DNA of 64,000 nt. Source: Cyanidium caldarium. Lineage: Eukaryota > Rhodophyta > Bangiophyceae > Cyanidiales > Cyanidiaceae. Under the pieces are notes generated by a model. That model did not search any database and was not told the origin of the DNA. It saw only the letters and a list, made by a program, of their open reading frames with translations. The position numbers and the translations under genes are program-made. The stretch is from assembly GCA_026184775.1 (NCBI GenBank), contig JANCYW010000012.1:248001-312000 (forward strand). Direction: 5' to 3'. Positions 1 through 64,000 of the stretch are shown in pieces; position 1 is the stretch's first letter, and each line of letters starts with the position of its first letter.

Positions 1-476
1 TCACCCGCGCAACGACTGCGGACAACTCTCTGGAGCTGCTGTTGCAACGACGCAGCGAGCGCAAGGCTATCGGCCCGGGCCGCTGGGATCTGACCTGTGC
101 CGAGCACGTGACGGCCGGCGAGACGTTTATGGACGCTGCCCGCCGCGGACTCTACGAGGAGCTGCACTACCGTTGCGACGTCCACCCGGAATATCCGCTG
201 CAGGATTGGAGTGGTGCGCCGGCCCGTTTGCAGCTGTACGATTACCCAGAGCTGGGCCTGGCCGACTACGAGTGGAACCGCCTCTACCGCGTGCACTTTC
301 CCTCGGTGCGCGCTGCCGACGACGCGTTGCGGTCGTTGCAGGCGGATGCGGCGGAGGTGTCGGCGTGGCAGTGGATGCCGGCGTCGTCGTTGCGAACACA
401 ACTGCGCGATCACCCCGAGGCGTTCACGCCCTGGTTCCGCGACCAGTTCCACCAACACCTGCCGGTGTGCATCTAG
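1..476 (+). CDS. Nudix hydrolase, 5'-partial (IPP-isomerase-like subfamily)
   Basis: The reading frame is already open at base 3 and ends with TAG at 474-476, so the N-terminus lies outside the window. The visible part begins with a beta-strand of the form LELLLQRRS, followed by PGRWDLTCAEHV and a Nudix-like helix (AGETFMDAARRGLYEEL). This resembles Nudix proteins of the IPP isomerase/NUDT type, which cleave nucleoside diphosphates linked to another group or isomerise IPP. The REUxEE core reads RGLYEE, so one consensus acidic residue is replaced by Gly. The C-terminal pattern W-x8-L-x6-P-x3-FTPWFR is typical of IDI-like Nudix proteins. Substrate and cell location cannot be told from this fragment. 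Its stop codon overlaps that of the convergent MCM8 gene within one CTAG. Confidence 0.75.
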   Translation, partial: TRATTADNSLELLLQRRSERKAIGPGRWDLTCAEHVTAGETFMDAARRGLYEELHYRCDVHPEYPLQDWSGAPARLQLYDYPELGLADYEWNRLYRVHFPSVRAADDALRSLQADAAEVSAWQWMPASSLRTQLRDHPEAFTPWFRDQFHQHLPVCI

Positions 477-3271
477 CATCGCCCACGTTTATGAGGCGTG
501 GGAGCGTACTCGCTGCTCTGCAGTCGATACTGTCGGTATCCGCGCTGCAGCAAAAAGCCCTGCAAGTTGAGCATATCCACAAAGTCGTAAAAGTCGCCGC
601 CGCACACCAGGCCGATGCGCTGCGCCACCTGCTTCAGCACATCCACGCTGAACAGCGAGTTCTGTCGACGCGCCGACTCGTGATGCAACGCCTTGACGAA
701 GCGGTGCACTTCGGCGGCACGGCTCATGCCGCCGGCGCGGGTGAAATCCACCACGCCATGTTCGTCGCTGTACACGCCCAGCATCGAGAAACGCACCACC
801 TCCACCACGTCCTGGGCGTGGCGGGCGCTGACCACATCCGCCAGTTGGGCGCGCGCCCGCGCCTGCGCCAGCCGCTTCAACGACTCCAGCTGTCGCGTGG
901 TGACCGGCGGGATCGCGTCACCGCTCTTACCGTGGGCGTGACAATGCACCCGCGCGCTACGCCGCAACTGCAGATAGAATGTGCGCAGCACGTGTTTGGC
1001 CTCGTCGCCCAGACGCGGATGCACATGAAGGCGGGCGTAACGGATAAACTGGCGCAGCAGCGACGGCGGCAGCGGTTCGCGCGCGTAATCGCGGGTGCGC
1101 TGCAGTCGGGCATGCAGTGCATCGGGCGCGGTATCGGCGGACACATCCTCCAGCGGTGATGACGAGGCCGCTGCGGGCGACCACGACGGCAGTCGCGTCT
1201 GGCGGTTGCCGCGCGCCAACGTCCGCCCACCAAACGTGGCCATGACGTGCTCGGAGATGTGTCGGTCTTGGGAGGCGTCCGGTCGGTCCAACACCACAAA
1301 CACCAGGTCGAAGCGCGACAGCAACGCCGCCGACATGCGCAGGTTTTCGCACACCGTCTTGGCCTTGTCATAGTGGCCACTGACCGGATTGGCCGCCGCC
1401 AGCACCGTCGTGCGCGCCGACAGGTTGCACACCAGGCCGGCCTTGGCCACGCTCACGCTCTGCTGCTCCATGCCCTCCAGCAGCGCCTGGTGATCGGCGC
1501 CCATTTTGTCAAACTCGTCGATACAGCACACGCCGCGGTCGCCGAGCACCAGTGCGCCAGCCTCGAGCGCGTAGTCGCCGGTGCCGTGTTCGCGCACCAC
1601 GGTCACCGTCAGGCCGGAGGTGGTGGTGGTGTTGCCGCAGATGTACACCGAGCGCGGCGCCAGGCACGAGGCGGCGCGCAGCATTTGTGACTTGCCCACG
1701 CCCGGGTCACCCACAACGAGCACATGAATGGTGGCGCGCACCGGTGCCGTGGATTCGGTCGTCTCGGCAGATGCGATCGGGTCCGTCGTCGACGTGGGCG
1801 GAGGTGCGCCGGCGTCGCGCCATCGCGTGTGGTCGACGTCTGCGGAATCGCGGTCGATAGTGCTCTGTTGCGCGTGGGCATGCCGTGCGTGGGGCCACTC
1901 GGTGCCGCCGAGCAAACCCAGCAGCAGTCCGGATTTGACCATCTCATGGCCGCAGATGGCCGGACAGAGCGAATGCACCAGCCGCTCGAAGAGCGCCTCT
2001 CGCCCCATAAACATGTCGCGGAGGGCTTGCGCTTCTGTGGGCAGACCGGCCGCCTCGGCCGCGGCATCGGGGTGCGTCTCCGGCACGACACGCTGCTCGC
2101 CCTCGTCGTTCAACGGCCGGCCCGATGGGAGCGGCAGCGATGGTGCTTGCTGCTCTCGGCTGGAGAGCAGCGAATTCACCTCCAAATAGATGCTGTACAG
2201 GGCGCGTTTGTGGTGACGCGAACCGCCTCGCGATGAGGCATCGGCATCGACGCCCAGCGTGCGCACGATGCCCACCACATCGACCACGTCGCCGGGCACG
2301 CACGCGTCCAGCAGGTCCGCGTGCACCAGCTCGCAGTCGATGGTGCGCGGGATGCCACCGGCAGCGCCACTGCTGGCGCCGTCCGTCACCTGGTCCCACT
2401 GCTGAATCTCCTGCAAGCGCACCCGTTGCCAGTCGGTGGTGACGGCGCTGTCCTTGTCGGGTGCAAAGATGCGCGACTTGCACCCCGGCGTCTGGGTGCA
2501 GCACAGCGGCGGGGCGTACTGGAAGTTGACAAACTTGCCGCCCACCGTCTGACCGCAACCCAGACACACCAGCTTCATGGCGATCACCTGTTGACGGATG
2601 TTGGAGAGGCGGATGACGGTGCCGCGGACGCGCACCAGCCGGCCGATGGCGTGCGACTTGAGCGAGCGCATCTCGGCGATCGGGTGCACATGAAGCAGGC
2701 GCGGAATGATGCGCGGCAGGCGCACCGAATATAGGATATGTAGGTGGGTGTCGGGCGGAATGCCAGTCGCCTCGCCGGCATGGCCGTGGTGGACGGCGCA
2801 CAGCTTGGCCACCTGCGCCAACGCCAGCGCCAGGCAGCCGAGCGTCTCGTCGGGGCTCTCCTGCAACGCCTCGCACAGGCCGCGCACACCGGTGTCCGCT
2901 GCCAGAGTGGCATAGTCGAGTGGCACTGGGATGGACGACACTATGCATAGAGGCGACTCTCGCACGGGCGCCCGCGCGTGAAGTGCGTCCGGCTCGTCGC
3001 GATCGACGGGAGCATCCTTCGTGGCCGGCTCGGGCTCACTGCCCAACACCGCCTCCTCCAGCGCGCCCAGATCGTAAGCGGCGGCCAACTGGCGCAGCTG
3101 ATCGAGCAGGGCGTCGAGGGCAGGCTTGGCGTCTGGTGACAGTAGGAAGCGCACTATTCGCGAGACGACCTTGTGTCGGAGGCCGATTGGGTCGTGGGCC
3201 GCCTCGGCACTCTCATCAACTTCAAAGTACGTCGGAAATTCCGGCAGCGGCGTCTCCAACTGCAGGAACAT
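473..3271 (-). CDS. MCM8: MCM8 replicative-helicase-family ATPase
   Basis: MCM8 is a nuclear MCM paralogue that acts with MCM9 in homologous recombination and DNA synthesis at damaged forks. The AAA+ core is complete: Walker A GDPGVGKS near residue 520, CGNTTTTSGLT, Walker B CIDEFD near 580, and LLSRFD (arginine finger) near 650. An N-terminal zinc-binding segment with CLGC, CC and C lies around residues 234-260. The string GNTTTTSGLTVTVV and the ALEAGALVLGD region match MCM8 specifically, not MCM2-7. The chosen ATG (MFLQLETPLPEF) gives 932 residues. The frame stays open upstream with another ATG at 3478, but the intervening Cys/Arg/His-rich stretch does not look coding. It lies downstream of, and on the same strand as, the DONSON-like gene. 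Confidence 0.9.
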   Translation of the reverse strand: MFLQLETPLPEFPTYFEVDESAEAAHDPIGLRHKVVSRIVRFLLSPDAKPALDALLDQLRQLAAAYDLGALEEAVLGSEPEPATKDAPVDRDEPDALHARAPVRESPLCIVSSIPVPLDYATLAADTGVRGLCEALQESPDETLGCLALALAQVAKLCAVHHGHAGEATGIPPDTHLHILYSVRLPRIIPRLLHVHPIAEMRSLKSHAIGRLVRVRGTVIRLSNIRQQVIAMKLVCLGCGQTVGGKFVNFQYAPPLCCTQTPGCKSRIFAPDKDSAVTTDWQRVRLQEIQQWDQVTDGASSGAAGGIPRTIDCELVHADLLDACVPGDVVDVVGIVRTLGVDADASSRGGSRHHKRALYSIYLEVNSLLSSREQQAPSLPLPSGRPLNDEGEQRVVPETHPDAAAEAAGLPTEAQALRDMFMGREALFERLVHSLCPAICGHEMVKSGLLLGLLGGTEWPHARHAHAQQSTIDRDSADVDHTRWRDAGAPPPTSTTDPIASAETTESTAPVRATIHVLVVGDPGVGKSQMLRAASCLAPRSVYICGNTTTTSGLTVTVVREHGTGDYALEAGALVLGDRGVCCIDEFDKMGADHQALLEGMEQQSVSVAKAGLVCNLSARTTVLAAANPVSGHYDKAKTVCENLRMSAALLSRFDLVFVVLDRPDASQDRHISEHVMATFGGRTLARGNRQTRLPSWSPAAASSSPLEDVSADTAPDALHARLQRTRDYAREPLPPSLLRQFIRYARLHVHPRLGDEAKHVLRTFYLQLRRSARVHCHAHGKSGDAIPPVTTRQLESLKRLAQARARAQLADVVSARHAQDVVEVVRFSMLGVYSDEHGVVDFTRAGGMSRAAEVHRFVKALHHESARRQNSLFSVDVLKQVAQRIGLVCGGDFYDFVDMLNLQGFLLQRGYRQYRLQSSEYAPTPHKRGRC

Positions 3272-3555
3272 TTCGGCAAGCGGGTGTCGTGTTCGTTGAA
3301 GTCTTGCACACGCCCTGTGCGAGCAGCCCGGCCTCACGTCTCCATGGTGACCCGCGCGCTCGGACGACAACGCGCCGAGCCGAAGCGCCCGATCGCGCGT
3401 CTCGCGCCAAAATGCATGCGGGTTGCGTTTTCGATGCGGGCAGCAGCGGGGAGCGATATCGCGCCGAGAGGTCGCCATGGAGGGGAAACGCTTATGTATG
3501 ACACAACTGGAGGCGAGTGGCTCGCGCACGCGTCTACCTCATCCAACGCGCACTT

Positions 3556-5223
3556 TTACATCCCCCCGTGCCCTAGTATCCGATAGCTGAAGCGCTCTGT
3601 TCGCCAGTCGCCCTCGGCGGTGAGGCTCGCGGGCGCTTGCAGGGCTGCCTCGCCTAAGCCGTCAAGACACCGTTGTTTGGCCAGTTCGGCCGCCTCTGCG
3701 AGACACTTTTGCATTGCCGGTAGGACTGGGCCGGCGAGTTCGCAGACGAGGAGCGTCAGCGATGTCTTGGCGGCGGTAGACTCTTGTGGGGCATCGGCGT
3801 TCGTCGACGCCTCCCAGGTCATCGTGCGAACTGCCATTATCGGTAACGTCTTGCTGCAACTGTTGGCAAATGGCATGCTCGGCGCGGACACGAGTGTGGG
3901 CACGTCGCGCGCCTGAGCCAGTCGGGCGCCGTGCGACAGCAGAAATTCATAGAACCGCTGCACATTCTTTCCGCCGCGGAAGACGAGCAACGAGTCGACG
4001 GTACCATCGGCGGCTTTGGAGAGTGCCGAAACCGTCGCGTCGCCGGTCAACTCCACCGATGGCCGACGTCGTCCGCGACGGCCAGCAAATGGGCACTCCC
4101 ACTCGGCGCCATACTCGGTCTGCAGCAATTGTCGCGTCGACTCGGTGGAGTGCGACAGCAGCGTCAGAGGTTGCCGTCGGCGGCCGTCGCCCGCCGCTCT
4201 ATCGCCAGTGTCCTGGCGCGATGATCGACGGCCCGGTGACCGTCGCACCGTGTCGTCCTCGCACCAGGTAAACACGGCGGCGTAACGCTCTCCGAGCACG
4301 TAAAAGGTAGATGCGCCGCACGGGCCAGATGTGCTCTGTTCCCCACCTCCACGGTAATATCTCTCGTACAGAGACATAAAAGCCCGCTGCCAGTCGCGGA
4401 CACGCCGCATAATGTACACCTGTCTCTCTCTCCGCGCTGGGATGATGCTCGACGGCGCGTGCTGTGGCAACGGCAGCAGGACGCAGTGCGACTCGCGGGC
4501 GGCGGTGCGACGCCGTTTGGGCACCACCGCGCATGCGTCGGGCGTGTCGGCACTCGATAGCTGCGCAGGGTCCTGGTACCCGACGATATTTTGGTACACG
4601 AGCGCGTCCACCTGCTCCACGATGCCATAAAACGGGGCGCCGCATTCAGGGGCAGACAGCGGCCGCGTCACCTCGTCCCACATGCTCGCCACTTCCCGAG
4701 GCAGCGACACCGCCGGATGATAATAGTAAAAAGTGCCTGCAGTTATCCGACTAGCAACGCTGGCCAAGTGCTCCGCCGCGGAGGGCGTGGCCAAAGTTCC
4801 CGCATGGCCGCGCACTTCGCGCAACACCTCGTGTGCCTCCGCCAGTGTGGCAAACGGCAGGGTCACTCGCACCCGACACTTTAGCGACAGCTCGTTGGAG
4901 ACATCTGCCAAAGTGTCCGGCACGTCTCTGGGCCCTTCGTTGGGTGCCGGCGTGCTCGCTGCTCGCGCGGGTTGCAGGAACGCGTTGTCGATCTGGGACA
5001 GCGAGTCGTCCAGAAGGAAACTGGCCTCACCAGCGGCGTCTTCGCCGACACTCTCCAACACGCTCGCCTCCACGGTATCCGCCTGCCAGGCGTCATCCAG
5101 ACGCTGCGCCGGCAGACTGCTGGCCTCGGTGTTGGTCGGCGGCGCGGCGGCCCTTCCCTGCGAGTCGGGCGGCAGCCGCGCCCGCGCCTCTCGCAGTCGT
5201 TTGAACTCCAGAGCGGAGAGCAT
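3556..5223 (-). CDS. DONSON-like replication factor
   Basis: This 555-residue protein matches the DONSON (humpty-dumpty) family, nuclear proteins that help assemble the CMG helicase at origins and stabilise forks. Family landmarks are visible in order: LKCRVRVTL near residue 115; YYYHPAVSLP near 165; W-x2-AF-x-SLYERYYRG near 275 followed by FYVLGERYAAVF; LLSHSTESTRQLL near 345; and LLVFRGGKNVQRFYEFLLSH followed by PTLVSAPSMPF near 420-450, the counterpart of the family's NVH-LY-FLLN and PPTLL-P-F segments. The first 100 residues are low-complexity and probably disordered. The ATG at 5223 (MLSALEFKRL) is the first in frame. The assignment rests on recognised motifs, not alignment, and divergence is strong. 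The gene sits 284 bases upstream of MCM8 on the same strand. Confidence 0.65.
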   Translation of the reverse strand: MLSALEFKRLREARARLPPDSQGRAAAPPTNTEASSLPAQRLDDAWQADTVEASVLESVGEDAAGEASFLLDDSLSQIDNAFLQPARAASTPAPNEGPRDVPDTLADVSNELSLKCRVRVTLPFATLAEAHEVLREVRGHAGTLATPSAAEHLASVASRITAGTFYYYHPAVSLPREVASMWDEVTRPLSAPECGAPFYGIVEQVDALVYQNIVGYQDPAQLSSADTPDACAVVPKRRRTAARESHCVLLPLPQHAPSSIIPARRERQVYIMRRVRDWQRAFMSLYERYYRGGGEQSTSGPCGASTFYVLGERYAAVFTWCEDDTVRRSPGRRSSRQDTGDRAAGDGRRRQPLTLLSHSTESTRQLLQTEYGAEWECPFAGRRGRRRPSVELTGDATVSALSKAADGTVDSLLVFRGGKNVQRFYEFLLSHGARLAQARDVPTLVSAPSMPFANSCSKTLPIMAVRTMTWEASTNADAPQESTAAKTSLTLLVCELAGPVLPAMQKCLAEAAELAKQRCLDGLGEAALQAPASLTAEGDWRTERFSYRILGHGGM

Positions 5224-5432
5224 GTCCCCCAAGCTAAGGTATTTACACGATCGTTCCTAGCGGACGCGGTCGACTCTCCCTACTTTGATTCCGTGTCATT
5301 TTTAGACTTGCAGTTGCGCCTTCGAACAACCCGAATGCTGGCGTCTCGCGCCCTATGCCATCCCGGCCCGGCACGTGGGCCGCGCACCACAAGCAACCTT
5401 CTCAGAATGCTCGCACGTGTCTCCACGCTCCC

Positions 5433-5978
5433 TCATAACATATCATAGTCGTCTAGCTCATCGTTGTAGGCTCGTACCCGCTTCCTTATCTTGGACGCCT
5501 CCGACCACGTGATGGAGTCCTCCATGGCGCGTGTGACCAACATCGCCGGGTCCCGCACCACCTCCGGGCCGATGCGAATATGCCCGCCTTCCACAAACGC
5601 GGTGGCATCCTTGACCCGTTCGGCAAACTTGAGGCGCACCAGCACCACCGGCAGTCGCCGGCGGCAGAACGCGGATACGCTCACCTTGGCGCACTGCTCC
5701 AGGCCGCCCTTGTATGGGATGATGCCGGCGTCGTACAGCTTTTGCAGCAGTCGCTCCGTCCGATCGATTCGGTACGGATCGAACGGGTCCATGCCCCTGA
5801 GCTTGGTGGCCAACGCGGTGATGTGCCCCACGAGCTGGTTGTAGGCGTGGTAGTCTTCGGGGTTTTGCAGGTGGTACCGCCGCGCCACCCGCACCTCGCG
5901 ATGGCCTGCCTCTCGCTTCCATTGGAGGAAGTCGGCTTTGCGGAGGAGTTTTTGTTCGTGGTACTTCAACTGGCGCAT
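5433..5978 (-). CDS. IMP3: IMP3, U3 snoRNP small-subunit processome protein
   Basis: The 181-residue product aligns along its whole length with Imp3, a nucleolar S4-domain protein that bridges U3 snoRNA and the pre-18S rRNA and binds MPP10. Diagnostic strings include the N-terminal MRQLKYHEQKLLRKADFLQWK, the RYHLQNPEDYHAYN segment, VSAFCRRRLPV, the S4 core FVEGGHIRIGPEVVRDPAMLVTR, and an acidic end DELDDYDML. Length is normal for the family (183 in yeast). The ATG at 5978 was chosen because Imp3 homology starts exactly there, although the frame remains open upstream. It is divergent from the ABCD transporter gene across a 177-base spacer. Confidence 0.95.
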   Translation of the reverse strand: MRQLKYHEQKLLRKADFLQWKREAGHREVRVARRYHLQNPEDYHAYNQLVGHITALATKLRGMDPFDPYRIDRTERLLQKLYDAGIIPYKGGLEQCAKVSVSAFCRRRLPVVLVRLKFAERVKDATAFVEGGHIRIGPEVVRDPAMLVTRAMEDSITWSEASKIRKRVRAYNDELDDYDML

Positions 5979-6155
5979 CGCCAGGGGCCTCTTGCTTCCG
6001 TCCGGTTCACGACCTGGTCCCACGCGCCTCCACAGCGCAGCCGCGGCCCAGACCGGCCCGAGAATTTCATGGCAGCGGACCGTTCTCGGTCTGGAAGCTC
6101 CGAGAGCATTCCGTACCGTTTCCCTCACACCATCCCTCGCTTTTCTACCCTGAGG
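5979..6155. promoter_or_regulatory. Bidirectional spacer IMP3 / ABCD transporter
   Basis: These 177 bases separate two divergent start codons, so they must carry both 5' leaders and probably both core promoters. The half next to the ABCD gene is pyrimidine-rich (TTTCCCTCAC-type runs), as in most leaders of this window. I see no clear TATA box. Confidence 0.4.
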
Positions 6156-8492
6156 ATGGAATTCGCTGTCGGCGGCATGGGCCCGGGCGGCTGGGCGGGG
6201 GCCTTCCGCTTGGCCTCGCGACGGCGTCGGGCGGCGCGGGTGGCAGCGGCGGTGGTGGCTGGCGTGGCCGCAGTGGGCGGGGCCACCTACTACTGGACGC
6301 AGCAGGCCGACAGCGACGACGACGAGAACGGCAGCAAGTTGGACTTGTCGGAGGTGGAAATCAATGCGGAGCTGGGCGGCGGGGGTCAGCTGGCGCTGGT
6401 GCGGTCGCAGCGGCAGCGCGAGCAGGTGACCGCGCTGTTGAGCGGCTCTCCGGAGGGCAGGGCGAGTTTACGGCGCCGTTCGCTGGCGCCAGCGCGTTCC
6501 CAGCGCCTGGCCAAGAGTGCATCGATGGCGCGCCCGCCGTCTATGGCGGCGTTGCAGCACCCGACGGACGCCTCCAGCAGCAAGACGTCGGTCAAGGTGG
6601 ATCGGCGCTTTTTCACCACGCTGTACCGCTTTGTGCGCATCATCATACCGTCGGCGCGTTCGCACGAATTTCTGGTCACGCTGGGCATCGCCGCCACCCT
6701 GGTGGCGCGCACTCGCCTGGACATCTGGGTGTCGGACAACGCCGGCGACATTGTCAAGGCGATTGTGGCGCGCGACCGACCGGCGTTCATCCGCCGGTGC
6801 ATCCGAGACATCTCGCTGATGATGTTCCCGATGTCGTTCGTGAACAACGTGCTCAAGCTGCTGATCTCCCTGTTGCGGGTGCAGTCGCGCAAGCGCTTGA
6901 CGGCCTACTTTCACGAGCAGTACCTCTCGGATCAGATCTTTTTCAAGGCCACCAATCTGGATTCGCGCATCCAGAACATCGACCAACTGCTGACGCAGGA
7001 CGTGGAACGCTTCAGCACCACTCTGGTGAACCTCTATTCCAATGTCACCAAACCGCTGCTGGACGTGATCCTGTTCTCGTCGCGGCTGGCGCGCTCGTTG
7101 GGCATCAAAGGGCCGGTGGTGATGATCGGTTACTTTCTGATCACCAGCGCCATCCTGCGCAAACTGCAACCGCCGTTCGGGAAGCTCACCGCCGACGAGC
7201 AGCGCCTTGAGGGCGACTTTCGCCTGTGCCATTCGCGTCTGATCACGCACGCCGAGGAGATCGCCTTTTACGGCGGTGGCCTGCGGGAGAAGATATTTAT
7301 CAATGGCACCTTCGACCGGCTGCTGCGGCACCTGCACAAGGTGTTCGTGGCGCGCTTCCGCATCGGCCTGCTGGACAGCATTCTGGTCAAGTACTTGGCC
7401 ACCATTGTGGGGTACTGCGTGGTGAGCATGCCGATTTTCTTCTCGTCGGGTTTTATCCGGGCGCTGTTCCAGCCGGCGTTTGTGCGCGAGGTGCAGCGCA
7501 GCGGTAAGGCCGCCGACGCCACCGACGCGGCGATGGTGGCGGAGATGTACACCCGCAACTCGCGCCTGTTGATCTCGTTGTCGGCGGCCATCGGGCGGCT
7601 GATCCTGTCCGGCAAGGAGCTGACGCGTCTGGCGGGGTACACGGCGCGGGTGAGTGAACTGGACGCGGTGTTGGCGGACTTGCGCAAGTCGGAGGCGGAC
7701 GTCGCCCCCAGTTTATTGTCGGGCCAGCGAAGAGCGGCACAGGAAGACGTAGAGCTGCGGGCACTGATGACGCCGGGCCGTCTGGTGGACAATGTGGATT
7801 TCGTCCGCTTCGAGAACGTGAATATCATCTCGCCGGACCGCACGCTGTTGGTGAAGGGACTGACCGTCGACGCACCGCCCGGCACCAATGTGCTCATCAC
7901 CGGGCCGAACGGCAGCGGCAAGTCGTCGCTGTTCCGGGTGCTGTGCGGATTGTGGCCGCTGTACGGCGGCACGTTGTACCGTCCACCCAATGACCGCATG
8001 TTCTACGTGCCGCAGCGGCCGTACCTGGCGCTGGGCTCGTTGCGCGAGCAGGTCATCTACCCGCTGACCACCCGCGACATGCGCGAGCGCGGCTTGCGCG
8101 ACGATGATCTGCAGCAGCTGCTGGAGCAGGTGCATCTGGGTGAATTGAGCAAACGCCGCAACGGCTGGGACAATGTGTGTGACTGGGCCGATGTGCTCAG
8201 CGGCGGCGAGAAGCAACGGCTGGCTATGGCGCGACTGTTCTTCCATCGACCGCAGTACGCGGTGCTCGACGAATGCACCTCGGCGGTGAGTCTGGACGTG
8301 GAGGGCTTCTTGTACGAGCGCGCGCGCGAGCTGGGCATCACGCTGCTGACGGTGAGCCACCGACCGAGCCTGTGGCGATTCCACGAGAAGGTGCTGCGGT
8401 TCGACGGGCACAGCGGCTGGAGTTTTAGTGACATCCGCCCGGATGACATACCGCAGGTGCCCGGTGCCAACGGCGAGTTGGTGTCCGCTTAG
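6156..8492 (+). CDS. ABCD-family peroxisomal half-transporter
   Basis: The 778-residue product is an ABC half-transporter of subfamily D (ALDP/PMP70/Pxa), which dimerises in the peroxisomal membrane and imports fatty acids or acyl-CoAs for beta-oxidation. An N-terminal hydrophobic stretch (residues about 20-45) precedes a membrane domain at about 140-420. The subfamily hallmark EEIAFYGG occurs near residue 366. The nucleotide-binding domain shows Walker A GPNGSGKSS near 582, YVPQRPYLALGSLREQ, signature LSGGEKQR near 681, Walker B VLDECTSAVS near 700 and the H-loop SHRP. The frame is open far upstream, but that part lies antisense to IMP3, so the ATG at 6156 is preferred. ETF-QO, the mitochondrial end of beta-oxidation, lies 2.6 kb away. 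Confidence 0.92.
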   Translation: MEFAVGGMGPGGWAGAFRLASRRRRAARVAAAVVAGVAAVGGATYYWTQQADSDDDENGSKLDLSEVEINAELGGGGQLALVRSQRQREQVTALLSGSPEGRASLRRRSLAPARSQRLAKSASMARPPSMAALQHPTDASSSKTSVKVDRRFFTTLYRFVRIIIPSARSHEFLVTLGIAATLVARTRLDIWVSDNAGDIVKAIVARDRPAFIRRCIRDISLMMFPMSFVNNVLKLLISLLRVQSRKRLTAYFHEQYLSDQIFFKATNLDSRIQNIDQLLTQDVERFSTTLVNLYSNVTKPLLDVILFSSRLARSLGIKGPVVMIGYFLITSAILRKLQPPFGKLTADEQRLEGDFRLCHSRLITHAEEIAFYGGGLREKIFINGTFDRLLRHLHKVFVARFRIGLLDSILVKYLATIVGYCVVSMPIFFSSGFIRALFQPAFVREVQRSGKAADATDAAMVAEMYTRNSRLLISLSAAIGRLILSGKELTRLAGYTARVSELDAVLADLRKSEADVAPSLLSGQRRAAQEDVELRALMTPGRLVDNVDFVRFENVNIISPDRTLLVKGLTVDAPPGTNVLITGPNGSGKSSLFRVLCGLWPLYGGTLYRPPNDRMFYVPQRPYLALGSLREQVIYPLTTRDMRERGLRDDDLQQLLEQVHLGELSKRRNGWDNVCDWADVLSGGEKQRLAMARLFFHRPQYAVLDECTSAVSLDVEGFLYERARELGITLLTVSHRPSLWRFHEKVLRFDGHSGWSFSDIRPDDIPQVPGANGELVSA

Positions 8493-8566
8493 CGTAGGAG
8501 GAGAGGCCGGAGCGAAGGCTAAAGCGTGGTCCGTGTGCAGAAAGTCGTGTATTACACGAATGCGAG

Positions 8567-9796
8567 ATGTCCCGTGCGGGCGACGCTCCCGACAGAATGG
8601 TCGGTCGGTCGGTCGGTCGACCGATACCGTCGCACCAGTGTGCGGGGGACGTGGGGCGTGTTGCTGAATTCGGTAGCGTGAAGAGGGAGAGTGGGGCACA
8701 AGTCTGCCCAACGACTACACCAACCATTCCTCCTAACAAGACTGAGGCGCCAACCCATGCGCCTAACTCCTCGGTCAGGTGCTCTATTGCCGATCGACGG
8801 GGGTGGCCGCGGGGACGAGCGGCCCGCCTCCTCATCCTCTTCGCGAGCGTCTCGGTGACGTTGGCGCTCTATCACACGCAGCGGCGACGCACCCTCACCT
8901 TTTCGGACCGGGCGTGCGTCTCCCTTCCGCTGCGACTGCCGGATCCAGTCGACGGCAAGTCGTGGACTGCCGACGGCCCGCTGTTGCGGGTGGTCGGGCA
9001 CCGCGGCTCCGGTGGCACCCACGTGGAGAACACGCTGGGGGCATTGGAGGAAGCAGCACACACTAGCGGCTTTTTGGAACTGGATATTGACATCAGCCGC
9101 GACGGCCAGGTGGTGCTGGTGCACGACCCGACGCTGCGGCATCTGACACAAGGCGCCCTGGACGGGCCGGCTTGCGTGTACAACTGGTCCGGCACGTTGT
9201 CGCGAGCGCGAGTCACCCAAGACGCGGGGCGCTTCCCGCCAGCACCCCTGGCGCGGCTGGCGGATGTGCTGGCGCAGCACGGCAACCGAGTGGCCTACAT
9301 GATCGATGTGCGCGAGTGCACCGGGTGTGCAGACTGCGACGCGCTGCTGGCCCAGACCGCCGCACTGCTGCGGCAGTACCGTATCGACGTTCCGCGGCGC
9401 GTGATCTTCAGCTCCAAGTCGGGCAGTATACTGCGGCTGGCGAAACGACTACTGGCGGATCGACCGCCGTTCTGTACGCTGTCGTGTGATTGGCGGCGAT
9501 ACGGTTGGCGCAGTGCGCGACACCTGCAGGATGCCCTGGAGCGTGCCGCTGCCGACGGCATCTCGGCGCAGTTGGCGCTGGTGCACAGCCGACCGCGCAT
9601 GGTGCGTCGCGCACTAGCGGCCGCCTGTGCGCACGCCGACGAGCCGGTGGATGTGGCGGTGGCCACGCGCGGCTTCGTCTGGACCGTGAACACGCAGCAG
9701 GATGCCGAGTGGCTGTGGTGTAGCGGGTGGCGCAATGTGATCAGCGACTCGCCGCGACGCCTTTTGCGAGTGGCACAGGAGACGGTGTCCAGATAA
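8567..9796 (+). CDS. Glycerophosphodiester phosphodiesterase (GDPD) family protein
   Basis: The catalytic TIM-barrel signature is present: GHRGSGG and VENT near residue 144, then LELDIDISRDGQVVLVHDPTL. This supplies the His/Arg, Glu, Asp and His residues that bind metal and hydrolyse glycerophosphodiesters to glycerol-3-phosphate and an alcohol. The common P of PENT is V here. The C-terminal VWTVNTQQDAEWLW and ISDSPRRLL also match the family. A single hydrophobic segment at about residues 84-103 suggests a signal anchor, placing the enzyme in the secretory system or at a membrane. Start codons at 8567 and 8597 are both possible; the first is taken. The leader-proximal coding region contains a GGTC-type tetranucleotide repeat. 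Confidence 0.88.
   Translation: MSRAGDAPDRMVGRSVGRPIPSHQCAGDVGRVAEFGSVKRESGAQVCPTTTPTIPPNKTEAPTHAPNSSVRCSIADRRGWPRGRAARLLILFASVSVTLALYHTQRRRTLTFSDRACVSLPLRLPDPVDGKSWTADGPLLRVVGHRGSGGTHVENTLGALEEAAHTSGFLELDIDISRDGQVVLVHDPTLRHLTQGALDGPACVYNWSGTLSRARVTQDAGRFPPAPLARLADVLAQHGNRVAYMIDVRECTGCADCDALLAQTAALLRQYRIDVPRRVIFSSKSGSILRLAKRLLADRPPFCTLSCDWRRYGWRSARHLQDALERAAADGISAQLALVHSRPRMVRRALAAACAHADEPVDVAVATRGFVWTVNTQQDAEWLWCSGWRNVISDSPRRLLRVAQETVSR
8596..8629. repeat. GGTC tetranucleotide microsatellite
   Basis: A short tandem run of GGTC units, ending in a GTCGAC palindrome, lies near the 5' end of the GDPD frame. Inside the frame it encodes part of the VGRSVGRP segment. It may mark an uncertain start codon, or a leader region rather than true coding sequence. 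Confidence 0.6.
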
Positions 9797-9899
9797 CGCG
9801 GGCCGGTAGATAAAGCGTTGCTCGGCGATGGCTGGAGCAAGGTCGGCGGGCTGATACCTCCATCCATTCCGTCCTCATTCTCGACGTTGCCTTTCATCT

Positions 9900-10886
9900 T
9901 TACGAACTGGCGCTGGCAATGCCAGATGGGTGCAGCACCGCAGCGTGCACGCCAACGGCCAGTGCTTGGCTGCAGTTGCTGTCGCATACGCGGCGCACCA
10001 TGTCCGCCAGTCGCCGTCTGGCATCCACTTTGCCGACTCGCGCAACTGCCAGCTCCTCTTTCGATCGACAGCGCATCTCCTCCTTCACCATGTCGTTCCA
10101 GGCGCCGGCCAAACGCACCATCTCCTTCAGCGCGTTCCGATTGCGGGCCGCGTGTATCTCGTGATCGTCGGGCGCCAGCGAGCGCGACCATCGCGGTTTG
10201 TTCAAGTTCAGCAACATCTTACGCTCCATGTCGTTCAACCGGTACTCCATGCGCAACGAGTAGTAATGGCGGTTCAGCCCGTGGATCAGTGCTTGTATCG
10301 ACGGTTTGTTCAGGCTGCCGGCGTTGCTGGTCGTCTGCCGCGGCTCCATGCCCAGAATGGCCAGCTGCGGGTTCAGCGTGCGAAACGTGTCCGCCACCAC
10401 CTTGCCGCGCACCGACTGGATGGGATCCACCACCAGCGACACTGCGCGCGCGTTCAGCGCCTCGAACGACTGCGCCGTGTTCACATCCACACCCGAAAGC
10501 CAGCAGCCGAAACCGGGGTGGCTGTGGCCCCAACCGCACACCACCTCGTTGCGACCGGTCTGTTTCAGCGCGTCCAGAAACTGCTGCTGGTACACCGCGT
10601 CGATGGCCTCCACCGACACTCCGGTGCCTGACTGGGGCATAGCAAAATAGTCTACTATGCTGATCGTCCAGTCGTCTACGAATTCGCCCAGTAGCAGTCC
10701 CATGACCTCCATGGGCACGCCGGCGCGCGCGTGTTTCAGAATCTTCAGCAGCGCCAACGAGGATACGTACACCGTCTCGGCAGTGTCGTTTTGTGGAATG
10801 TCGGCCGCACCACCTGGTCCATCCGTGCCCTGTCCAGCGCTCTGTGCATGCTGTTGCAACAGCCGCTGCAAGTGATCGCTCGGCAT
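9900..10886 (-). CDS. RPN11: RPN11, 26S proteasome lid deubiquitinase
   Basis: The 328-residue product matches Rpn11/PSMD14 throughout. This JAMM metalloprotease of the proteasome lid removes ubiquitin chains from substrates during degradation. [27 protein letters not shown] supplies the catalytic Glu near residue 67. The zinc motif [14 protein letters not shown] lies near 120-133, followed by [42 protein letters not shown] and KMLLNL. CSN5 lacks several of these, so Rpn11 is favoured. The residue just before the first catalytic His is Gly (GWGHSHPG) where the family nearly always has Tyr. The ATG at 10886 ([10 protein letters not shown]) was chosen over an open upstream extension. Divergent from ETF-QO and convergent with GDPD (103-base gap). 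Confidence 0.95.
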
Positions 10887-11136
10887 GGGGAAATGAGGGG
10901 TGCGAGCGTGAGGGCGGTGCCAAACGGTGGACAACCGGAAACGACGAGAGCGCAAAATCAGCCGCCCAAAAGTGTCACGATGGCTGTCGCGAAATTCGTC
11001 ACACCCGCTCCAAGGCGATTCTTTGAGGGTTCCCTTTGTATTCTGGGGTCATCTCGTTCGGCGCAGGTTGTGCACTTGTCTCCGCTGCTATGTCGCGCCC
11101 GCTCTCTCCCTCTCTGACCGTTCGGTGGCGAATGGC
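10887..11136. promoter_or_regulatory. Bidirectional spacer RPN11 / ETF-QO with CACTTGTC motif
   Basis: This 250-base spacer holds the leaders and probably the promoters of two divergent genes. At 11073-11086 it contains CACTTGTCTCCGCT, which recurs exactly at 21993-22006. The shorter CACTTGTC occurs again upstream of genes at 36521 and 56591. Nearby TTTGAGGGTTCCCTTTGTATT is the most AT-rich part of the spacer. Confidence 0.4.
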
Positions 11137-12885
11137 ATGCTTAGAAAACTAACTCGGACGGTAGCAAGCTTCGGTCAACTTGTTCACAAAAGTGTGCAGC
11201 GGTATCAAAGCCACGCTAGTGCTGCCGATGACTCGCTTCGGTTCGACGTGCTGGTGGTGGGCGCCGGGCCGGCCGGTCTGGCGGCGGCCATACGTCTGAA
11301 ACAGCTGCAACCGGAGCGGAGTGTGTGTGTGCTGGAAAAGGGCAGTGAGGTTGGCGCGCACATTCTATCGGGAAACTGTTTGGACACGCGTGCGCTGGAC
11401 GAATTGTTGCCGGAATGGCGTCAGGACGCTTCATGCCCGGTGCGCCAACCGGTGACCAGCGATCACTTTCAGGTGCTGCTGAATGCCCGCCACGCCCTCC
11501 CGCTGCCCGTACCGCCACAAATGCGCAATCACGGCAACTATGTGGTCAGCCTGTCGCAAGTGACGCGGTGGCTGGGCGCGCGCGCCGAATCGCTGGGCGT
11601 GGAAGTGTATCCGGGGTTTGCGGGCAAGCGCCTGCTGTTCAGCGCGGACGGCGAGCGGGTGGTGGGCGTGGAGACCAATGAGTTCGGGGTGGGTGAAGAT
11701 GGGCGTCACAAGGAGAACTACGTGCCCGGAGTGGCGCTGTACGGCCAGTACACGCTATTGGCCGAGGGATGCCGCGGCTCGCTCACCCAACAGGCCGCCC
11801 GTCGATACCAGCTGCACGACCAGTGCCAGCCGCAGACGTACGCGCTGGGCGTGAAGGAGGTGTGGCGGGTGCGCCCCGAACGGCACCAACCGGGCCGGGT
11901 GCGACACACCGTGGGATGGCCGCTGGATTGGCGCACATACGGTGGCTCTTTCGAGTACCACATGGGCGATGAACCGGGCGGCGCCGGGCAGCACCTGGTG
12001 GCGTTGGGGTTTGTGGCGGCGCTCGATTACCACAATCCGTACCTATCGCCATTCGATGAGTTGCAACGGTGGAAGACGCACGCCAGCAACCGCCGACTGC
12101 TGGAGGGCGGCGAGCCCGTCCAATACGGGGCGCGCTGCATCAACGAAGGCGGGCTGCAGAGTGTGCCGCGGCTGGTGTTTCCAGGCGGCGCTCTCATCGG
12201 CTGTGCGGCCGGCTTTCTGAACGTGCCCAAGATCAAGGGCACGCACACCGCCATGAAGAGCGGCTTGCTGGCGGCGGAGGCATGTGCGCGGGCGCTGAAC
12301 CATCCCGCGGCCGACAGCGCGTCGTCACCGCCACTGCTGCCGCATTACGAACAGGCGGTGCGGGAGAGCTGGATATGGGAGGAGCTTTACCGGGTGCGCA
12401 ATATTCGACCGGGTTTCCGGCTCGGTCTGTGGGGCGGACTGGCACAGGCCGCTTGGGACACGTACATCATGCGCGGCCGCGCACCGTACACCCTCCGGCA
12501 CGGCGCGCCGGATCACCAGGCCACGCAGCCGGCAGCCGCCCATCGGCGCATCGCTTACCCCAGACCGGACGGACGCATCACCCGCGACATTCTCACCAGC
12601 CTGGCACTCAGCGGCACCAATCACGATCACGACCAGCCGTGCCACTTGCGGTTGCGCGACCCGACCGTGCCGCAGCGCGTCAACCTGCCTCAATACGACG
12701 GGCTGGAGCAGCGTTACTGCCCGGCCAAAGTGTACGAGTATGTCGAGCGCGGCGCCTCGAAGCAGCTGCAGATTCACGCCCAGAACTGTCTGCACTGCAA
12801 AGCGTGCGACATCAAAGACCCGCAACAGAACATCGAATGGACGGTGCCGCAAGGCGGCGAGGGACCCAAATACACCCTCATGTGA
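11137..12885 (+). CDS. ETFDH: Electron-transfer flavoprotein:ubiquinone oxidoreductase (ETF-QO)
   Basis: ETF-QO is an inner-mitochondrial-membrane flavoprotein with one 4Fe-4S cluster that passes electrons from ETF (acyl-CoA and branched-chain amino acid oxidation) to ubiquinone. The 582-residue frame has the FAD motif VVGAGPAGLAAA near residue 40, EKGSEVGAHILSG, EGCRGSL, the GWPLD segment and GGALIGCAAGFLNVPKIKGTHTAMKSG. At the C-terminus are CPAKVYEY and NCLHCKACD, which supply the four cluster cysteines, then NIEWTVPQGGEGPKY. The ATG at 11137 begins a basic, Ser-rich presequence (MLRKLTRTVASFGQLVHKS) suited to mitochondrial import; the frame is open further upstream. Length is close to the family norm of about 600. 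Confidence 0.95.
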   Translation: MLRKLTRTVASFGQLVHKSVQRYQSHASAADDSLRFDVLVVGAGPAGLAAAIRLKQLQPERSVCVLEKGSEVGAHILSGNCLDTRALDELLPEWRQDASCPVRQPVTSDHFQVLLNARHALPLPVPPQMRNHGNYVVSLSQVTRWLGARAESLGVEVYPGFAGKRLLFSADGERVVGVETNEFGVGEDGRHKENYVPGVALYGQYTLLAEGCRGSLTQQAARRYQLHDQCQPQTYALGVKEVWRVRPERHQPGRVRHTVGWPLDWRTYGGSFEYHMGDEPGGAGQHLVALGFVAALDYHNPYLSPFDELQRWKTHASNRRLLEGGEPVQYGARCINEGGLQSVPRLVFPGGALIGCAAGFLNVPKIKGTHTAMKSGLLAAEACARALNHPAADSASSPPLLPHYEQAVRESWIWEELYRVRNIRPGFRLGLWGGLAQAAWDTYIMRGRAPYTLRHGAPDHQATQPAAAHRRIAYPRPDGRITRDILTSLALSGTNHDHDQPCHLRLRDPTVPQRVNLPQYDGLEQRYCPAKVYEYVERGASKQLQIHAQNCLHCKACDIKDPQQNIEWTVPQGGEGPKYTLM

Positions 12886-12979
12886 GGGTCGGAGCGTGAA
12901 ACGTCCTCCAAAGACGTGTGTACCCGAGTGGGCCTGTCGTTACGCCCGCTGCGCGCAACACGCCCGGTGGCGCATTCTC

Positions 12980-14890
12980 CTATATGGCGCTCGGCGCTGT
13001 TAGCGACGCAGCGTAGGTGTGGATAAACGAGTGCGAATTGTGCATCGTATCGCCGAGCAAGAAAAACCGCATTCGGCGTTGCGACGGTGGATACTCGCGC
13101 TTGCCGGAATCTTGCGCGCGCTTCACCCCATTGAAAGCGGCCACGGTGCGCGCCTCCTCCGCGGTCACCCCGCCTACCATGAACACCATCACCCAGTGCG
13201 GTCGGCCGGTGTCGCCGCCGCTGTTGGCTGTCTCGGCGCGCCCACGGTTCATCTCCTCAAATGCCTCCGGCGACCAGCGGTTCTTACACGCATCCTCGAG
13301 GATGCGCGCCAGCAACGGCTCGTGCTGCGTGTACACATTCTCCACCGTGTTGCCGAGGCCGCGTCGCAGGGTGTTGCGCGCTCGCGACAACAAGTCGCGG
13401 TTCTCAAACAGGTCCAGACTGCGTTGCTGCGCGCCACAACTGGCTAACAGCGCGTCGATGGCGCCGAGGCGCGACGGCGACATGTGTGCCTGCTCCTGGA
13501 GCGCCTGCCGCACCGAGCGCACCGACTCAGGTCGGCTCTGCTCATATCGCAGGGCGAACAGCGCCGCCACCCGCCACAGATCGTCCACGCTCGGCTGCAG
13601 CGACTCGGCGGCCGTCGCAGCGCTCGGACCGACCAACCGTCCCAGCAGCTCCAGCAATCGCTTGCGCTGCTCCGGTTCCGAGTCGTAACACGCGATATCC
13701 TGCTCCAGCTGTGACAACTGCATCAGCTGCCGTCGTTTCACCTCGCGACTCAGGCCGCCGATCAGTGAAATGTGCTTGGTGGCCAGCAGCGACTGCTTGC
13801 GGAATTCCGGGTAGCTCTCCACAATGCGCATCATCTCCTCGATGGCGTCATCGTTGGCCTCCTCGCGTCGCTGTTGGCCATCGTCGTGACGCAGTGCAGT
13901 GTTGCGTTTGCGCTGGAACTCGGCCACAAACTCGTGCGCGGCCACGCCGATGTCACCGTAGTTGGAGTAGGCGTGCGCGGCGTAAAATTCATCGGAGCGG
14001 CTGTCCAGCACCAGCTCTTCATACGCGGTGCTACCCGACGGCAGTGCCGAGGTCGCCGGTTTGGGCAACTGCACCACGCCGGCGTGCAAGCCGAACAACT
14101 CGTGCACCATCGCCTCGTACGTCCACTGAGTGAGCAGCGGCGTGACCGGATCCTCGCGACGGTCCAGAATGAGCACCGTGGTAAGCGGGGCAGCCGATGC
14201 CGTGGTGGCAGTGTGTTTGCTGCTGTTGTCGTGGAACAGTTTGGATTCCTGGTCCAGGCGCACCGCCAGCCGTTCCGCCAGCGACCGACAGGCGCGATGC
14301 GCCCGCAAGAACCGAATCGACTGTGGGCGCACACCCAATGTGAGCAATACACTGAAGAGCGCATCCAGCTGCCGGTCCACTGGACAAGTGTTGGCGACAG
14401 CGGCAGGCACCGCGTCCCACGTGTTCCCACGCTCATTGTGCATCTTGGGCGACAGGGCGCGACACACGGCAAGCCATGCACTGAGCGGTACGAAATCCAG
14501 AAACACCTCCTGTACACTGGCCACCCGCTCGTGCGTGGCATCCGCATCAGCTAGCTCCTCCAGCACCGACCGTCGCACCACGTTGGTGAACATGACGCGG
14601 TATGTGCCGAATCGCGGCGCGGCCAACTCCCGTCGCACCGTCTGCACCGACTCGGCCGTCGGTCGCACCAGCACCACACCAGTAATGTGCGAATGGTTCC
14701 ATTCCGTTTGTGTCATTGGCACAGTCGGGTGCAGCTGCTCGATCAGCACCACGTCCTGACGCAGTGCCTCGGTCTGCGACAACAGCAGCGACAAGCCAGC
14801 CACGCTCTCCGCGTCCACCAGCAGCGCCTTCAGTCCCGGTATACTGGACAAGAGCGTGACGTAATATTCACACGCCTGGTATAAATCCAT
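12980..14890 (-). CDS. VPS45: VPS45, Sec1/Munc18-family vesicle fusion regulator
   Basis: The 636-residue product is a Sec1/Munc18 (SM) protein of the Vps45 branch, which binds a syntaxin-type SNARE and controls fusion at the trans-Golgi and endosome. Supporting strings are the N-terminal YQACEYYVTLLSSIPGLKALLVD, the SM hallmark LILDRREDPVTPLLTQWTYEAMVHELFG near residue 245, then YSNYGDIG, FVAEFQRK, MMRIVESYPEFRKQS, ATKHISLIGGLSREV and the EQDIACYDSE segment typical of Vps45. It is somewhat longer than usual (about 570) because of inserts. The ATG at 14890 starts the homology. Convergent with ETF-QO across 94 bases. Confidence 0.92.
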   Translation of the reverse strand: MDLYQACEYYVTLLSSIPGLKALLVDAESVAGLSLLLSQTEALRQDVVLIEQLHPTVPMTQTEWNHSHITGVVLVRPTAESVQTVRRELAAPRFGTYRVMFTNVVRRSVLEELADADATHERVASVQEVFLDFVPLSAWLAVCRALSPKMHNERGNTWDAVPAAVANTCPVDRQLDALFSVLLTLGVRPQSIRFLRAHRACRSLAERLAVRLDQESKLFHDNSSKHTATTASAAPLTTVLILDRREDPVTPLLTQWTYEAMVHELFGLHAGVVQLPKPATSALPSGSTAYEELVLDSRSDEFYAAHAYSNYGDIGVAAHEFVAEFQRKRNTALRHDDGQQRREEANDDAIEEMMRIVESYPEFRKQSLLATKHISLIGGLSREVKRRQLMQLSQLEQDIACYDSEPEQRKRLLELLGRLVGPSAATAAESLQPSVDDLWRVAALFALRYEQSRPESVRSVRQALQEQAHMSPSRLGAIDALLASCGAQQRSLDLFENRDLLSRARNTLRRGLGNTVENVYTQHEPLLARILEDACKNRWSPEAFEEMNRGRAETANSGGDTGRPHWVMVFMVGGVTAEEARTVAAFNGVKRAQDSGKREYPPSQRRMRFFLLGDTMHNSHSFIHTYAASLTAPSAI

Positions 14891-15172
14891 GGTAAGAGGC
14901 CGGGCTTTCCACTCGGAGAGGTCGTGAAAGTCCCGAGAGAGACGCGCTGGCTCGACGGTGCTGATGCCGAAAACGAAAGTGGAACGCGCGCAGCGCGAAC
15001 CGGGCGACTGGACGAACGATCGAAACGCGTGGCAGGTCGCTCGTCAACGAGTCTGGAGCAATGGAGCACTGAAGGAGACGGGCAGCCTATCATATCGAGG
15101 AGGGAGATTCAGAGTGAGACAACCCTGGAGGATGCGCCTCCTCTTTCTGCCTCTTCCAACGTTTCATAACGT

Positions 15173-15931
15173 CTAGAGAAAGGCGCCGGGCGCACGACGG
15201 TGGATGGCATCCTCCACGGCGGGTACCACGGCTCGCATCACCTGTTGATCGCGTTGTCGTCGATCGAGTATGTCAGAGGGTCCGGCCTGCTTCATGTGTA
15301 GCACCAGGCAGTATTCGGGCAGGTGGGGCAATAGGTAGACGCAAAAGTCGGAGCCGCGCAAGCCGGCCACGTGCCACACTTGGGGATGCGCTGGCGATAC
15401 GCAGCTATCGTCTGACAGTGACAGACTGGGTGGCGCTGTCGGCGGGCCGAAGCGCGTACTGCCCAGCATGGCGGCGGTGATGTTGTTGGCAGCGTGCTGG
15501 AGCACATCCACCATGGTCAGCAGCAGATCGTCGCCCTCGAGCACGCCCTCTTGCACTTTGCGTTCCCCCGGCTGCGCAAACGACGCCAGTCGCTCGTCGT
15601 CAGACAGGCGAATGAGCACGGCTTGACGCACTACCGAACCGAGTTCCTGGGTCAGCAGCGACTCTAGCAGCAGAAACAAGTCCGGCGGTTGCGGGTGATT
15701 GCGAGCGGTCAAGGGGTCCGCCGGAGCTGCCGTCGCCGGTGGCGGTGGCGACATTCGCTCCCGTTCCGAGTTGCTGGCGTCGACTTGGCGTGCGCGCTCC
15801 TCTGTTGCCGCGTCCGTCTGCGCAGGCACTTGCGCCGCCCCTCTTTTCGGTGGCGGCGGCTTTCTCGCCACCGTCCGTGCACCCGCCGACGTCGCACTGC
15901 CCCGGAAACACGCCAAACACACCGCCGCCAT
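15173..15931 (-). CDS. Unknown protein with possible roadblock/longin-like C-terminal domain
   Basis: The 252-residue frame starts MAAVCLACFRG, where Cys 5 and Cys 8 could be acylated. A Pro/Ala-rich linker to about residue 90 follows, then a compact domain. This domain has a helix (LFLLLESLLTQELG), a strand VRQAVLIRL, a helix LLLTMVDVLQHAANNITAAML, and strands VWHVAGLRGSDFCVYLLP and YCLVLHMKQ. That helix-strand pattern is reminiscent of roadblock/LC7 or longin folds, but I see no diagnostic residues and assign no function. The frame continues open upstream with another ATG at 16168, which would add 79 Arg-rich residues of doubtful coding character. Confidence 0.5.
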   Translation of the reverse strand: MAAVCLACFRGSATSAGARTVARKPPPPKRGAAQVPAQTDAATEERARQVDASNSERERMSPPPPATAAPADPLTARNHPQPPDLFLLLESLLTQELGSVVRQAVLIRLSDDERLASFAQPGERKVQEGVLEGDDLLLTMVDVLQHAANNITAAMLGSTRFGPPTAPPSLSLSDDSCVSPAHPQVWHVAGLRGSDFCVYLLPHLPEYCLVLHMKQAGPSDILDRRQRDQQVMRAVVPAVEDAIHRRAPGAFL

Positions 15932-16268
15932 ATTTGGTGTCGTTTGTGGTCTGCTGGACAACGAGACAATTCCCCAGCGGTGACCACCAACAGACGAGTT
16001 CGTGCGTGCAGCACCGGAAAACCGCAGAACTGCGAACGCGCGCACCCGCCGATGCGTGTAGTGTGTTTCGCCTCGCGGGCGGCCGAAAAGCGTGCGCCGG
16101 TTGCAGGCGACGGCCTCCATACCCCCATCTCGCCCTTTATAGAGTGGCTTGAGCAGCATGGTCGGCAATGCGAAGGGAAGCTGAACGTCTCATCGCCCAG
16201 AGACTCCATGCATCCGTTCGCGATGGCCGGCGTGGCGCGTCGCTGCCCGATCGGTCCTCAGCACTCAC
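15932..16268. other. Spacer between PP2C stop and unknown gene start
   Basis: About 340 bases lie between two leftward genes. They could hold the promoter of the downstream unknown gene, or part of its N-terminus if it starts at 16168. I see no RNA gene or repeat here. Confidence 0.4.
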
Positions 16269-18578
16269 TTACTTGCCCGTATCGTCGCTGCTGCTACGCG
16301 CCTCGCTAAATGACCGCTCAATCCGTTCCATGTGTTGTCGTGCTCCCTCCTCGATGAAAATAGACGTGCGTGACAGATCGAACGCCTCGCAGGTCTGCAC
16401 GCCCGCGGGACTCATGCTGCGAGTGATGCGCGGTGAGTCGTCGGACTCCTCTTCGGAATCGTTGGCGGTGTAGGCCGCGTCCACACACGCGCAACAAACC
16501 CAATCGGGACGCAAGAACACCACCATCACCGTGGCATCGTCTTTCAGCGCGCGCATGCCCGAGGGCGACGAGCGCAGCTTGGATGGCGAGTGGGATTCCT
16601 GCCCTTGCGACGACTCCTCCCGCATGATCTGACGTACATTGCGCACAAAGGTATGCAGCAGGTAGCGCGCGGCACGGCAGCGGTCCATACCGCTCGCACC
16701 GAACGTAGCATCCTTCCCACTGCTGCAGCACCCGCCCACCAGCGCCACTGCCAATGTCGCATCCACGTGGTCCCAGAACCCGTCGGTGCCCAGAATGAGA
16801 AACTCGTCAGCGTCGCTGAGGCGGTAGTGTTGCGTGCTCGGACGGGCCGACACGTACTCGCCCTGGTACGGCGACCTGGCCCGGAATATCGGATACAGCT
16901 GGTCGTTGAACGGCTGGCGTTTCAAGTAGCCGTTGCCAAACGCATGGCTCACCTGTAGTTTGCCCTTGACGTACGCATTCTCGCCGATCACCTGGACCAC
17001 CTGCGGGTCGTCGGGGAAGCGCGCTCGCATGGCTTGCAGATTGTGCGGCAGGCGCAAGTTGTGCGAGACGCCAACGCGCACCGGCAGACACTGTGGAGGC
17101 ACGTCGCCCGATGCGGTGGCTTGATGCTCTGCCGCTTGTCGACGGCCGATGAATGCCTCGCAATCGCCCAACGACGCCACCACCAGATCACGACCATCAT
17201 TCAACACCGTGGCACTCAGGCAGCAGGTGCCGGTGATGGCGTAGTGACCGTCGCGACTCTCGATCAGACGTTGCCACAGATGGTCCAGAACATCGGCGTC
17301 CGTCGCTTCGAACGCTTCCCGCACTGCCGCCAGCAGGCGCTCGACTCCGTGTTGCTGCAGGAAGCGGCTGTGGCTGCCGTCCAGGCCGCAGCATTGTCGC
17401 AATCGCTGGTGCAAGCGCCCGCGCACCAGATCGCAGCAGGTACGGCCCTCGTGCCCGTCGTACACGCCCACCGTGAACGAATCCGACGCGGCATCCGACA
17501 ACGCTTCTGCCGTGTCCGCAGCCTCTGGCGACGGTGATCGCGCTCGCCCCATGGACGGTGCTGCCTGGCCGCCGCCAGACTCGACGATGCCGTGGCCGGC
17601 CGGCGCCTTGCCGTTGTCGGCGCCACGGACCGATGATCGATCGGTTCCTCGGTCCAACAGCCGGTTCACCTCTACTGACCAGGCATCCTCGTTGGGCGTG
17701 TTGGTGCCCAGCGTGGCCGCCGACCAGAGCCGTGCCCGTTGCAACTTGACCGCGGCATTGTCGGAGGAGAGACTTGCTGCCTCTGTCTCCTTCGGTGCGC
17801 CGACTCGTCCACACAGAGCGCAACGCAGAATGACGCCCGAGTGCTCGGGAAGCTGTGGCACCGGTTGCGCCTGGTGATCCATCTCTACTTCAGCACCGCG
17901 CGGCTGCTCGATATTCGCTGCCGTCGATTCCGCCGCTTTCCTCTCGCTTGTGCGTCGCTCGCGGGCTCGCACAGCAGCAGCAGCAGCAGCCCCGAAGAAT
18001 CCGTATGCCGATTCGGCCTGTTGCCGCAGGGACATGCGGCGTGAGCCGCTCTCCCTGACCGCCCTATCGGATGCTGACAAGGCCGCCTCCGCCACATCGC
18101 ACTCGTGCTCCACAGCAATTTGGCCAAAACTGCTGCAGCCGCTGTTATCACCGCTGGTCGCACTGCTGTTGAAGCTGTGACTCGTGCCCGACGACTCCGA
18201 ATATCGTCGCGTCTGGGTTGTTGGCGCGGCCAGAAACGGCGGCTGCCGCAGCGCACCCACCGGCGTGGACTCCACCGAACTAGGCGTGGTCGTCGTTCCG
18301 GTCACCGCTGTGCCTGCTTTCCATGTACCCGAAGACGACCCCAACACCTCATCCCGCAAATCCGAGTGCCAACTCATGTACAGTGACGCCGCCCGGCTGC
18401 CCAAAGTGGTTGCGTCCGCTTCGCTCCCACTGGTCGTCGCGCCCTCGGCAGCACTGACCTCTCCGTCGCTGACGCCACGCCCTCCTCGCGACCCATCACG
18501 AGACAGATCACCTTTTGCACGCATGCCCGAGTTGAGTGAACGCCCCTCATGGTGCCCCCAAACCGAGCCCGATGGCAT
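16269..18578 (-). CDS. PP2C-type (PPM) protein phosphatase with long low-complexity N-terminus
   Basis: The C-terminal half is a PPM/PP2C Ser/Thr phosphatase, which needs Mg/Mn held by conserved aspartates. It shows NEDAW, VGVYDGHEG with the first metal Asp, SLGDCEAFIG, KGKLQVSHAFGNGYLKR and ILGTDGFWDHVD with the second Asp. The order and the SARPSTQHYRL segment resemble plant PP2C clade D or PDH-phosphatase-like enzymes. About 300 N-terminal residues are rich in Ser, Thr and Ala with an Ala run from a CAG repeat near 17967-17990. A small CALCG motif precedes the phosphatase domain. No transit peptide or membrane segment is clear. The ATG at 18578 (MPSGSVWGHH) is the first in frame; others at 18524 and 18377 are possible. 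Divergent from XPF. Confidence 0.85.
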   Translation of the reverse strand: MPSGSVWGHHEGRSLNSGMRAKGDLSRDGSRGGRGVSDGEVSAAEGATTSGSEADATTLGSRAASLYMSWHSDLRDEVLGSSSGTWKAGTAVTGTTTTPSSVESTPVGALRQPPFLAAPTTQTRRYSESSGTSHSFNSSATSGDNSGCSSFGQIAVEHECDVAEAALSASDRAVRESGSRRMSLRQQAESAYGFFGAAAAAAVRARERRTSERKAAESTAANIEQPRGAEVEMDHQAQPVPQLPEHSGVILRCALCGRVGAPKETEAASLSSDNAAVKLQRARLWSAATLGTNTPNEDAWSVEVNRLLDRGTDRSSVRGADNGKAPAGHGIVESGGGQAAPSMGRARSPSPEAADTAEALSDAASDSFTVGVYDGHEGRTCCDLVRGRLHQRLRQCCGLDGSHSRFLQQHGVERLLAAVREAFEATDADVLDHLWQRLIESRDGHYAITGTCCLSATVLNDGRDLVVASLGDCEAFIGRRQAAEHQATASGDVPPQCLPVRVGVSHNLRLPHNLQAMRARFPDDPQVVQVIGENAYVKGKLQVSHAFGNGYLKRQPFNDQLYPIFRARSPYQGEYVSARPSTQHYRLSDADEFLILGTDGFWDHVDATLAVALVGGCCSSGKDATFGASGMDRCRAARYLLHTFVRNVRQIMREESSQGQESHSPSKLRSSPSGMRALKDDATVMVVFLRPDWVCCACVDAAYTANDSEEESDDSPRITRSMSPAGVQTCEAFDLSRTSIFIEEGARQHMERIERSFSEARSSSDDTGK
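17964..17991. repeat. CAG/GCA trinucleotide run inside PP2C gene
   Basis: About seven GCA units in tandem encode a short alanine run (FFGAAAAAA) on the minus strand. This is simple-sequence expansion in a probably disordered N-terminal segment. Confidence 0.7.
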
Positions 18579-18790
18579 ACCGGCCGCCTGGCATCGTCGA
18601 CCACACGCCCGACCGTTGAGCGCGTGTGCTCGCCCGAAAGCGCTCGCGCATTTGCGCGGCGCGGCGCGGCGTGGCGCGTGGAGGAGATCGCGAGCGAAAA
18701 CATCCGTGCCCACTCCACCGACCGCAGGCACGAGCGCCGAGTTTCATGGTGCTGAAAGTCTACCCGGGGTGAACTTCACTGTGCAGGCCA
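18579..18790. promoter_or_regulatory. Bidirectional spacer PP2C / XPF
   Basis: These 212 bases separate divergent start codons and must contain both leaders. If the PP2C protein starts at an inner ATG the spacer is larger. No clear TATA box or repeat is visible. Confidence 0.3.
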
Positions 18791-21697
18791 ATGGGACCGG
18801 TGCTGCAATATCAGGAGCGTGCGCTGGAGAATATAGTGGCAGAGCGCACCTCTCTCACAGTGCTGGGGCGCGGACTGGACGTGGCCGGGCTGGTGGCGCT
18901 GCTGGTGGCGCGTTCGGTGAGCGATAGCGATGGGCGGGCCATCTTGGCGCTGAATTTTCCGCGGCAAGTTTGGGAGCGCATCGCCTGGTATGTGTCGCAG
19001 GAGGTGCCGCAGCTGCCGCTGCACCTGTTGCCGCGGAGGATCGACGCCGAGGCGAGTGCTGCCGAGCGCATGGAGATGTATTGCGCGGGCGGGCTGGTGG
19101 CGGCCTCGGCGCGGACGCTGGCGGTGGACCTGTTAAGCTTCACTGGCGATGCCGATGCCGAGAAATCCGGTGCGTGTCCTAATTTCCTAGGTTTATTGGT
19201 GTACGACGCGCATACGGTATCGGAGCGGCAGGGCGAGGCGTTCGTGGCGCAGCTGTTTCGGCGCTATCGCCGACAGCGAATCGAGCAGTGTACATGGGTG
19301 CACGCGTTCAGCGATGAGGCTGAGGCGCTATGCCGCGGTTTTCACCAGGTGGAGCGGCTGATGCGACTACTGGGCGTGGAGCGCCTGTACCTGTATCCGC
19401 GTTTTCACATGGATGTGGTGGCATCGCTCCCCGCGCCTGCCGGTTCCACTACCGATACCGACGGTCACGCATCGAGCGGTGTGGAGGTGATTGAGTTGCA
19501 TCAGCCACTCACCTCGATGATGCGCTCGATTCAGGACGATCTGATGCTGTGCTTGCGTACCTGCATTGCCGAGTTGCGCCGCAGTCATCCCAGCTTGGAT
19601 GTGGAGGACAGTGCGTTGGACGCGGCGCTGCATCGACCGCTGGCGAGCAGTTTCCGCCAACAACTGATGCCGCTGTGGCATCGCCTCGGGTCGCGCACCC
19701 GCCAGCTCATCCACGACGTGTACATATTGCAGCGGCTGTTGATGGCCTTACTGGAGTACGACGGCGTCACCTTTTGGGAGCTACTGGAGACGCTGCGCGC
19801 GACGGAGGGCACCGACAGTTTCTGGATGATGACCGAGGCCGCTCAGCGGGTGTTTGCGGTGGCGCGAGCCCGCGTGTATCCGTTGGGAGAGTCAGTGCCG
19901 ACGGAGCGTGTCGACAAAACGATGCAGGCGGTTGCGAGCGATTCGACTGCCCGACCCGTCCAAGCGGTGCTCGAAGAGAACAGCAAATGGACGCTGCTGC
20001 GCCAAGTGCTGCAAGAGGTGCGCGACGACTTGAACGTCTTGAGACGACAAGATGACCATTTGCCAGCGCAGTGCTTGCGAGTGGTGGTGGTCGTGCGGGA
20101 CAGCGAGGTGATGTACTCGCTGTCGCAGGCGATGAGTGCGGCTGATGCGAGTCGACGAGTGTTGGAGGACAAGTACCAGCGGCACTGCCGCAAGTGGCGG
20201 GCGCGGGTGGAGCGCGCTGAGGGTGAGGAGAAAGGTGCCGCGACAGAGGGCGACGTTGAGGATGATGGCAACACACTCTCGGATGGAGAGAAAACACTCG
20301 AGGTGCAGTTCGCGGAGGATGTGGACGAAGAGGTCGCTACCACCCGTTCCGATAGCGAGCAGGAGCAAGTGGCGCCAAGAAAGAATGGCGGTGTCGACGG
20401 CAACACAAGCACGGACACGTCACGACGTCGGGCCAAGCGGGCGCGTCGTACTCCACCCGAGGCGGTGCAGGCGCCAGCGCTACGCTTCGACGTGGTGGAC
20501 GACTGCTACCAAATCGTGTTTCAGTGTGCTGGCGGCGCGGACGTCGGAATGCGTCGCAATGGCGGCGGCGGCGGCGGCAGCGCCTCATCGCTGCTGGATT
20601 TTTTATGCACGTATCAGCCGAGCGTGGTGGTGCTGTACGACCCGACCTTGCGGCATATGCGGGAGGTAGAGGTGTATCAGGCGGGATGCTCGCCATTCTC
20701 CCGCATTCGCCTCTATTTGTTGTTGTATGAAGATTCACTGGAGGCGCAACGCTTTCGCAGCAGCGTCGAGGAGGAGCGTCAGGCGTTCGAGACGCTCATC
20801 CGCCACAAGGCAACCATGGTGGTGCGACTGGACGACCCGCTCGCCGACAACCCGGCCGAGCAGGCCCGCGCGGCCGCGGAGGCGTGGGAGATGCCGGCGC
20901 CGCGTCCGGGTATCGATATGTTGGCCACGTCGGGGAGCGCTCCGGGCCGCATCTTGATCGATGTGCGCGAGTTCCGCTCTCCGGTGCCGGGCCGTCTGTA
21001 TCAGCACGGCTTTCGCATCGTGCCGCTTACGTTGCCCATCGGCGACTACATCCTCACGCCGCAGATGGCGGTGGAGCGCAAGACCGTATCGGATCTGGTG
21101 AGCTCGCTCAACTCGGGGCGTCTGTTCGCCCAATGCGAGGCGCTGTGCAAGGCGTATCGGCACGCGGTGCTGGTGATCGAGTTTGACGAACAACGTCCGT
21201 TCGGTTTCTTTCAGTGGACCGAGACGAGCACCGCCGCCGCCACCGACGCCGACGCCGCCAGACTGTTGAACGCCTCGGCCACCCCGGTGGGTAAGCTGTG
21301 TCTGTTGACGCTGCATTTCCCGCGCTTGCGTCTGCTGTGGTGCCACGGGGCGCATGCCACTGCCGAGGCGTTCCGAGCGTTGAAAGCGAACGAGGACGAG
21401 CCGGAGGAGTCGGCCGCGCTGGCCGCACAGCCATCGGCCATGATCACGCCCGCCGACGACAGCGAAGCACCCGCTGCCGTGACCATGTCGGTGCGCGACT
21501 ATTTTTCCTCCAGTGCCCAAGATATGCTGCGACATCTGCCGGCGGTGAACGCGAAGAACGTGTTCCTGCTAATGCGCAAGTTTCCCGACCTGGCCGCGCT
21601 GGCCGCCGCCGACGCCTCCGAGTTGGCCGAGGTGCTGGGCACTGCAGGCACCCGACAATTGCTGCGTTTTCTCTCCCAACCTAGCACCGGTGAATAG
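18791..21697 (+). CDS. ERCC4: XPF/RAD1 structure-specific endonuclease (ERCC4)
   Basis: The 968-residue product matches XPF along its length. With ERCC1 it cuts the 5' side of lesions in nucleotide excision repair and acts in crosslink repair. The N-terminal degenerate SF2 helicase domain is recognisable (YQERALENIV, TSLTVLGRGLDVAGL, GLVAASARTLAVDLL, LYPRFH) but has no working Walker A. An acidic, charged linker spans about residues 470-560. The nuclease domain has ILIDVREFRS, LPIGDYILTP and ERKTVSDLVSSLNSGRL near residue 761, so the catalytic GDx(n)ERKx3D motif is intact. A tandem helix-hairpin-helix region (LPAVNAKNVFLLMRKF, LGTAGTRQLLRFL) closes the protein. The ATG at 18791 starts the homology. 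Confidence 0.95.
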   Translation: MGPVLQYQERALENIVAERTSLTVLGRGLDVAGLVALLVARSVSDSDGRAILALNFPRQVWERIAWYVSQEVPQLPLHLLPRRIDAEASAAERMEMYCAGGLVAASARTLAVDLLSFTGDADAEKSGACPNFLGLLVYDAHTVSERQGEAFVAQLFRRYRRQRIEQCTWVHAFSDEAEALCRGFHQVERLMRLLGVERLYLYPRFHMDVVASLPAPAGSTTDTDGHASSGVEVIELHQPLTSMMRSIQDDLMLCLRTCIAELRRSHPSLDVEDSALDAALHRPLASSFRQQLMPLWHRLGSRTRQLIHDVYILQRLLMALLEYDGVTFWELLETLRATEGTDSFWMMTEAAQRVFAVARARVYPLGESVPTERVDKTMQAVASDSTARPVQAVLEENSKWTLLRQVLQEVRDDLNVLRRQDDHLPAQCLRVVVVVRDSEVMYSLSQAMSAADASRRVLEDKYQRHCRKWRARVERAEGEEKGAATEGDVEDDGNTLSDGEKTLEVQFAEDVDEEVATTRSDSEQEQVAPRKNGGVDGNTSTDTSRRRAKRARRTPPEAVQAPALRFDVVDDCYQIVFQCAGGADVGMRRNGGGGGGSASSLLDFLCTYQPSVVVLYDPTLRHMREVEVYQAGCSPFSRIRLYLLLYEDSLEAQRFRSSVEEERQAFETLIRHKATMVVRLDDPLADNPAEQARAAAEAWEMPAPRPGIDMLATSGSAPGRILIDVREFRSPVPGRLYQHGFRIVPLTLPIGDYILTPQMAVERKTVSDLVSSLNSGRLFAQCEALCKAYRHAVLVIEFDEQRPFGFFQWTETSTAAATDADAARLLNASATPVGKLCLLTLHFPRLRLLWCHGAHATAEAFRALKANEDEPEESAALAAQPSAMITPADDSEAPAAVTMSVRDYFSSSAQDMLRHLPAVNAKNVFLLMRKFPDLAALAAADASELAEVLGTAGTRQLLRFLSQPSTGE

Positions 21698-21756
21698 ATG
21701 GAAAGGGTGGAAGGCTTGTCGAGGTGGAACTCGCGAGAGACCGGAGAGGGACGCGC

Positions 21757-22071
21757 TCACGGATCTGCCAACGCTCGCAAAGACGTTTTGCAGGCCGCGC
21801 CGACCTCGTTGCGCAAGCGTTGCTGCAACTCGACAGACTTGGTGCGGATCAACGCGACTTGTCGCTCACATTCTAGCCGCAGAAACTGTTCGACGGTGAT
21901 GACCGTCTCAGGTGCGCGGGTGTCGGCCGGTCCGCGGTTCGTAAAGGAGTCACCCGCCGCGTGCCCTGAATCACTTCGTTCTCTCCGGGGAACACTTGTC
22001 TCCGCTACTGCAGCTCCTGTCCGATGCGAGTGATGGCTTGGCGCTCGCGTCCGGTCTCTCTGGGTCGGCAT
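21757..22071 (-). CDS. Possible small coiled-coil protein
   Basis: This is a 104-residue frame starting MPTQRDRTR. The first 55 residues are low-complexity and basic. The last 45 form a plausible amphipathic helix (VITVEQFLRLECERQVALIRTKSVELQQRL in two halves) with hydrophobic residues in heptad-like spacing. That helix is the only sign of real coding. I do not recognise a family. The CACTTGTCTCCGCT element at 21993-22006 lies inside the frame, which weakens the call, since the same element sits in an untranslated leader elsewhere. Confidence 0.3.
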   Translation of the reverse strand: MPTQRDRTRAPSHHSHRTGAAVAETSVPRRERSDSGHAAGDSFTNRGPADTRAPETVITVEQFLRLECERQVALIRTKSVELQQRLRNEVGAACKTSLRALADP

Positions 22072-22355
22072 GAGTGGAGCCACACTGAGGCCGAGGGAGA
22101 GCACCCGACGCGGCTGTTCAAAACAGCACCGCGCATCGCCCGAGCGCGTTTTCGGTTTGCGGACGTCTGGGCGCTTGCCGAAGGTCCTCCGCAGCGAATG
22201 GCCGAACCGGTGGCCGAAAGCGTGGTCGCAGAGAGCGCGTGAACACTGGTCATCTTTTCGTGATGAGATGAACACTGCCCGGAATCTCGTCGTTGCTCTT
22301 CTGGCAGCGCGCGACGCTCGAGGACCTGCACAACCGCTCCTCCTCCCGCCAGGTC
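22072..22355. promoter_or_regulatory. Spacer upstream of the Vma22-like gene
   Basis: About 280 bases between the doubtful small leftward frame and the rightward Vma22-like gene. I see open frames in several directions but no motif that supports a gene. Confidence 0.3.
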
Positions 22356-22808
22356 ATGCAGGGCTCCTCCCAACCCTCCGAGGAGACCGATGCGGAGCGA
22401 CACTTCTTCTCTTGCCTAGATCGCATCGACCGAGTGGTTGACTTGCGCGGACGGCTGGAGCAGCATTTGCGAAAGGGTTACCTGGCCTTGGCGTGTGAGC
22501 GGCGGCGCTCGTACCACGCGGCACAATCGCTGGATTTGATATGGAGCGACAGCAACCCCCTGAACGGTGGCGTGAAGGCGGCGCATCCGATGTCACCTCC
22601 TCAGCGCCGACCACCACTGACATCCTCCTTCGCGCTATCGCCTCACCTGCGGGAGGCATCCCAGCACTTTGCCGCCGCACTGGCGGTGTGTGCCGAGGTC
22701 GCCGCGGAGAGCAGGCGAATGATGCGCGATGCACAGAAATTTGCGGAGCGCGCACCGGACACCGACTCGTCGAATACGGAATCCTCTCAGGGACCGGAGG
22801 TGCGATGA
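22356..22808 (+). CDS. Vma22/CCDC115-like V-ATPase assembly factor (tentative)
   Basis: The 150-residue product begins MQGSSQPSEET and has a helix (FFSCLDRIDRVVDLRGRLEQHLRKGYLALACERRR). Its pattern L-x6-L-x2-G-Y/F-L-x-LA-x-ER/AR recalls the N-terminal signature of CCDC115/Vma22, an ER factor for V-ATPase assembly. After a Pro/Ser-rich linker a second helix (LREASQHFAAALAVCAEVAAESRRMM) follows, the usual two-part layout of that small, poorly conserved family. No catalytic residues exist to test the call, so it is only tentative. The ATG at 22356 is the first in frame. It converges with cysteine synthase, stops being 16 bases apart. Confidence 0.45.
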   Translation: MQGSSQPSEETDAERHFFSCLDRIDRVVDLRGRLEQHLRKGYLALACERRRSYHAAQSLDLIWSDSNPLNGGVKAAHPMSPPQRRPPLTSSFALSPHLREASQHFAAALAVCAEVAAESRRMMRDAQKFAERAPDTDSSNTESSQGPEVR

Positions 22809-22823
22809 GCCGGCCTGCCCTCG

Positions 22824-23885
22824 TTACGGATCCTTGATCAGCGCTCGTTGCAGGGCGGCCTTCACATCCGGCTGCGGCTCGGGGCGCACCCAGCTCGGCT
22901 CGGGGAGGCCGCGTTCCCGCAGGTACGGCGGGCTGAACATCTTGGCAGAATAGCGAGTGCCGCTATCGCACAGGATTGTCACAACAGTATGTCCGGGACC
23001 TAGCGCCTGGGCGACGCGCACAGCGCCCGCCACATTGATACCCGATGACGGGCCGACGTTGAGCCCTTCGTGCTGCAACAGCTCAAACGCCTCCTGAAAT
23101 GCCTCGGCATCGGTGATCTCCACCGCCACGTCTGGTCGGAAGCCGTCGAGGTTTTTGGTGATGCGGCCCTGCCCGATACCTTCGGTGATGGAGCTGCCCA
23201 CCGAGCGCAGCTCGCCTTCGTTGTAGTATCGTACCAGCGCCGCGCCTTGCGGGTCGGTCAGGGCGATCTTCACGTCCGGCTTTTGCGAGCGCAGGTAGGC
23301 GGCCACCCCGGCCAGCGTGCCACCAGATCCCACAGCACAATTGAATGCGTCGATGCGCCCGCGCAGTTGTGCCCATATCTCCGGGCCGGTGGTCTCGGCA
23401 TGCGCCCGTCGGTTGGCCACGTTGTCGAACTGGTTCGCCCATACGCCGCCCAGCTCCTTGGCCAGCCGCTCACTCAAGCGCACATAGTTGTTGGGATTCT
23501 TGTACGGCACTGCCGGCACCTCTACCAACTCCGCCCCACACCACCGGATCATATCCTTCTTCTCCTGCGACTGCGTCTCCGGTATCACGATCACGGTGCG
23601 ATAACCGCGCGAACTGGCCACCAACGCCAACCCGATGCCAGTGTTGCCGGCGGTGCCCTCGACGATAATAGAGCCTCGCGTGAGCAACCCGCGTTCCTCC
23701 GCATCCCGCACGAGGTAGAGCGCCGCGCGGTCCTTGACCGACCCACCCGGCTCCATAAACTCCGCCTTGCCGTAAATGTGGCAACCGGTGCGCTCCGACG
23801 CCCGGCGCAACCGGATGAGCGGCGTATTGCCCACCGCCTCCGCGAACGATTCATACACATTATCATCAATAATGGTAGGTGCCAT
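22824..23885 (-). CDS. Cysteine synthase (Cys12/CysK type, PLP-dependent)
   Basis: This PLP enzyme makes cysteine from O-acetylserine and sulfide, or does a related beta-replacement. The 353-residue frame shows VGNTPLIRL at the start, the PLP lysine in GGSVKDRAAL near residue 48, the phosphate loop EGTAGNTGIGLA, GSGGTLAGV, SITEGIGQGRIT and LCDSGTRYSAK. The strings IPETQSQEKKDMIRWCGAELVEVPAVPYKNPNNYV and WANQFDN point to the fungal Cys12/bacterial subgroup rather than plant-type OAS-thiol-lyase. The first in-frame ATG is 23885 (MAPTIIDDNVYESF), giving no transit peptide, hence a cytosolic enzyme is likely. The frame is open upstream but lacks an ATG. Head-to-head with QueA. Confidence 0.92.
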   Translation of the reverse strand: MAPTIIDDNVYESFAEAVGNTPLIRLRRASERTGCHIYGKAEFMEPGGSVKDRAALYLVRDAEERGLLTRGSIIVEGTAGNTGIGLALVASSRGYRTVIVIPETQSQEKKDMIRWCGAELVEVPAVPYKNPNNYVRLSERLAKELGGVWANQFDNVANRRAHAETTGPEIWAQLRGRIDAFNCAVGSGGTLAGVAAYLRSQKPDVKIALTDPQGAALVRYYNEGELRSVGSSITEGIGQGRITKNLDGFRPDVAVEITDAEAFQEAFELLQHEGLNVGPSSGINVAGAVRVAQALGPGHTVVTILCDSGTRYSAKMFSPPYLRERGLPEPSWVRPEPQPDVKAALQRALIKDP

Positions 23886-24185
23886 GGAATCGCAATGCAA
23901 GTTGTGGAAGAGGAAACGGGGTAAGCGATCGTCGGCCCTCGTTGACGAGCCCGTCCGCCGCCGGTTGTGCCCCGCGCGCGCACCGACAATCTCCTGCGCG
24001 TGGGCGATCACACACGGTGTCGCGACGGGCTCGGGCAATGGCCCTGTGGAGGAGGGACCGTCCGACACCGCGCTACACCCCCGCCATAGCCGGAGAAGAG
24101 ATGGCAGGGTGGGAATAATGCATAATTCAGTGTGGCATAGTCGGTAACAGGAGTTCGCTGGATAGGCAGAGAGTGGTGCCTCGAA
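23886..24185. promoter_or_regulatory. Bidirectional spacer cysteine synthase / QueA
   Basis: About 300 bases lie between divergent starts. The part near 24113-24135 (GGAATAATGCATAATTCAG) is strikingly AT-rich for this window and could act as a TATA-like core for QueA. Confidence 0.4.
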
Positions 24186-25580
24186 ATGCGGTTGCTAGGA
24201 CACTCGGTGCGTTGGTTGATCCGACCGCACCCATCTCGCTGGAGTCGCCGCGTGGGCACCTCCCCGACAGTTACAGCGAATGAACGACGGCAGTCGCGAT
24301 CCATGGCGCCAGACGATGCGCTTCCCGACGTGCGGACGGACGACTTTGACTATCACCTGCCCGAGGAGCGGGTGGCCAAGTTTCCACTGGCGGATCGGAG
24401 TGCGTCCAAACTGTTGGTGTTCGAGGCGGGACGGTCGTTGCGGCATCGGCGCTTTGTGGATCTACCACAGCTGCTGCCGTCGGATGCGGTACTGGTGCGT
24501 AACAACTCCAAGGTGATCGCAGCGCGGCTGTTGCTGCACAAGGAGCGGATTGGACGGAGGGGGAAGATGGGCGGCGGCAAGGCGGAGCTGTTGTGTTTGG
24601 AGCCGCTGCAGCCCAGCACCGATCCGGCCGTGGCGCTGGCTTGCACCACGCCGCCGGTAGTATGGAGCTGTTATTGCGGCGGGCGGCGCATCCACAACGG
24701 CACGGTGTTGCACGGTGAGCATGTACGCGCCACCATGCTCGAGCGGGTGGGCATGGAGACGTGGGTGCGTTTCGACTGGACGCCCGGCCAACCGTGTCAC
24801 TCGTTTGCCGACGTACTGGAACGGGAAGGCCACACACCCCTGCCGCCGTATCTGCGGCGCGAGGATGTGCCGGCCGACAGACGCACGTACCAGACGGTGT
24901 ACGCCAGTCGGGAGGGATCGGTGGCTGCGCCCACGGCGGGGCTGCATTTCACCTCCGACATGATCGAGCGACACTTTGCGGACCGCGTGGTCAACGTGAC
25001 GCTGCATGTGGGTGCGGGCACATTTGCACCGATATTATCCGAGGCCATCAGCGGGCACCAGATGCACCGAGAGCGAGCTTGTATTGAGCGGGCCGAGTTG
25101 GAACGATTGGTGGCGTTCATGGAGCAACGGCGACCGATCGCAGCCGTGGGCACCACCTCGGCACGCACGCTGGAGAGTCTGCACTGGCACGGCGCCGCGT
25201 TGCTAGAGGGCGCCGGGAAAAGTGGGATGGGCGAGGAGTTTTGGGTGTCCCAGTGGCAGCCGTACAACTGCACGGCATCGGCGTCGGCGCTGGATACGTA
25301 TCGGGCGGTGCTGCGCCGCATGGATGAGGCGTCCTTGGCGGTGATGCGTGGGTACACCAACCTGCTGATCGTGCCGCCATATGAGTTTCAAGTGGTGGAC
25401 GCATTGGTCACCAACTTTCATCGGCCGCGCTCTACCCTGCTTATGCTGGTGGCCGCGTTGGTGCCCGGCGGCCGCGACACGCTGATGCACATCTACGAGG
25501 AGGCGTTGAAACATGAGTACCGCTTTTTGTCTTACGGTGACAGCTCGCTGCTGACGCGACGGCCCATGTTGCGACAATGA
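24186..25580 (+). CDS. queA: QueA, S-adenosylmethionine:tRNA ribosyltransferase-isomerase, with organelle-type leader
   Basis: QueA transfers and isomerises the ribosyl group of SAM onto 7-aminomethyl-7-deazaguanine in tRNA, giving epoxyqueuosine, the penultimate step of bacterial queuosine synthesis. The frame shows FDYHLPEERVAKFPLADRSASKLLV, LVRNNSKVIAARL, the hallmark GSVAAPTAGLHFT near residue 247, LHVGAGTFAPI, the H-x-MH-x-E segment, VGTTSARTLES and NFHRPRSTLLMLV. The insert with W-x-C-Y-x-GG and VRFDW resembles the longer Bacteroidetes-type QueA. The homology starts at about residue 42. The first 39 residues (MRLLGHSVRWLIRPHPSRW and on) are Arg-rich with a single Glu, like a mitochondrial or plastid presequence. 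Eukaryotes normally salvage queuine and lack QueA, so transfer from a bacterium is likely. Internal ATG at 24303 is the alternative start. Confidence 0.93.
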   Translation: MRLLGHSVRWLIRPHPSRWSRRVGTSPTVTANERRQSRSMAPDDALPDVRTDDFDYHLPEERVAKFPLADRSASKLLVFEAGRSLRHRRFVDLPQLLPSDAVLVRNNSKVIAARLLLHKERIGRRGKMGGGKAELLCLEPLQPSTDPAVALACTTPPVVWSCYCGGRRIHNGTVLHGEHVRATMLERVGMETWVRFDWTPGQPCHSFADVLEREGHTPLPPYLRREDVPADRRTYQTVYASREGSVAAPTAGLHFTSDMIERHFADRVVNVTLHVGAGTFAPILSEAISGHQMHRERACIERAELERLVAFMEQRRPIAAVGTTSARTLESLHWHGAALLEGAGKSGMGEEFWVSQWQPYNCTASASALDTYRAVLRRMDEASLAVMRGYTNLLIVPPYEFQVVDALVTNFHRPRSTLLMLVAALVPGGRDTLMHIYEEALKHEYRFLSYGDSSLLTRRPMLRQ

Positions 25581-25838
25581 AGAAAAATACGATGACAAGA
25601 GGGGACTCGTGGTCGCTCGTGGCGCGGGCTGGGAGTGTTTTCGAATATCACCGCTCGTTGCCCGTCGTGGGAGACCACGCTCGGGAGCGTTCGTGCGCCG
25701 CGACCGCCATGTTTGCCGCGAAATTCGCGCTCGTCGATCGGCGATTTCCTCATCGCTGCGAGCGTCGCTCCCGGCCGCACCGGATGCGTGTCGCGTTTCG
25801 CGGGGTAGCTACGACGGCAGTGTTGCGCCCGTGTTTTC
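25581..25838. other. Spacer between QueA and PWWP-like gene
   Basis: About 260 bases between two rightward genes. No RNA gene or repeat is evident. It presumably holds the QueA 3' end and the promoter of the next gene. Confidence 0.3.
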
Positions 25839-27131
25839 ATGGAAGAGATGTGGCGTGTGCCTCGGCGCGGCGCCCGTATTTGGGCACCACCAGCTGATCA
25901 TCTCCGCAGCGTATTTCGGTCGCGCCGGGTCTCTTTTTGCTCTCAGGGGAAGACGCCCGAAAGCGACGATAGTGATGTGGACTTGTCGCAAGACTGGAGG
26001 AGCGTCGCACTTGCGCAACACCCAAGAACGAGTGCGCCGCATGGACAAGAGACGTTCGGACAGACCAAGCACCCCACGGGCGCGCAGACGCCCGCAGCGC
26101 CGCCATCTCCACGGCATCAGACTTCTGCTGCGCACCGAATCGGGCGCGCGCTGAGCATGGAGGAGATGGCGCGCCTGGGTCGAGCGTTTCGCGAACGCTT
26201 TCCACAGCCGGCATCGGCGCTGAGCGCGCTGAACAGCGTCGTGGGTGGCGATCCTGGTGGTGCAATCACCGACGCTGATGAGGCGCGTTGGTGGGGACGC
26301 CACGGGCGGCCGGCCTCCGAGGCCTGGTACACCGAATGGCACGCGTTTATGACGCACGTGCGCCGGAAACTGCGTCGCGAACGCCGACCCGTGCGCATTA
26401 CCTTTGGCGGCGCCAAGCGTTGGGTCGCCAAGTATGTCCCGCAACGACGCCGTCGGGTTCGGGATTCCGGAGAGAATGATCCCGACGCTAACCATGGCGC
26501 GCGCCGTCGGGCGCGGGTAGAAGACACTTGCATGCGACACGGCAGGGAGCAAGCAGCAGCGCACGAGGCACTTCCGGCCGCATGGCACATGCCATCCTCG
26601 GCGCCGCAGCGGGACGGCACCATCGCCAATGCGCCGCGACCTGTCGCCTGCGCTGGGCCCTGCACCCCGCCGCCGCCAGGTGCTTGGTGGGCACGGGAGC
26701 GATTCGCCGCCGGCGAGCCGGTATGGATTCGTCAGTGGCCGAGTCAGGGCGGCTGGCGGTGGCCCGGCATCATCGCTCGCGACCCGCTGCGGGTGCTGTC
26801 GTTGAGTGAGCTGGCCGCGCACGCGCCTCTGCAAAATCTAGTGTTGGTGGAGAGCAGCGACGGCAGCGCTGCCGCTTCCGGCGGTCACTGCTACCGATGG
26901 GTCGGCATCGATACGGTGGAGAGCATGTTGCCGACTGACGCACAACAAGTGTGTGCGCAAGAGTTCCACGCTCGCCGCACCGACTCCCCACAGCAACAAC
27001 AGTTCGAACGAGCACTGAAACAGGTGCTCCGCATCGCCGAACAGTGGTGGCGCTCGGTGCTACGCTCGACGTCACCATCGCGGTCTCCTTTGGCATGCCT
27101 CCCACGGGCGCACCCCGACACCTCTGCATGA
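25839..27131 (+). CDS. Unknown protein with PWWP-like domain
   Basis: The 430-residue product has no clear full-length relative that I recognise. Residues 1-40 are Arg-rich, and about 41-110 are low-complexity. A basic helical part (MARLGRAFRERFP, WHAFMTHVRRKLRRERR) is near 110-185. At about residue 287 begins a PWWP-like module: FAAGEPVWIRQW, then GWRWPGIIARDPL, a strand LQNLVLVES, and YRWVGIDTVESML. A helix with FERALKQVLRIAEQWW follows. In PWWP domains the first part packs with W-P-x-hydrophobic and the terminal helix contains a similar FxxAL. Such domains bind methyl-lysine nucleosomes and DNA, so a chromatin role is a reasonable inference only. The stop lies 24 bases from the convergent ADC synthase stop. 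Confidence 0.55.
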   Translation: MEEMWRVPRRGARIWAPPADHLRSVFRSRRVSFCSQGKTPESDDSDVDLSQDWRSVALAQHPRTSAPHGQETFGQTKHPTGAQTPAAPPSPRHQTSAAHRIGRALSMEEMARLGRAFRERFPQPASALSALNSVVGGDPGGAITDADEARWWGRHGRPASEAWYTEWHAFMTHVRRKLRRERRPVRITFGGAKRWVAKYVPQRRRRVRDSGENDPDANHGARRRARVEDTCMRHGREQAAAHEALPAAWHMPSSAPQRDGTIANAPRPVACAGPCTPPPPGAWWARERFAAGEPVWIRQWPSQGGWRWPGIIARDPLRVLSLSELAAHAPLQNLVLVESSDGSAAASGGHCYRWVGIDTVESMLPTDAQQVCAQEFHARRTDSPQQQQFERALKQVLRIAEQWWRSVLRSTSPSRSPLACLPRAHPDTSA

Positions 27132-27155
27132 GACGATAAATGCTTCGCGCCGCGG

Positions 27156-29555
27156 TCATCCCTTGGCATTCACCTCTCCCGCGCATTCAGCGCCGAGCAC
27201 TTGAAAGCTCTTGGCGCCGGCCGCGACTCCAACGGACCGTATCAGAGCCATGGCCTTGAGCATCATCTCCTGGAACTCATCTTCGGCGTCGCTGCCGGCC
27301 ACGATGGCACCGCCGGCGCCAATCACCACCTGCCAATCCGCCGCCTCCATCGCTGTCTTTCGCGGCGGCCGATGCCACACGGCAGTGCGAATCACCACAT
27401 TCCAATCGGCAAACTGTCCGCCGGCGCTCACATACCCGATGCTGCCGCTGTACACACCGCGCCCACTCCGCTCCAGACCGTCGATAATCTGCATGGTGCG
27501 GCGCTTGGGCGCTCCGGTCATCGATCCCATCGGGAAGCACGCGCGCAACACCGCCGCCACGGCGCCGCTCGACGCCTCCGGCAGCTGCCCGCACACGGTG
27601 CTCACCATCTGATGCACCGTGGCGTACGATTCGATCGTCATCAAACGCGGCACCGCCACGCTACCGAGTGCACACACGCGTCCCAGGTCGTTGCGCACCA
27701 GGTCGACGATCATGAGGTTCTCGGCGCGATCCTTGCCGCTGTGCCGCAGGCGCTCGCGCAGCTGCGCATCCTCCGATGGCGTGCGCCCGCGCCGAATGGT
27801 GCCTTTGATGGGGCGCGACTCCAGTCGCGTGCCGTGACGCAAGCGCAGGAAGCGCTCCGGCGACGAGCAGCAGATGGCCGTGTCGGCATCGAAGCGGATG
27901 TACGCCGCGAACGGTGCCGGGTTCAGCTGCCGCAGCACCAGATAATGCTGCAGCGGATCGAAAGTGTCGGCGGCCGTGTTGGGCACCGTGGCCCGCAGCC
28001 GGTTGGTGAGACAGATCTCGTACGACTCGCCGTCGCGGATCTGCGCCAGACACGCTCCAATGTCGGCCACGTACTCGTCGTGCGAGCGTTCCAGCCGGAA
28101 CGAGAGGAGTGCGTCGGTGAGAGGCGTGGCGGAGGCGATGACCGCCGACTCCTGAGGTGCCGCTCCCGCTTCCTCCTCTACATGCCTCAATGTTCGCTCG
28201 GCGTGAACGAGCCACGCACGCGCGGCCGACAACTCGTCTCCATGCGACGCAGCCCGACCGTCGGCAGCCAGGGCGATGATGCACACCTCGCCCGTCGCGT
28301 GATCCAGCGCCAACACTCGGGTAGCCAACGCCAATCGGCCGCAGAACGGATCCTCAGGGGCGTGTCGAGCCGCGGCCGGCGCATCGAAACACTCCCGCTT
28401 GATTTCGTAATCCAGCCAGCCCACCCAACCGCCGTAAAGCGGCGGCGGCTCTCTTTCCGCACCCTCCGAAGCTCCGCGAAATTCATCATCGTCGGCAACC
28501 ATCACACCATCCAGTGCGCTTTGCAATCGATCCAGGAACGTGCCATCGGCGGCCTGCACCGTGTAACGCCGGTCCACCTCGCCCATGTACGACCACCGGG
28601 CCGATTCAGGCGGCGGTGGATGCTGGGCGGAGGCGGTGGCCGAATCCAACCAGAACACCGCGCGGGTCGCGTCGCCGCCCAGCAGCCGCTCAAAAAGTCG
28701 CGGTGGCGAACGGACGGCTGCCGGCGCCGTCACCCATCGATGCAGTCGCGTCCATCGTTGTCGTCCAGGAGACGACGAATGGCCGGCGGTAATACCTGTC
28801 TCTGCAGGATTCGTAGGTAACCAGCCATTCGTCGGCACCGTCTTTCGCAGACGCTTCCCCCGCGTTGCCGCTATCTCCAGAAAGTTGCGCATCACCACCG
28901 CGCCGTACTCGGTGCACACCGACTCGACGTGAAACTGCACCCCAAACAACGGCAGATGCGCATGCCGCAGCGCCATGAGGACGCGTTCACCGGTGCGGGG
29001 ATCATCACACCAGGCCAAGGGTATCAGCGACTCATTCAGACTCTTCTCATCCACCACCAACGAGTGGTAGCGCACCGCCCGGAATCCCGCCGCCGGCATG
29101 CCGTGGAACAGGCGCTCCGCCACGCCATCTGCACACTTCATCGCCGCGTCCCAGTACACCGACATCACCTCCCCGTGCGATACGCGTTGTGCATGTCGCA
29201 CTCGCCCGCCATACGCCCAGGCGATACCCTGGTGTCCCAGACACACGCCCAGAATGGGCACGCCGTGCACTGCTTGCCACCGCAGCAGCACCTGGCCGAT
29301 ACCGAGGTCGTCGCGACGCTCAGGCCGACCCGGGCCGGGCGACAGCACGATCGCGTCCACGACGGGTGCGTGGGAGAGGGCGGGCGGGCGATCGGCGTCG
29401 ACTGCACCGAGGCTCTCCAGTCCCAATAATGGATGTAGGCAGGACCAGTCGTCGTTGCGGACCACCAGCGGCGCCTCCCGGTCGTTCACCCATCCGATCA
29501 GTTGATACAAGTTGTACGTGTAGGAATCGTAGCAGTCCACCAGCAGTACCCTCAT
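27156..29555 (-). CDS. ADCS: Aminodeoxychorismate synthase, fused PabA-PabB
   Basis: This 799-residue bifunctional enzyme turns chorismate and glutamine into 4-amino-4-deoxychorismate for p-aminobenzoate and folate synthesis; in plants it is plastidic. The N-terminal glutaminase (PabA) has LLVDCYDSYTYNLYQLI, VLSPGPGRP, the catalytic Cys in GVCLGHQ near residue 103, and FHVES with the His-Glu pair. The C-terminal PabB part has SYEICLTNRL, FAAYIRFD, SSPERFL, RPIKGTIRRG (the PIKGT lysine of aminodeoxychorismate rather than anthranilate synthase) near 580, HMVST-like VHQMVSTVCG, FPMGSMTGAPK and GVYSGSIGY. It starts at MRVLLVDCY with no leader, so no plastid transit peptide is visible. Confidence 0.95.
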   Translation of the reverse strand: MRVLLVDCYDSYTYNLYQLIGWVNDREAPLVVRNDDWSCLHPLLGLESLGAVDADRPPALSHAPVVDAIVLSPGPGRPERRDDLGIGQVLLRWQAVHGVPILGVCLGHQGIAWAYGGRVRHAQRVSHGEVMSVYWDAAMKCADGVAERLFHGMPAAGFRAVRYHSLVVDEKSLNESLIPLAWCDDPRTGERVLMALRHAHLPLFGVQFHVESVCTEYGAVVMRNFLEIAATRGKRLRKTVPTNGWLPTNPAETGITAGHSSSPGRQRWTRLHRWVTAPAAVRSPPRLFERLLGGDATRAVFWLDSATASAQHPPPPESARWSYMGEVDRRYTVQAADGTFLDRLQSALDGVMVADDDEFRGASEGAEREPPPLYGGWVGWLDYEIKRECFDAPAAARHAPEDPFCGRLALATRVLALDHATGEVCIIALAADGRAASHGDELSAARAWLVHAERTLRHVEEEAGAAPQESAVIASATPLTDALLSFRLERSHDEYVADIGACLAQIRDGESYEICLTNRLRATVPNTAADTFDPLQHYLVLRQLNPAPFAAYIRFDADTAICCSSPERFLRLRHGTRLESRPIKGTIRRGRTPSEDAQLRERLRHSGKDRAENLMIVDLVRNDLGRVCALGSVAVPRLMTIESYATVHQMVSTVCGQLPEASSGAVAAVLRACFPMGSMTGAPKRRTMQIIDGLERSGRGVYSGSIGYVSAGGQFADWNVVIRTAVWHRPPRKTAMEAADWQVVIGAGGAIVAGSDAEDEFQEMMLKAMALIRSVGVAAGAKSFQVLGAECAGEVNAKG

Positions 29556-29898
29556 CTTGCAGTTGTCGATGATGTGCTAACGTGTTGACAGCTCTTTCCC
29601 CTCCACCCAGCACTCTGACGGTGACGAGCACAGACGACGAGGCGGTGCTGCGGTGAGACGTCCACAAGCCGACGATCCGGCACTGGGACAACTGCACCTG
29701 GTTCTTCCGAAAGACAGCCCGCGGTGCGCCTCGTCGTGCGTACCAAGGTCGCCTGCGCAGCGTGAGCGGTGTCCTGTCCAGTCAGTGGGCATATCGCCGA
29801 TTTACACAGACGAGAGGAGATGTTTGGCACTCGCGCTCTGCCCGATGCAGCAGCATCCCTCGTGCACCGCGACGCAACCAGCCTCTGCCGCCACGCTC
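29556..29898. other. Spacer between ADC synthase and OTU gene
   Basis: About 340 bases between two leftward genes. Scattered short frames show no supporting homology. It probably contains the ADC synthase promoter. Confidence 0.35.
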
Positions 29899-30693
29899 CT
29901 ACAACTCCAGGATCCGTAGCGACCCGTCGCTGTCCGGGGTGTGAGCACGCCTTTCCATCGCCCGGTTCGATAGAGGCGCCGAGGACGCGCGGTCACCTGC
30001 TCGCTTGCTCGGCTGGCCTGTGTGGCCGGCCTTGCAGGCGGCGATGCACCCCTGGATGCGTCGGTTCAACGCGTCCATGGGCACCACGGCGTCGTAGTGG
30101 CCGGTGTCGTAGTAGGCCAGTCGAAAATGACGCGGCGCTGGGTGCTTGCCGGCGCTGCCAGCATACCGCACCGAATACGACGGCGAATGGAGCATATACA
30201 CCGTGATATCGGCATGACAGAGTGCACTGGTGGCGTGGATCTCCACGTGTCCAGCCCACACGCCCTCCCGCCGCATGCGCTCGACATACACCTCCAACTC
30301 CCGGATGCGCTCCTCGTCCTTGCTGCTTACCGACGGGTCAACCGCCTCGGCCTCGTCGCAGACGCTGGCGTCGATAAACGGCTGGTACTCCTCGCGATGC
30401 TTCCACATGTAGTCGCAGACCGCCTCTCGCAGAGCCATGTGATCCGGCGCTTCCCGGAACGGCAGATCGTCGGTGCCTCCCTCCTCCAGCTCATCCTCCA
30501 GTTGCAGCTGGGCGGAGCACGCGCGGAAGAAGCAGTTGCCGTCGCCCTCCACCTCCATCACTTGTACGCCGAGCGGCCGCAACATCTCGTCGAACCGCCG
30601 CCGGGCCACCGGGGCGTGCTTGTCGAGTTCACCCTCGCATCGCCATTTGGAGAGATTCATGTGCCGCGCACGAGACTCTTTGCCACGGCCCAT
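29899..30693 (-). CDS. OTU-domain deubiquitinase, OTUD3-like
   Basis: The 264-residue product is an OTU cysteine protease, which removes ubiquitin from proteins. The catalytic Cys is in EVEGDGNCFFRACS near residue 53 with its Asp three residues upstream. The catalytic His is in GHYDAVV near residue 206. Between them LREAVCDYMWKHREEYQPFI, a charged ERIRELEVYVERMRREGVWAGHVEIHA and an ITVYML strand follow the OTUD3/OTUD plan. The N-terminal MGRGKESRARH is short and basic; the C-terminal 50 residues are Ser/Arg-rich. The ATG at 30693 begins the protein cleanly. Confidence 0.9.
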   Translation of the reverse strand: MGRGKESRARHMNLSKWRCEGELDKHAPVARRRFDEMLRPLGVQVMEVEGDGNCFFRACSAQLQLEDELEEGGTDDLPFREAPDHMALREAVCDYMWKHREEYQPFIDASVCDEAEAVDPSVSSKDEERIRELEVYVERMRREGVWAGHVEIHATSALCHADITVYMLHSPSYSVRYAGSAGKHPAPRHFRLAYYDTGHYDAVVPMDALNRRIQGCIAACKAGHTGQPSKRAGDRASSAPLSNRAMERRAHTPDSDGSLRILEL

Positions 30694-31162
30694 GGCGGGC
30701 GCGCCCGCCGATCGATCGCGGGGTGGGCGGCTCCACCGCCCAGACGTCGGAGCGACGACGGTTCACTGCGGAGGCGAGCGACGACCCGGTCAACGGCGGG
30801 GAGAGGGCATGCAGTGCTCCTTCGGAGGAGGTGATGTGGCGTGTCTAAGAAGCGTGCCCTAAGAGTGCCGCCGCCAAGACGGTTGCGAGAAACGCAGGGG
30901 AAACGGTCGGGGCGTCTCGACAGGCCCGACCGTTTGCGAGCGTTGACCCCCCCGGCGGCGGCGGCGGTTCAGGGCCGATCGAACGGGGCAGACGATGCGG
31001 ATGGGGCCGGGTCGGCACGCGACAAACCATCCTCAGGGCGGGCGGGCGGGCGGGCGCGACAGAGAGGCGTGTCACGGATTGGTGTCGACAAAAAGCATGT
31101 TCAGTCTCTGCCAAGTTGCATCAGTCGCTACTTCTTTCGAGCACCTCCGTTCTGCTCGAGCG
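30694..31162. other. Gene-free spacer with GGGC and GGC tandem repeats
   Basis: About 470 bases without a supported gene. It contains a CCCCCCGGCGGCGGCGGCGG run at about 30948-30967 and a (GGGC)4 run near 31038-31055. Both are strongly G/C-skewed and could form G-rich secondary structures. The OTU promoter is probably at its left end. Confidence 0.5.
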
Positions 31163-31948
31163 TCAGTGTCGATGCTCCCCATCAGCGCGGTTGCTCGGCT
31201 CGGCATTGCCCGGCTTGAAGGGCGTTTCCTGTTCTTCCGACGGCACCCGCTGGATACCCGGTGAAGCGAGGGCGGCCGCTGATACAGCCACCTCTTTCCA
31301 CTCCTTCTGCGTCGACCCGGACTCCCGACGAGGTCGTTTGCTTAGCGCCGCCTCCCACTCGGGCGCATCCGTCGGTTCCATATCACCCTCCAGTTGGCTC
31401 CACCGAGCGTGTAATGTCATTCGCGCCTCGTCATCCTCCTCGTGCTCCACCGTCGATAACCGAAACTCCCTTGCGCATCTCCCCGCAGCCCGTCGATCCC
31501 GAGCGCGCCGGTTGTTGAACCACGTGACCACTTTCACCGGCGGCTTGTCCAGCTCTTGCGCCAGCGCCTCCATGCTTCGCCGCGACGGGTACGCGTTGCG
31601 CTCGTACACCTCCATCAGCCGCCGCTGCTCAGGCGGCCGGAACACCCGCGCATGCGGGCGGGTCGAGGCGTACGCTTGCCGACGTTGAGACGTCTGACGG
31701 ATGCGTCCACGATCGCGAGCATCAGCATGCCGTGACTCCAACTTGCCCTCCGGTGCGCGTTCGACTCGCATCGCCGACGCTTCCTCAGGATGGACATCTC
31801 TGGGTGATGTGCGTCCTCGACCGCGCAGTGCGTGTTCGGTGCGTTGCAGCGCCACCTCGGCGACGAGCCGCAGTCCAGCGGTCGAGGCGTCGCAATTCGT
31901 GGTTGGCCGCGAGCTGGCCTCGCTGGAGCCTTCCACGACATGTCTCAT
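31163..31948 (-). CDS. Homeodomain protein
   Basis: A homeodomain lies at about residues 100-155. It shows RPPEQRRLMEVYERNAYPS, then SMEALAQELDKPPVKVVTWFNNRRARDRR, with the recognition-helix residues Trp48, Phe49, Asn51 and Arg53 in place. Position 50 is Asn, not the usual Gln, Lys or Ser, and I see no three-residue TALE loop. Such proteins are nuclear DNA-binding regulators. The C-terminal 100 residues are acidic to mixed and include RLSTVEHEEDDE and a Trp-containing ARWSQLEGDME segment, possibly for protein contacts. The ATG at 31948 gives 261 residues; one at 32017 is also possible. The gene lies downstream of TRAPPC5 on the same strand. Confidence 0.85.
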   Translation of the reverse strand: MRHVVEGSSEASSRPTTNCDASTAGLRLVAEVALQRTEHALRGRGRTSPRDVHPEEASAMRVERAPEGKLESRHADARDRGRIRQTSQRRQAYASTRPHARVFRPPEQRRLMEVYERNAYPSRRSMEALAQELDKPPVKVVTWFNNRRARDRRAAGRCAREFRLSTVEHEEDDEARMTLHARWSQLEGDMEPTDAPEWEAALSKRPRRESGSTQKEWKEVAVSAAALASPGIQRVPSEEQETPFKPGNAEPSNRADGEHRH

Positions 31949-32177
31949 ACGACCAACGATTATGCGTGCGTGACTTGCAAGACGCCCAGATTTCGTCGCC
32001 CGAAATTGCGCACGCATGCACCGCCGAAATCGGACGTGCGCGGTCGCGCCGCCTCCATCGCAGACGCATCCTGCCACGCCGGAATGAAGATCAGCAGCTC
32101 GCCGGGCTCACGGATGAAATACCGTCCTCTTCCATCCCCTGAAATCACCTCCACAACTCCCATGTGCCCGTGCTCGC

Positions 32178-32930
32178 TCACGACATTTGCACCTCGCGTT
32201 GCACCACCGCCGGGTCGAACTGGATGGAGAGTACTGTGCGCGGCGGGTACGCCGCTCCGTCCGTGCGCGGCACATGATGCGCCTGCACCACACAAGCGAA
32301 GCCGCTCGAGCACAGCATGCCCATGACCATGCCCGCCAAGAATGCGTTGCAGTTCAGGTCGCCCAGATCGCTGGGGACGCTGATGTACTTGGTGAAGAGC
32401 GGGTCATTCTCCACGATCATATACTCGTTGTTCTTGTCTTTCACCCGCTCCAGCGAGTCGGCCACTTTGCGAAACAGGTATCGCCACACCGTGGAGGTGA
32501 TGAAGCGCAAGACGGGCAGCAGGCGGGTCTCCCGGCGCACCTGCCGCTCTCGCAAACACACCAGCGCCAAAAGCCGGCGGCCGACGTCCACTCCCAGCTG
32601 CTGCAACTTGTACTCCAGCTCCGCTACCGACAGCACCCGATTCTGTGCGTAGGCGATGCACTCGGCGAACAGCAGCGCGAAGGCCGACAGGTGCAGGTCG
32701 GGCGGTCTTCGCTGCAGCGCCGCCAGTTTGTACGGTGGGAGCAGCGCGGTGCCCGCAGCACTGCTTCGACCGGCATCCACCATCGCTGCGTCCGCGGAAC
32801 TGCTGCGCCCAGGCGGCAACAGCAATGGAGTGCCTTCCGTCGTTGCGGATAGTGTGGAATCCATGGCTGACGTGCTGAACGCGACCACCGAGAGCGGCAC
32901 AGCGGGAGGCAGCGCGCCGGTTTCCATCAT
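32178..32930 (-). CDS. TRAPPC5: TRAPPC5/Trs31, TRAPP vesicle-tethering subunit
   Basis: The C-terminal 180 residues match Trs31/TRAPPC5, a core Bet3-family subunit of the TRAPP complexes that activate Rab1/Ypt1 at the Golgi. Matching strings are LSAFALLFAECIAYAQNRV, LEYKLQQLGVDVGRRLLAL, RLLPVLRFITSTVWRYLFRKVADSLE, the ENDPLFTKYISVPSD segment and LNCNAFLAGMVMGMLCSSGF, then TVLSIQFDPAVVQRE. About 65 N-terminal Ser/Ala-rich residues precede the domain, longer than in animals. Two tandem ATGs at 32925-32930 are possible, and MDSTLSATT further in is an alternative. Divergent from the complex I NUXM gene. Confidence 0.93.
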   Translation of the reverse strand: MMETGALPPAVPLSVVAFSTSAMDSTLSATTEGTPLLLPPGRSSSADAAMVDAGRSSAAGTALLPPYKLAALQRRPPDLHLSAFALLFAECIAYAQNRVLSVAELEYKLQQLGVDVGRRLLALVCLRERQVRRETRLLPVLRFITSTVWRYLFRKVADSLERVKDKNNEYMIVENDPLFTKYISVPSDLGDLNCNAFLAGMVMGMLCSSGFACVVQAHHVPRTDGAAYPPRTVLSIQFDPAVVQREVQMS

Positions 32931-33084
32931 CGGTGCACAGCGACGCTATTGGGGGTGGTGTGCGTTCCCCTGAACGCCCGCTTGGAGGGGTTGTGCAACG
33001 CCCTCAAAGTGCACCCAGCTCTCCCTCAACACCTCATCCTGCACATTACCCTCTTCGGCATTCTCATCCTCTCCTCGTCAGGTT
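32931..33084. promoter_or_regulatory. Bidirectional spacer TRAPPC5 / NUXM
   Basis: A compact 154-base spacer between divergent starts. It carries CTATTGGGG near 32945 (an inverted CCAAT-type box) and pyrimidine-rich CCTCTTCGGCATTCTCATCCTC just before the NUXM start. Confidence 0.4.
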
Positions 33085-33351
33085 ATGGCCGTGCCGCTGG
33101 AGCCGCCGCCGTACCCGGTGATCGACCCGTCGCCCACGCTGGGTGCGGTGCTGCAGGAGTGTCGGCCACGCGAGTACTTTACCGTGGTGGGCGCGACAGC
33201 CGCATCGGCGTTTTACGGGTACCTGGTGGGATTTCCCGTGCGGATCCCGTCGACTTATTGCGCGACCATCATCGGGGCGATGGGCGGCCTCTGTCTGGCG
33301 TATCAGAACGCCTGCGGACGGCTGTTGGGGTATAAACCGCCGCGTTCCTGA
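33085..33351 (+). CDS. Mitochondrial complex I 20.9-kDa-type subunit (NUXM)
   Basis: This 88-residue membrane protein matches the complex I accessory subunit called NUXM in Yarrowia and 20.9 kDa subunit in Neurospora, which plants have too and animals lack. The signature is PYPVIDPSPTLGAVLQECRP, then REYFTVVG opening a first membrane helix (about 33-50), a second helix with IIGAMGGLCLAYQNACGRLLGY (58-80) and a short end. Plant homologues end almost identically in AYQNSAGRLMGF. It sits in the inner mitochondrial membrane. The start MAVPLEPPPYP leaves only a few residues before the homology, as expected for an unprocessed subunit. Convergent with the Dopey-like gene (32 bases). Confidence 0.85.
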   Translation: MAVPLEPPPYPVIDPSPTLGAVLQECRPREYFTVVGATAASAFYGYLVGFPVRIPSTYCATIIGAMGGLCLAYQNACGRLLGYKPPRS

Positions 33352-33383
33352 TCCACACCAACACGTCTCCCGGCGAGCCGGGT

Positions 33384-36272
33384 TTACGTAGGCAGCAGAC
33401 CGGCGTCGCGCAACTCGGTGACGATCACCGGCGCGGTGAGAAACTCGGTCTCCAGCCAACGTTCGATGCTAGCCATATGCGGTGTGGCGAAGGCGCTCTC
33501 CACGCGGCTGCTACGCACCATCAGCGCCCGTGCGTAACTGCGCACCGCGCGCAGCGTCTCGGTGGACGACGCCGACAGCACCCCCGTGCCGAAGCCGTTC
33601 TCGGCGTGGAGGCGACTCTCGTAGCCCGACAACGCGTCGGCAAAGCGGGCGGCATCCAAGCGCACCGGCTGGCCGGGCACCGGCGACACCGCCGCGCCCA
33701 GCCCGTCCACATCCTGGGCGATGTGCCACAGCAGCGGCACCGGTCGCGCCGCCGCCTGGCTGTTGACGTGGCGCGGGGCGGTGCGATGGGCGCCGGCGCT
33801 CGTCGCCGCCATCGCATCCAACGCCGCGTCGTACTCCGCCGACATCTGCTCGACGTAGAAAAATGTTCGCGCGAAACTAAACTCCGGCGGTGACAACAGC
33901 AACAACATATCCACAAACTTGAGCGCTGCCAACGCGGCCACCGGCTCGCTGCCGGCCAGTTGCAGCGCCCGCATCGTCTCCGCCAGCATGGTGGCCCGAA
34001 ATTGCGTCAGATGCTCTGACTGCACCCGCAGCAGCAGCACCCGCAGCAGCAAGAAACAGCAGGCAGACACTTGCGGGTCGCGCCGCCGAAACGCCCCATC
34101 CAACCGTCGCAGCAACAGCCGCAACTGTGACAGATACTCGCCCGTATCACAGTGAAACAGCACGAAAGCGATCCGCTTCAGGGAGTGGCTCTCGTCGGTT
34201 GCGGTGTCCTTGGCCACGAACAGGTTCTGCGGGGTGATCGGGCTGGCCTGCGACCGCGTCACCGAGTCGCCGATGTTGTAGATGGGCGGCGCGCCCTCCA
34301 CCGCCATCACCGCGCGCACGGCCGCGCCGAACAACCGCAGCATGGAGCGCGTCTTGTTCAGGAAAAAATCGGCGTCCTCCAGCGCACTCACCACCCGCTC
34401 TTGCAGCGCCCTGGCGCTCCACTCGAAGTCGTCGCTGGTGGGTGCCGCCTGGCTGAGCAGTAGTTGCGGATGAGCGGCAGCGCTGGTCACGTGTTGCAGC
34501 ATCCAGGCGCCCTCGGTGGCGGCGACCACGCTCCAGTTGCGCAAGACAGAGGCTGGCGCGGCAGCATCGGGTGGTGAATCGCGGCGTTTGGTGGTTATCG
34601 GCGGCGGCGGCAACACGCCACACAACGCCGCGAACACTTCCGCAGACACGCTGGGCACCGCGACCGAAGCTGGCGTCAGGCGTGCTGCCTTGAGCGCTCG
34701 AAACGCCGGATCGGTGGCATTGCGCAAGTGCCGTCGGCGGACGGTGCGCTCTTCCACAAACGCCTTTTCGCACAGACCGCACACCACCTCTCCCAGTTGG
34801 TGCAGGGCGCGCGCTGTCAAGTAAGAGCGCACGTCGCCCTCGGTGCTGCCCTCGGGGACGGCTGCGGGCGACACTTCAAAGTCGCCATTGGTCACCGGCA
34901 CACACGCCTCCAACAGCAGCCGTATCTGCTCCGCCACGTCGATCGGCACCAGCTTGGTATCGAGCGTCACCCGCGCCATCAGCTCGGCGGTGGCGCTGAG
35001 CAGCACCACTCGAGACCACGGCCGCGACGACGACAGAAACACCACATTGGCCAGGGTGAAGAACGGCACCACTGCCTCGGCCAGAGCGTTGCCATCGGCC
35101 GGCACCAGCCGCAGGTAGATTTGCAGGAGGTACAGCAGAAACAGATCCATGTCCCGCTCGCGCAACGCTTCGGTGGAGAACACTGCCGCGGGAAACAGGC
35201 GCGACGGCTCCAGCGCCCGCGCTGCACTGCGCCCTGCCGACGCGCCCGTCGACTTGGAGGTGCCGCGACCGGCGGGCGTCCGTGCCGAGTATGCGGCCAC
35301 TGCCGCGTTCGCCTCGATGGTCGAGGTCGACCGCAAGGTGGCCCCGAGCGCCACATGCAAGCCGGTAGCAGTCGTTTCGCCGGGGGTCATTTCGGCAGCA
35401 GCATGTCGCGCGGCGATACTCCACACCGCGGTGACCACGCTGACGCACGTCTCGGGGTTCACGCGTCGGCTGCCGTGCAGCAGTTCCAGCGCACTGCGCA
35501 GAAAGAGCAGCGCCGACGGGTTCACTTCATGCCGCGGTAGCGATCGCTGGCGCGCCACCCTGGCCATGGCGTACAGCACATCACCCGCGCATGCCGGCAG
35601 CAGCACGATAAACACTGCCTCACAGCGCGGACGCAGCTCGGGGTAGGCGCGGTACGCGGCCACCACCGCCTCCAGCACATCCGTCAGATGAGCCACCAGC
35701 GCCGCCATGGCCTGCTGCCGCGGGTCCTCGCGGCGCGCCACTGGTGCGCTTTTGGTGGATGAAGACCAGAAATCGCTGAGGAACTTGAAGGGGTTGGCGG
35801 AGGAGAGGGACCCGCCGCCGGACGACTTTTTGTCGGCGGCGCCCTTGGCGCTGGCCTCGTCGATGGTGGCGGTAGGATCGATCTCGCCCTGCTCCACGCC
35901 GCCGGCGTAGAGTCGCAGCACCGTAGCGACGATACGTTTCAGACCGATCAGGAGCACGGCCACGTCCTCGCGGCTAAGCAGGGCGCCTCGTACCGCATCG
36001 GTTCGCGCCGGCCCGCCGACCTGTCCGTCACCGGCCTCGAGTGGCGCTCGCTCTCGGCACAGCAGGCCGCAGACGCTGCGCAACGCGCCATCGACCAGGC
36101 GCGGTAGTTCCGGCCCGAAAGTATTCAGGCAGCCGACGATGAGGCGCAGCCACTCGCGTCGTTCTTGATCGGACTCGGCGTGCTCGAGTCGCTCCAGCGC
36201 GGCCGGGATGAACGCCTCTGCAGCTGCCTCGATAGCGCAGGACGCCTCGAAATGCTCCCCATCGCCCTCCAT
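33384..36272 (-). CDS. Dopey (DOP1)-like protein, C-terminal half only
   Basis: The 962-residue helical protein matches the C-terminal part of Dopey, a large cytosolic protein that works with Mon2 in Golgi-endosome traffic. The match is clearest near residues 700-800: SLKRIAFVLFH, then EYLSQLRLLLRRL, FLLLRVLLLRVQSEHLTQF, and LAALKFVDMLLLLSPPEFSF. Dopey has RVLLLRxSPxHLT at the same place. A middle segment (FKFLSDFWSSSTKS, LVAHLTDVLEAVVAAYR) also fits. Dopey proteins usually exceed 1,600 residues and carry an N-terminal Dopey_N domain that I do not find here. The ATG at 36272 opens cleanly after a spacer, so this looks like a shortened family member and not a fragment. Confidence 0.6.
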   Translation of the reverse strand: MEGDGEHFEASCAIEAAAEAFIPAALERLEHAESDQERREWLRLIVGCLNTFGPELPRLVDGALRSVCGLLCRERAPLEAGDGQVGGPARTDAVRGALLSREDVAVLLIGLKRIVATVLRLYAGGVEQGEIDPTATIDEASAKGAADKKSSGGGSLSSANPFKFLSDFWSSSTKSAPVARREDPRQQAMAALVAHLTDVLEAVVAAYRAYPELRPRCEAVFIVLLPACAGDVLYAMARVARQRSLPRHEVNPSALLFLRSALELLHGSRRVNPETCVSVVTAVWSIAARHAAAEMTPGETTATGLHVALGATLRSTSTIEANAAVAAYSARTPAGRGTSKSTGASAGRSAARALEPSRLFPAAVFSTEALRERDMDLFLLYLLQIYLRLVPADGNALAEAVVPFFTLANVVFLSSSRPWSRVVLLSATAELMARVTLDTKLVPIDVAEQIRLLLEACVPVTNGDFEVSPAAVPEGSTEGDVRSYLTARALHQLGEVVCGLCEKAFVEERTVRRRHLRNATDPAFRALKAARLTPASVAVPSVSAEVFAALCGVLPPPPITTKRRDSPPDAAAPASVLRNWSVVAATEGAWMLQHVTSAAAHPQLLLSQAAPTSDDFEWSARALQERVVSALEDADFFLNKTRSMLRLFGAAVRAVMAVEGAPPIYNIGDSVTRSQASPITPQNLFVAKDTATDESHSLKRIAFVLFHCDTGEYLSQLRLLLRRLDGAFRRRDPQVSACCFLLLRVLLLRVQSEHLTQFRATMLAETMRALQLAGSEPVAALAALKFVDMLLLLSPPEFSFARTFFYVEQMSAEYDAALDAMAATSAGAHRTAPRHVNSQAAARPVPLLWHIAQDVDGLGAAVSPVPGQPVRLDAARFADALSGYESRLHAENGFGTGVLSASSTETLRAVRSYARALMVRSSRVESAFATPHMASIERWLETEFLTAPVIVTELRDAGLLPT

Positions 36273-36745
36273 GGAGAGAGAGGTTTGGTGACGCCGACCG
36301 CAGAGTTATGATTCGAAGTGGTTCGATCCGGAAAGTCGCTGGAGAATCGAGGCGATGGAGACGTGCCGGTGAAGCGAGAAAGCGAAACCGGTACCCGATC
36401 CGAATCGTGTACGGCCGCGGTTTCGGCCGCACTGTCCATGACCATTTTCACAGAGATGTGCAGGTGAGTTTGCTTGCATAACGTGGATTCGTTACTTGTC
36501 TAGCTCAATGTGCTCACCAGCACTTGTCCACAAGCAAGTTTCTCGCTTTCCCCTCCTCCCATTCATCCTTCTACCTTGTCCACCTTCTCTCTTCTTCATT
36601 TTCCTTCCATACGCTTCCACGTCTCCGGATTGCCCCGCGCGGTCGTCCCAATCGCTGCCGATCGGGCCCGTGGGCAGCCGCACGCGGGTTTCGGTCCCGG
36701 CACTGCGCAGCCCGAGCCCGGTCGGTGAGCGCTGCGCACGGCGGC
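36273..36745. promoter_or_regulatory. Bidirectional spacer Dopey-like / unknown gene
   Basis: About 470 bases between divergent starts. On the plus strand it holds two ACTTGTC copies (36494-36500 and 36521-36528) and a pyrimidine-rich stretch (TTTCCCCTCCTCCC, CTCTCTTCTTC) typical of leaders here. The rightward frame is open from about 36524 but first meets an ATG at 36746. Confidence 0.4.
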
Positions 36746-38461
36746 ATGGAGGCGTCGGAAAGGGAGGGATTTGAGAAAGTGAGGGAGAATGGCGAAAACG
36801 ACGGGGTGGGAATCGACGGGGACCGGTTGCGGCTATTGCGAGAAAATGAGGGCAAAGATCAAGACGCGCCCGCTGAAAAAACGCGGGACGCAGTCGCGGA
36901 CGCCATGGCAACCGCAGCGGCGGACACCTCGTCACCACCGCCGCCAAACACCGAGGACACACTGCTCGAGGGCAATGACACCAACGCCACCGCTGCGGAG
37001 GGCGGCTGCGTGATGGTGGCCGCGGTGCGCCAGCGTCGCGATGCTGTTCGCGCGAAACAGGAACGCGAGCGACAGCAACGACTCGCGCGGGAGGCCGAGT
37101 GGCAAGAGGGCCGCCAACACCGGCGGACAGGCGCAGCACCGAAACGCGCGCTCGATGCTCAGACAGCTGACTGGCGGCGCGGGCGGCAGCAGCGACAACG
37201 ACGTCTCGGCACCGATCGCCGCGGCATCGCCTCTGCGGACGAGTGGGAGACGGGAGCTGGGCAACGATTCTCGTTGCCCGACGATGCCCATCACCGTGGC
37301 CAATACGACCGGCAACTGATTCCCCTGGAGCCGCCCTTTGGTACCGAAGCGTTTCACGCGTACGAGATCGAGCGACACGATCGTCTATTGCGCAGCATCG
37401 ACCGTGAGATGGCGCCCGAGCAGGCTCACCTGGAGCGCCTGCGGTGGGCGCGGGCACTGCGAGCGCGACCAGCGGAGTGGCGACCGCTGGTGCACGGTGC
37501 CGCGAGCCGCGAGACTGCCGCCAGCTTCGGATGCGAACTGGGCGGCATCTCGCTGGCCCTGCCGCTGGCGCCGCCCACTTGCCTCGACGACTACTGGTTT
37601 CAGATGCGCTTGCTGGAATGGCGCCGCCTTAGTCGCCTGGCCGCTAGTGCTCGCGAGGTGTGTTTGCGCGAAAACCAGATCCGCACCGAGCACGCACACC
37701 TCTGTCGGCTGATCGATGACGAATGCGATGTCGCTCGCCGTCACGTGATTCATAGTTACCTGGCGGCCAATGCCGCCCAGCAGTGGGAGGTGGAGCGGCG
37801 TCTGTGGAATTTGGCGTCGCGCAAGACGGACGAGGTCGCCAACGGTAAGGGCAGCGCGGTAGGTGCGGCCGGCAGTGGCAGTGGCAGTCTGTTTGGGGTG
37901 GCTTCGGCATCCGCGACCGCGCTGATGCGCAACGGCAAGACGCGCGAATGGGGCGCGCGACGCGGACGCCGCGGACGTCTGCCACGAAGCGCCGTGGCCT
38001 TTGGCACCACCAGTATCGGCGGCAGCGAGGCCGGCAGCGTGCCCGATGATGTCAGCGCCGCGCACACCGAACGCGGCAGCGGCAACGATACGCATGCGGG
38101 CGCTTTGCGGAATGGAGTGGAGACCGATCGCGGCGGCGGTGTCGATGACGGCGTCCTCTTCCCGATCACCTCACCCGGTGTGCTGCTCAGCGGCGGCGTG
38201 CCGATGGCCACTTCGCACTGGATGACTGACCTGAGTGCTGGCGATCGGCCGTGGACGCGCAACGGCGCCCTGGCCGAACTGGCACGGGTGCGCTCGGTGT
38301 CCGTCTCCGAGTGGAGCGAGTCGGTGCTGGATGTGCGGCCGCGGGTGCGCATTCCGCTGGAGGCCGGGGAAATTCAACGCGATTTACGTATGATCACCGG
38401 TGGAGTGCGGGCGGCACATCGCGCCCGCGCCAAACGCGCTGCCTCTTCAGGGGATGCCTAG
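36746..38461 (+). CDS. Unknown charged, helical protein
   Basis: The 571-residue product begins MEASEREGFEKV. It has a highly charged, probably disordered N-terminus (1-150, including VRQRRDAVRAKQERERQQRLAREAEWQEG as two coiled segments). A better-ordered middle follows: GTEAFHAYEIERHDRLLRSIDREMAPEQ near 200, LDDYWFQMRLLEWRRLSRLA near 290, and helices through LIDDECDVARRHVIHSYLA near 340. A Gly/Ser/Arg-rich linker and a short C-terminal segment VRPRVRIPLEAGEIQRDLRMITGG end the protein. The helix plus terminal EI-x-DL-x-I pattern faintly recalls Sds3/BRMS1 subunits of histone deacetylase complexes, but this is weak. I assign no function. Confidence 0.6.
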   Translation: MEASEREGFEKVRENGENDGVGIDGDRLRLLRENEGKDQDAPAEKTRDAVADAMATAAADTSSPPPPNTEDTLLEGNDTNATAAEGGCVMVAAVRQRRDAVRAKQERERQQRLAREAEWQEGRQHRRTGAAPKRALDAQTADWRRGRQQRQRRLGTDRRGIASADEWETGAGQRFSLPDDAHHRGQYDRQLIPLEPPFGTEAFHAYEIERHDRLLRSIDREMAPEQAHLERLRWARALRARPAEWRPLVHGAASRETAASFGCELGGISLALPLAPPTCLDDYWFQMRLLEWRRLSRLAASAREVCLRENQIRTEHAHLCRLIDDECDVARRHVIHSYLAANAAQQWEVERRLWNLASRKTDEVANGKGSAVGAAGSGSGSLFGVASASATALMRNGKTREWGARRGRRGRLPRSAVAFGTTSIGGSEAGSVPDDVSAAHTERGSGNDTHAGALRNGVETDRGGGVDDGVLFPITSPGVLLSGGVPMATSHWMTDLSAGDRPWTRNGALAELARVRSVSVSEWSESVLDVRPRVRIPLEAGEIQRDLRMITGGVRAAHRARAKRAASSGDA

Positions 38462-38568
38462 GGGGAATGGGGGAGTATTGCGGGGATGAAGGTGCTGCCG
38501 TAACGCGCTCGTCGTGTGTCTCCGCGCTTCCGGCATTCCTTCCTCACCCTATCCCCTCTCTCTATCTC

Positions 38569-40116
38569 TCAGGGACATCGTTTGTGGACAAAGCCGGCGC
38601 CGTTCTCCCGATACTCGTCGCGCGTAAACCAGTGGTTCTGAAAGTCGGCAAACGTCGCCAACATCGATGCGCCGGTCCACGCGGTGTACTTGCGCTCGAC
38701 CGGGTTGGCGGCCGCGTGCACTTTGACGCGGTTGTAGTGCAGGAACAGTTCCGATTGCAGGCGGTCGGCCAGGCCAGACATGGCAGAGGTGCCGCCGGTG
38801 AGCACGACCCCGGCGAACATCTCCCGGTGCTGCGCGTGTTCGCATCGTCGAATGGCGTCAGACACCAGGCCGGCAACGCCCTTGCTGGACGCGGGCAGCG
38901 TGCCCTGTTGGCGCAGATAGGCCAGGAAAGGGCGGTCCTCGCGGGCGGTTCGCGCATGCGGCAACGTGCCGAACAGCGCCTCCGCGGGCCGGAAGCGCTC
39001 CGCACCCAGCGACAGCGTCGTCCCGTCCGGCAGTTCATGAGCGATCGGTGGCACGTTTCGTCGCGACGCCTGCTGCTGCTGTGGCAGCGGCGGCGGCGAC
39101 GCGTCCGCATCCGTCGTGTCGTGATCGGCAGCGTGCATCGCTCCCGAGTACAGGTGATACTCGCGGTCAACGCTGCACACGTGGTGTTTCACGTCTTCGG
39201 CTACTTGCATGCGCGCCATCTCCGCATACGACTCGCTCACACTGCTCACATCCACCGGTTCCAGATGAAATTCCATCGGCGCCGCGGCACCGCCGAGGTC
39301 CACTCCGCCGCCGTCCTCGTTGCGGTCGAGGTCGTCCGCCGCCTCATCCTCCTCGTCGTCCGCGTCGCCATCGACGCTGGCGCCCGCGCTGGAGCGCCGG
39401 CTCGGACGATTCGCCCCTCCCACGCCATCCGCCACAGCGTCGTTAGCGTGGCGCCGTCCGCGCCTTCGAAAAGCATACGGCGGCCGAATGCACTCCAGGC
39501 CACCACACAGCGCCGCACACCGACGGGTGATGTCCTGGCCGCTGCCCACGCGCGTGCGTAGGATGGCGTGCTTCACCACGGCGCCTTCGAACACCGGCGT
39601 GGCGGATACGTTGCTGGCGCCGCAGTCCAGCACCACGCCGGTGTGCCGGCCGGCCGCAAAACACGACAGAGCGGCGTTGCGCCCAAAGTACACCGCCGGC
39701 ACGTTGTACTTGTCGAACAGCACCTGACACAACTCCTCCCGCGGTCGCTTCGGGTTGTGACTCGGCTCCACCACGCACAACGCATACTCCTCCGGTTGCA
39801 CTTGCAATCGGGCGAAGCAATAATCCAGCAGCGCCTCGTAGGCAGCCCAGTCGCTGATCAGCCCGTCGTCGTCAAACGCCGATCGCACTTGCACGCCGCT
39901 CAGGGCGACCTCCCGCGCTGCCAGCCACTCGTACCCAGCCACGAACCCGTTACCGACCGCATCACCCAGAGCGCCCTCCGGCGCCTGTCCAGCGTACGTC
40001 CCCAGCGCCGACGGACACACCAGCGACGGCACATCGCCGCCCGCAAAACCCGCCTTGCACAGCCGCGTGCCCGTATCCAGCACCACCGCCGGCACCGTCT
40101 TGGGCACGAAGAACAT
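38569..40116 (-). CDS. ARP4: Actin-related protein 4 (ARP4/BAF53)
   Basis: ARP4 is a nuclear actin-like subunit of INO80, SWR1, NuA4 and SWI/SNF chromatin complexes. The 515-residue product shows the actin fold in order: VVLDTGTRLCKAGFAGGDVPS, VEPSHNPKRPREELCQVLFDKYNVPAVYFGRNA, VVLDCGASNVSATPVFEG, LSLGAERFRPAEALF, VVLTGGTSAMSGLADRLQSEL, and the ARP4-type end RVKVHAAANPVERKYTAWTGASMLA with EYRENGAGFVHKRCP. An acidic insertion (GDADDEEDEAADDLDRNEDGGG) at about residues 240-265 and a Gln/Arg insertion near 350 enlarge it beyond the usual 430-490 residues. The ATG at 40116 (MFFVPKTVPAVV) is chosen because the homology begins there. Divergent from MtnA. Confidence 0.88.
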   Translation of the reverse strand: MFFVPKTVPAVVLDTGTRLCKAGFAGGDVPSLVCPSALGTYAGQAPEGALGDAVGNGFVAGYEWLAAREVALSGVQVRSAFDDDGLISDWAAYEALLDYCFARLQVQPEEYALCVVEPSHNPKRPREELCQVLFDKYNVPAVYFGRNAALSCFAAGRHTGVVLDCGASNVSATPVFEGAVVKHAILRTRVGSGQDITRRCAALCGGLECIRPPYAFRRRGRRHANDAVADGVGGANRPSRRSSAGASVDGDADDEEDEAADDLDRNEDGGGVDLGGAAAPMEFHLEPVDVSSVSESYAEMARMQVAEDVKHHVCSVDREYHLYSGAMHAADHDTTDADASPPPLPQQQQASRRNVPPIAHELPDGTTLSLGAERFRPAEALFGTLPHARTAREDRPFLAYLRQQGTLPASSKGVAGLVSDAIRRCEHAQHREMFAGVVLTGGTSAMSGLADRLQSELFLHYNRVKVHAAANPVERKYTAWTGASMLATFADFQNHWFTRDEYRENGAGFVHKRCP

Positions 40117-40440
40117 GACGACTGAGAGAGTAGCGAGTGGAGAGGGGCTTGTGGCTAGGCGTGGGTCCTGCCGAGGTTCATCGATTTGAGGAAATGGGAG
40201 CGGACCAGGTTGTGGGACATAGAGAGAGACGCACCGTCCGGTCCCACACACGTCCCTTTCGGGCAACACGCGGGGACGATCGATCGATCGATCGAACGAA
40301 CGATTGAACGAACGGCTTGTCGAGTACCCGCGAGAGCGAGAGCGTGCTGACGAATCAGACGCGCTCCACGAAAGCAGAACGTCCCACGCTATCCCTCAGA
40401 CTGGTTCCACTCCCACCTCCTGCTCTCTGTCCCACTCCGC
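40117..40440. promoter_or_regulatory. Bidirectional spacer ARP4 / MtnA with CGAT/CGAA repeats
   Basis: A 324-base spacer between divergent starts. At about 40275-40313 it carries four CGAT units followed by GAAC units, then CGATTGAACGAACGG, an imperfect tetranucleotide repeat rich in GATC palindromes. The right end (CTCTCTGTCCCACTCC) is the usual pyrimidine-rich leader before the MtnA ATG. Confidence 0.45.
40275..40313. repeat. CGAT/CGAA tetranucleotide repeat
   Basis: A tandem tetranucleotide run, four CGAT then CGAA units with small interruptions, sits in the ARP4/MtnA spacer. It is self-complementary in part (GATCGATC). Confidence 0.7.
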
Positions 40441-41568
40441 ATGGATTCAGCGCTGCCACCGGAGCCGTACTGGCCGGTGGAGTGGGTGGAGGACGCGGGC
40501 CGGCAATCGCACGTTCCCCGCGGCCAGCTGCGATTGTTGGATCAGCGACAGTTGCCGCATCGAACGGTGTACGAGACGTACACCGATCACGCGGCGGTCG
40601 CGCAGGCCATACGCGACATGGTGGTGCGCGGCGCGCCGGCGATAGGCGCGGCCGGCGCCTACGGCTACGTGCTCGGGGTGCGCAACGGCATTCCGCGCGA
40701 GCAGGTTTACGTGCAGCTGCTGCAGAGTCGGCCGACGGCAGTGAACTTGGAGTGGGCGCTGCGGCAATTGCACGAGGCCGGCAATATCGCTGCCGATAAA
40801 CTGTTGCACAAAGCGCACGCGCTGTTGGAGCGGGAGCGGCGGCACAACTGGGCCATGGCCGAGCACGGCGCGCAGGCCATTCTGGGCGATGCCCGGTTGC
40901 GCGTTGCCGATCGCCCTCTCCGGGTGCTCCATCACTGCAACACCGGTGCGTTGGCCACCGCTGGCTGGGGCACCGCGCTGGGAGTCGTGCGGCGCCTGCA
41001 CCAGCTGCACCCGCATTTGTTGGTGCACGTCAACGAGACGCGGCCGCGACTGCAGGGCGCCCGCCTCACCTGCTGGGAACTGGGGCAGTGGGGCATTCCG
41101 CATCGGTTACAAGTGGACGGCGCCGTTGCCCATCTGATGAGCACCGGCCAGGTGGATGCGGTGCTGGTGGGCGCAGACCGCGTCACTGCGGACGCCTCGG
41201 TGGCCAACAAAATCGGCACGCTGACGGTGGCGGTGTGTGCGGCGCATTACGGCGTGCCGTTGTATGTGTGCGCGCCGCTTAGCACCGTGGATGTACAGAC
41301 GGTGCGCGGTGCCGATATACGCATTGAAGAGCGTGATGCTGCTGAAGTGGTGAATCCGCACGGCAGCGCGCCGGACAGCCGCAGCAGCTTTGCGCCCGTG
41401 GGCACACCAGTGTACAACCCGGCGTTTGATGTCACCCCGGCGGCGCTGATCACCGGCGGTATCGTCACCGAATGTGGGGTGGCGCGACATCTTGAGAGGC
41501 TACACCAAAATGCTGAGCACAGTGGCATGGCGGAGCAACTGGCCAGATGGAAGGTTCCGGGTGCCTGA
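40441..41568 (+). CDS. MTNA: Methylthioribose-1-phosphate isomerase (MtnA)
   Basis: This methionine-salvage enzyme converts methylthioribose-1-phosphate to methylthioribulose-1-phosphate in the cytosol; it belongs to the eIF2B-alpha-like family. The 375-residue frame has the N-terminal AIRDMVVRGAPAIGAAGAYG, the catalytic Cys in HHCNTGALATAGWGTALGV near residue 164, VNETRPRLQGARLTCWEL, the catalytic Asp in VGADRVTADASVANKIGT near 243, and YNPAFDVTPAALITGGIVTE. These separate it from true eIF2B subunits. Length is normal (about 340-370). The ATG at 40441 is the first in frame and gives no transit peptide. Confidence 0.95.
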   Translation: MDSALPPEPYWPVEWVEDAGRQSHVPRGQLRLLDQRQLPHRTVYETYTDHAAVAQAIRDMVVRGAPAIGAAGAYGYVLGVRNGIPREQVYVQLLQSRPTAVNLEWALRQLHEAGNIAADKLLHKAHALLERERRHNWAMAEHGAQAILGDARLRVADRPLRVLHHCNTGALATAGWGTALGVVRRLHQLHPHLLVHVNETRPRLQGARLTCWELGQWGIPHRLQVDGAVAHLMSTGQVDAVLVGADRVTADASVANKIGTLTVAVCAAHYGVPLYVCAPLSTVDVQTVRGADIRIEERDAAEVVNPHGSAPDSRSSFAPVGTPVYNPAFDVTPAALITGGIVTECGVARHLERLHQNAEHSGMAEQLARWKVPGA

Positions 41569-41630
41569 AGCGCGCCCGAACCGCGAGATCCACTCTTGCA
41601 AACCACCCGCAAGCGCACGTCGCCCCCTGC

Positions 41631-42740
41631 TCATTCCGACCGCGATTCGTCCCCCTCGGCGTCGCCAGCATTGCGTGCGCGGTTGGCGATGGCCGCCGCC
41701 TCATTGGCCGATATTCGATACGTGGCGCCGCAGAATTCACAGGTGCCCTCGAACTGTTGCTGCTCTCGCAGCACCGACATGACTTCGTCGTGCGGCAGCA
41801 ATGTCAACAGCCGCTCCACTTTGCTGCGACTGCAGGTGCACGCGTAACACGGCTTCGATTCGCCCACCATATGCATGTCCATGCCCTCCAACAACTGCTC
41901 CAGCATGGCTTGCGGCGTGAAGCCGTCGCGCACCAGCTGCGTCGGTGAGCCGAGCGCATTCAGTCGCAGCACGTTCTTCTCCACGTGCTGCATGGTGGCC
42001 TCGCTGGCGCCGGGCAACATTTGCACCAGATAACCGCCGGCTGCGGCCACTTCGCCCTCTTTGAGAAACACGCCGAGCGCGAGCGCCGACGGCATCTGCT
42101 CCGAGTACACCAAATAGTGCAAAATGTCGTCGGCCACCTCGCCCGACACAATCTGGGTGATGCCGCGATACGGCACCGACCACGACGGGTGACTGCGCAC
42201 CACGGTGAGAAAGCCGCGCCCGATCGCCCGTCCGACGTCCAGTTTGCCGGCGTCCGTGACCGGCAGATGCACCAGCGGGTCACCGAGGTAGCCGCGCGCC
42301 CGCCCGTCCGAGTCGGCGATCGACACCACCGTGCGCAGCGGCCCATCACCCCGGAACTCGATCTGCACTCGCTCATTCTCCTCCTTGCCGTGCGCCAGCA
42401 ACACCGCCCCCAACAGTGCCCGACCCAGCGCCGCAGTGCCCACCGGCAGCGAGCCGTGCAGCGCGGCAGTGTTGTTCACCAGGCCGGTGCCCACCAGCGC
42501 CTTGGCCGACACCGTCGCATCGCCGTTCAGCGCCGACAACAGCGTATCGCCCGGCACATTCTCATTCAGTCTGACCAGGGTGCGATCCAAGAGCGCTACC
42601 AGCGAGCGCGGGGAAGTTGGCGGCAGCCGACGCCATCGTGCCGGGTGGACGGCTCCTCTCGAGCTGCGGTGGCTGAAACGCCTTTGACGACCTCTCCCAC
42701 CACCGACGCTAGCGATAAACGAGCAACGACTCGATGGCAT
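41631..42740 (-). CDS. HSP33 redox-activated chaperone, probably organelle-targeted
   Basis: HSP33 is a holdase chaperone that unfolds and becomes active when its zinc-binding cysteines are oxidised. The 369-residue frame contains VQIEFRGDGPLRTVVSIADSDGRARGYLGDP, TVVRSHPSWSVPYRGITQIVSGEVADDILHYLVYSEQ, and the C-terminal zinc center CTC near residue 298 with CEFC near residue 335. All four redox cysteines are present. About 75 residues precede the homology; starting at MPSSRCSFIASVGG they are Ser/Arg-rich with a Phe near the start, a fair plastid or mitochondrial transit peptide. Another ATG at 43031 would extend it but almost abuts the divergent WDR76 gene. HSP33 is bacterial and patchy in eukaryotes. 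Confidence 0.92.
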   Translation of the reverse strand: MPSSRCSFIASVGGGRGRQRRFSHRSSRGAVHPARWRRLPPTSPRSLVALLDRTLVRLNENVPGDTLLSALNGDATVSAKALVGTGLVNNTAALHGSLPVGTAALGRALLGAVLLAHGKEENERVQIEFRGDGPLRTVVSIADSDGRARGYLGDPLVHLPVTDAGKLDVGRAIGRGFLTVVRSHPSWSVPYRGITQIVSGEVADDILHYLVYSEQMPSALALGVFLKEGEVAAAGGYLVQMLPGASEATMQHVEKNVLRLNALGSPTQLVRDGFTPQAMLEQLLEGMDMHMVGESKPCYACTCSRSKVERLLTLLPHDEVMSVLREQQQFEGTCEFCGATYRISANEAAAIANRARNAGDAEGDESRSE

Positions 42741-43070
42741 GCCCGGTGGCACTACACGCTGGATACGGAACTGCCGATCTGACCGCTGCGATAGACACCT
42801 ACACCGTCGACCACGCCGCACCACCGTCTCCTTTTCGCCGAACGATGCGACATGCGGCGTGCGCGACCCCGCCACGGGCGCTGCGTCGTCGCTTCGGCGC
42901 GGGTTGGACGGGAGAGCGCGCGCTGACAGCGAAACGCGTGGTGTCCGAGACGGGGATGCACTGCACCGCGGCGTGCCGACCGCATCCCCGATCGGGCATG
43001 GAACAGTGGTGTCGACGGCGCTGAGGGTCATTTCACGACGTCTCTGCCTCGTCTCGTCTCGTCTTTCGCC
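42741..43070. promoter_or_regulatory. Bidirectional spacer HSP33 / WDR76
   Basis: About 330 bases between divergent starts if HSP33 begins at 42740. Near 43040-43068 a TCTCGTCTCGTCTCGTCTTTC pyrimidine-rich tandem directly precedes the WDR76 ATG. Confidence 0.35.
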
Positions 43071-44714
43071 ATGGAGGTATCGGTGTATGAGCGCGAGCGG
43101 CAGGAGCGGATCCAGCGCAATCGGGAGTGGATCGCCAAGCTGGGCGTGAACGAGTTGGCGACGGGCTTGCGACCAGAGGCGGTTGCGGGCAAGGCGCGAG
43201 CTGCTCCGGCGGGGTTGCGCAAGCGCAAGACGATCAGCGAGGCGAACGGCGTCGACGAGGAGGTGGTGCGGGCGCGGCGTATGTCGTTGCGGGTGCGCGG
43301 TAGAAGACCGGAGGGAGACGTCGACGAGGCCAGCGCCTCGGGTGAGGGGAAACGAGGGACGACCGTTGTTGCGGAGCCAGATCGTGGACCGGTGCTGGGG
43401 GATCAGCACTGGGAGCAGATCGCCCTGCGCGACTATGGCGTGTGGAACGAGGATGAGGAGGGCAGGGAAGAGGACGATCCGGAGCGGCAGCGCCGCCGGC
43501 TGGTGGAGCGGTTTGCGACTTGTCTGTCAGCACCGACCACGCCATCGTACACGAATGCTGCGGATGCCGATGTTGCGCAGCGCTTGCCGTCTTGGAGTCT
43601 GCACGAGGAGCGCGGCTTCGCCAAGCTGGTGCCGGACCGCGTCTACTCGGCGGTGATGCTGCCGCGCAACGACCAGTGGGTGGTAGCGGTGGGCGACAAA
43701 TGGGGTCGTGTCGGCCTGCTGGCATCGTCGGCTACGGCGGGCGCCGCCATGGGCATTCTGTCGTTGACGGTGCACCGGCGGGCGGTGTCCGGGCTGGCGG
43801 TGCTGGGCGGCGATGGTGGCGGACGTCGCCTGCTGACCACTTCGTATGACGGCAGCGCGCGAGTGCTCGATCTGGAGAAGCAGATGGCGTCGACGGTGTT
43901 TGTGGACCAGGAGGAGCGACTGTTGAAATCGGTCGCCGTGGCCGCCGCCCCGACGGCCGCCACCGCCGCCCGCAACAGCAACAGCGCCGAGGTGAATGCG
44001 GAACCGAACGTGTGGTGGAGCACGCTGATCGACCGCTCGCGCGGCGGCTGTCTGGTGCGCCACGATCTGCGCACCCCAATGCACACGGCGGACGAATTTT
44101 TCGTCTCCGACTACAAGCTGTACAGTGTGGATGCCTGCTGCCTACACACGGCGCAGGCGCACAGCAGCGCCGAGCGTCTGGCAGTGGCCACTGCCCGCGA
44201 TGGCGTGCTGGTGTATGATACGCGGCGGCTGTCGACTTCAGCGCGGCGCCGCAACGCCCCGCAACAGCCGCTGTGCGCGCTGCCACATGAACGCGCGGTG
44301 ACCGCAGCGCGCTGGTCTCCCTCGGGCACGCGCCTCCTCACCACCTGCTACGACGACCGGCTGCGAATATGGCACGGCGACTGGGAAGCAGCATCGAAAG
44401 CGCGCACCGAACACACCTTCGTGCACAACAACAACACCGGCCGCTGGGTCACCGCTTTCGACGCCCGCTGGAATCCCGCCAGCGCCGATGATACCCTCTT
44501 CGCCTGCGGCTCCATGCACAACAGCCCGTATCACGGCGTGGACGTGTTCCATACCCGTCACGCACCGCACGCGGTGTGGCATCGACTGGGCGGCGACGCC
44601 ATGACCGCTATCGCCGCGGTGCTCGCATGGCATCCGGGAGGCCAGGCGCTGGCCGGCGCCACTGCCTCCGGTCGACTCTACCTCTGGTGTCCATGGGACG
44701 ACCAGACAGCGTGA
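43071..44714 (+). CDS. WDR76/CMR1-like WD40 protein
   Basis: The 547-residue product matches the CMR1/WDR76 family, nuclear WD40 proteins that bind damaged DNA and chromatin. The N-terminus MEVSVYERERQERIQRNREWIAKLGV is the family's YE-x-R-x2-RI-x-RN motif, followed by KRK and an R-x-SLRVRGR element. The propeller begins near residue 180 and includes WVVAVGDKWGRVGLL, the string LTVHRRAVSGLAV, TTSYDGSARVLDLEK, ARWSPSGTRLLTTCYDDRLRIWH and a final WHPGGQALAGATASGRLYLW. These correspond to the CMR1 signatures AGDKxGxVGLW and SYDGSxRxLDL. The ATG at 43071 is the first in frame and starts the homology. Confidence 0.88.
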   Translation: MEVSVYERERQERIQRNREWIAKLGVNELATGLRPEAVAGKARAAPAGLRKRKTISEANGVDEEVVRARRMSLRVRGRRPEGDVDEASASGEGKRGTTVVAEPDRGPVLGDQHWEQIALRDYGVWNEDEEGREEDDPERQRRRLVERFATCLSAPTTPSYTNAADADVAQRLPSWSLHEERGFAKLVPDRVYSAVMLPRNDQWVVAVGDKWGRVGLLASSATAGAAMGILSLTVHRRAVSGLAVLGGDGGGRRLLTTSYDGSARVLDLEKQMASTVFVDQEERLLKSVAVAAAPTAATAARNSNSAEVNAEPNVWWSTLIDRSRGGCLVRHDLRTPMHTADEFFVSDYKLYSVDACCLHTAQAHSSAERLAVATARDGVLVYDTRRLSTSARRRNAPQQPLCALPHERAVTAARWSPSGTRLLTTCYDDRLRIWHGDWEAASKARTEHTFVHNNNTGRWVTAFDARWNPASADDTLFACGSMHNSPYHGVDVFHTRHAPHAVWHRLGGDAMTAIAAVLAWHPGGQALAGATASGRLYLWCPWDDQTA

Positions 44715-44812
44715 GCGGTCGGTGGTGCCTGTGCCGTGACACCGCCGCCATACCCATTTCTGCTCGTCGAGCACGTAAAGTGCAGGGATTCCGGACGACT
44801 TTTTTCTTCCTC

Positions 44813-44834
44813 CACACACACACACACACACACA
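44813..44834. repeat. (CA)11 dinucleotide microsatellite
   Basis: Eleven CA units lie about 115 bases upstream of the PEX10 ATG, in its leader or promoter. Confidence 0.9.
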
Positions 44835-44948
44835 TTCGCTCGGCAATTCCCATGCGCGCCGCGGCGTCCCGGTCTCGACGCGTGCACGCACGCCCCAGCA
44901 CCGCTCCGACCGGTTACGCCTGCGGTGCGCGCTTCCTATGAGCTCGTC

Positions 44949-46214
44949 ATGGCGACGACGCTACGGCTACCGGTGGCGCAGCCGTCCGAGTTGATACGGT
45001 GTGCAGAGAAGGATGCCTACTATCGGGAGCGAATGTTGCAGGCGCTGCGGGACGTGCGAGAGCACGGCGGTCTGCTGTGGGACGCGGTGTATCGGGCGGT
45101 CTGGCAGCGATGGCGACGACGACGACGACGACGACCACCGGCAGACGGCAGCGCCGACGAGGCGCACCGCCAGCAAACGCTGCATTCAGCTATGCGGGCG
45201 GTACTGTCTCGGCAGGTGCGGCGAGAGCACGAGACGCGCTGGTTGCCGCTGGGGCCGGCGCCGTCGTGGACGCGGGTGCTGGCCGACGGCCTGTTCTACG
45301 CACTGACGGTGGGGAGGCGCGTGCAGACGCCCGGCGAGGAGTTTGCCAACCTCTATGAATACAGTTATACCAGCGGTGCGAGTCGTTTGATCGTGCCGAC
45401 TACGTTTCGGCGGCGACTGTTGCAGATCCTGGTGTACAGTCTGGGGCAGCGGGATGGCGCGTGGGTGTACGCGGTGCGTCGCGCCCTGCGCGCCCTCGAC
45501 CAGTGGTTGTGGGTGTTGGCGGCGCGGTATCGGCAGCGCGCACCCGCCTTGCAACGATGCCGACCGGTGTTGTGCTTTGTGGACCGCTGGTTGGTGCGCC
45601 TGCTGGGCACCGACGCCGACGCCGCCTCGCCATCTCTGGTGTCCTTTCTGGCGCGGCTGCATCTGGTGCTGTTTTACTTTCGCGGCGCTTTCTATGACGT
45701 CGCCAAGCGGGTGGCGGGCGTGCGCTTGGTGCATATCGGGCGCGCCCGGCAGTATGCCCCACGATACGAAGCGCTCGGGGCACTGCTGTCGTTGCAACTG
45801 GCCGGCGACGTAGGGTTGTATGTGCGTCGGCATGCGGGCAGCTGGGCCCGACAATGTCGCAAAGCCTGGCAGTGGGCGCAACACCGACTGGTACCCGCTC
45901 CGGCCGACAAGTCCGTAGCCGGCACGCGTCCCGTAGCACCAAGAGAATCGTCACCCACTAGCCGTATCCCCTGCCGCAATGTCAACCGCCACGACGAGCA
46001 CGCGACCGCCCGAACAGCGTCCGTCACGCCTTCCCGTTCTCCGCTGCGTTGTGTGTTGTGCTTGGAGGCGGTGCAAGCGCCGGCGGCTACGGCTTGTGGT
46101 CACGTCTTCTGCTGGCATTGTGTAGCGGATTGGGTGTGGAAGCAGCGCGAGTGCCCGTTGTGTCGTGCTCCGGCACAGCTGCGAGAGCTGCTCTGTCTGT
46201 ACCACGTGGGGTGA
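44949..46214 (+). CDS. PEX10: PEX10 peroxisomal RING ubiquitin ligase
   Basis: PEX10, with PEX2 and PEX12, forms the peroxisomal-membrane ubiquitin ligase that recycles the import receptor PEX5. The 421-residue product starts MATTLRLPVAQPSELIRCAEKDAYYRERM. It has the membrane domain with LHLVLFYFRGAFYDVAKRVAGVRLVH and YEALGALLSLQLAGD, and ends with a complete C3HC4 RING at about residues 366-407 (CVLCLEAVQAPAATACGHVF, then CWHCVADW and CPLCR). All zinc ligands are present. The ATG at 44949 is preferred; the frame is open upstream through the CA repeat. It is on the same strand as WDR76, and the next gene starts only 40 bases after its stop. Confidence 0.93.
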   Translation: MATTLRLPVAQPSELIRCAEKDAYYRERMLQALRDVREHGGLLWDAVYRAVWQRWRRRRRRRPPADGSADEAHRQQTLHSAMRAVLSRQVRREHETRWLPLGPAPSWTRVLADGLFYALTVGRRVQTPGEEFANLYEYSYTSGASRLIVPTTFRRRLLQILVYSLGQRDGAWVYAVRRALRALDQWLWVLAARYRQRAPALQRCRPVLCFVDRWLVRLLGTDADAASPSLVSFLARLHLVLFYFRGAFYDVAKRVAGVRLVHIGRARQYAPRYEALGALLSLQLAGDVGLYVRRHAGSWARQCRKAWQWAQHRLVPAPADKSVAGTRPVAPRESSPTSRIPCRNVNRHDEHATARTASVTPSRSPLRCVLCLEAVQAPAATACGHVFCWHCVADWVWKQRECPLCRAPAQLRELLCLYHVG

Positions 46215-46253
46215 GGAGAGGTGACGGAGGAGACGCCCTGGCCATTGGACTCC

Positions 46254-48983
46254 ATGGCGGGCGCGGGCGAGGGGCGAGATGCGGCACCGGATAAAGTTGA
46301 GAGCATCGGACGCCACGAGGCTGGTGGCGCGCCAATGTGGAACGGTTCGGGCGGTGCAGTGTCCGACGACGACGACGACGAGGCGGCCATCGACGATTTC
46401 GTCCTGGAGGTCGAGGCGGCGGAGACGGCCGACCCGAGCGCCACCCGCACGTTCTTCTTCCTGCCACAGGGGAGTGAGGAAGCGGAGAGGCAGCGGCGGC
46501 GTCACGGCACGCGCGGCCGGACGGTGCCGTCCACCACCGCGGTGCCGTTGTGGCGCCGATGCGTCTGGTATGTGCAGGACCGCCGTCGGTGTGTGCTGGG
46601 CGTGCTGCTGGCGATGGCGTTGGTGCTAGCGCTGTTGTACGGACTGTCGGTGCTGGCGCCGGGTCTGCTACGACACACTGGCGGCGACGACGACGACGAC
46701 ACCGGAGGCGTCGTCGGGTCGGCCTTCGCGGCTGAGCCGCGCTGGCGCCGTCGAGCGCGTCGCGACCCGCATCCCGCCGACATGGATGCCGTGCTGCGGA
46801 CGCTGACGCGCCACTCGCACATGAGTGGCACGGAAGAGGTCAAACGTGTCGCCGAGTACATTCGCGACCAGTGGCGTTCGTTTGGCATCCCGGCCGAGCT
46901 GGAGACGTATCGGGTGCTGTTGGGCGGCGAGCCGCAACATCTCCGACTGCAGTGGAGCGACCGCGCGGGCAGCGTCTCAGCCGCGGACAGCTTGGTGCAG
47001 GCGACCGAACCGCCGATAGCGCGCGATCCCGACACCGCCGTGGTGCGCAACGGCACGGCGTTTCACGGGTATGCGGCCTCGGGGCGGGTGCACGGCGCGC
47101 CAGTGGTGTATGCCAATTACGGGCGGCCGGAGGATTTTGCGGTGCTGGAGGCGCGCAACGTTACGGTGACGGGGCGCATCGTGCTGGTGCGTTACGGTTT
47201 GCTGTTCCGCGGTCTGAAAGTGCGACTGGCGCAACAACGCGGTGCGGCCGGTGTGCTCATCTACTCGGATCCGGCCGATGACGGGGAGCGACGCGGCGCT
47301 ACGTACCCGCAAGGGCCGTGGCGACCGCCGCACTCAGTGCAACGCGGCTCGGTGCAGTTCAATTCGATGTGTGTGGGCGACCCGTCCACACCCGGTTACG
47401 GCTCGGTGGCGGACGTGCCGCGGCGCACCTACGCCGAGGCCGTGGCCGCCGGCTGCCTGCCCTCCATCCCGTCGCTGCCGCTGTCAGCAGCCGATGCCGA
47501 CCGCATCCTGCAGCGCATGCAGGCGTCGTTGGCGGATGCGGCCGCGGTCGAACGCCAGCGCGCCACCCCGCCGGACCCGTTTGTGGGCGGCCTGGAGCGG
47601 TCGCGCTACGTGTTGTTCGGCGGCGATGCCGCTCGGTTGGATTTCGAGCTGGAGCACGCGTACCGCCTGCGACCCGTCTACAACGTGCTCGGAATGGTGG
47701 GCGGTGTGGGCGAGACCGACCCGCGCGAAGTGGTGTTTGGCAATCACCACGACGCGTGGGTGTACGGTGCGGTGGATCCGCACACCGGGACGGTGGTGCA
47801 GATGGAGGTGGCGCGCACGCTGGGCGCGATGCTGCAGCAGGGATGGCGACCGCGGCGCACCGTGGTGTTGGCGTCGTGGGATGCGGAGGAGTGGGGCACC
47901 ATCGGCTCGGTGGAGCATGTGGAAGCGCAGTTACACACTCGCATAAGGCCGCGCACCATCGCCTACATCAATGCGGATGTGATTGTGAGCGGACCGACGG
48001 CGCGAGTGGGCGTGGACGGCTCGCCGCTGTTGACGCAAGCGGTGGTGCAGGCCATGCAGGCGCTGCCGGAACCGGTGACCGGCGATGAAATGTTGGCAGA
48101 GTGGCGGGCGCGGCGGCGCGATGCCATGCAGGCCGAAATGGGGTCGTCGTCGTCGGGGAATGCTTCATCCACGGCCCATGACTGGCTGCCACTGTTGGGA
48201 TTGTTGGGCGGCGGCAGCGACCACACCGCCTTTCTGCATCACGCCGGGGTGAGTGCGGTGGATTTCGGGTTCGACGAATTGGACCATCCGTCGTACCCGG
48301 TGTACCACTCTATTTACGATGACTATGCGTATGCGCGCCGGTTCAACGACGACCGCTTCCGGTTGCACCGCGTGGCCACACAGCTGGTGGCAACCCTGAT
48401 GGTCGACTTGGCCGACGCGGTGCTGCTGCCGATGAACGTGAGCGACTATTCGGAGTGGATGCGGTATCAGATGCAGCTGTGGCAGCGCCAAGCGCCCGGC
48501 GAGTTGGTGGAGGTGCAACAGACGGTGCGGCCGGCGTTGGAAGAGTTGCATGCGGCGGTGGCCGCGTTTCAGCAGCGCGTGCGCACGTTGGCACAGGCGT
48601 ACGCGAGTCAGCCGCGGTCGCGACCGGCCGCGGCGGCGGCGGGGGCGGATCGTGAGCTGCAGCGGCTGGCAGTGAACCAGGCGCTGCTGGATTTCGAACG
48701 CGCGCTGCTGCACGCCGACGGCGGCCTGCCCGAACGACCGTGGTATCGGCACACCATGATGGCGCCGCACCGCGACAAGGGATACGCCGCCATGGCGCTG
48801 CCCTTCCTGGAACACCCCGGCTACAATCACACCTCGATACCGCACCAGCAAGTGCACTCGGGTCTGAAAGTTACCGCGGATGCCATTCGCCGCGCTACGC
48901 AAGTGCTGCAGCGTGCCCTGCAACCGTCGCCGCCGTCCACCGAGCCCGGCGCCGCCCGCCGCGCACTGGACACCTCACAGTAA
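46254..48983 (+). CDS. Glutamate carboxypeptidase II-like M28 metallopeptidase
   Basis: The 909-residue product is a type II membrane peptidase of the GCPII/NAALADase (M28B) family, which removes C-terminal glutamate or other residues from peptides and folates. A single membrane anchor (VLGVLLAMALVLALLYGLSVL) at about residues 111-132 follows an acidic cytosolic tail. The PA domain precedes the catalytic domain, where zinc ligands are visible: His in GNHHDAWVYGAVDPHTG, Glu-Glu in WDAEEWG, Asp in YINADVIV and His in VYHSIYDDYAYA. GGGSDHTAFLHHAGVSAVDFGFD also fits. The C-terminal dimerisation domain is present. Unlike transferrin receptor, the ligands are complete, so it should be active. First in-frame ATG is 46254, 39 bases after PEX10. 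Its end overlaps the convergent OTU gene by nine bases. Confidence 0.92.
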   Translation: MAGAGEGRDAAPDKVESIGRHEAGGAPMWNGSGGAVSDDDDDEAAIDDFVLEVEAAETADPSATRTFFFLPQGSEEAERQRRRHGTRGRTVPSTTAVPLWRRCVWYVQDRRRCVLGVLLAMALVLALLYGLSVLAPGLLRHTGGDDDDDTGGVVGSAFAAEPRWRRRARRDPHPADMDAVLRTLTRHSHMSGTEEVKRVAEYIRDQWRSFGIPAELETYRVLLGGEPQHLRLQWSDRAGSVSAADSLVQATEPPIARDPDTAVVRNGTAFHGYAASGRVHGAPVVYANYGRPEDFAVLEARNVTVTGRIVLVRYGLLFRGLKVRLAQQRGAAGVLIYSDPADDGERRGATYPQGPWRPPHSVQRGSVQFNSMCVGDPSTPGYGSVADVPRRTYAEAVAAGCLPSIPSLPLSAADADRILQRMQASLADAAAVERQRATPPDPFVGGLERSRYVLFGGDAARLDFELEHAYRLRPVYNVLGMVGGVGETDPREVVFGNHHDAWVYGAVDPHTGTVVQMEVARTLGAMLQQGWRPRRTVVLASWDAEEWGTIGSVEHVEAQLHTRIRPRTIAYINADVIVSGPTARVGVDGSPLLTQAVVQAMQALPEPVTGDEMLAEWRARRRDAMQAEMGSSSSGNASSTAHDWLPLLGLLGGGSDHTAFLHHAGVSAVDFGFDELDHPSYPVYHSIYDDYAYARRFNDDRFRLHRVATQLVATLMVDLADAVLLPMNVSDYSEWMRYQMQLWQRQAPGELVEVQQTVRPALEELHAAVAAFQQRVRTLAQAYASQPRSRPAAAAAGADRELQRLAVNQALLDFERALLHADGGLPERPWYRHTMMAPHRDKGYAAMALPFLEHPGYNHTSIPHQQVHSGLKVTADAIRRATQVLQRALQPSPPSTEPGAARRALDTSQ

Positions 48984-49146
48984 ACTGCCGGATTCCTCGC
49001 GCGACCGCTCTCGCTCCATCTCGTCGCTCTCCTCCTCGGTCTGCGGCAGCAACAAATCGTAGTGCACGTTGCTGTATCGCAAGTGCAGCGGCTCGCTCAC
49101 AAAACTCCTCCCATACACCGCGATGCGCCGCCAGTGACGCGACGAT

Positions 49147-49177
<31 letters not shown>

Positions 49178-50288
49178 TCTCTACATACACGCAGATGGGC
49201 GTCTGCAGCAGTGGCCCCAGCACCAGCAGTTCCGGCTCGCCGGCGTACTGGTCGCTTTTGAGCAGCTGTCGCAGGTGCTTATCGAAGTTGTCCTCGAAAA
49301 TGTGATCCCGCAGAAACAGCGGGCGGTGGCGGCGAATTTCGCGCACGCACAGGCAGCGGAGGATGTCGGCTTCGCGTCGTTCGCGTCGTTCATTCCACAG
49401 CGGGCCCGGATACAGGCCGGCGTTGTGGGCGAGTCCGCGCGCGATCGACCGGAACAGACAACGGCCGTCGCCGCGAGTGCGGTCGACGCGGAGGCGATGC
49501 GGCACCTCGCGCAGCGTGGACATTCGTTGTACCGGGGCGCCGGACTCGTAAAAGGTGGCGGTATTGAAGCTGAGGTAGCGCTGCGGCACGGCGGTGCGTT
49601 CGTGTTGGCTGACGCGGCGAATGCGCGGTCGCGCCTTGGCCTGCTGCATGAGGGACACGCCACGCGAGCTCTCGCGCACCCGCCGTTGCATGGCGGCATC
49701 CGCTTGGAGGAGTGCGCGCTCCTGTTCCTGTTCCAGCAGCATCTCCAGATGCGATTGCAGCTGCTGAATCTCCTTGGCGCGCCGTGGATGTCGCAACGAG
49801 CGGGTGATGATCATTTCGCGTCGCAGATCCGCCATGCGGCACAATAAGTCGAGCTCGTCGTGCTGCGGGTTCATGCTCTCGCGTTCAATGTCCGCCAACA
49901 GCGTCTTCAGCGCGTCCAGCTCGAACTGACCGGTGGGCTGGCGCTTTGCGTTGCCGCCTGTCCAGCCGTGCCCGTTGCTGTCGCGGCTGGACAGACGGTG
50001 CGGAGACCGTTCGGCGAACGACGCGTTGCCGCTGGCAAACGCCTCCTCCTGCCCGGCAGTGTCATTCCACTGGGCGGCGGTGACGGCGGACGACCTCAAC
50101 GACCCGTTGTGCCCCGAGCCGCGCCGCATCGTCACGTACCCGCTGGCCTCGCGTCGCACCCGTCGCAAGTCCACGTGCGGGAACAGGATGGAGACGGAGC
50201 CGTTGCGGCCCCCGTCCAACAACGGTTCATACCCGAAACACTCCAGGATGCGCTCACTCAGACAGGAGAACGAGAAGCACGGGGGCAT
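48975..50288 (-). CDS. OTU-domain protease (plant-type), second in window
   Basis: The 437-residue product carries an OTU fold at about residues 260-415. It has the catalytic Cys in RTRGDGRCLFRSIARGLAHNAG near 274, AGEPELLVLGPLLQTPICVYV, and the catalytic His in LRYSNVHYDLLLP. Residues about 150-220 form an Arg-rich helical region (LCRMADLRREMIITRSLRHPRRAKEIQQLQSHLEMLLEQEQ in pieces), likely a coiled coil. A GGC repeat adds nine glycines inside the OTU domain between the PICVYVES strand and RHWRRIAVYG. The ATG at 50288 (MPPCFSFSCLSERIL) is preferred over an open Arg-rich extension. It shares no close similarity with the other OTU protein here. Confidence 0.88.
49147..49176. repeat. (GCC)n trinucleotide run inside OTU gene
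   Basis: About nine GCC units encode the Gly9 run on the minus strand. The tract sits within the catalytic domain, in a loop between strands. Confidence 0.85.
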
Positions 50289-50546
50289 CCGGCCCTCAGC
50301 ACGGTCGGATTCGCACCGGTGGAGGTGTCGAGAACGCGGGTGTCCCCTTCCACCGAAACCGGAAACGCGCAACCCGCGCGGAACCGCAAACTGCGGCGCG
50401 CGGAGCGCAACCTGCAGAGCGCGGGGATGCGAATACGAACGAGCGGGAGGAGATAGCACAGCGTGCCGAGTCGTATATCGCGAGGGAAGACGTCAGACTG
50501 TCGACAAGGTGCGTCCCTCGCTCCCTCTCTCCCTCTTTACACGCCG

Positions 50547-51248
50547 CTAGTACCGAAAGTTGTCCCGGATGCGAACGGTGCGCTCCTCGAAGGCGCGCTT
50601 CCAGACGTCCGCCTGGACGATCATGGGCAGAAAGTGGATGCTGCCGCGGCCGTCGTAGCTCTCGGTCTCGCGAAAGTAGAAGAGAATGGGCACGCGTGGC
50701 CACCACAGCTTCCAGTAGACGATGTTGCGGTAGTGCCAGCCGCGTACCTTGTGCCAGTTGCGCAGCTCGGGCGGCGGCAGCTCGGACGGCGGCAGCGGCG
50801 GGTCGTCGGCGCCCGGCGGACCGCGTTTCCACACCTCGATGGCATCCGGTCCGAAACGAAAGCGAATGAGGGAGGTGGTGTTCACCGCGAGGAACACGCC
50901 CAGCATGCCCAGCGGCACCGCCGCCACCTTGCCCACGCCGCCCGCCTGCGTGGCCAACAGCGCGGTCAACGCCAGCACCCCGGCGGACAGTTTCAGATCC
51001 GGCCGCACCACAAACGGCTCGTGCGTCTGCTCGGTATCGGTGGAAGGGTCAGCTGCCTGCATCCGCAAGGCAGGCAGAAGGGATGCGGTGCGGCGAGGGG
51101 AGAGAGCAGCCGGGGTGACGGAGCTGGGTCGCCCGCGCACAAGTGCGCCACGACCAGCGACGTGGGCGCGAACACCGTAATGAATCGGCCTGAGTGCGTG
51201 CAAGAAAAGGCACTGTCCCCTTAGACGTCCTTGAAGAGGAGATTCCAT
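50547..51248 (-). CDS. Plastid-targeted DUF3119 protein
   Basis: The mature part matches DUF3119, a small membrane protein conserved in cyanobacteria and plastids. It has FVVRPDLKLSAGVL, a hydrophobic segment at about residues 85-125 (LALTALLATQAGGVG, then AAVPLGMLGVFLAVNTTSLIRF), FGPDAIEVW, RNIVYWKLWWPRVPILFYFRETES and GSIHFLPMIVQADVWKRAFEER. The motif W-P-x-VPILFYF-x-E followed by SIHFLP is diagnostic. The first about 70 residues (MESPLQGRLRGQCLFLHALRP and on) are basic and Ser/Ala-rich, a good transit peptide. The ATG at 51248 is preferred over an open upstream extension. Function is not established for the family. Divergent from DAHP synthase (131 bases). Confidence 0.85.
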   Translation of the reverse strand: MESPLQGRLRGQCLFLHALRPIHYGVRAHVAGRGALVRGRPSSVTPAALSPRRTASLLPALRMQAADPSTDTEQTHEPFVVRPDLKLSAGVLALTALLATQAGGVGKVAAVPLGMLGVFLAVNTTSLIRFRFGPDAIEVWKRGPPGADDPPLPPSELPPPELRNWHKVRGWHYRNIVYWKLWWPRVPILFYFRETESYDGRGSIHFLPMIVQADVWKRAFEERTVRIRDNFRY

Positions 51249-51379
51249 CGCGAGTGTCTCCGTGAAACTGCAGAGCGCGCCCCCCCCTCCGCAGACGGGG
51301 AACGTGGGCGTGTGCGCGGCTGCCGGTTTCGCGTCATCGGCGGGGCCATTCGGAACCGCCTCTCCTCTCGGCACACGTC

Positions 51380-53107
51380 ATGCCAACCGCTGCTCGCCTC
51401 GTGAAGAGGCGCGCGGGCTTCGTGATAGGTTCAGGGGGCACTTTGCACTACGATTGCCCTCGGAGTGTTCGCATCACGTACGCCTCTACTTTTAATCGCC
51501 TCACCACCATCTTTCGGGGACGACCGCCGGTTCACTCGCCGCCGCCCACGCGCCGCCCGTCCCATCCTGCCTCAGCGCGCTCCCGTCGCCTCGTTTTTTC
51601 CTCCTCTTCCTCTTCCTCCTCCTCTACGGAGCCGTGGAAACCGGGATCGTGGCGCCTCAAGCCCATTCACCAACAGCCCGAGTATCCGGATCGCGAGGCA
51701 TTGTCGCAAGTGGAACGGCGGTTGGCGCGCATGCCGCCGCTCATCTACCCCGGCGAGACGCGCAAGCTGTTGCAGCGCCTGGAGGCGGTCGGTCGCGGCG
51801 AGGCGTTTCTACTACAGGGCGGCGACTGTGCGGAGACGTTTGCCGACTTTTCGCCGCAGAAAGTGCACTCCACTTTCTGTACTCTCATCGGCCAGGCGAT
51901 CGCGCTGGCGCTGGCGTCCGGTCTGCCCATCGTGAAGATCGGCCGCATCGCCGGGCAGTTTGCCAAACCGCGCTCGCTGCCTCATGATGCCTCCGGTCTG
52001 CCGTCTTATCGCGGTGATATCGTGCACTCCGCCGAGCCCAATGCGCAGGCGCGCGTGCCCGACCCGGAGCGCCTCATCAAGGCGTACTCGCAGTCGGCGG
52101 CGGCGATGAATTTGATACGGGCGCTGGCCAAGTCCACCTCCTCCATGATGGACTGGCTGCAGCAGATGGAGATGCTGTTACGACGCCACGGCGCCCTGGA
52201 CACCCCGTTTGGCGCTCGCATGCACCAGTTCATGGAGGAGGTGGAGGATTCGCTGCGCTTTGTGCATGCGTGCGGCATCGACGAGAATTCCGGCTCGTTC
52301 ACCGAACCGGAGTTTTACACCTCGCACGAGGCGCTGTTGTTGAACTATGAAGAGGCGCTGACGCATCGCTTCGTGCGCAATATGCCGATATGGGAGGAGG
52401 AGGAGGAGGAGGTGCAGCTGGCCGCGGCGAGCCACGGGAGCGCCGCGGATGCATCCGGCACCTACTTCGCCACCAGTGCACATTTCATGTGGATCGGCGA
52501 GCGCACCCGACAGCTGGACGCGGCGCACGTGGAGTTTTTGCGCGGTATCGCCAACCCGGTGGGCATCAAGGCGTCCGCCAAGATGACTCCGCAGGAGTTG
52601 CTGACGCTGCTGGACGCGGTGAACCCGCAGAATGCGCTCGGTCGGGTCACCCTGATTACCCGCATGGGCGCCGATGGTATCGGGCGCGCGCTACCACCGT
52701 TGATGCGGGCGGTACAGCAGTACGGCCGACAAGTGGTGTGGTCGTGCGACCCGATGCACGGCAATACGGAGTCGGTGACCACGGCGTCGGGACGCACCTA
52801 CAAGACGCGCTACGTGGATGGGGTGCTGCGGGAGGTGCGCACCTTCTTCGACGTCGCTCACGCGGAAGGGTGCATCGCCGGCGGCCTGCACTTAGAGATG
52901 ACCGGCGAGGCGGTGACAGAATGTGTGGGCGGACTGGTGGGCGTCGACGTGAACGACCTCGACCAGCGCTACCGGTCCGCGTGCGACCCGCGACTGAATC
53001 AGGCGCAAGCGCTGGAGGTGGCGTTTGCGGTGGGAGAGCTGTTGCGGGCTCGCGAGCAGGCGCGACGGCATCGCGGCGCGCCCAACATCTGCGCCGCCGT
53101 GGGGTAG
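51380..53107 (+). CDS. Class II (plant-type) DAHP synthase
   Basis: DAHP synthase condenses phosphoenolpyruvate and erythrose-4-phosphate in the first step of the shikimate pathway, in the plastid. The 575-residue product has a basic N-terminal leader with a Ser9 run (about residues 73-82). It continues with KPIHQQPEYPD, LLQGGDCAETFADF with the metal-binding Cys, KIGRIAGQFAKPRS, a YTSHEALLLNYE-like TSHEALLLNYEEAL, SAHFMWIGERTRQLDAAHVEF, LITRMGADGI, WSCDPMHGNTE and HLEMTGEAVTECVGG. All are class II signatures. A charged insertion (EEEEEE and following, about 25 residues) sits just before SAHFMWIG, where relatives have a short loop. The stop is followed by a 200-base gap. Confidence 0.94.
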   Translation: MPTAARLVKRRAGFVIGSGGTLHYDCPRSVRITYASTFNRLTTIFRGRPPVHSPPPTRRPSHPASARSRRLVFSSSSSSSSSTEPWKPGSWRLKPIHQQPEYPDREALSQVERRLARMPPLIYPGETRKLLQRLEAVGRGEAFLLQGGDCAETFADFSPQKVHSTFCTLIGQAIALALASGLPIVKIGRIAGQFAKPRSLPHDASGLPSYRGDIVHSAEPNAQARVPDPERLIKAYSQSAAAMNLIRALAKSTSSMMDWLQQMEMLLRRHGALDTPFGARMHQFMEEVEDSLRFVHACGIDENSGSFTEPEFYTSHEALLLNYEEALTHRFVRNMPIWEEEEEEVQLAAASHGSAADASGTYFATSAHFMWIGERTRQLDAAHVEFLRGIANPVGIKASAKMTPQELLTLLDAVNPQNALGRVTLITRMGADGIGRALPPLMRAVQQYGRQVVWSCDPMHGNTESVTTASGRTYKTRYVDGVLREVRTFFDVAHAEGCIAGGLHLEMTGEAVTECVGGLVGVDVNDLDQRYRSACDPRLNQAQALEVAFAVGELLRAREQARRHRGAPNICAAVG

Positions 53108-53307
53108 GCGGAAAGCAGTGTACAGACATGGGTCCCTTTACATGACTATGGGGGGCACCGAACGGTACTGTACAGATCGACTGCCGTTACGCGTTTCAAT
53201 CGTAGATACAGCTGCAGTCGTGTCAGCCGGCGCCCGCTGCTGGCGATTCCTTTCACCGTAAACAATCCGGGGGAGCAGAGATGGGGCCGGCCCGACTTTC
53301 CGGGACT
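53108..53307. other. Convergent 3' spacer after DAHP synthase
   Basis: Two hundred bases lie between converging genes. TGTACAGA occurs twice (near 53119 and 53170). No RNA gene is visible. Confidence 0.35.
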
Positions 53308-53883
53308 TCATCGCTTTCGGGCCGACCCGCCCGTGTGGGCAGCCGCGTCGGCGGCGGGTATCAATCCCTGTTGCCGTCGCGACGCCTGGAAGTCGCGCAG
53401 TCCCTCCACCAGCAACATTCCGCCCACCGCGCACGGCACCAGCACCAGCAGTACCGTCAGCGGTGAACGGGTCCACAGCGTCGCGGTGGACACCACCGCC
53501 ACTCGCTCCAAGGCGTTGCCGGTGGCCACGCCCGCGGTCTGGACGATAGGCGGTGGTGTCGCCGAGGCCACTCGCGGGCTATGACTCTCCAGCAGCTGGG
53601 TGACCCAGGCGCCCGCGGTCGTCGACGACCCACCGGCGGATTCCGCCCCCGCCCCCTCCAACCGCAACACCTTCATCGGGGTGCTCCACATGCGCGCCAT
53701 CCAACCCAACACCGCCGCCGGCAGCACCAGCCACGGAGAGAACGGCGAGAGCGGGTCCACAGCGTCAGTGAGAGGCAGCGGAGGCGACACGGTGGCGGCC
53801 AAGCGCGGCGCACAAACCGCGGTCATCCCCGTTGAACGCGACATCCACCGACTTCGACGCACCATGGAAGGCTGGACAGCCAT
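53308..53883 (-). CDS. Unknown protein with two membrane segments
   Basis: The 191-residue frame starts MAVQPSMVRRSRWMSRSTG, a basic, Ser-rich leader that could direct it to plastid or mitochondrion. It has a hydrophobic segment PWLVLPAAVLGWMARMW near residue 50 and another, LTVLLVLVPCAVGGMLLVEGL, near residue 142. Between them is a Ser/Thr/Ala-rich stretch. The tail is basic with GLIPAADAAA. I recognise no family. Coding is supported only by the two well-formed membrane helices and the position between converging and tandem genes. Confidence 0.45.
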   Translation of the reverse strand: MAVQPSMVRRSRWMSRSTGMTAVCAPRLAATVSPPLPLTDAVDPLSPFSPWLVLPAAVLGWMARMWSTPMKVLRLEGAGAESAGGSSTTAGAWVTQLLESHSPRVASATPPPIVQTAGVATGNALERVAVVSTATLWTRSPLTVLLVLVPCAVGGMLLVEGLRDFQASRRQQGLIPAADAAAHTGGSARKR

Positions 53884-54148
53884 GATCACCAGGGTTTGAA
53901 GAGATGGGGGTTGAGGGGAAGCGGTGACAGGTGATGGAACTCGATCGATCAGGGCGATGGGGGTCGGGAAACGTCGTCGGGGACAACAATCGAAAAGCGG
54001 GACGCGAAAGCGAAAACCGACGTGGACGAAACCGTTACGAATCTATCATTTCGTCACGCGCGTGACGGAACTGCGAATTTAGCGTCGCAGCCACGTGGAG
54101 ACCGCATCGACACACGCCGGAGTCCTTTGTGCGGGAGCGAACGGGTCA
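53884..54148. other. Spacer upstream of the unknown membrane protein
   Basis: About 265 bases between two leftward genes, the ABC transporter stop and the membrane protein start. It contains CGATCGATC near 53942 and no sign of a gene. Confidence 0.3.
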
Positions 54149-56206
54149 TCACGGGGCACGCTCAGACGCCCGCCGGGTGCCCTCCATCTCGCCATTTTCC
54201 ACCGTCTTTTCCTCTCCCCGTGTTTCCTTTTCCATGTTCTGCACCTGCGCCGCCCACATCTCTTTGTAACGCCCGTGCTCCCGCGCCAACAGTTGCTGAT
54301 GCGTGCCCCTCTCGACAATCTCCCCGCCCTCGCTCAGCACCAGAATCTCGTCCGCATGCACCACGGTGGACAACCGGTGCGCCACCATAACGGTCGTCCG
54401 GCCGGCACACACCTCCCGTAAATTGGCCTGAATGGCCTTTTCGGTGGCGGTGTCCAACGCCGCGGTGGCCTCGTCCAACGCCAGGATCACCGGATTCTTC
54501 AGGATGGCGCGCGCGATGGCCACCCGCTGCTTCTCCCCGCCACTGAGCCGCAAACCGCGCTCGCCCACCAGGGTATCGTAACCGGCTGGCAGGCTAGCAA
54601 TAAAGTGGTGGATGTGAGCGGCTCGGGCGGCCGCCTCCACGTCCTCCATGCGCACCGCCTCCGGATCCACACTGTACGCGATATTGTAGCGAATGGTGTC
54701 GTTAAAGAGCACCGTGTCCTGCGCCACCACCCCGATGGCCCGGCGCACGCTCTCCTGCCGCACCTGCGCTACATCCTGCCCGTCGATCAGTATCTGGCCG
54801 TGCTGCGGGTCGTAGAGCCGGAACAGCAGTCGCAGGAGGGTGGACTTGCCGGCGCCCGACGGCCCCACAATGGCCAGCGTGCCCCGCGGTGGCAACCGGA
54901 AGGAGATGTGACGCACGCCGCTGGTCGACTTGGCGGCATCGCCGGTCGCCGCCGCCGCCGCCACGTACTCGAACGACACGTCCCGAAACTCGATCTCTCC
55001 TTGGGCGCACTGCAAGTCGGGCGCGCCCGGCACATCCCGCACCGCCGACTCGTTGGCCAGCAGCCGCATCAGTTTCTCCAGGTCGGTCACCGCACGCACG
55101 ATTTGACGGTACGCAGTGCCCAACCAACGCAACGGCTGATACAACTGCAGAATGTACGCGTTCACCATCACCAGATCGCCGGGCGTCATCACGCCCTGCA
55201 CCACCCGGTACGTGGCCAGCAACATGGAGGCGCCCACGCCCGCACAGATAATCACCGACTGGCCCGAGTTGAGAATGCCCAGCGTAGCCTGCAGCGTGCG
55301 TTCGCTCTCTTGCAGCGCCTGATACACCTCCGAATATCGCGCCACCTCCCGGCGCTCGGCGGCGAACAGTTTGACGGTCTCGTAGTTGAGCAGGCTGTCT
55401 ACCATGCGCGACTCGGCCAGATTATCGCGTTCATTGTACAGTTTGCGGTGGGCGGCTCGCCACTCGGTGGTCACTTTGCTGTACACCGCGTATACCAGCA
55501 CCGAAGCGAACACCACCAGCGCAATGGCCGCGCTGCCCATGGAGAAGAACACCGACACCACCATCAACAACTCCACCAGCGTCGGCAACAGGTTGAACAC
55601 CGCCACCGATAACAAGTCGGTCAGCGAGTTGATGCCACGGTCCATCACCCGCAACACCTCGCCGGTCTGGCGGTGCAGGTGGAACTCCACCGACAGCGCG
55701 TGCAGGTGCGCAAAGGTGACGAGGGCGATGCTGCGCGTCGCCGCCTGCGACACTGCCAACCACGTCAACCGCTGCACGTCATTGAACAGCTGCACACCGA
55801 AGCGTGACACGGCGTACAGGACGGTATAGGTGACGGCGCGGTGCACTTGGGCCGGCTGCAGCGGCGCGCCCATCAGCGCGTCGATCACATTCTTCAGGGC
55901 GATGGGCGCGAACAGATTCAGCGCCTTGCTCAACAACGTCTCCACCAGAGACAGCGCCACGTAACCGCGCACCCGCCACGATTCCGGCCACACGAACGGG
56001 AGCACGATGCGGAGGAGCAGTTTGTAGGAGAGCGACGGGTCGGTGACGTGCTTGTCCAGCGCGAAGATGCGGCGAACGCGCTGTACCTCGGAAGCGTCGG
56101 TGTCGAAAGAATTGACAGCGGCGACATTCAATGGCACACCCTGTTCTACATCTATGGAGTCGATCGCGGTACGAGTCATGCGTCGGTTATCTCTCAGCCT
56201 TCTCAT
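54149..56206 (-). CDS. ATM1/HMT1-type ABC half-transporter (ABCB6/7 group)
   Basis: The 685-residue product is a half-size ABC exporter of the group that includes mitochondrial Atm1/ABCB7 (glutathione-sulfur export for Fe-S cluster assembly) and HMT1/ABCB6. Group features are FHLHRQTGEVLRVMDRGINSL, the KLYNERDNLAESRMVDSLLNYETVKLFAAE segment and LYQPLRWLGTAYRQIVRAVTDLEKL. The nucleotide-binding domain has Walker A GPSGAGKST, Q-loop VVAQDTVLFNDTIRYNIAY, LSGGEKQR, Walker B ILALDEATAALD and the H-loop AHRLST. RYNIAY favours the HMT1 side. No mitochondrial presequence is apparent at either ATG (56206, 56179), so vacuolar or another membrane is possible. Family membership is sure, sub-branch is not. 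Confidence 0.9.
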   Translation of the reverse strand: MRRLRDNRRMTRTAIDSIDVEQGVPLNVAAVNSFDTDASEVQRVRRIFALDKHVTDPSLSYKLLLRIVLPFVWPESWRVRGYVALSLVETLLSKALNLFAPIALKNVIDALMGAPLQPAQVHRAVTYTVLYAVSRFGVQLFNDVQRLTWLAVSQAATRSIALVTFAHLHALSVEFHLHRQTGEVLRVMDRGINSLTDLLSVAVFNLLPTLVELLMVVSVFFSMGSAAIALVVFASVLVYAVYSKVTTEWRAAHRKLYNERDNLAESRMVDSLLNYETVKLFAAERREVARYSEVYQALQESERTLQATLGILNSGQSVIICAGVGASMLLATYRVVQGVMTPGDLVMVNAYILQLYQPLRWLGTAYRQIVRAVTDLEKLMRLLANESAVRDVPGAPDLQCAQGEIEFRDVSFEYVAAAAATGDAAKSTSGVRHISFRLPPRGTLAIVGPSGAGKSTLLRLLFRLYDPQHGQILIDGQDVAQVRQESVRRAIGVVAQDTVLFNDTIRYNIAYSVDPEAVRMEDVEAAARAAHIHHFIASLPAGYDTLVGERGLRLSGGEKQRVAIARAILKNPVILALDEATAALDTATEKAIQANLREVCAGRTTVMVAHRLSTVVHADEILVLSEGGEIVERGTHQQLLAREHGRYKEMWAAQVQNMEKETRGEEKTVENGEMEGTRRASERAP

Positions 56207-56808
56207 CCGGGCCTCCTCGACGTCGCCATGGAGCACCGCCGGCGTCTCACACAGCGGAAACGTCACGCCTTTGCGGGGTCGGAACGCGATCGGATGAGCG
56301 CGATCGGGAGATTCCGTCGTTGCGCGTTGCCGTTCGCGGCTCGGGGCGCGCGGGTTCGGTGTTCACACGACGCCCCTCGCGGGTGACTCGTTCACCGCTC
56401 TGTTGTCCGCCAACACCAGTACAAGGGGTGTGGTGCCCGTGAAGGGCAGCAGTAACAGCGACGCGAAGGTGCCGACCGAGCCGGATTGACGGCTGCGGTG
56501 GTGAGCGGGGTATCTCGCCTCGGGCGGGGGAGCGCCCAGTACGCGTTGGCGGGAGAAGCCCGCTGAGAACGTTCGCTGCGACGAGCCATTCACTTGTCCC
56601 TCACTCTCTGGGGATGCTGCCAGACGCCGCCCGACAGGCGTTTGTCAGCGTCGGTTGGGGCGGGTGCCGGAGCACGCGAGCCCGGTCGGGGTGCCAGCGC
56701 CAGACGACCCTATTATCGCATGCACAGGAGCCCGTTCACCGCGAGCGCGGCGAATCGCTTCCGGTCCCGAGCAGCGCGTGGTGGCCGTGGGGGCGTCCTG
56801 GAGTGAAC
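56207..56808. promoter_or_regulatory. Bidirectional spacer ABC transporter / RSH with CACTTGTC
   Basis: About 600 bases between divergent starts. CACTTGTC occurs at 56591-56598 followed by a pyrimidine-rich CCCTCACTCTCTGG. The rightward frame is open from about 56614 but its first well-placed ATG is 56809. No gene is seen on either strand. Confidence 0.4.
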
Positions 56809-58674
56809 ATGCCAACCGCCACCACCGGAACGGCAGACCGGGCAGCGCACCACATACCCGTGGCCCCGGTCACCTTGGCCATGCGGCGTTCGCGTCGACC
56901 GGGCGTGTTGCTGCGCAACACCTCCACTCGCCACCCGATGACGTCGTCCGCCACCATTCGACCGTCGGCAATGCCATATCCGGAAACAGTTGCGTCATCG
57001 CCGGAGCCGCGCACCACCGTATCCGTTCAGTCGCTGCCCGCGCACGTGGACGAGTTGCTGTTGCATATGACGCCGCGCGCGCAGTATCTGGGACCGGTAG
57101 GCGTGACCCTGCTCAAGCTGGCGCTAGAGCTGGCTTGCCAGCGGGCCATGCACAGTTCGTCGCCGCCGGATGCCATTCTCGCCGAGGATGCCGCGAGCCG
57201 GCCCAGCTGGCACGCGCACTGGGCGCGGGCGCGCGCCATGCTCGATACGGTCACCGAGCTGCAGATGGATCTGGATTTGGTGTTGGCAGCGGCGTTGCGC
57301 GGCTCGCGCGTATCTGCGTCGGAGATCCGTCGCGAGTTTGGCAGTGCCGTGGCCGACTTGCTGGAGCAGGAACAGTCGATTCAGAATGTGCTGCGGGCGG
57401 CCACGGTGCACGCCGATGCCACCGGCCTGCGGCAATTGGTGTTGACGCTAGCGCGGGATTGGCGAGCCATCGCGCTGCACCTGGCGGACGCTCTGTATGA
57501 TATGCGACTGGCAGCGGTGTTGGATGCCACCGAGCCGGTACCGGACTTGTCGAGCTCGCACTCGCTGCTGCGGTCGACGACGCCGGGCGATGGGGTGTTG
57601 CAGGCGCGCAAGGCTCGCGCCAGCACCGCACCCGACATGTTGGCGCTGCGGGTGCTGGAGGTGTACTCGCCGCTGGCGCACCAACTGGGCATGTTCTATA
57701 TTCAGACCGAACTGGAGGAGTTGGCCTTTCTGCACCTGTTCCCGGCGGAGGGCGCGTTGCTGCGTCGCGAGGTCGGCGAGCGCTTCGAGGCGTGTGCCGC
57801 GCTCTTGGATGCCGCTCGCTGCGATGTCGAGCGGGCGCTGGTGCAGGATGCGCGCATTCAGCGCCGCGCCTCCGGGTGGCAAGTGCGCGGCCGCGTCAAG
57901 GGGCTCTACTCGACGTATCGCAAGGTGGTGCGCGAGCGGCGCGCCGTGGACGACGTTCTGGATCTGTTGGCGCTGCGCGTGGTGGTGACGCCGCGCCGCG
58001 CAGAGGACGAGATCGACCTCTGTTACGACGTCATGGAGTGCATTGAACAGCGGTGGCCGGTGCTGTTGGATCGCCGCAAGGACTTTATTCGACAGCCGAA
58101 GCCGAACGGGTATCAGAGCTTGCACTCGACGCTGTGCATTGACGGGTGGCCGTTCGAGTTGCAGGTGCGCTCGGAACGGATGCATCGCCTGGCCGAGTAT
58201 GGACGCGCAGCGCACTGGTTGTACAAGTACCGTGGAGGCCGGCCTGCGGCCGTGCAGCGGACGCACCCGCGATCGAGTGGCGAGTTCGAGTTTGCCGCGT
58301 CGACTTCACCGAGTGCACCGCCTGGCAGGATGCCGGCCGAAGAAGTGGTGCTGGATGATGCGGTGACCGCCACGCTGGATTCGCACACTCGATATCTGAT
58401 GGCGCTGCGGCACCAGATTGTGTCGTTGCAGCGGTCGGTCGTGGTGGTGGTGGATGCGGATACGGGTCAGTTGTTGCATTTACCGCTCGGGGCCACGCTG
58501 GCCGACGCTGGCGCGTTTGATACCATCAACGGGCGATGGGCGCGCGCGGACACCCCGCTGCACACCGGCGACCGCATCGCCTGCATCTTGCGCTGCCGCC
58601 TGCGGGACGAGAGTTCCGGCCGGGCGACGGCGACCGCCACCCGCTCGGCCTCAATGCTGTTACCTCCCGCCTGA
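56809..58674 (+). CDS. RelA/SpoT homologue (RSH), synthetase-type with degenerate HD domain
   Basis: RSH enzymes make or degrade (p)ppGpp; in algae and plants they act mainly in the plastid. The 621-residue frame opens with a Thr/Arg/Ser-rich leader (MPTATTGTADR, then MRRSRRPGVLLRNTSTRHP). The HD hydrolase region at about 95-200 keeps the fold (SEIRREFGSAVADLLEQ, DALYDMRLAAV) but where LHDVVEDT-type residues belong it reads LAAALRGS, so hydrolysis should be lost. The synthetase domain is well kept: RVKGLYSTYRKVV near 360, VLDLLALRVVV, PNGYQSLHSTL near 433 and ELQVRSERMHRLAEYGRAAHWLYK near 450. A TGS-like end (VVVVVDADTGQLLHLPLGATLADA) follows. A start at an upstream codon cannot be excluded. 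Confidence 0.88.
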   Translation: MPTATTGTADRAAHHIPVAPVTLAMRRSRRPGVLLRNTSTRHPMTSSATIRPSAMPYPETVASSPEPRTTVSVQSLPAHVDELLLHMTPRAQYLGPVGVTLLKLALELACQRAMHSSSPPDAILAEDAASRPSWHAHWARARAMLDTVTELQMDLDLVLAAALRGSRVSASEIRREFGSAVADLLEQEQSIQNVLRAATVHADATGLRQLVLTLARDWRAIALHLADALYDMRLAAVLDATEPVPDLSSSHSLLRSTTPGDGVLQARKARASTAPDMLALRVLEVYSPLAHQLGMFYIQTELEELAFLHLFPAEGALLRREVGERFEACAALLDAARCDVERALVQDARIQRRASGWQVRGRVKGLYSTYRKVVRERRAVDDVLDLLALRVVVTPRRAEDEIDLCYDVMECIEQRWPVLLDRRKDFIRQPKPNGYQSLHSTLCIDGWPFELQVRSERMHRLAEYGRAAHWLYKYRGGRPAAVQRTHPRSSGEFEFAASTSPSAPPGRMPAEEVVLDDAVTATLDSHTRYLMALRHQIVSLQRSVVVVVDADTGQLLHLPLGATLADAGAFDTINGRWARADTPLHTGDRIACILRCRLRDESSGRATATATRSASMLLPPA

Positions 58675-58726
58675 CGCCCATGCCCCCGTCGCGGTGCCGC
58701 GTCGAACAGCATTCTCTGTATAGCGT

Positions 58727-59986
58727 CTACTGCGAGCTGCTCAGCTGCACAGTCAACCGAACCCGCTTCTGCATATCCGGCCCGCGTATCACCTCCAACT
58801 CCACCCGCTGACCCGGTTTCTTCTGCTCGAGAATCCTAAACAGATCCGCCTCGTTGCGCACCCGCTCGCCATCCATGCCGACGATGATATCGCCCAGCTC
58901 CAGTTGGCCGAACGTGCGGCGCGTACCGCGCAGACCCGCTTTGGCTGCCTCACTATTGGACGGTACCTCCAGCACCAACACGCCCTCCTTGATGCCCAGG
59001 AATTGCGCCTGGTTGCTCTCCAGGTACGAGATACCGATCACCGGCCGCGTCACTTTGCCGAACTTGATCAGCGTCTCCACCACCGTCTTGAGGGTGTCGA
59101 CCGGGATGGCGAAACCGACCCCGGCACTGGCACCGCTCGGCGAGTAGATGGCGGTGGTCATGCCGATCAGCCGTCCGGACGAGTCCAACAGCGGTCCGCC
59201 CGAGTTGCCCGGGTTGATGGCGCTATCGGTCTGTAGCACGTTGCTGATGGGGCGGCCGCTCGGCGACGGGATCTCGCGCCCCAGCCCACTCACGATGCCC
59301 TGCGTGAGCGTCTCGTTCAGACCGAACGGGTTGCCGATGGCATAGGCGCGCTGGCCCACTTTCACGTTGGACGAGGTGCCGACCACGATGGGGCGCAGTC
59401 GGTCGCGCGGCGCCTCGATGCGCAACACCGCGATATCCTTGTCGGCGTCGTAGCCGACCAGTTTCGCCGAATACGACTGGCCGTCGGCCATGGTCACCCG
59501 CGCTGCTTCGGCGTTGCGCACCACGTGATAGTTGGTGACCACGTGGCCCTGCGTATCCCACACGAAACCGGAGCCGGTACCCGCGGGTATCTCCAGGATG
59601 TTGAGCGAGGTCAGGTCCCTTCGTTCGACCAGCGTGGTCACCAGCAACACCGAGTCGCGGTTGCGCTCGAACAGCTGCACCGTGGCCTGTTCCTCGGCGG
59701 TGAGCGACGAGGGCGGCGTCAGCGGCGTCGACGGCGCCGGCTCGGGCGCCGTCAAGGTGGTGCCGCGTTCCGCCAGCGCCAGCCAGTGCGGGGTGTAATG
59801 CGCCAGCGTCCAGCCCAGTGCGCCAGCGGCTACCACTGCGACGGCCACATTGCGCACTTTTCGGAAGGGTGACGGGGACGAGGAGGCCAGGCCGCGCAAG
59901 TGTCGGCCGTTGTGGTGGTCGCTGGCCGAGGCACGGCGGAATCGTGCTTGCCGCGGTGAGCGCGGCGCTGCCACCTGCACAAACAT
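58727..59986 (-). CDS. DEG1-like (HtrA/DegP) serine protease, plastid
   Basis: The 419-residue product is an HtrA-type protease of the plastid DEG1 branch, which in plants degrades damaged photosystem II proteins in the thylakoid lumen. The triad is complete: His in TNYHVV near residue 152, Asp in DADKDIAVLRI near 180, Ser in INPGNSGGPLL near 260. A single PDZ domain at about 300-410 contains LELGDIIVGMDGERV. The N-terminus MFVQVAAPRSPRQARFRR is a transit peptide with Phe at position 2. A hydrophobic stretch follows (VAVAVVAAGALGWTLAHY), which gives a bipartite lumenal signal. Length fits DEG1 (about 440). Convergent with RSH (52 bases). Confidence 0.93.
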   Translation of the reverse strand: MFVQVAAPRSPRQARFRRASASDHHNGRHLRGLASSSPSPFRKVRNVAVAVVAAGALGWTLAHYTPHWLALAERGTTLTAPEPAPSTPLTPPSSLTAEEQATVQLFERNRDSVLLVTTLVERRDLTSLNILEIPAGTGSGFVWDTQGHVVTNYHVVRNAEAARVTMADGQSYSAKLVGYDADKDIAVLRIEAPRDRLRPIVVGTSSNVKVGQRAYAIGNPFGLNETLTQGIVSGLGREIPSPSGRPISNVLQTDSAINPGNSGGPLLDSSGRLIGMTTAIYSPSGASAGVGFAIPVDTLKTVVETLIKFGKVTRPVIGISYLESNQAQFLGIKEGVLVLEVPSNSEAAKAGLRGTRRTFGQLELGDIIVGMDGERVRNEADLFRILEQKKPGQRVELEVIRGPDMQKRVRLTVQLSSSQ

Positions 59987-60714
59987 AGTGGAGGTGCCGA
60001 TGCGACGGGCAAGGGAGTTGCTGGTACCGGTGGCTGCTCTCTACGGTGGAAACGGATCTTCTCGGAGCAGTACAACGTTGTGATTCACCTGCGAGAGACT
60101 GAGTCCGGGTCGTGAGCTGAACGCCCGTCCGGTGCGCTCACGGCATGGAGAATCCCCTCTGCCCGGGGAGGGAATAGGAGGACGGTGCGAGATAACCTAC
60201 CACCTGGACGTGAGAGGGGAGTGCACAGAAGAGTGCAGGTTGAGAACGTGGTGCAAGACAGGGCTGCAGCGTCGTCAGCAAGTGTGACCGTGGCCGATCA
60301 CCCTCAGACCAAACGAAAGCCGTCGAACACAAGGCCACGGAGACTCCTTAGTGTGCTGGCGGCGTCGTTTCTCTGAGACCGCACGACTGCCGAGTGAGTA
60401 TCCACCGCCGGCCGCGCACCACCGTGCGTCGGTGCTCGGCCGCCCACCTCTCTCCTCCAAACGAACTCCACGCCTGCCGCATGCTCCCCTTCACCTTGCA
60501 GCTGCGGTTCCACTCTTGTCGATTGTAACCCTCACTTCTCCTCTATGCCTCTCTCTTCCCCGCACACTCACCACTTGACACACCGTATGCTTCCCCGCAT
60601 TCTGTGTTGCGCGCACATTCCGCGCACGCGAACGTGCCATCGCCGACGTCGGGCAGACGGCGTCCCTGTCTCTTGCGTTGGGCCGCACGGAACGGTCACC
60701 GTGTGAACACCGCA
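59987..60714. promoter_or_regulatory. Long bidirectional spacer DEG1 / ALB3
   Basis: At about 730 bases this is the longest gene-free stretch here. The right half (60420-60600) is strongly pyrimidine-rich (CCTCTCTCCTCC, CTCTCTTCCCC) on the plus strand, as in other leaders. Short frames exist but none has supporting features, and I find no tRNA-like fold. Confidence 0.4.
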
Positions 60715-62235
60715 ATGGTGGAAAACACAGCATCGAATGGCCTGGCAGTCACCCTGGCGGGCGAGGTGCATGACGGTCCCATCGGGTCACCAGTAAGCGG
60801 TGTGTTCGCTTGGTTCACCCCGGGGGGCACCGCGGCCGCCGGGCGACGTGTCCGGACGGCGTTTGTGTGGTCGCCGCCGACGGCAACGACGCGGTCGGCG
60901 CGTCGGCGCATCGGATCGGCGGGAACGCGCTTCCCACACACTTCCATCGGGCAGTGGCCGCAGCGATGGCGCTGGAGAGAGCGTGCTCAACCGGCGGCGG
61001 TTCCGCGGCGGGCGATGCGCATGGTCGTCGGCGGGAGCGACTGGGAGGCCGGACTGCGCGCCGCTGCCGAGTCGCTGCCGCCTCCTGCGTCCGTTCCCGC
61101 ACCGGGGTTTGTAGCGCCGGACGTTTCCGGTTGGATGGCGGCGGCCACGACCATTTCCCTGTGGTTGGCGGAGGCGAGCGGCGACGGTAGCGCTACCGCC
61201 GCGGCGGCCGCAGCGCCCGCCTCTCAGAACAGCGGCGGAGTGTGGAACGGCTTTGTGCACCTGATCGAAACCACCATCTCGGCCATCAGCGACGCGCTGA
61301 GCGCGATCGGTCTACCCTATTCGTACGGTTTCGCCATCATCGCCTTCACCATCCTCGTCAAAGCGATCACCTTCCCGCTCAACCTGAAACAGATGCGCAG
61401 CACGCTGTCGATGCAGGCGCTGGCGCCCAAACTGCGCGAGCTGCAGGCGCGTTATCGCGACAACCCGCAAGTGATGAATATGGAGACTGCACGGCTGTAT
61501 CAGGAGGCCAAATTGAACCCGCTAGCCGGCTGTTTGCCGGTGCTGGTGCAGCTGCCGGTGTGGATCGCGCTGTATCGGGCGTTGTTGAATTTGGCACAGG
61601 AGAACCGGCTGACCAGCGGCTTCTTCTTCCTGCCCAGCTTGCAGGGACCGGTGCAACAGGGTGGCAGCCTGTCGGCATGGCTGTTTCCGTTCAAGGACGG
61701 CGCTCCGCCGGTGGGGTGGCACGATGCGATCGCCTACCTGGTGCTGCCGTGCCTGCTGGTCGTGACCCAGATCGTCAGCCAGCGGCTGTTGCAGCCGCCG
61801 CAACAGGATGCGCAGACCAAGCAGGCGAACGTCATTTTGCGGTTTCTGCCCTTTATGGTGGGCTGGTTCTCGCTGAACGTGCCCAGCGGCTTGTCGCTGT
61901 ACTGGGTCACCAACAACGTGGTGTCCACGCTGCAGACCATCGGCATCAAGCGGTATCTGGCCAAGCAGCAGCCGGAACTGCTGGGTGCTACTGGCGGCGG
62001 TGATGCGGGTAACGCGGCGGCCGGCGGCAACGGCCGCATGGCCGACGGCGCTGCGGATGGTGCGGCGACGCGAGAGCCGCCGGTCGGCTTTGGCGCGCTA
62101 GTCAGCGCCAACAAGGATGGCAAGGGTGGCGGCGCGGCCGTCACTGAATCTCGGGGTAGCAGCAGCAGCAGTGAGGAGGATGGCGCGGAGGCGAAAAAGG
62201 GCAAGCGCCGGCCATCCAAGAAAAAGAAACGGTAA
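60715..62235 (+). CDS. ALB3: ALB3/YidC/Oxa1-family thylakoid membrane insertase
   Basis: ALB3 inserts light-harvesting and photosystem proteins into the thylakoid membrane. The 506-residue frame has a long Arg-rich leader and a YidC domain from about residue 180. The domain shows LPYSYGFAIIAFTILVKAITFPLNLKQMRSTLSMQALAPKLRELQARY, then ARLYQEAKLNPLAGCLPVLVQLPVWIALYRAL, and the last membrane helices FLPFMVGWFSLNVPSGLSLYWVTNNVVST. The positive charge in the first conserved helix (ITFPLNLKQM context) and the NPLAGCLP segment are YidC hallmarks. The lysine-rich C-tail (KKGKRRPSKKKKR) resembles the stromal tail by which plant ALB3 binds cpSRP43. The first in-frame ATG is 60715, although the open frame runs further upstream. 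Confidence 0.93.
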   Translation: MVENTASNGLAVTLAGEVHDGPIGSPVSGVFAWFTPGGTAAAGRRVRTAFVWSPPTATTRSARRRIGSAGTRFPHTSIGQWPQRWRWRERAQPAAVPRRAMRMVVGGSDWEAGLRAAAESLPPPASVPAPGFVAPDVSGWMAAATTISLWLAEASGDGSATAAAAAAPASQNSGGVWNGFVHLIETTISAISDALSAIGLPYSYGFAIIAFTILVKAITFPLNLKQMRSTLSMQALAPKLRELQARYRDNPQVMNMETARLYQEAKLNPLAGCLPVLVQLPVWIALYRALLNLAQENRLTSGFFFLPSLQGPVQQGGSLSAWLFPFKDGAPPVGWHDAIAYLVLPCLLVVTQIVSQRLLQPPQQDAQTKQANVILRFLPFMVGWFSLNVPSGLSLYWVTNNVVSTLQTIGIKRYLAKQQPELLGATGGGDAGNAAAGGNGRMADGAADGAATREPPVGFGALVSANKDGKGGGAAVTESRGSSSSSEEDGAEAKKGKRRPSKKKKR

Positions 62236-62352
62236 ACGGGTTCGGAACGCTTTGTATCGGGGACGTGGTGCCACAAGGAGTCCGATCGAGGCGACCATGT
62301 CGGTGTCCGTTGCATGCAGACGGGTGCCACTCCCAGAGGGGCATACGCTTCC

Positions 62353-64000
62353 TCACCCACTACGCGACCCGACGGTCGACACTCGCCGCTGCTCCTCCTC
62401 CTCCTCCTCCTCCCCGCTCCTTTGCCGTTGTAGAGCATCCTCCACTGCCGCATACACCGCCAGGCGCCCGCTGCGCACCGCACCCTCTTGCGAGTCGATA
62501 TAATCCTGCTGGGTGTAGCTGCCGGCCAGGTACAACCCCTGGATGGGCGAGCGTTGCTGCGGACGCAGGCGATCGGCGCCCGGTTCCTCCCGATACAGAC
62601 TCTGCGCCAGTTTCACCACGTGACTCCACGTGCACTGCAGCGCGCGCGCGCTAGGAAACAGCCGATACACCTGCTGCAGCACCTCCGCAGCGATGGCCTC
62701 GTTGCTCATCGGCATGTACCGGTCGGCGGGCGTCAACACGCACTGCAGCAGCGAGCCGGCGCCCTCGCGGTAATAATCCGCCGGCGAGGTGACCGCCAAG
62801 TCGGCAAAACAGGAAAAGTCGGCATCGGCGCTGTAGAGCAAATTGTCGAGCCCGCGACCGCCGTGAACAGGTGGTTGCGGTTGCTTCACCGGGTCGCCGT
62901 GGCGCAGCTCGGTCACCCAGCCGTCGAATCGCAGTTGCACTGTGGCCACCGGCACCGTCTTCAATTGGGTGATGTTGTCAAAGTAGCGATAACGTCGTCG
63001 CCAGACGTCCGGCATCAGCCGCTGCATGCCGGGCACATCCAACGCCGCAATCACCACATCAGCGGGTACGAACGGGTCGGCCGTCTCCGACGGCAGCCGA
63101 CGCAACACCACCCCGCGAATACGTTCGGCAGGCTCGGATGACGTGTTCGTCGCGGAGCTGTCCGCCACCTCGGTGACCAGTTCGCGTACCCCGCGGCGCA
63201 GCACCACCCGCCCGCCGCGTTGCTCAATGTACTCCACCATCGGCCGGAGCATGTACTCTCCCGGCGCGCCGATCAGCAAGCGCAACTGGCTGGCCTCGGT
63301 GCGCACCGCAAACAGCTGGAAGATGGTGAGCATGCAACGCGCGCTGATGGCGTCGCAGTCCAAAAAGCCCAGCGCATACGCAATGGGATTCCACAGCCGC
63401 TCCAAGCTATGCTGACTGCCGCCGTGTCGCCGGAACCACTCGCTGAAACTGATGTCGTCCAACGCACGCACCTGCTCCATCGCGCCGTCAAAGTCGAGCA
63501 GCGCGCGCACCACCGGCGAGGTGCCCAGCGCTACCGCATTGCGCAGTTTGTGCAGCAGCGGCAGCTGTTCGGTGGTGAAGAACGCCTTGAGGCCATTCCA
63601 GGGCGCGCCGATCCCGCCCAGCCGAAAGTCCAACTCGGTGACGCGGCCGCCGTCATTCACAAACATGTGCCGGTGCTCCTTGGGCAGAAAGTGGCGCTCC
63701 AGCACGCCCAGTTTGCGCATCACATCGAACAGATTGTAGTAGCAACCGAAAAAGACGTGCAAGCCCATCTCGATGTGGTTGCCAGCGGCATCTTGCCACG
63801 AACCGACCTTGCCGCCGTAGAAACCGCGCGCTTCGTACACTTGCACCGCGTAGCCGGCGTCGGCCAGCTCGATGGCGGCGGTGAGCCCGGCCAGCCCGGC
63901 GCCGATCACCACCGCGGTCGGTCGGCCGCCATCTTCCCTGCGCACCGGAGCGATGTGTCCGTGTGCGTCGCGCAACAGCTCGGTCGCCGAAGGCACCAGA
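62353..64000 (-). CDS. ZDS: Zeta-carotene desaturase (ZDS), 5'-partial
   Basis: ZDS is a plastid FAD enzyme that desaturates zeta-carotene to a lycopene isomer. The frame is open to the window edge and has no start ATG before the FAD-binding motif [21 protein letters not shown], so the transit peptide and start lie outside. ZDS-specific strings follow: [89 protein letters not shown] and [25 protein letters not shown] at the flavin end. Phytoene desaturase differs in these. The C-terminus has a Glu-rich run from a CTC/TCC repeat. All FAD contacts visible in the family are present in the part seen. Confidence 0.93.
62390..62416. repeat. CTC/CTG-type run encoding Glu tract in ZDS
   Basis: A tandem CTC run near the ZDS stop encodes a stretch of glutamates on the minus strand. 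It lies after the conserved enzyme and is probably disordered. Confidence 0.7.

Follow-up and report, generated by a model that had tools for sequence, protein, structure and literature searches.

Does the nuclear genome of a eukaryote carry the QueA of bacterial queuosine synthesis, and what would the enzyme do there? QueA is the tRNA preQ1(34) SAM ribosyltransferase-isomerase, encoded in E. coli by the gene queA. The question is raised by an open reading frame of the red alga Cyanidium caldarium, which lies within a stretch of 64,000 nucleotides (the window, to which all coordinates without a contig name refer). Eukaryotes are held to salvage queuosine only, and bacteria to make it, in the available portions of the literature (PMC12301720, PMC10639084, PMC13326639). 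Judging from gene content, we put at about 75% the probability that the frame is a real nuclear QueA gene of this alga, and that it contributes one of the steps of a full de novo queuosine pathway encoded in the nucleus.

The QueA reading frame and its assignment

The features of the gene are the following:
24186..25580, plus strand: open reading frame of QueA, with 464 residues and the stop (frame, PF02547, NCBIfam and PDB matches, structural model)
24186..24302, plus strand: putative 39-residue Arg-rich leader, with a second ATG at 24303 (frame; intermediate coding score; model pLDDT below 50 for residues 1-40)
24339..25553, plus strand: PF02547 Queuosine_synth domain, residues 52-456 (Pfam)
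25191..25349, plus strand: additional segment found in the long QueA type (about residues 336-388), flanked on both sides by sequence matching canonical QueA (NCBIfam and PDB hits are interrupted there; it aligns with the bacterial long type)

The gene is a single open frame of 464 residues and a stop. The original prediction had named NNSKVIAARL, GSVAAPTAGLHFT and VGAGTF as QueA hallmarks within a complete frame; all three are found in the translation, and the Pfam and NCBIfam searches agree. The Pfam match spans profile positions 2-322 of 322 (E = 7.9e-95; 318.1 bits against a cut-off of 25), and chance is excluded as the source of this family membership, as judged from the sequence. With NCBIfam, the score was above the cut-off for NF001140 (331.1 bits, cut-off 324), just below it for TIGR00113 (264.5 bits, cut-off 267.45) and far below it for NF002398 (189.4 bits, cut-off 588). 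Three PDB sequences matched in all, 1vky, 1wdi and 1yy3, and the predicted structure (mean pLDDT 81.4, residues 1-40 unordered with pLDDT below 50) retrieved the same three entries alone at E ≤ 0.001, as four chains that are all of the QueA family. The Cyanidium protein keeps 44 of the 49 near-invariant positions, defined by at least 95% conservation among 26 canonical sequences (including 14 of the 30 second-gene loci discussed below, the motif filter having missed 16); two of the five that differ are gaps. A profile search of the whole 20-contig assembly gave no other PF02547 match. The algal protein is therefore like bacterial QueA (E. coli queA; PDB 1vky, 1yy3) in its full-length family match, its modelled fold and its conserved positions, whereas it differs in being of the long type with the extra segment, in its N-terminal extension and in being encoded by a eukaryotic nuclear gene.

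Queuosine-pathway genes in the nuclear assembly

The assembly comprises 8,787,356 bases in 20 contigs, and its QueC shares 100% identity with the C. caldarium protein CDCA_CDCA04G1277; for three Cyanidiales, 20 chromosomes are given in the accessible text of PMC9812998. We searched it with profiles exon by exon, a procedure in which a split gene could escape as a false absence. The original prediction had proposed a search for QueC, QueD, QueE, QueF, TGT and QueG or QueH, and all of these were matched except QueH. Besides the one QueA, the following were found, so that the pathway genes are spread over contigs C1, C2, C3, C4, C9, C12, C13 and C16:
C2:399730-400263, minus strand: GTP cyclohydrolase I (profile match)
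C13:170909-171262, plus strand: QueD, PTPS family (QueD equivalog 99.3 bits, cut-off 89.25)
C3:436479-437459, plus strand: QueE (profile match)
C4:239968-240642, plus strand: QueC (profile match)
C13:171504-171740, minus strand: QueF (profile match; TIGR03139 145.9 bits, cut-off 86.9)
C12:237007-238098, minus strand: bacterial-like TGT, outside the window and 33.9 kb from QueA (TGT-family profile match)
C16: QTRT1-like TGT-family protein (TGT-family profile match)
C1: QTRT2-like TGT-family protein (TGT-family profile match)
C9:110803-111042, minus strand: QueG (profile match; NCBIfam 319.8 bits, cut-off 200)

QueC, QueD, QueF and QueG all score above their NCBIfam equivalog cut-offs, and have relatives in the PDB (2pg3 and 3bl5 for QueC, 4ntm for QueD, 4f8b for QueF, 5d08 and 5d6s for QueG). 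The PTPS family has three matches in the assembly, of which only the one on C13 exceeds the QueD equivalog cut-off. The two others, L009:1474-1920 (minus strand) and L010:1483-1875 (plus strand), remain below it, and the L010 protein has HGATY at the place of the QueD HGHSY. The QueD and QueF genes lie tail to tail on C13, with stops at 171325 and 171447 and 121 bases between them.

QueE is the weaker assignment. It reaches no NCBIfam cut-off (best score 76.6 bits against 200), Radical_SAM is below its Pfam cut-off, and many prokaryotic QueE lack a segment that follows the cluster motif in the algal protein. A profile built from 33 sequences nevertheless ranks the PDB QueE sequences 6nhl, 5tgs and 4njg first, and the first six fold matches of the model (pLDDT 89.1) are QueE chains, ahead of viperins. 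Profile and predicted fold thus fit the identity of QueE. The best 120 matches include relatives in Cyanidiococcus, Cyanidioschyzon merolae, Galdieria sulphuraria, G. phlegrea, Porphyridium purpureum and Gracilariopsis chorda, two MMETSP transcripts and the EukProt entry tig00020903_g15113, which we take to be from Cyanophora; those of Porphyridium, Gracilariopsis and Galdieria are labelled 7-carboxy-7-deazaguanine synthase in the source databases. In a tree of 84 rows (the query and 83 of the best 120 matches), 62 rows, including all nine red algal or other eukaryotic relatives used, fall on one side of a branch with an SH-aLRT of 92, which is below the mark of 95. The same side holds the leaderless proteins P0146, P0156, P0159, P0174, P0218 and P0236, which may be bacterial, and we therefore do not claim a purely eukaryotic QueE clade.

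For QueC, the best 120 matches name a relative in Cyanidiococcus, an alga with relatives of QueA, QueC and QueE alike, and four bacteria, all Planctomycetota. In a tree of 71 of these matches, Cyanidium falls in a set of five rows with a support of 97. The searches for QueD, QueF and QueG covered the Cyanidium genome alone.

The labels QTRT1-like, QTRT2-like and bacterial-like for the three TGT-family proteins are our presumption, from reading the sequences. In the bacterial-like TGT, Asp 89, 143 and 264 and Cys 302 (E. coli TGT numbering) are conserved, and Cys 304 and 307 are missing; we take the three cysteines to be zinc ligands in the E. coli enzyme. It has His for the Gln of the E. coli motif GIIQG, a residue that presumably lines the pocket, and GGSLGK for the E. 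coli GGLAVGE. An apparent stop inside the profile match proved to be the terminal stop that closes the open frame. Pockets of the GGSLGK/His kind are tied to queuine in the available text of PMC12301720 and PMC11570991, and by its residues the pocket of the bacterial-like TGT is of the queuine type. For preQ1 insertion, either this TGT would accept both bases, or another TGT would handle preQ1.

A de novo route, one of the options named in the original prediction, thus has a gene for each of its steps. GTP cyclohydrolase I, QueD, QueE and QueC would convert GTP in turn to preQ0, and QueF would turn preQ0 into preQ1. Insertion of preQ1 at position 34 of tRNA would fall to a TGT, for which the bacterial-like enzyme encoded on the chromosome of QueA is the most likely candidate. 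QueA, with SAM, would then give epoxyqueuosine-tRNA and QueG queuosine-tRNA, the enzyme activities being those expected of the families. The last steps would take place in an organelle, probably the mitochondrion. Queuine freed from these tRNAs may also feed a cytosolic enzyme of the QTRT1/QTRT2 type. The weak points of the de novo reading are the queuine-type TGT pocket, the scores of QueE below the cut-offs, the narrow miss of TIGR00113 and the long type of QueA.

The same profile searches gave zero matches in the assembly for QueH (the control matched 2 of 14), and replacement of QueG by QueH is rejected, QueG being present and QueH without a match. YhhQ, the preQ0/preQ1 importer, also had zero matches (control 9 of 14), which argues against uptake of preQ0 or preQ1. 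Qng1 frees queuine from queuosine; its family, PF10343, had zero matches in the assembly, where the control was silent too, so that the zero is no evidence of absence; the QTRT1-like and QTRT2-like genes are present. Neither a preQ1 riboswitch nor any other Rfam family reached the gathering score near the que genes (12 loci, 43,176 bases).

The leader and the place of action

The Arg-rich leader of 39 residues noted in the original prediction is present in the frame, with nine Arg/Lys and one Asp/Glu. Its coding score is −3.0, whereas pieces of 39 codons score 12.1 ± 7.4 in frame and −12.8 ± 7.8 out of frame. The extension of the bacterial-like TGT scores 4.4, and those of QueC, QueE, QueF and QueG lie between −4.0 and 1.4; since these are low as well, the coding measure may fit presequences badly. 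Read from its likely start, QueD carries no extension, and the QueE model opens with a helix of low confidence (residues 3-25). Mitochondrial predictions are reported for QueA and QueG of Galdieria, and for Chloropicon, in the available text of PMC12301720, and on these predictions we rank the mitochondrion above the plastid.

It is possible, if less probable than an organellar location, that the leader is untranslated 5' sequence and that translation starts at Met40. QueA would then be cytosolic and the alga would still make queuosine, as two separate systems. The coding score between those of coding and non-coding pieces would suit such a start, as would the lack of order of the leader in the predicted structure and its variation among relatives, being short in the Cyanidiococcus protein P0004 and lacking in its close relative P0003. 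Against a start at Met40 stand the presequence-like N-terminus of Galdieria QueA, the similar starts of QueE in several red algae and the mitochondrial location predicted for QueA and QueG in Galdieria (PMC12301720, as far as its text is available).

The long QueA type and its origin

The long QueA type occurs in Bacteroidota, Chlorobi and Kapabacteria. Of the best 80 loci listed from a GTDB scan, whose patterns were taken from an alignment with many long-type sequences, 79 carry a Bacteroidota title and one a Kapabacteria title. Bacteroides finegoldii and Parabacteroides distasonis each have a short QueA between truB and folK, near metK, and the long QueA elsewhere. When the genomes of 34 of the best 80 loci were searched, all 34 had a second PF02547 gene, in three of them as fragments only (G008, G015, G019), and the 30 second genes recovered all group with canonical QueA at a support of 100 (FastTree, 102 rows). 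The algal protein and the long paralogue of Bacteroidota (Bacteroides finegoldii WP_055278651.1) share a clade (100/100) against canonical QueA, and the same extra segment; they differ in that the bacterial one accompanies a canonical QueA, whereas the algal one stands alone.

Because the long type is found beside canonical QueA in bacteria, its QueA activity can only be called putative. The long type might act on another substrate, or make another product, in bacteria and alga alike, and so be no queuosine enzyme; the second gene in all the genomes searched, the extra segment and the near-invariant positions that differ in Cyanidium would all agree with this. We regard it as unlikely, since most of the near-invariant positions are kept, the model matches only QueA-family entries, and the alga has a single PF02547 gene and yet retains QueG and the preQ1 branch. 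The known substrate of QueG is the product of QueA. An alga that keeps QueG and has no other PF02547 match is most simply read as one in which the long type does the work of QueA. A new substrate for the algal enzyme, the other option in the original prediction, is not needed, though conceivable in view of the canonical-type gene that stands beside the long one in bacteria.

In a careful tree of 64 rows, from 72 in a quick tree, the algal protein groups with the long clade, whose 52 rows have a support of 100/100, and falls outside the 34 rows that make up the Bacteroidota clade (100/99). On these trees the algal QueA branches at the base of the long type and not inside Bacteroidota. A Bacteroidetes-like donor, as originally suggested, agrees with the long type of Bacteroidota but not with this basal branch, and the QueA trees show no donor nested in Bacteroidota. 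When the algae were held together the tree was 8.42 log units better (p-AU 0.712); of 200 bootstrap trees, 18% separate the algal QueA from all other rows by a single branch, as does the 102-row FastTree (support 95) but not an 86-row FastTree. A single origin of the algal QueA is thus neither shown nor rejected by the sequences.

QueA in an alga has been reported: QueA, QueG and a bacterial-like TGT are described in Chloropicon and Galdieria, two Chloropicon strains being without YhhQ as well, in the accessible part of a 2025 paper (PMC12301720), which proposes mitochondrial salvage for Chloropicon. If Cyanidium likewise only salvaged, its mitochondrial TGT, QueA and QueG would finish preQ1 taken up from outside to queuosine, and the genes for earlier steps would serve otherwise. 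The likeness in these three enzymes, Galdieria included, favours such a scheme, but Cyanidium adds GTP cyclohydrolase I, QueD, QueE, QueC and QueF, and no YhhQ was matched while the control was; by its genes, Cyanidium points to synthesis rather than uptake, and we consider salvage alone quite improbable. QueF is not known to have any use apart from preQ1.

The gene set of the de novo reading resembles the bacterial pathway in having a gene for each enzyme step from GTP, and differs in being eukaryotic, with genes on scattered chromosomes and a TGT whose pocket is of the queuine type, accompanied by QTRT1-like and QTRT2-like proteins. Another eukaryote, Physarum polycephalum, is said to have preQ1-synthesis enzymes (PMC4758236, 2015), in a brief mention among pteridine pathways; QueA does not appear in the main text available. 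Among the open-access papers listed, we found none that describes a red alga with the full queuosine pathway, and the available text of PMC6593275 and PMC6629376 holds nothing on algal queuosine. What appears to be new here, from the genome sequence, is that the nuclear genome with this QueA also holds the whole upstream branch, with no importer found and the long type as sole QueA.

We lean slightly towards a wider view, in which red algae would be queuosine prototrophs and queuine producers, with the long type as their only QueA and a nuclear-encoded, at least partly organellar pathway that goes back to the ancestor of red algae or beyond; the long QueA of Bacteroidota would then itself work as QueA. 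If the de novo reading is true, a eukaryote with a gene for each step from GTP to queuosine-tRNA breaks the salvage-only rule, and algae could supply queuine to food webs. Genetically tractable red algae would be test organisms for eukaryotic queuosine synthesis, and the alga a natural test of the role that the second, long QueA has in Bacteroidota. It would also correct the judgement, in the accessible text of a 2026 paper (PMC13329287), that 43 eukaryotic sequences in the canonical QueC cluster are artefacts, through transfer or contamination.

The window belongs to a contig of 408,225 bases with eukaryotic genes around QueA, as the original prediction had described, among them proteins with PP2C and DOP1_C domains (Pfam) and the following neighbours:
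18791..21697, plus strand: ERCC4-domain (XPF-like) protein (PF02732, 1.2e-24)
22824..24068, minus strand: cysteine synthase A, upstream and divergent (PF00291, 3.6e-72; NF007989 512.9 bits, above the cut-off)
27156..29555, minus strand: fused PabA-PabB aminodeoxychorismate synthase (PF00117 and PF00425; NCBIfam PabB-fungal 388.7 bits, below the cut-off of 442.55)

Downstream of QueA, an open frame of 430 codons (25839-27131, plus strand) matches neither Pfam nor NCBIfam and has weaker coding statistics than its neighbours. Relatives of QueA are found in Cyanidiococcus yangmingshanensis (54% identity), Galdieria sulphuraria (43%) and G. partita (44%), which makes contamination unlikely. That the gene derives from a contaminating bacterium, as its elsewhere mostly bacterial family might suggest, is hardly credible given the contig and its eukaryotic genes, the codon usage, and relatives that make or join algal branches and never a bacterial genus. 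Tree position and contig context, among the checks proposed beforehand, gave no sign of a contaminant, and a bacterial-type QueA inside a eukaryotic nuclear genome is borne out by the full-length PF02547 match, the neighbours and the red algal relatives. The codon habits that QueA had been said to share with its neighbours were recovered too, with an RSCU correlation of 0.881 between the QueA body and six neighbours, each of which correlates with the rest at 0.874-0.945.
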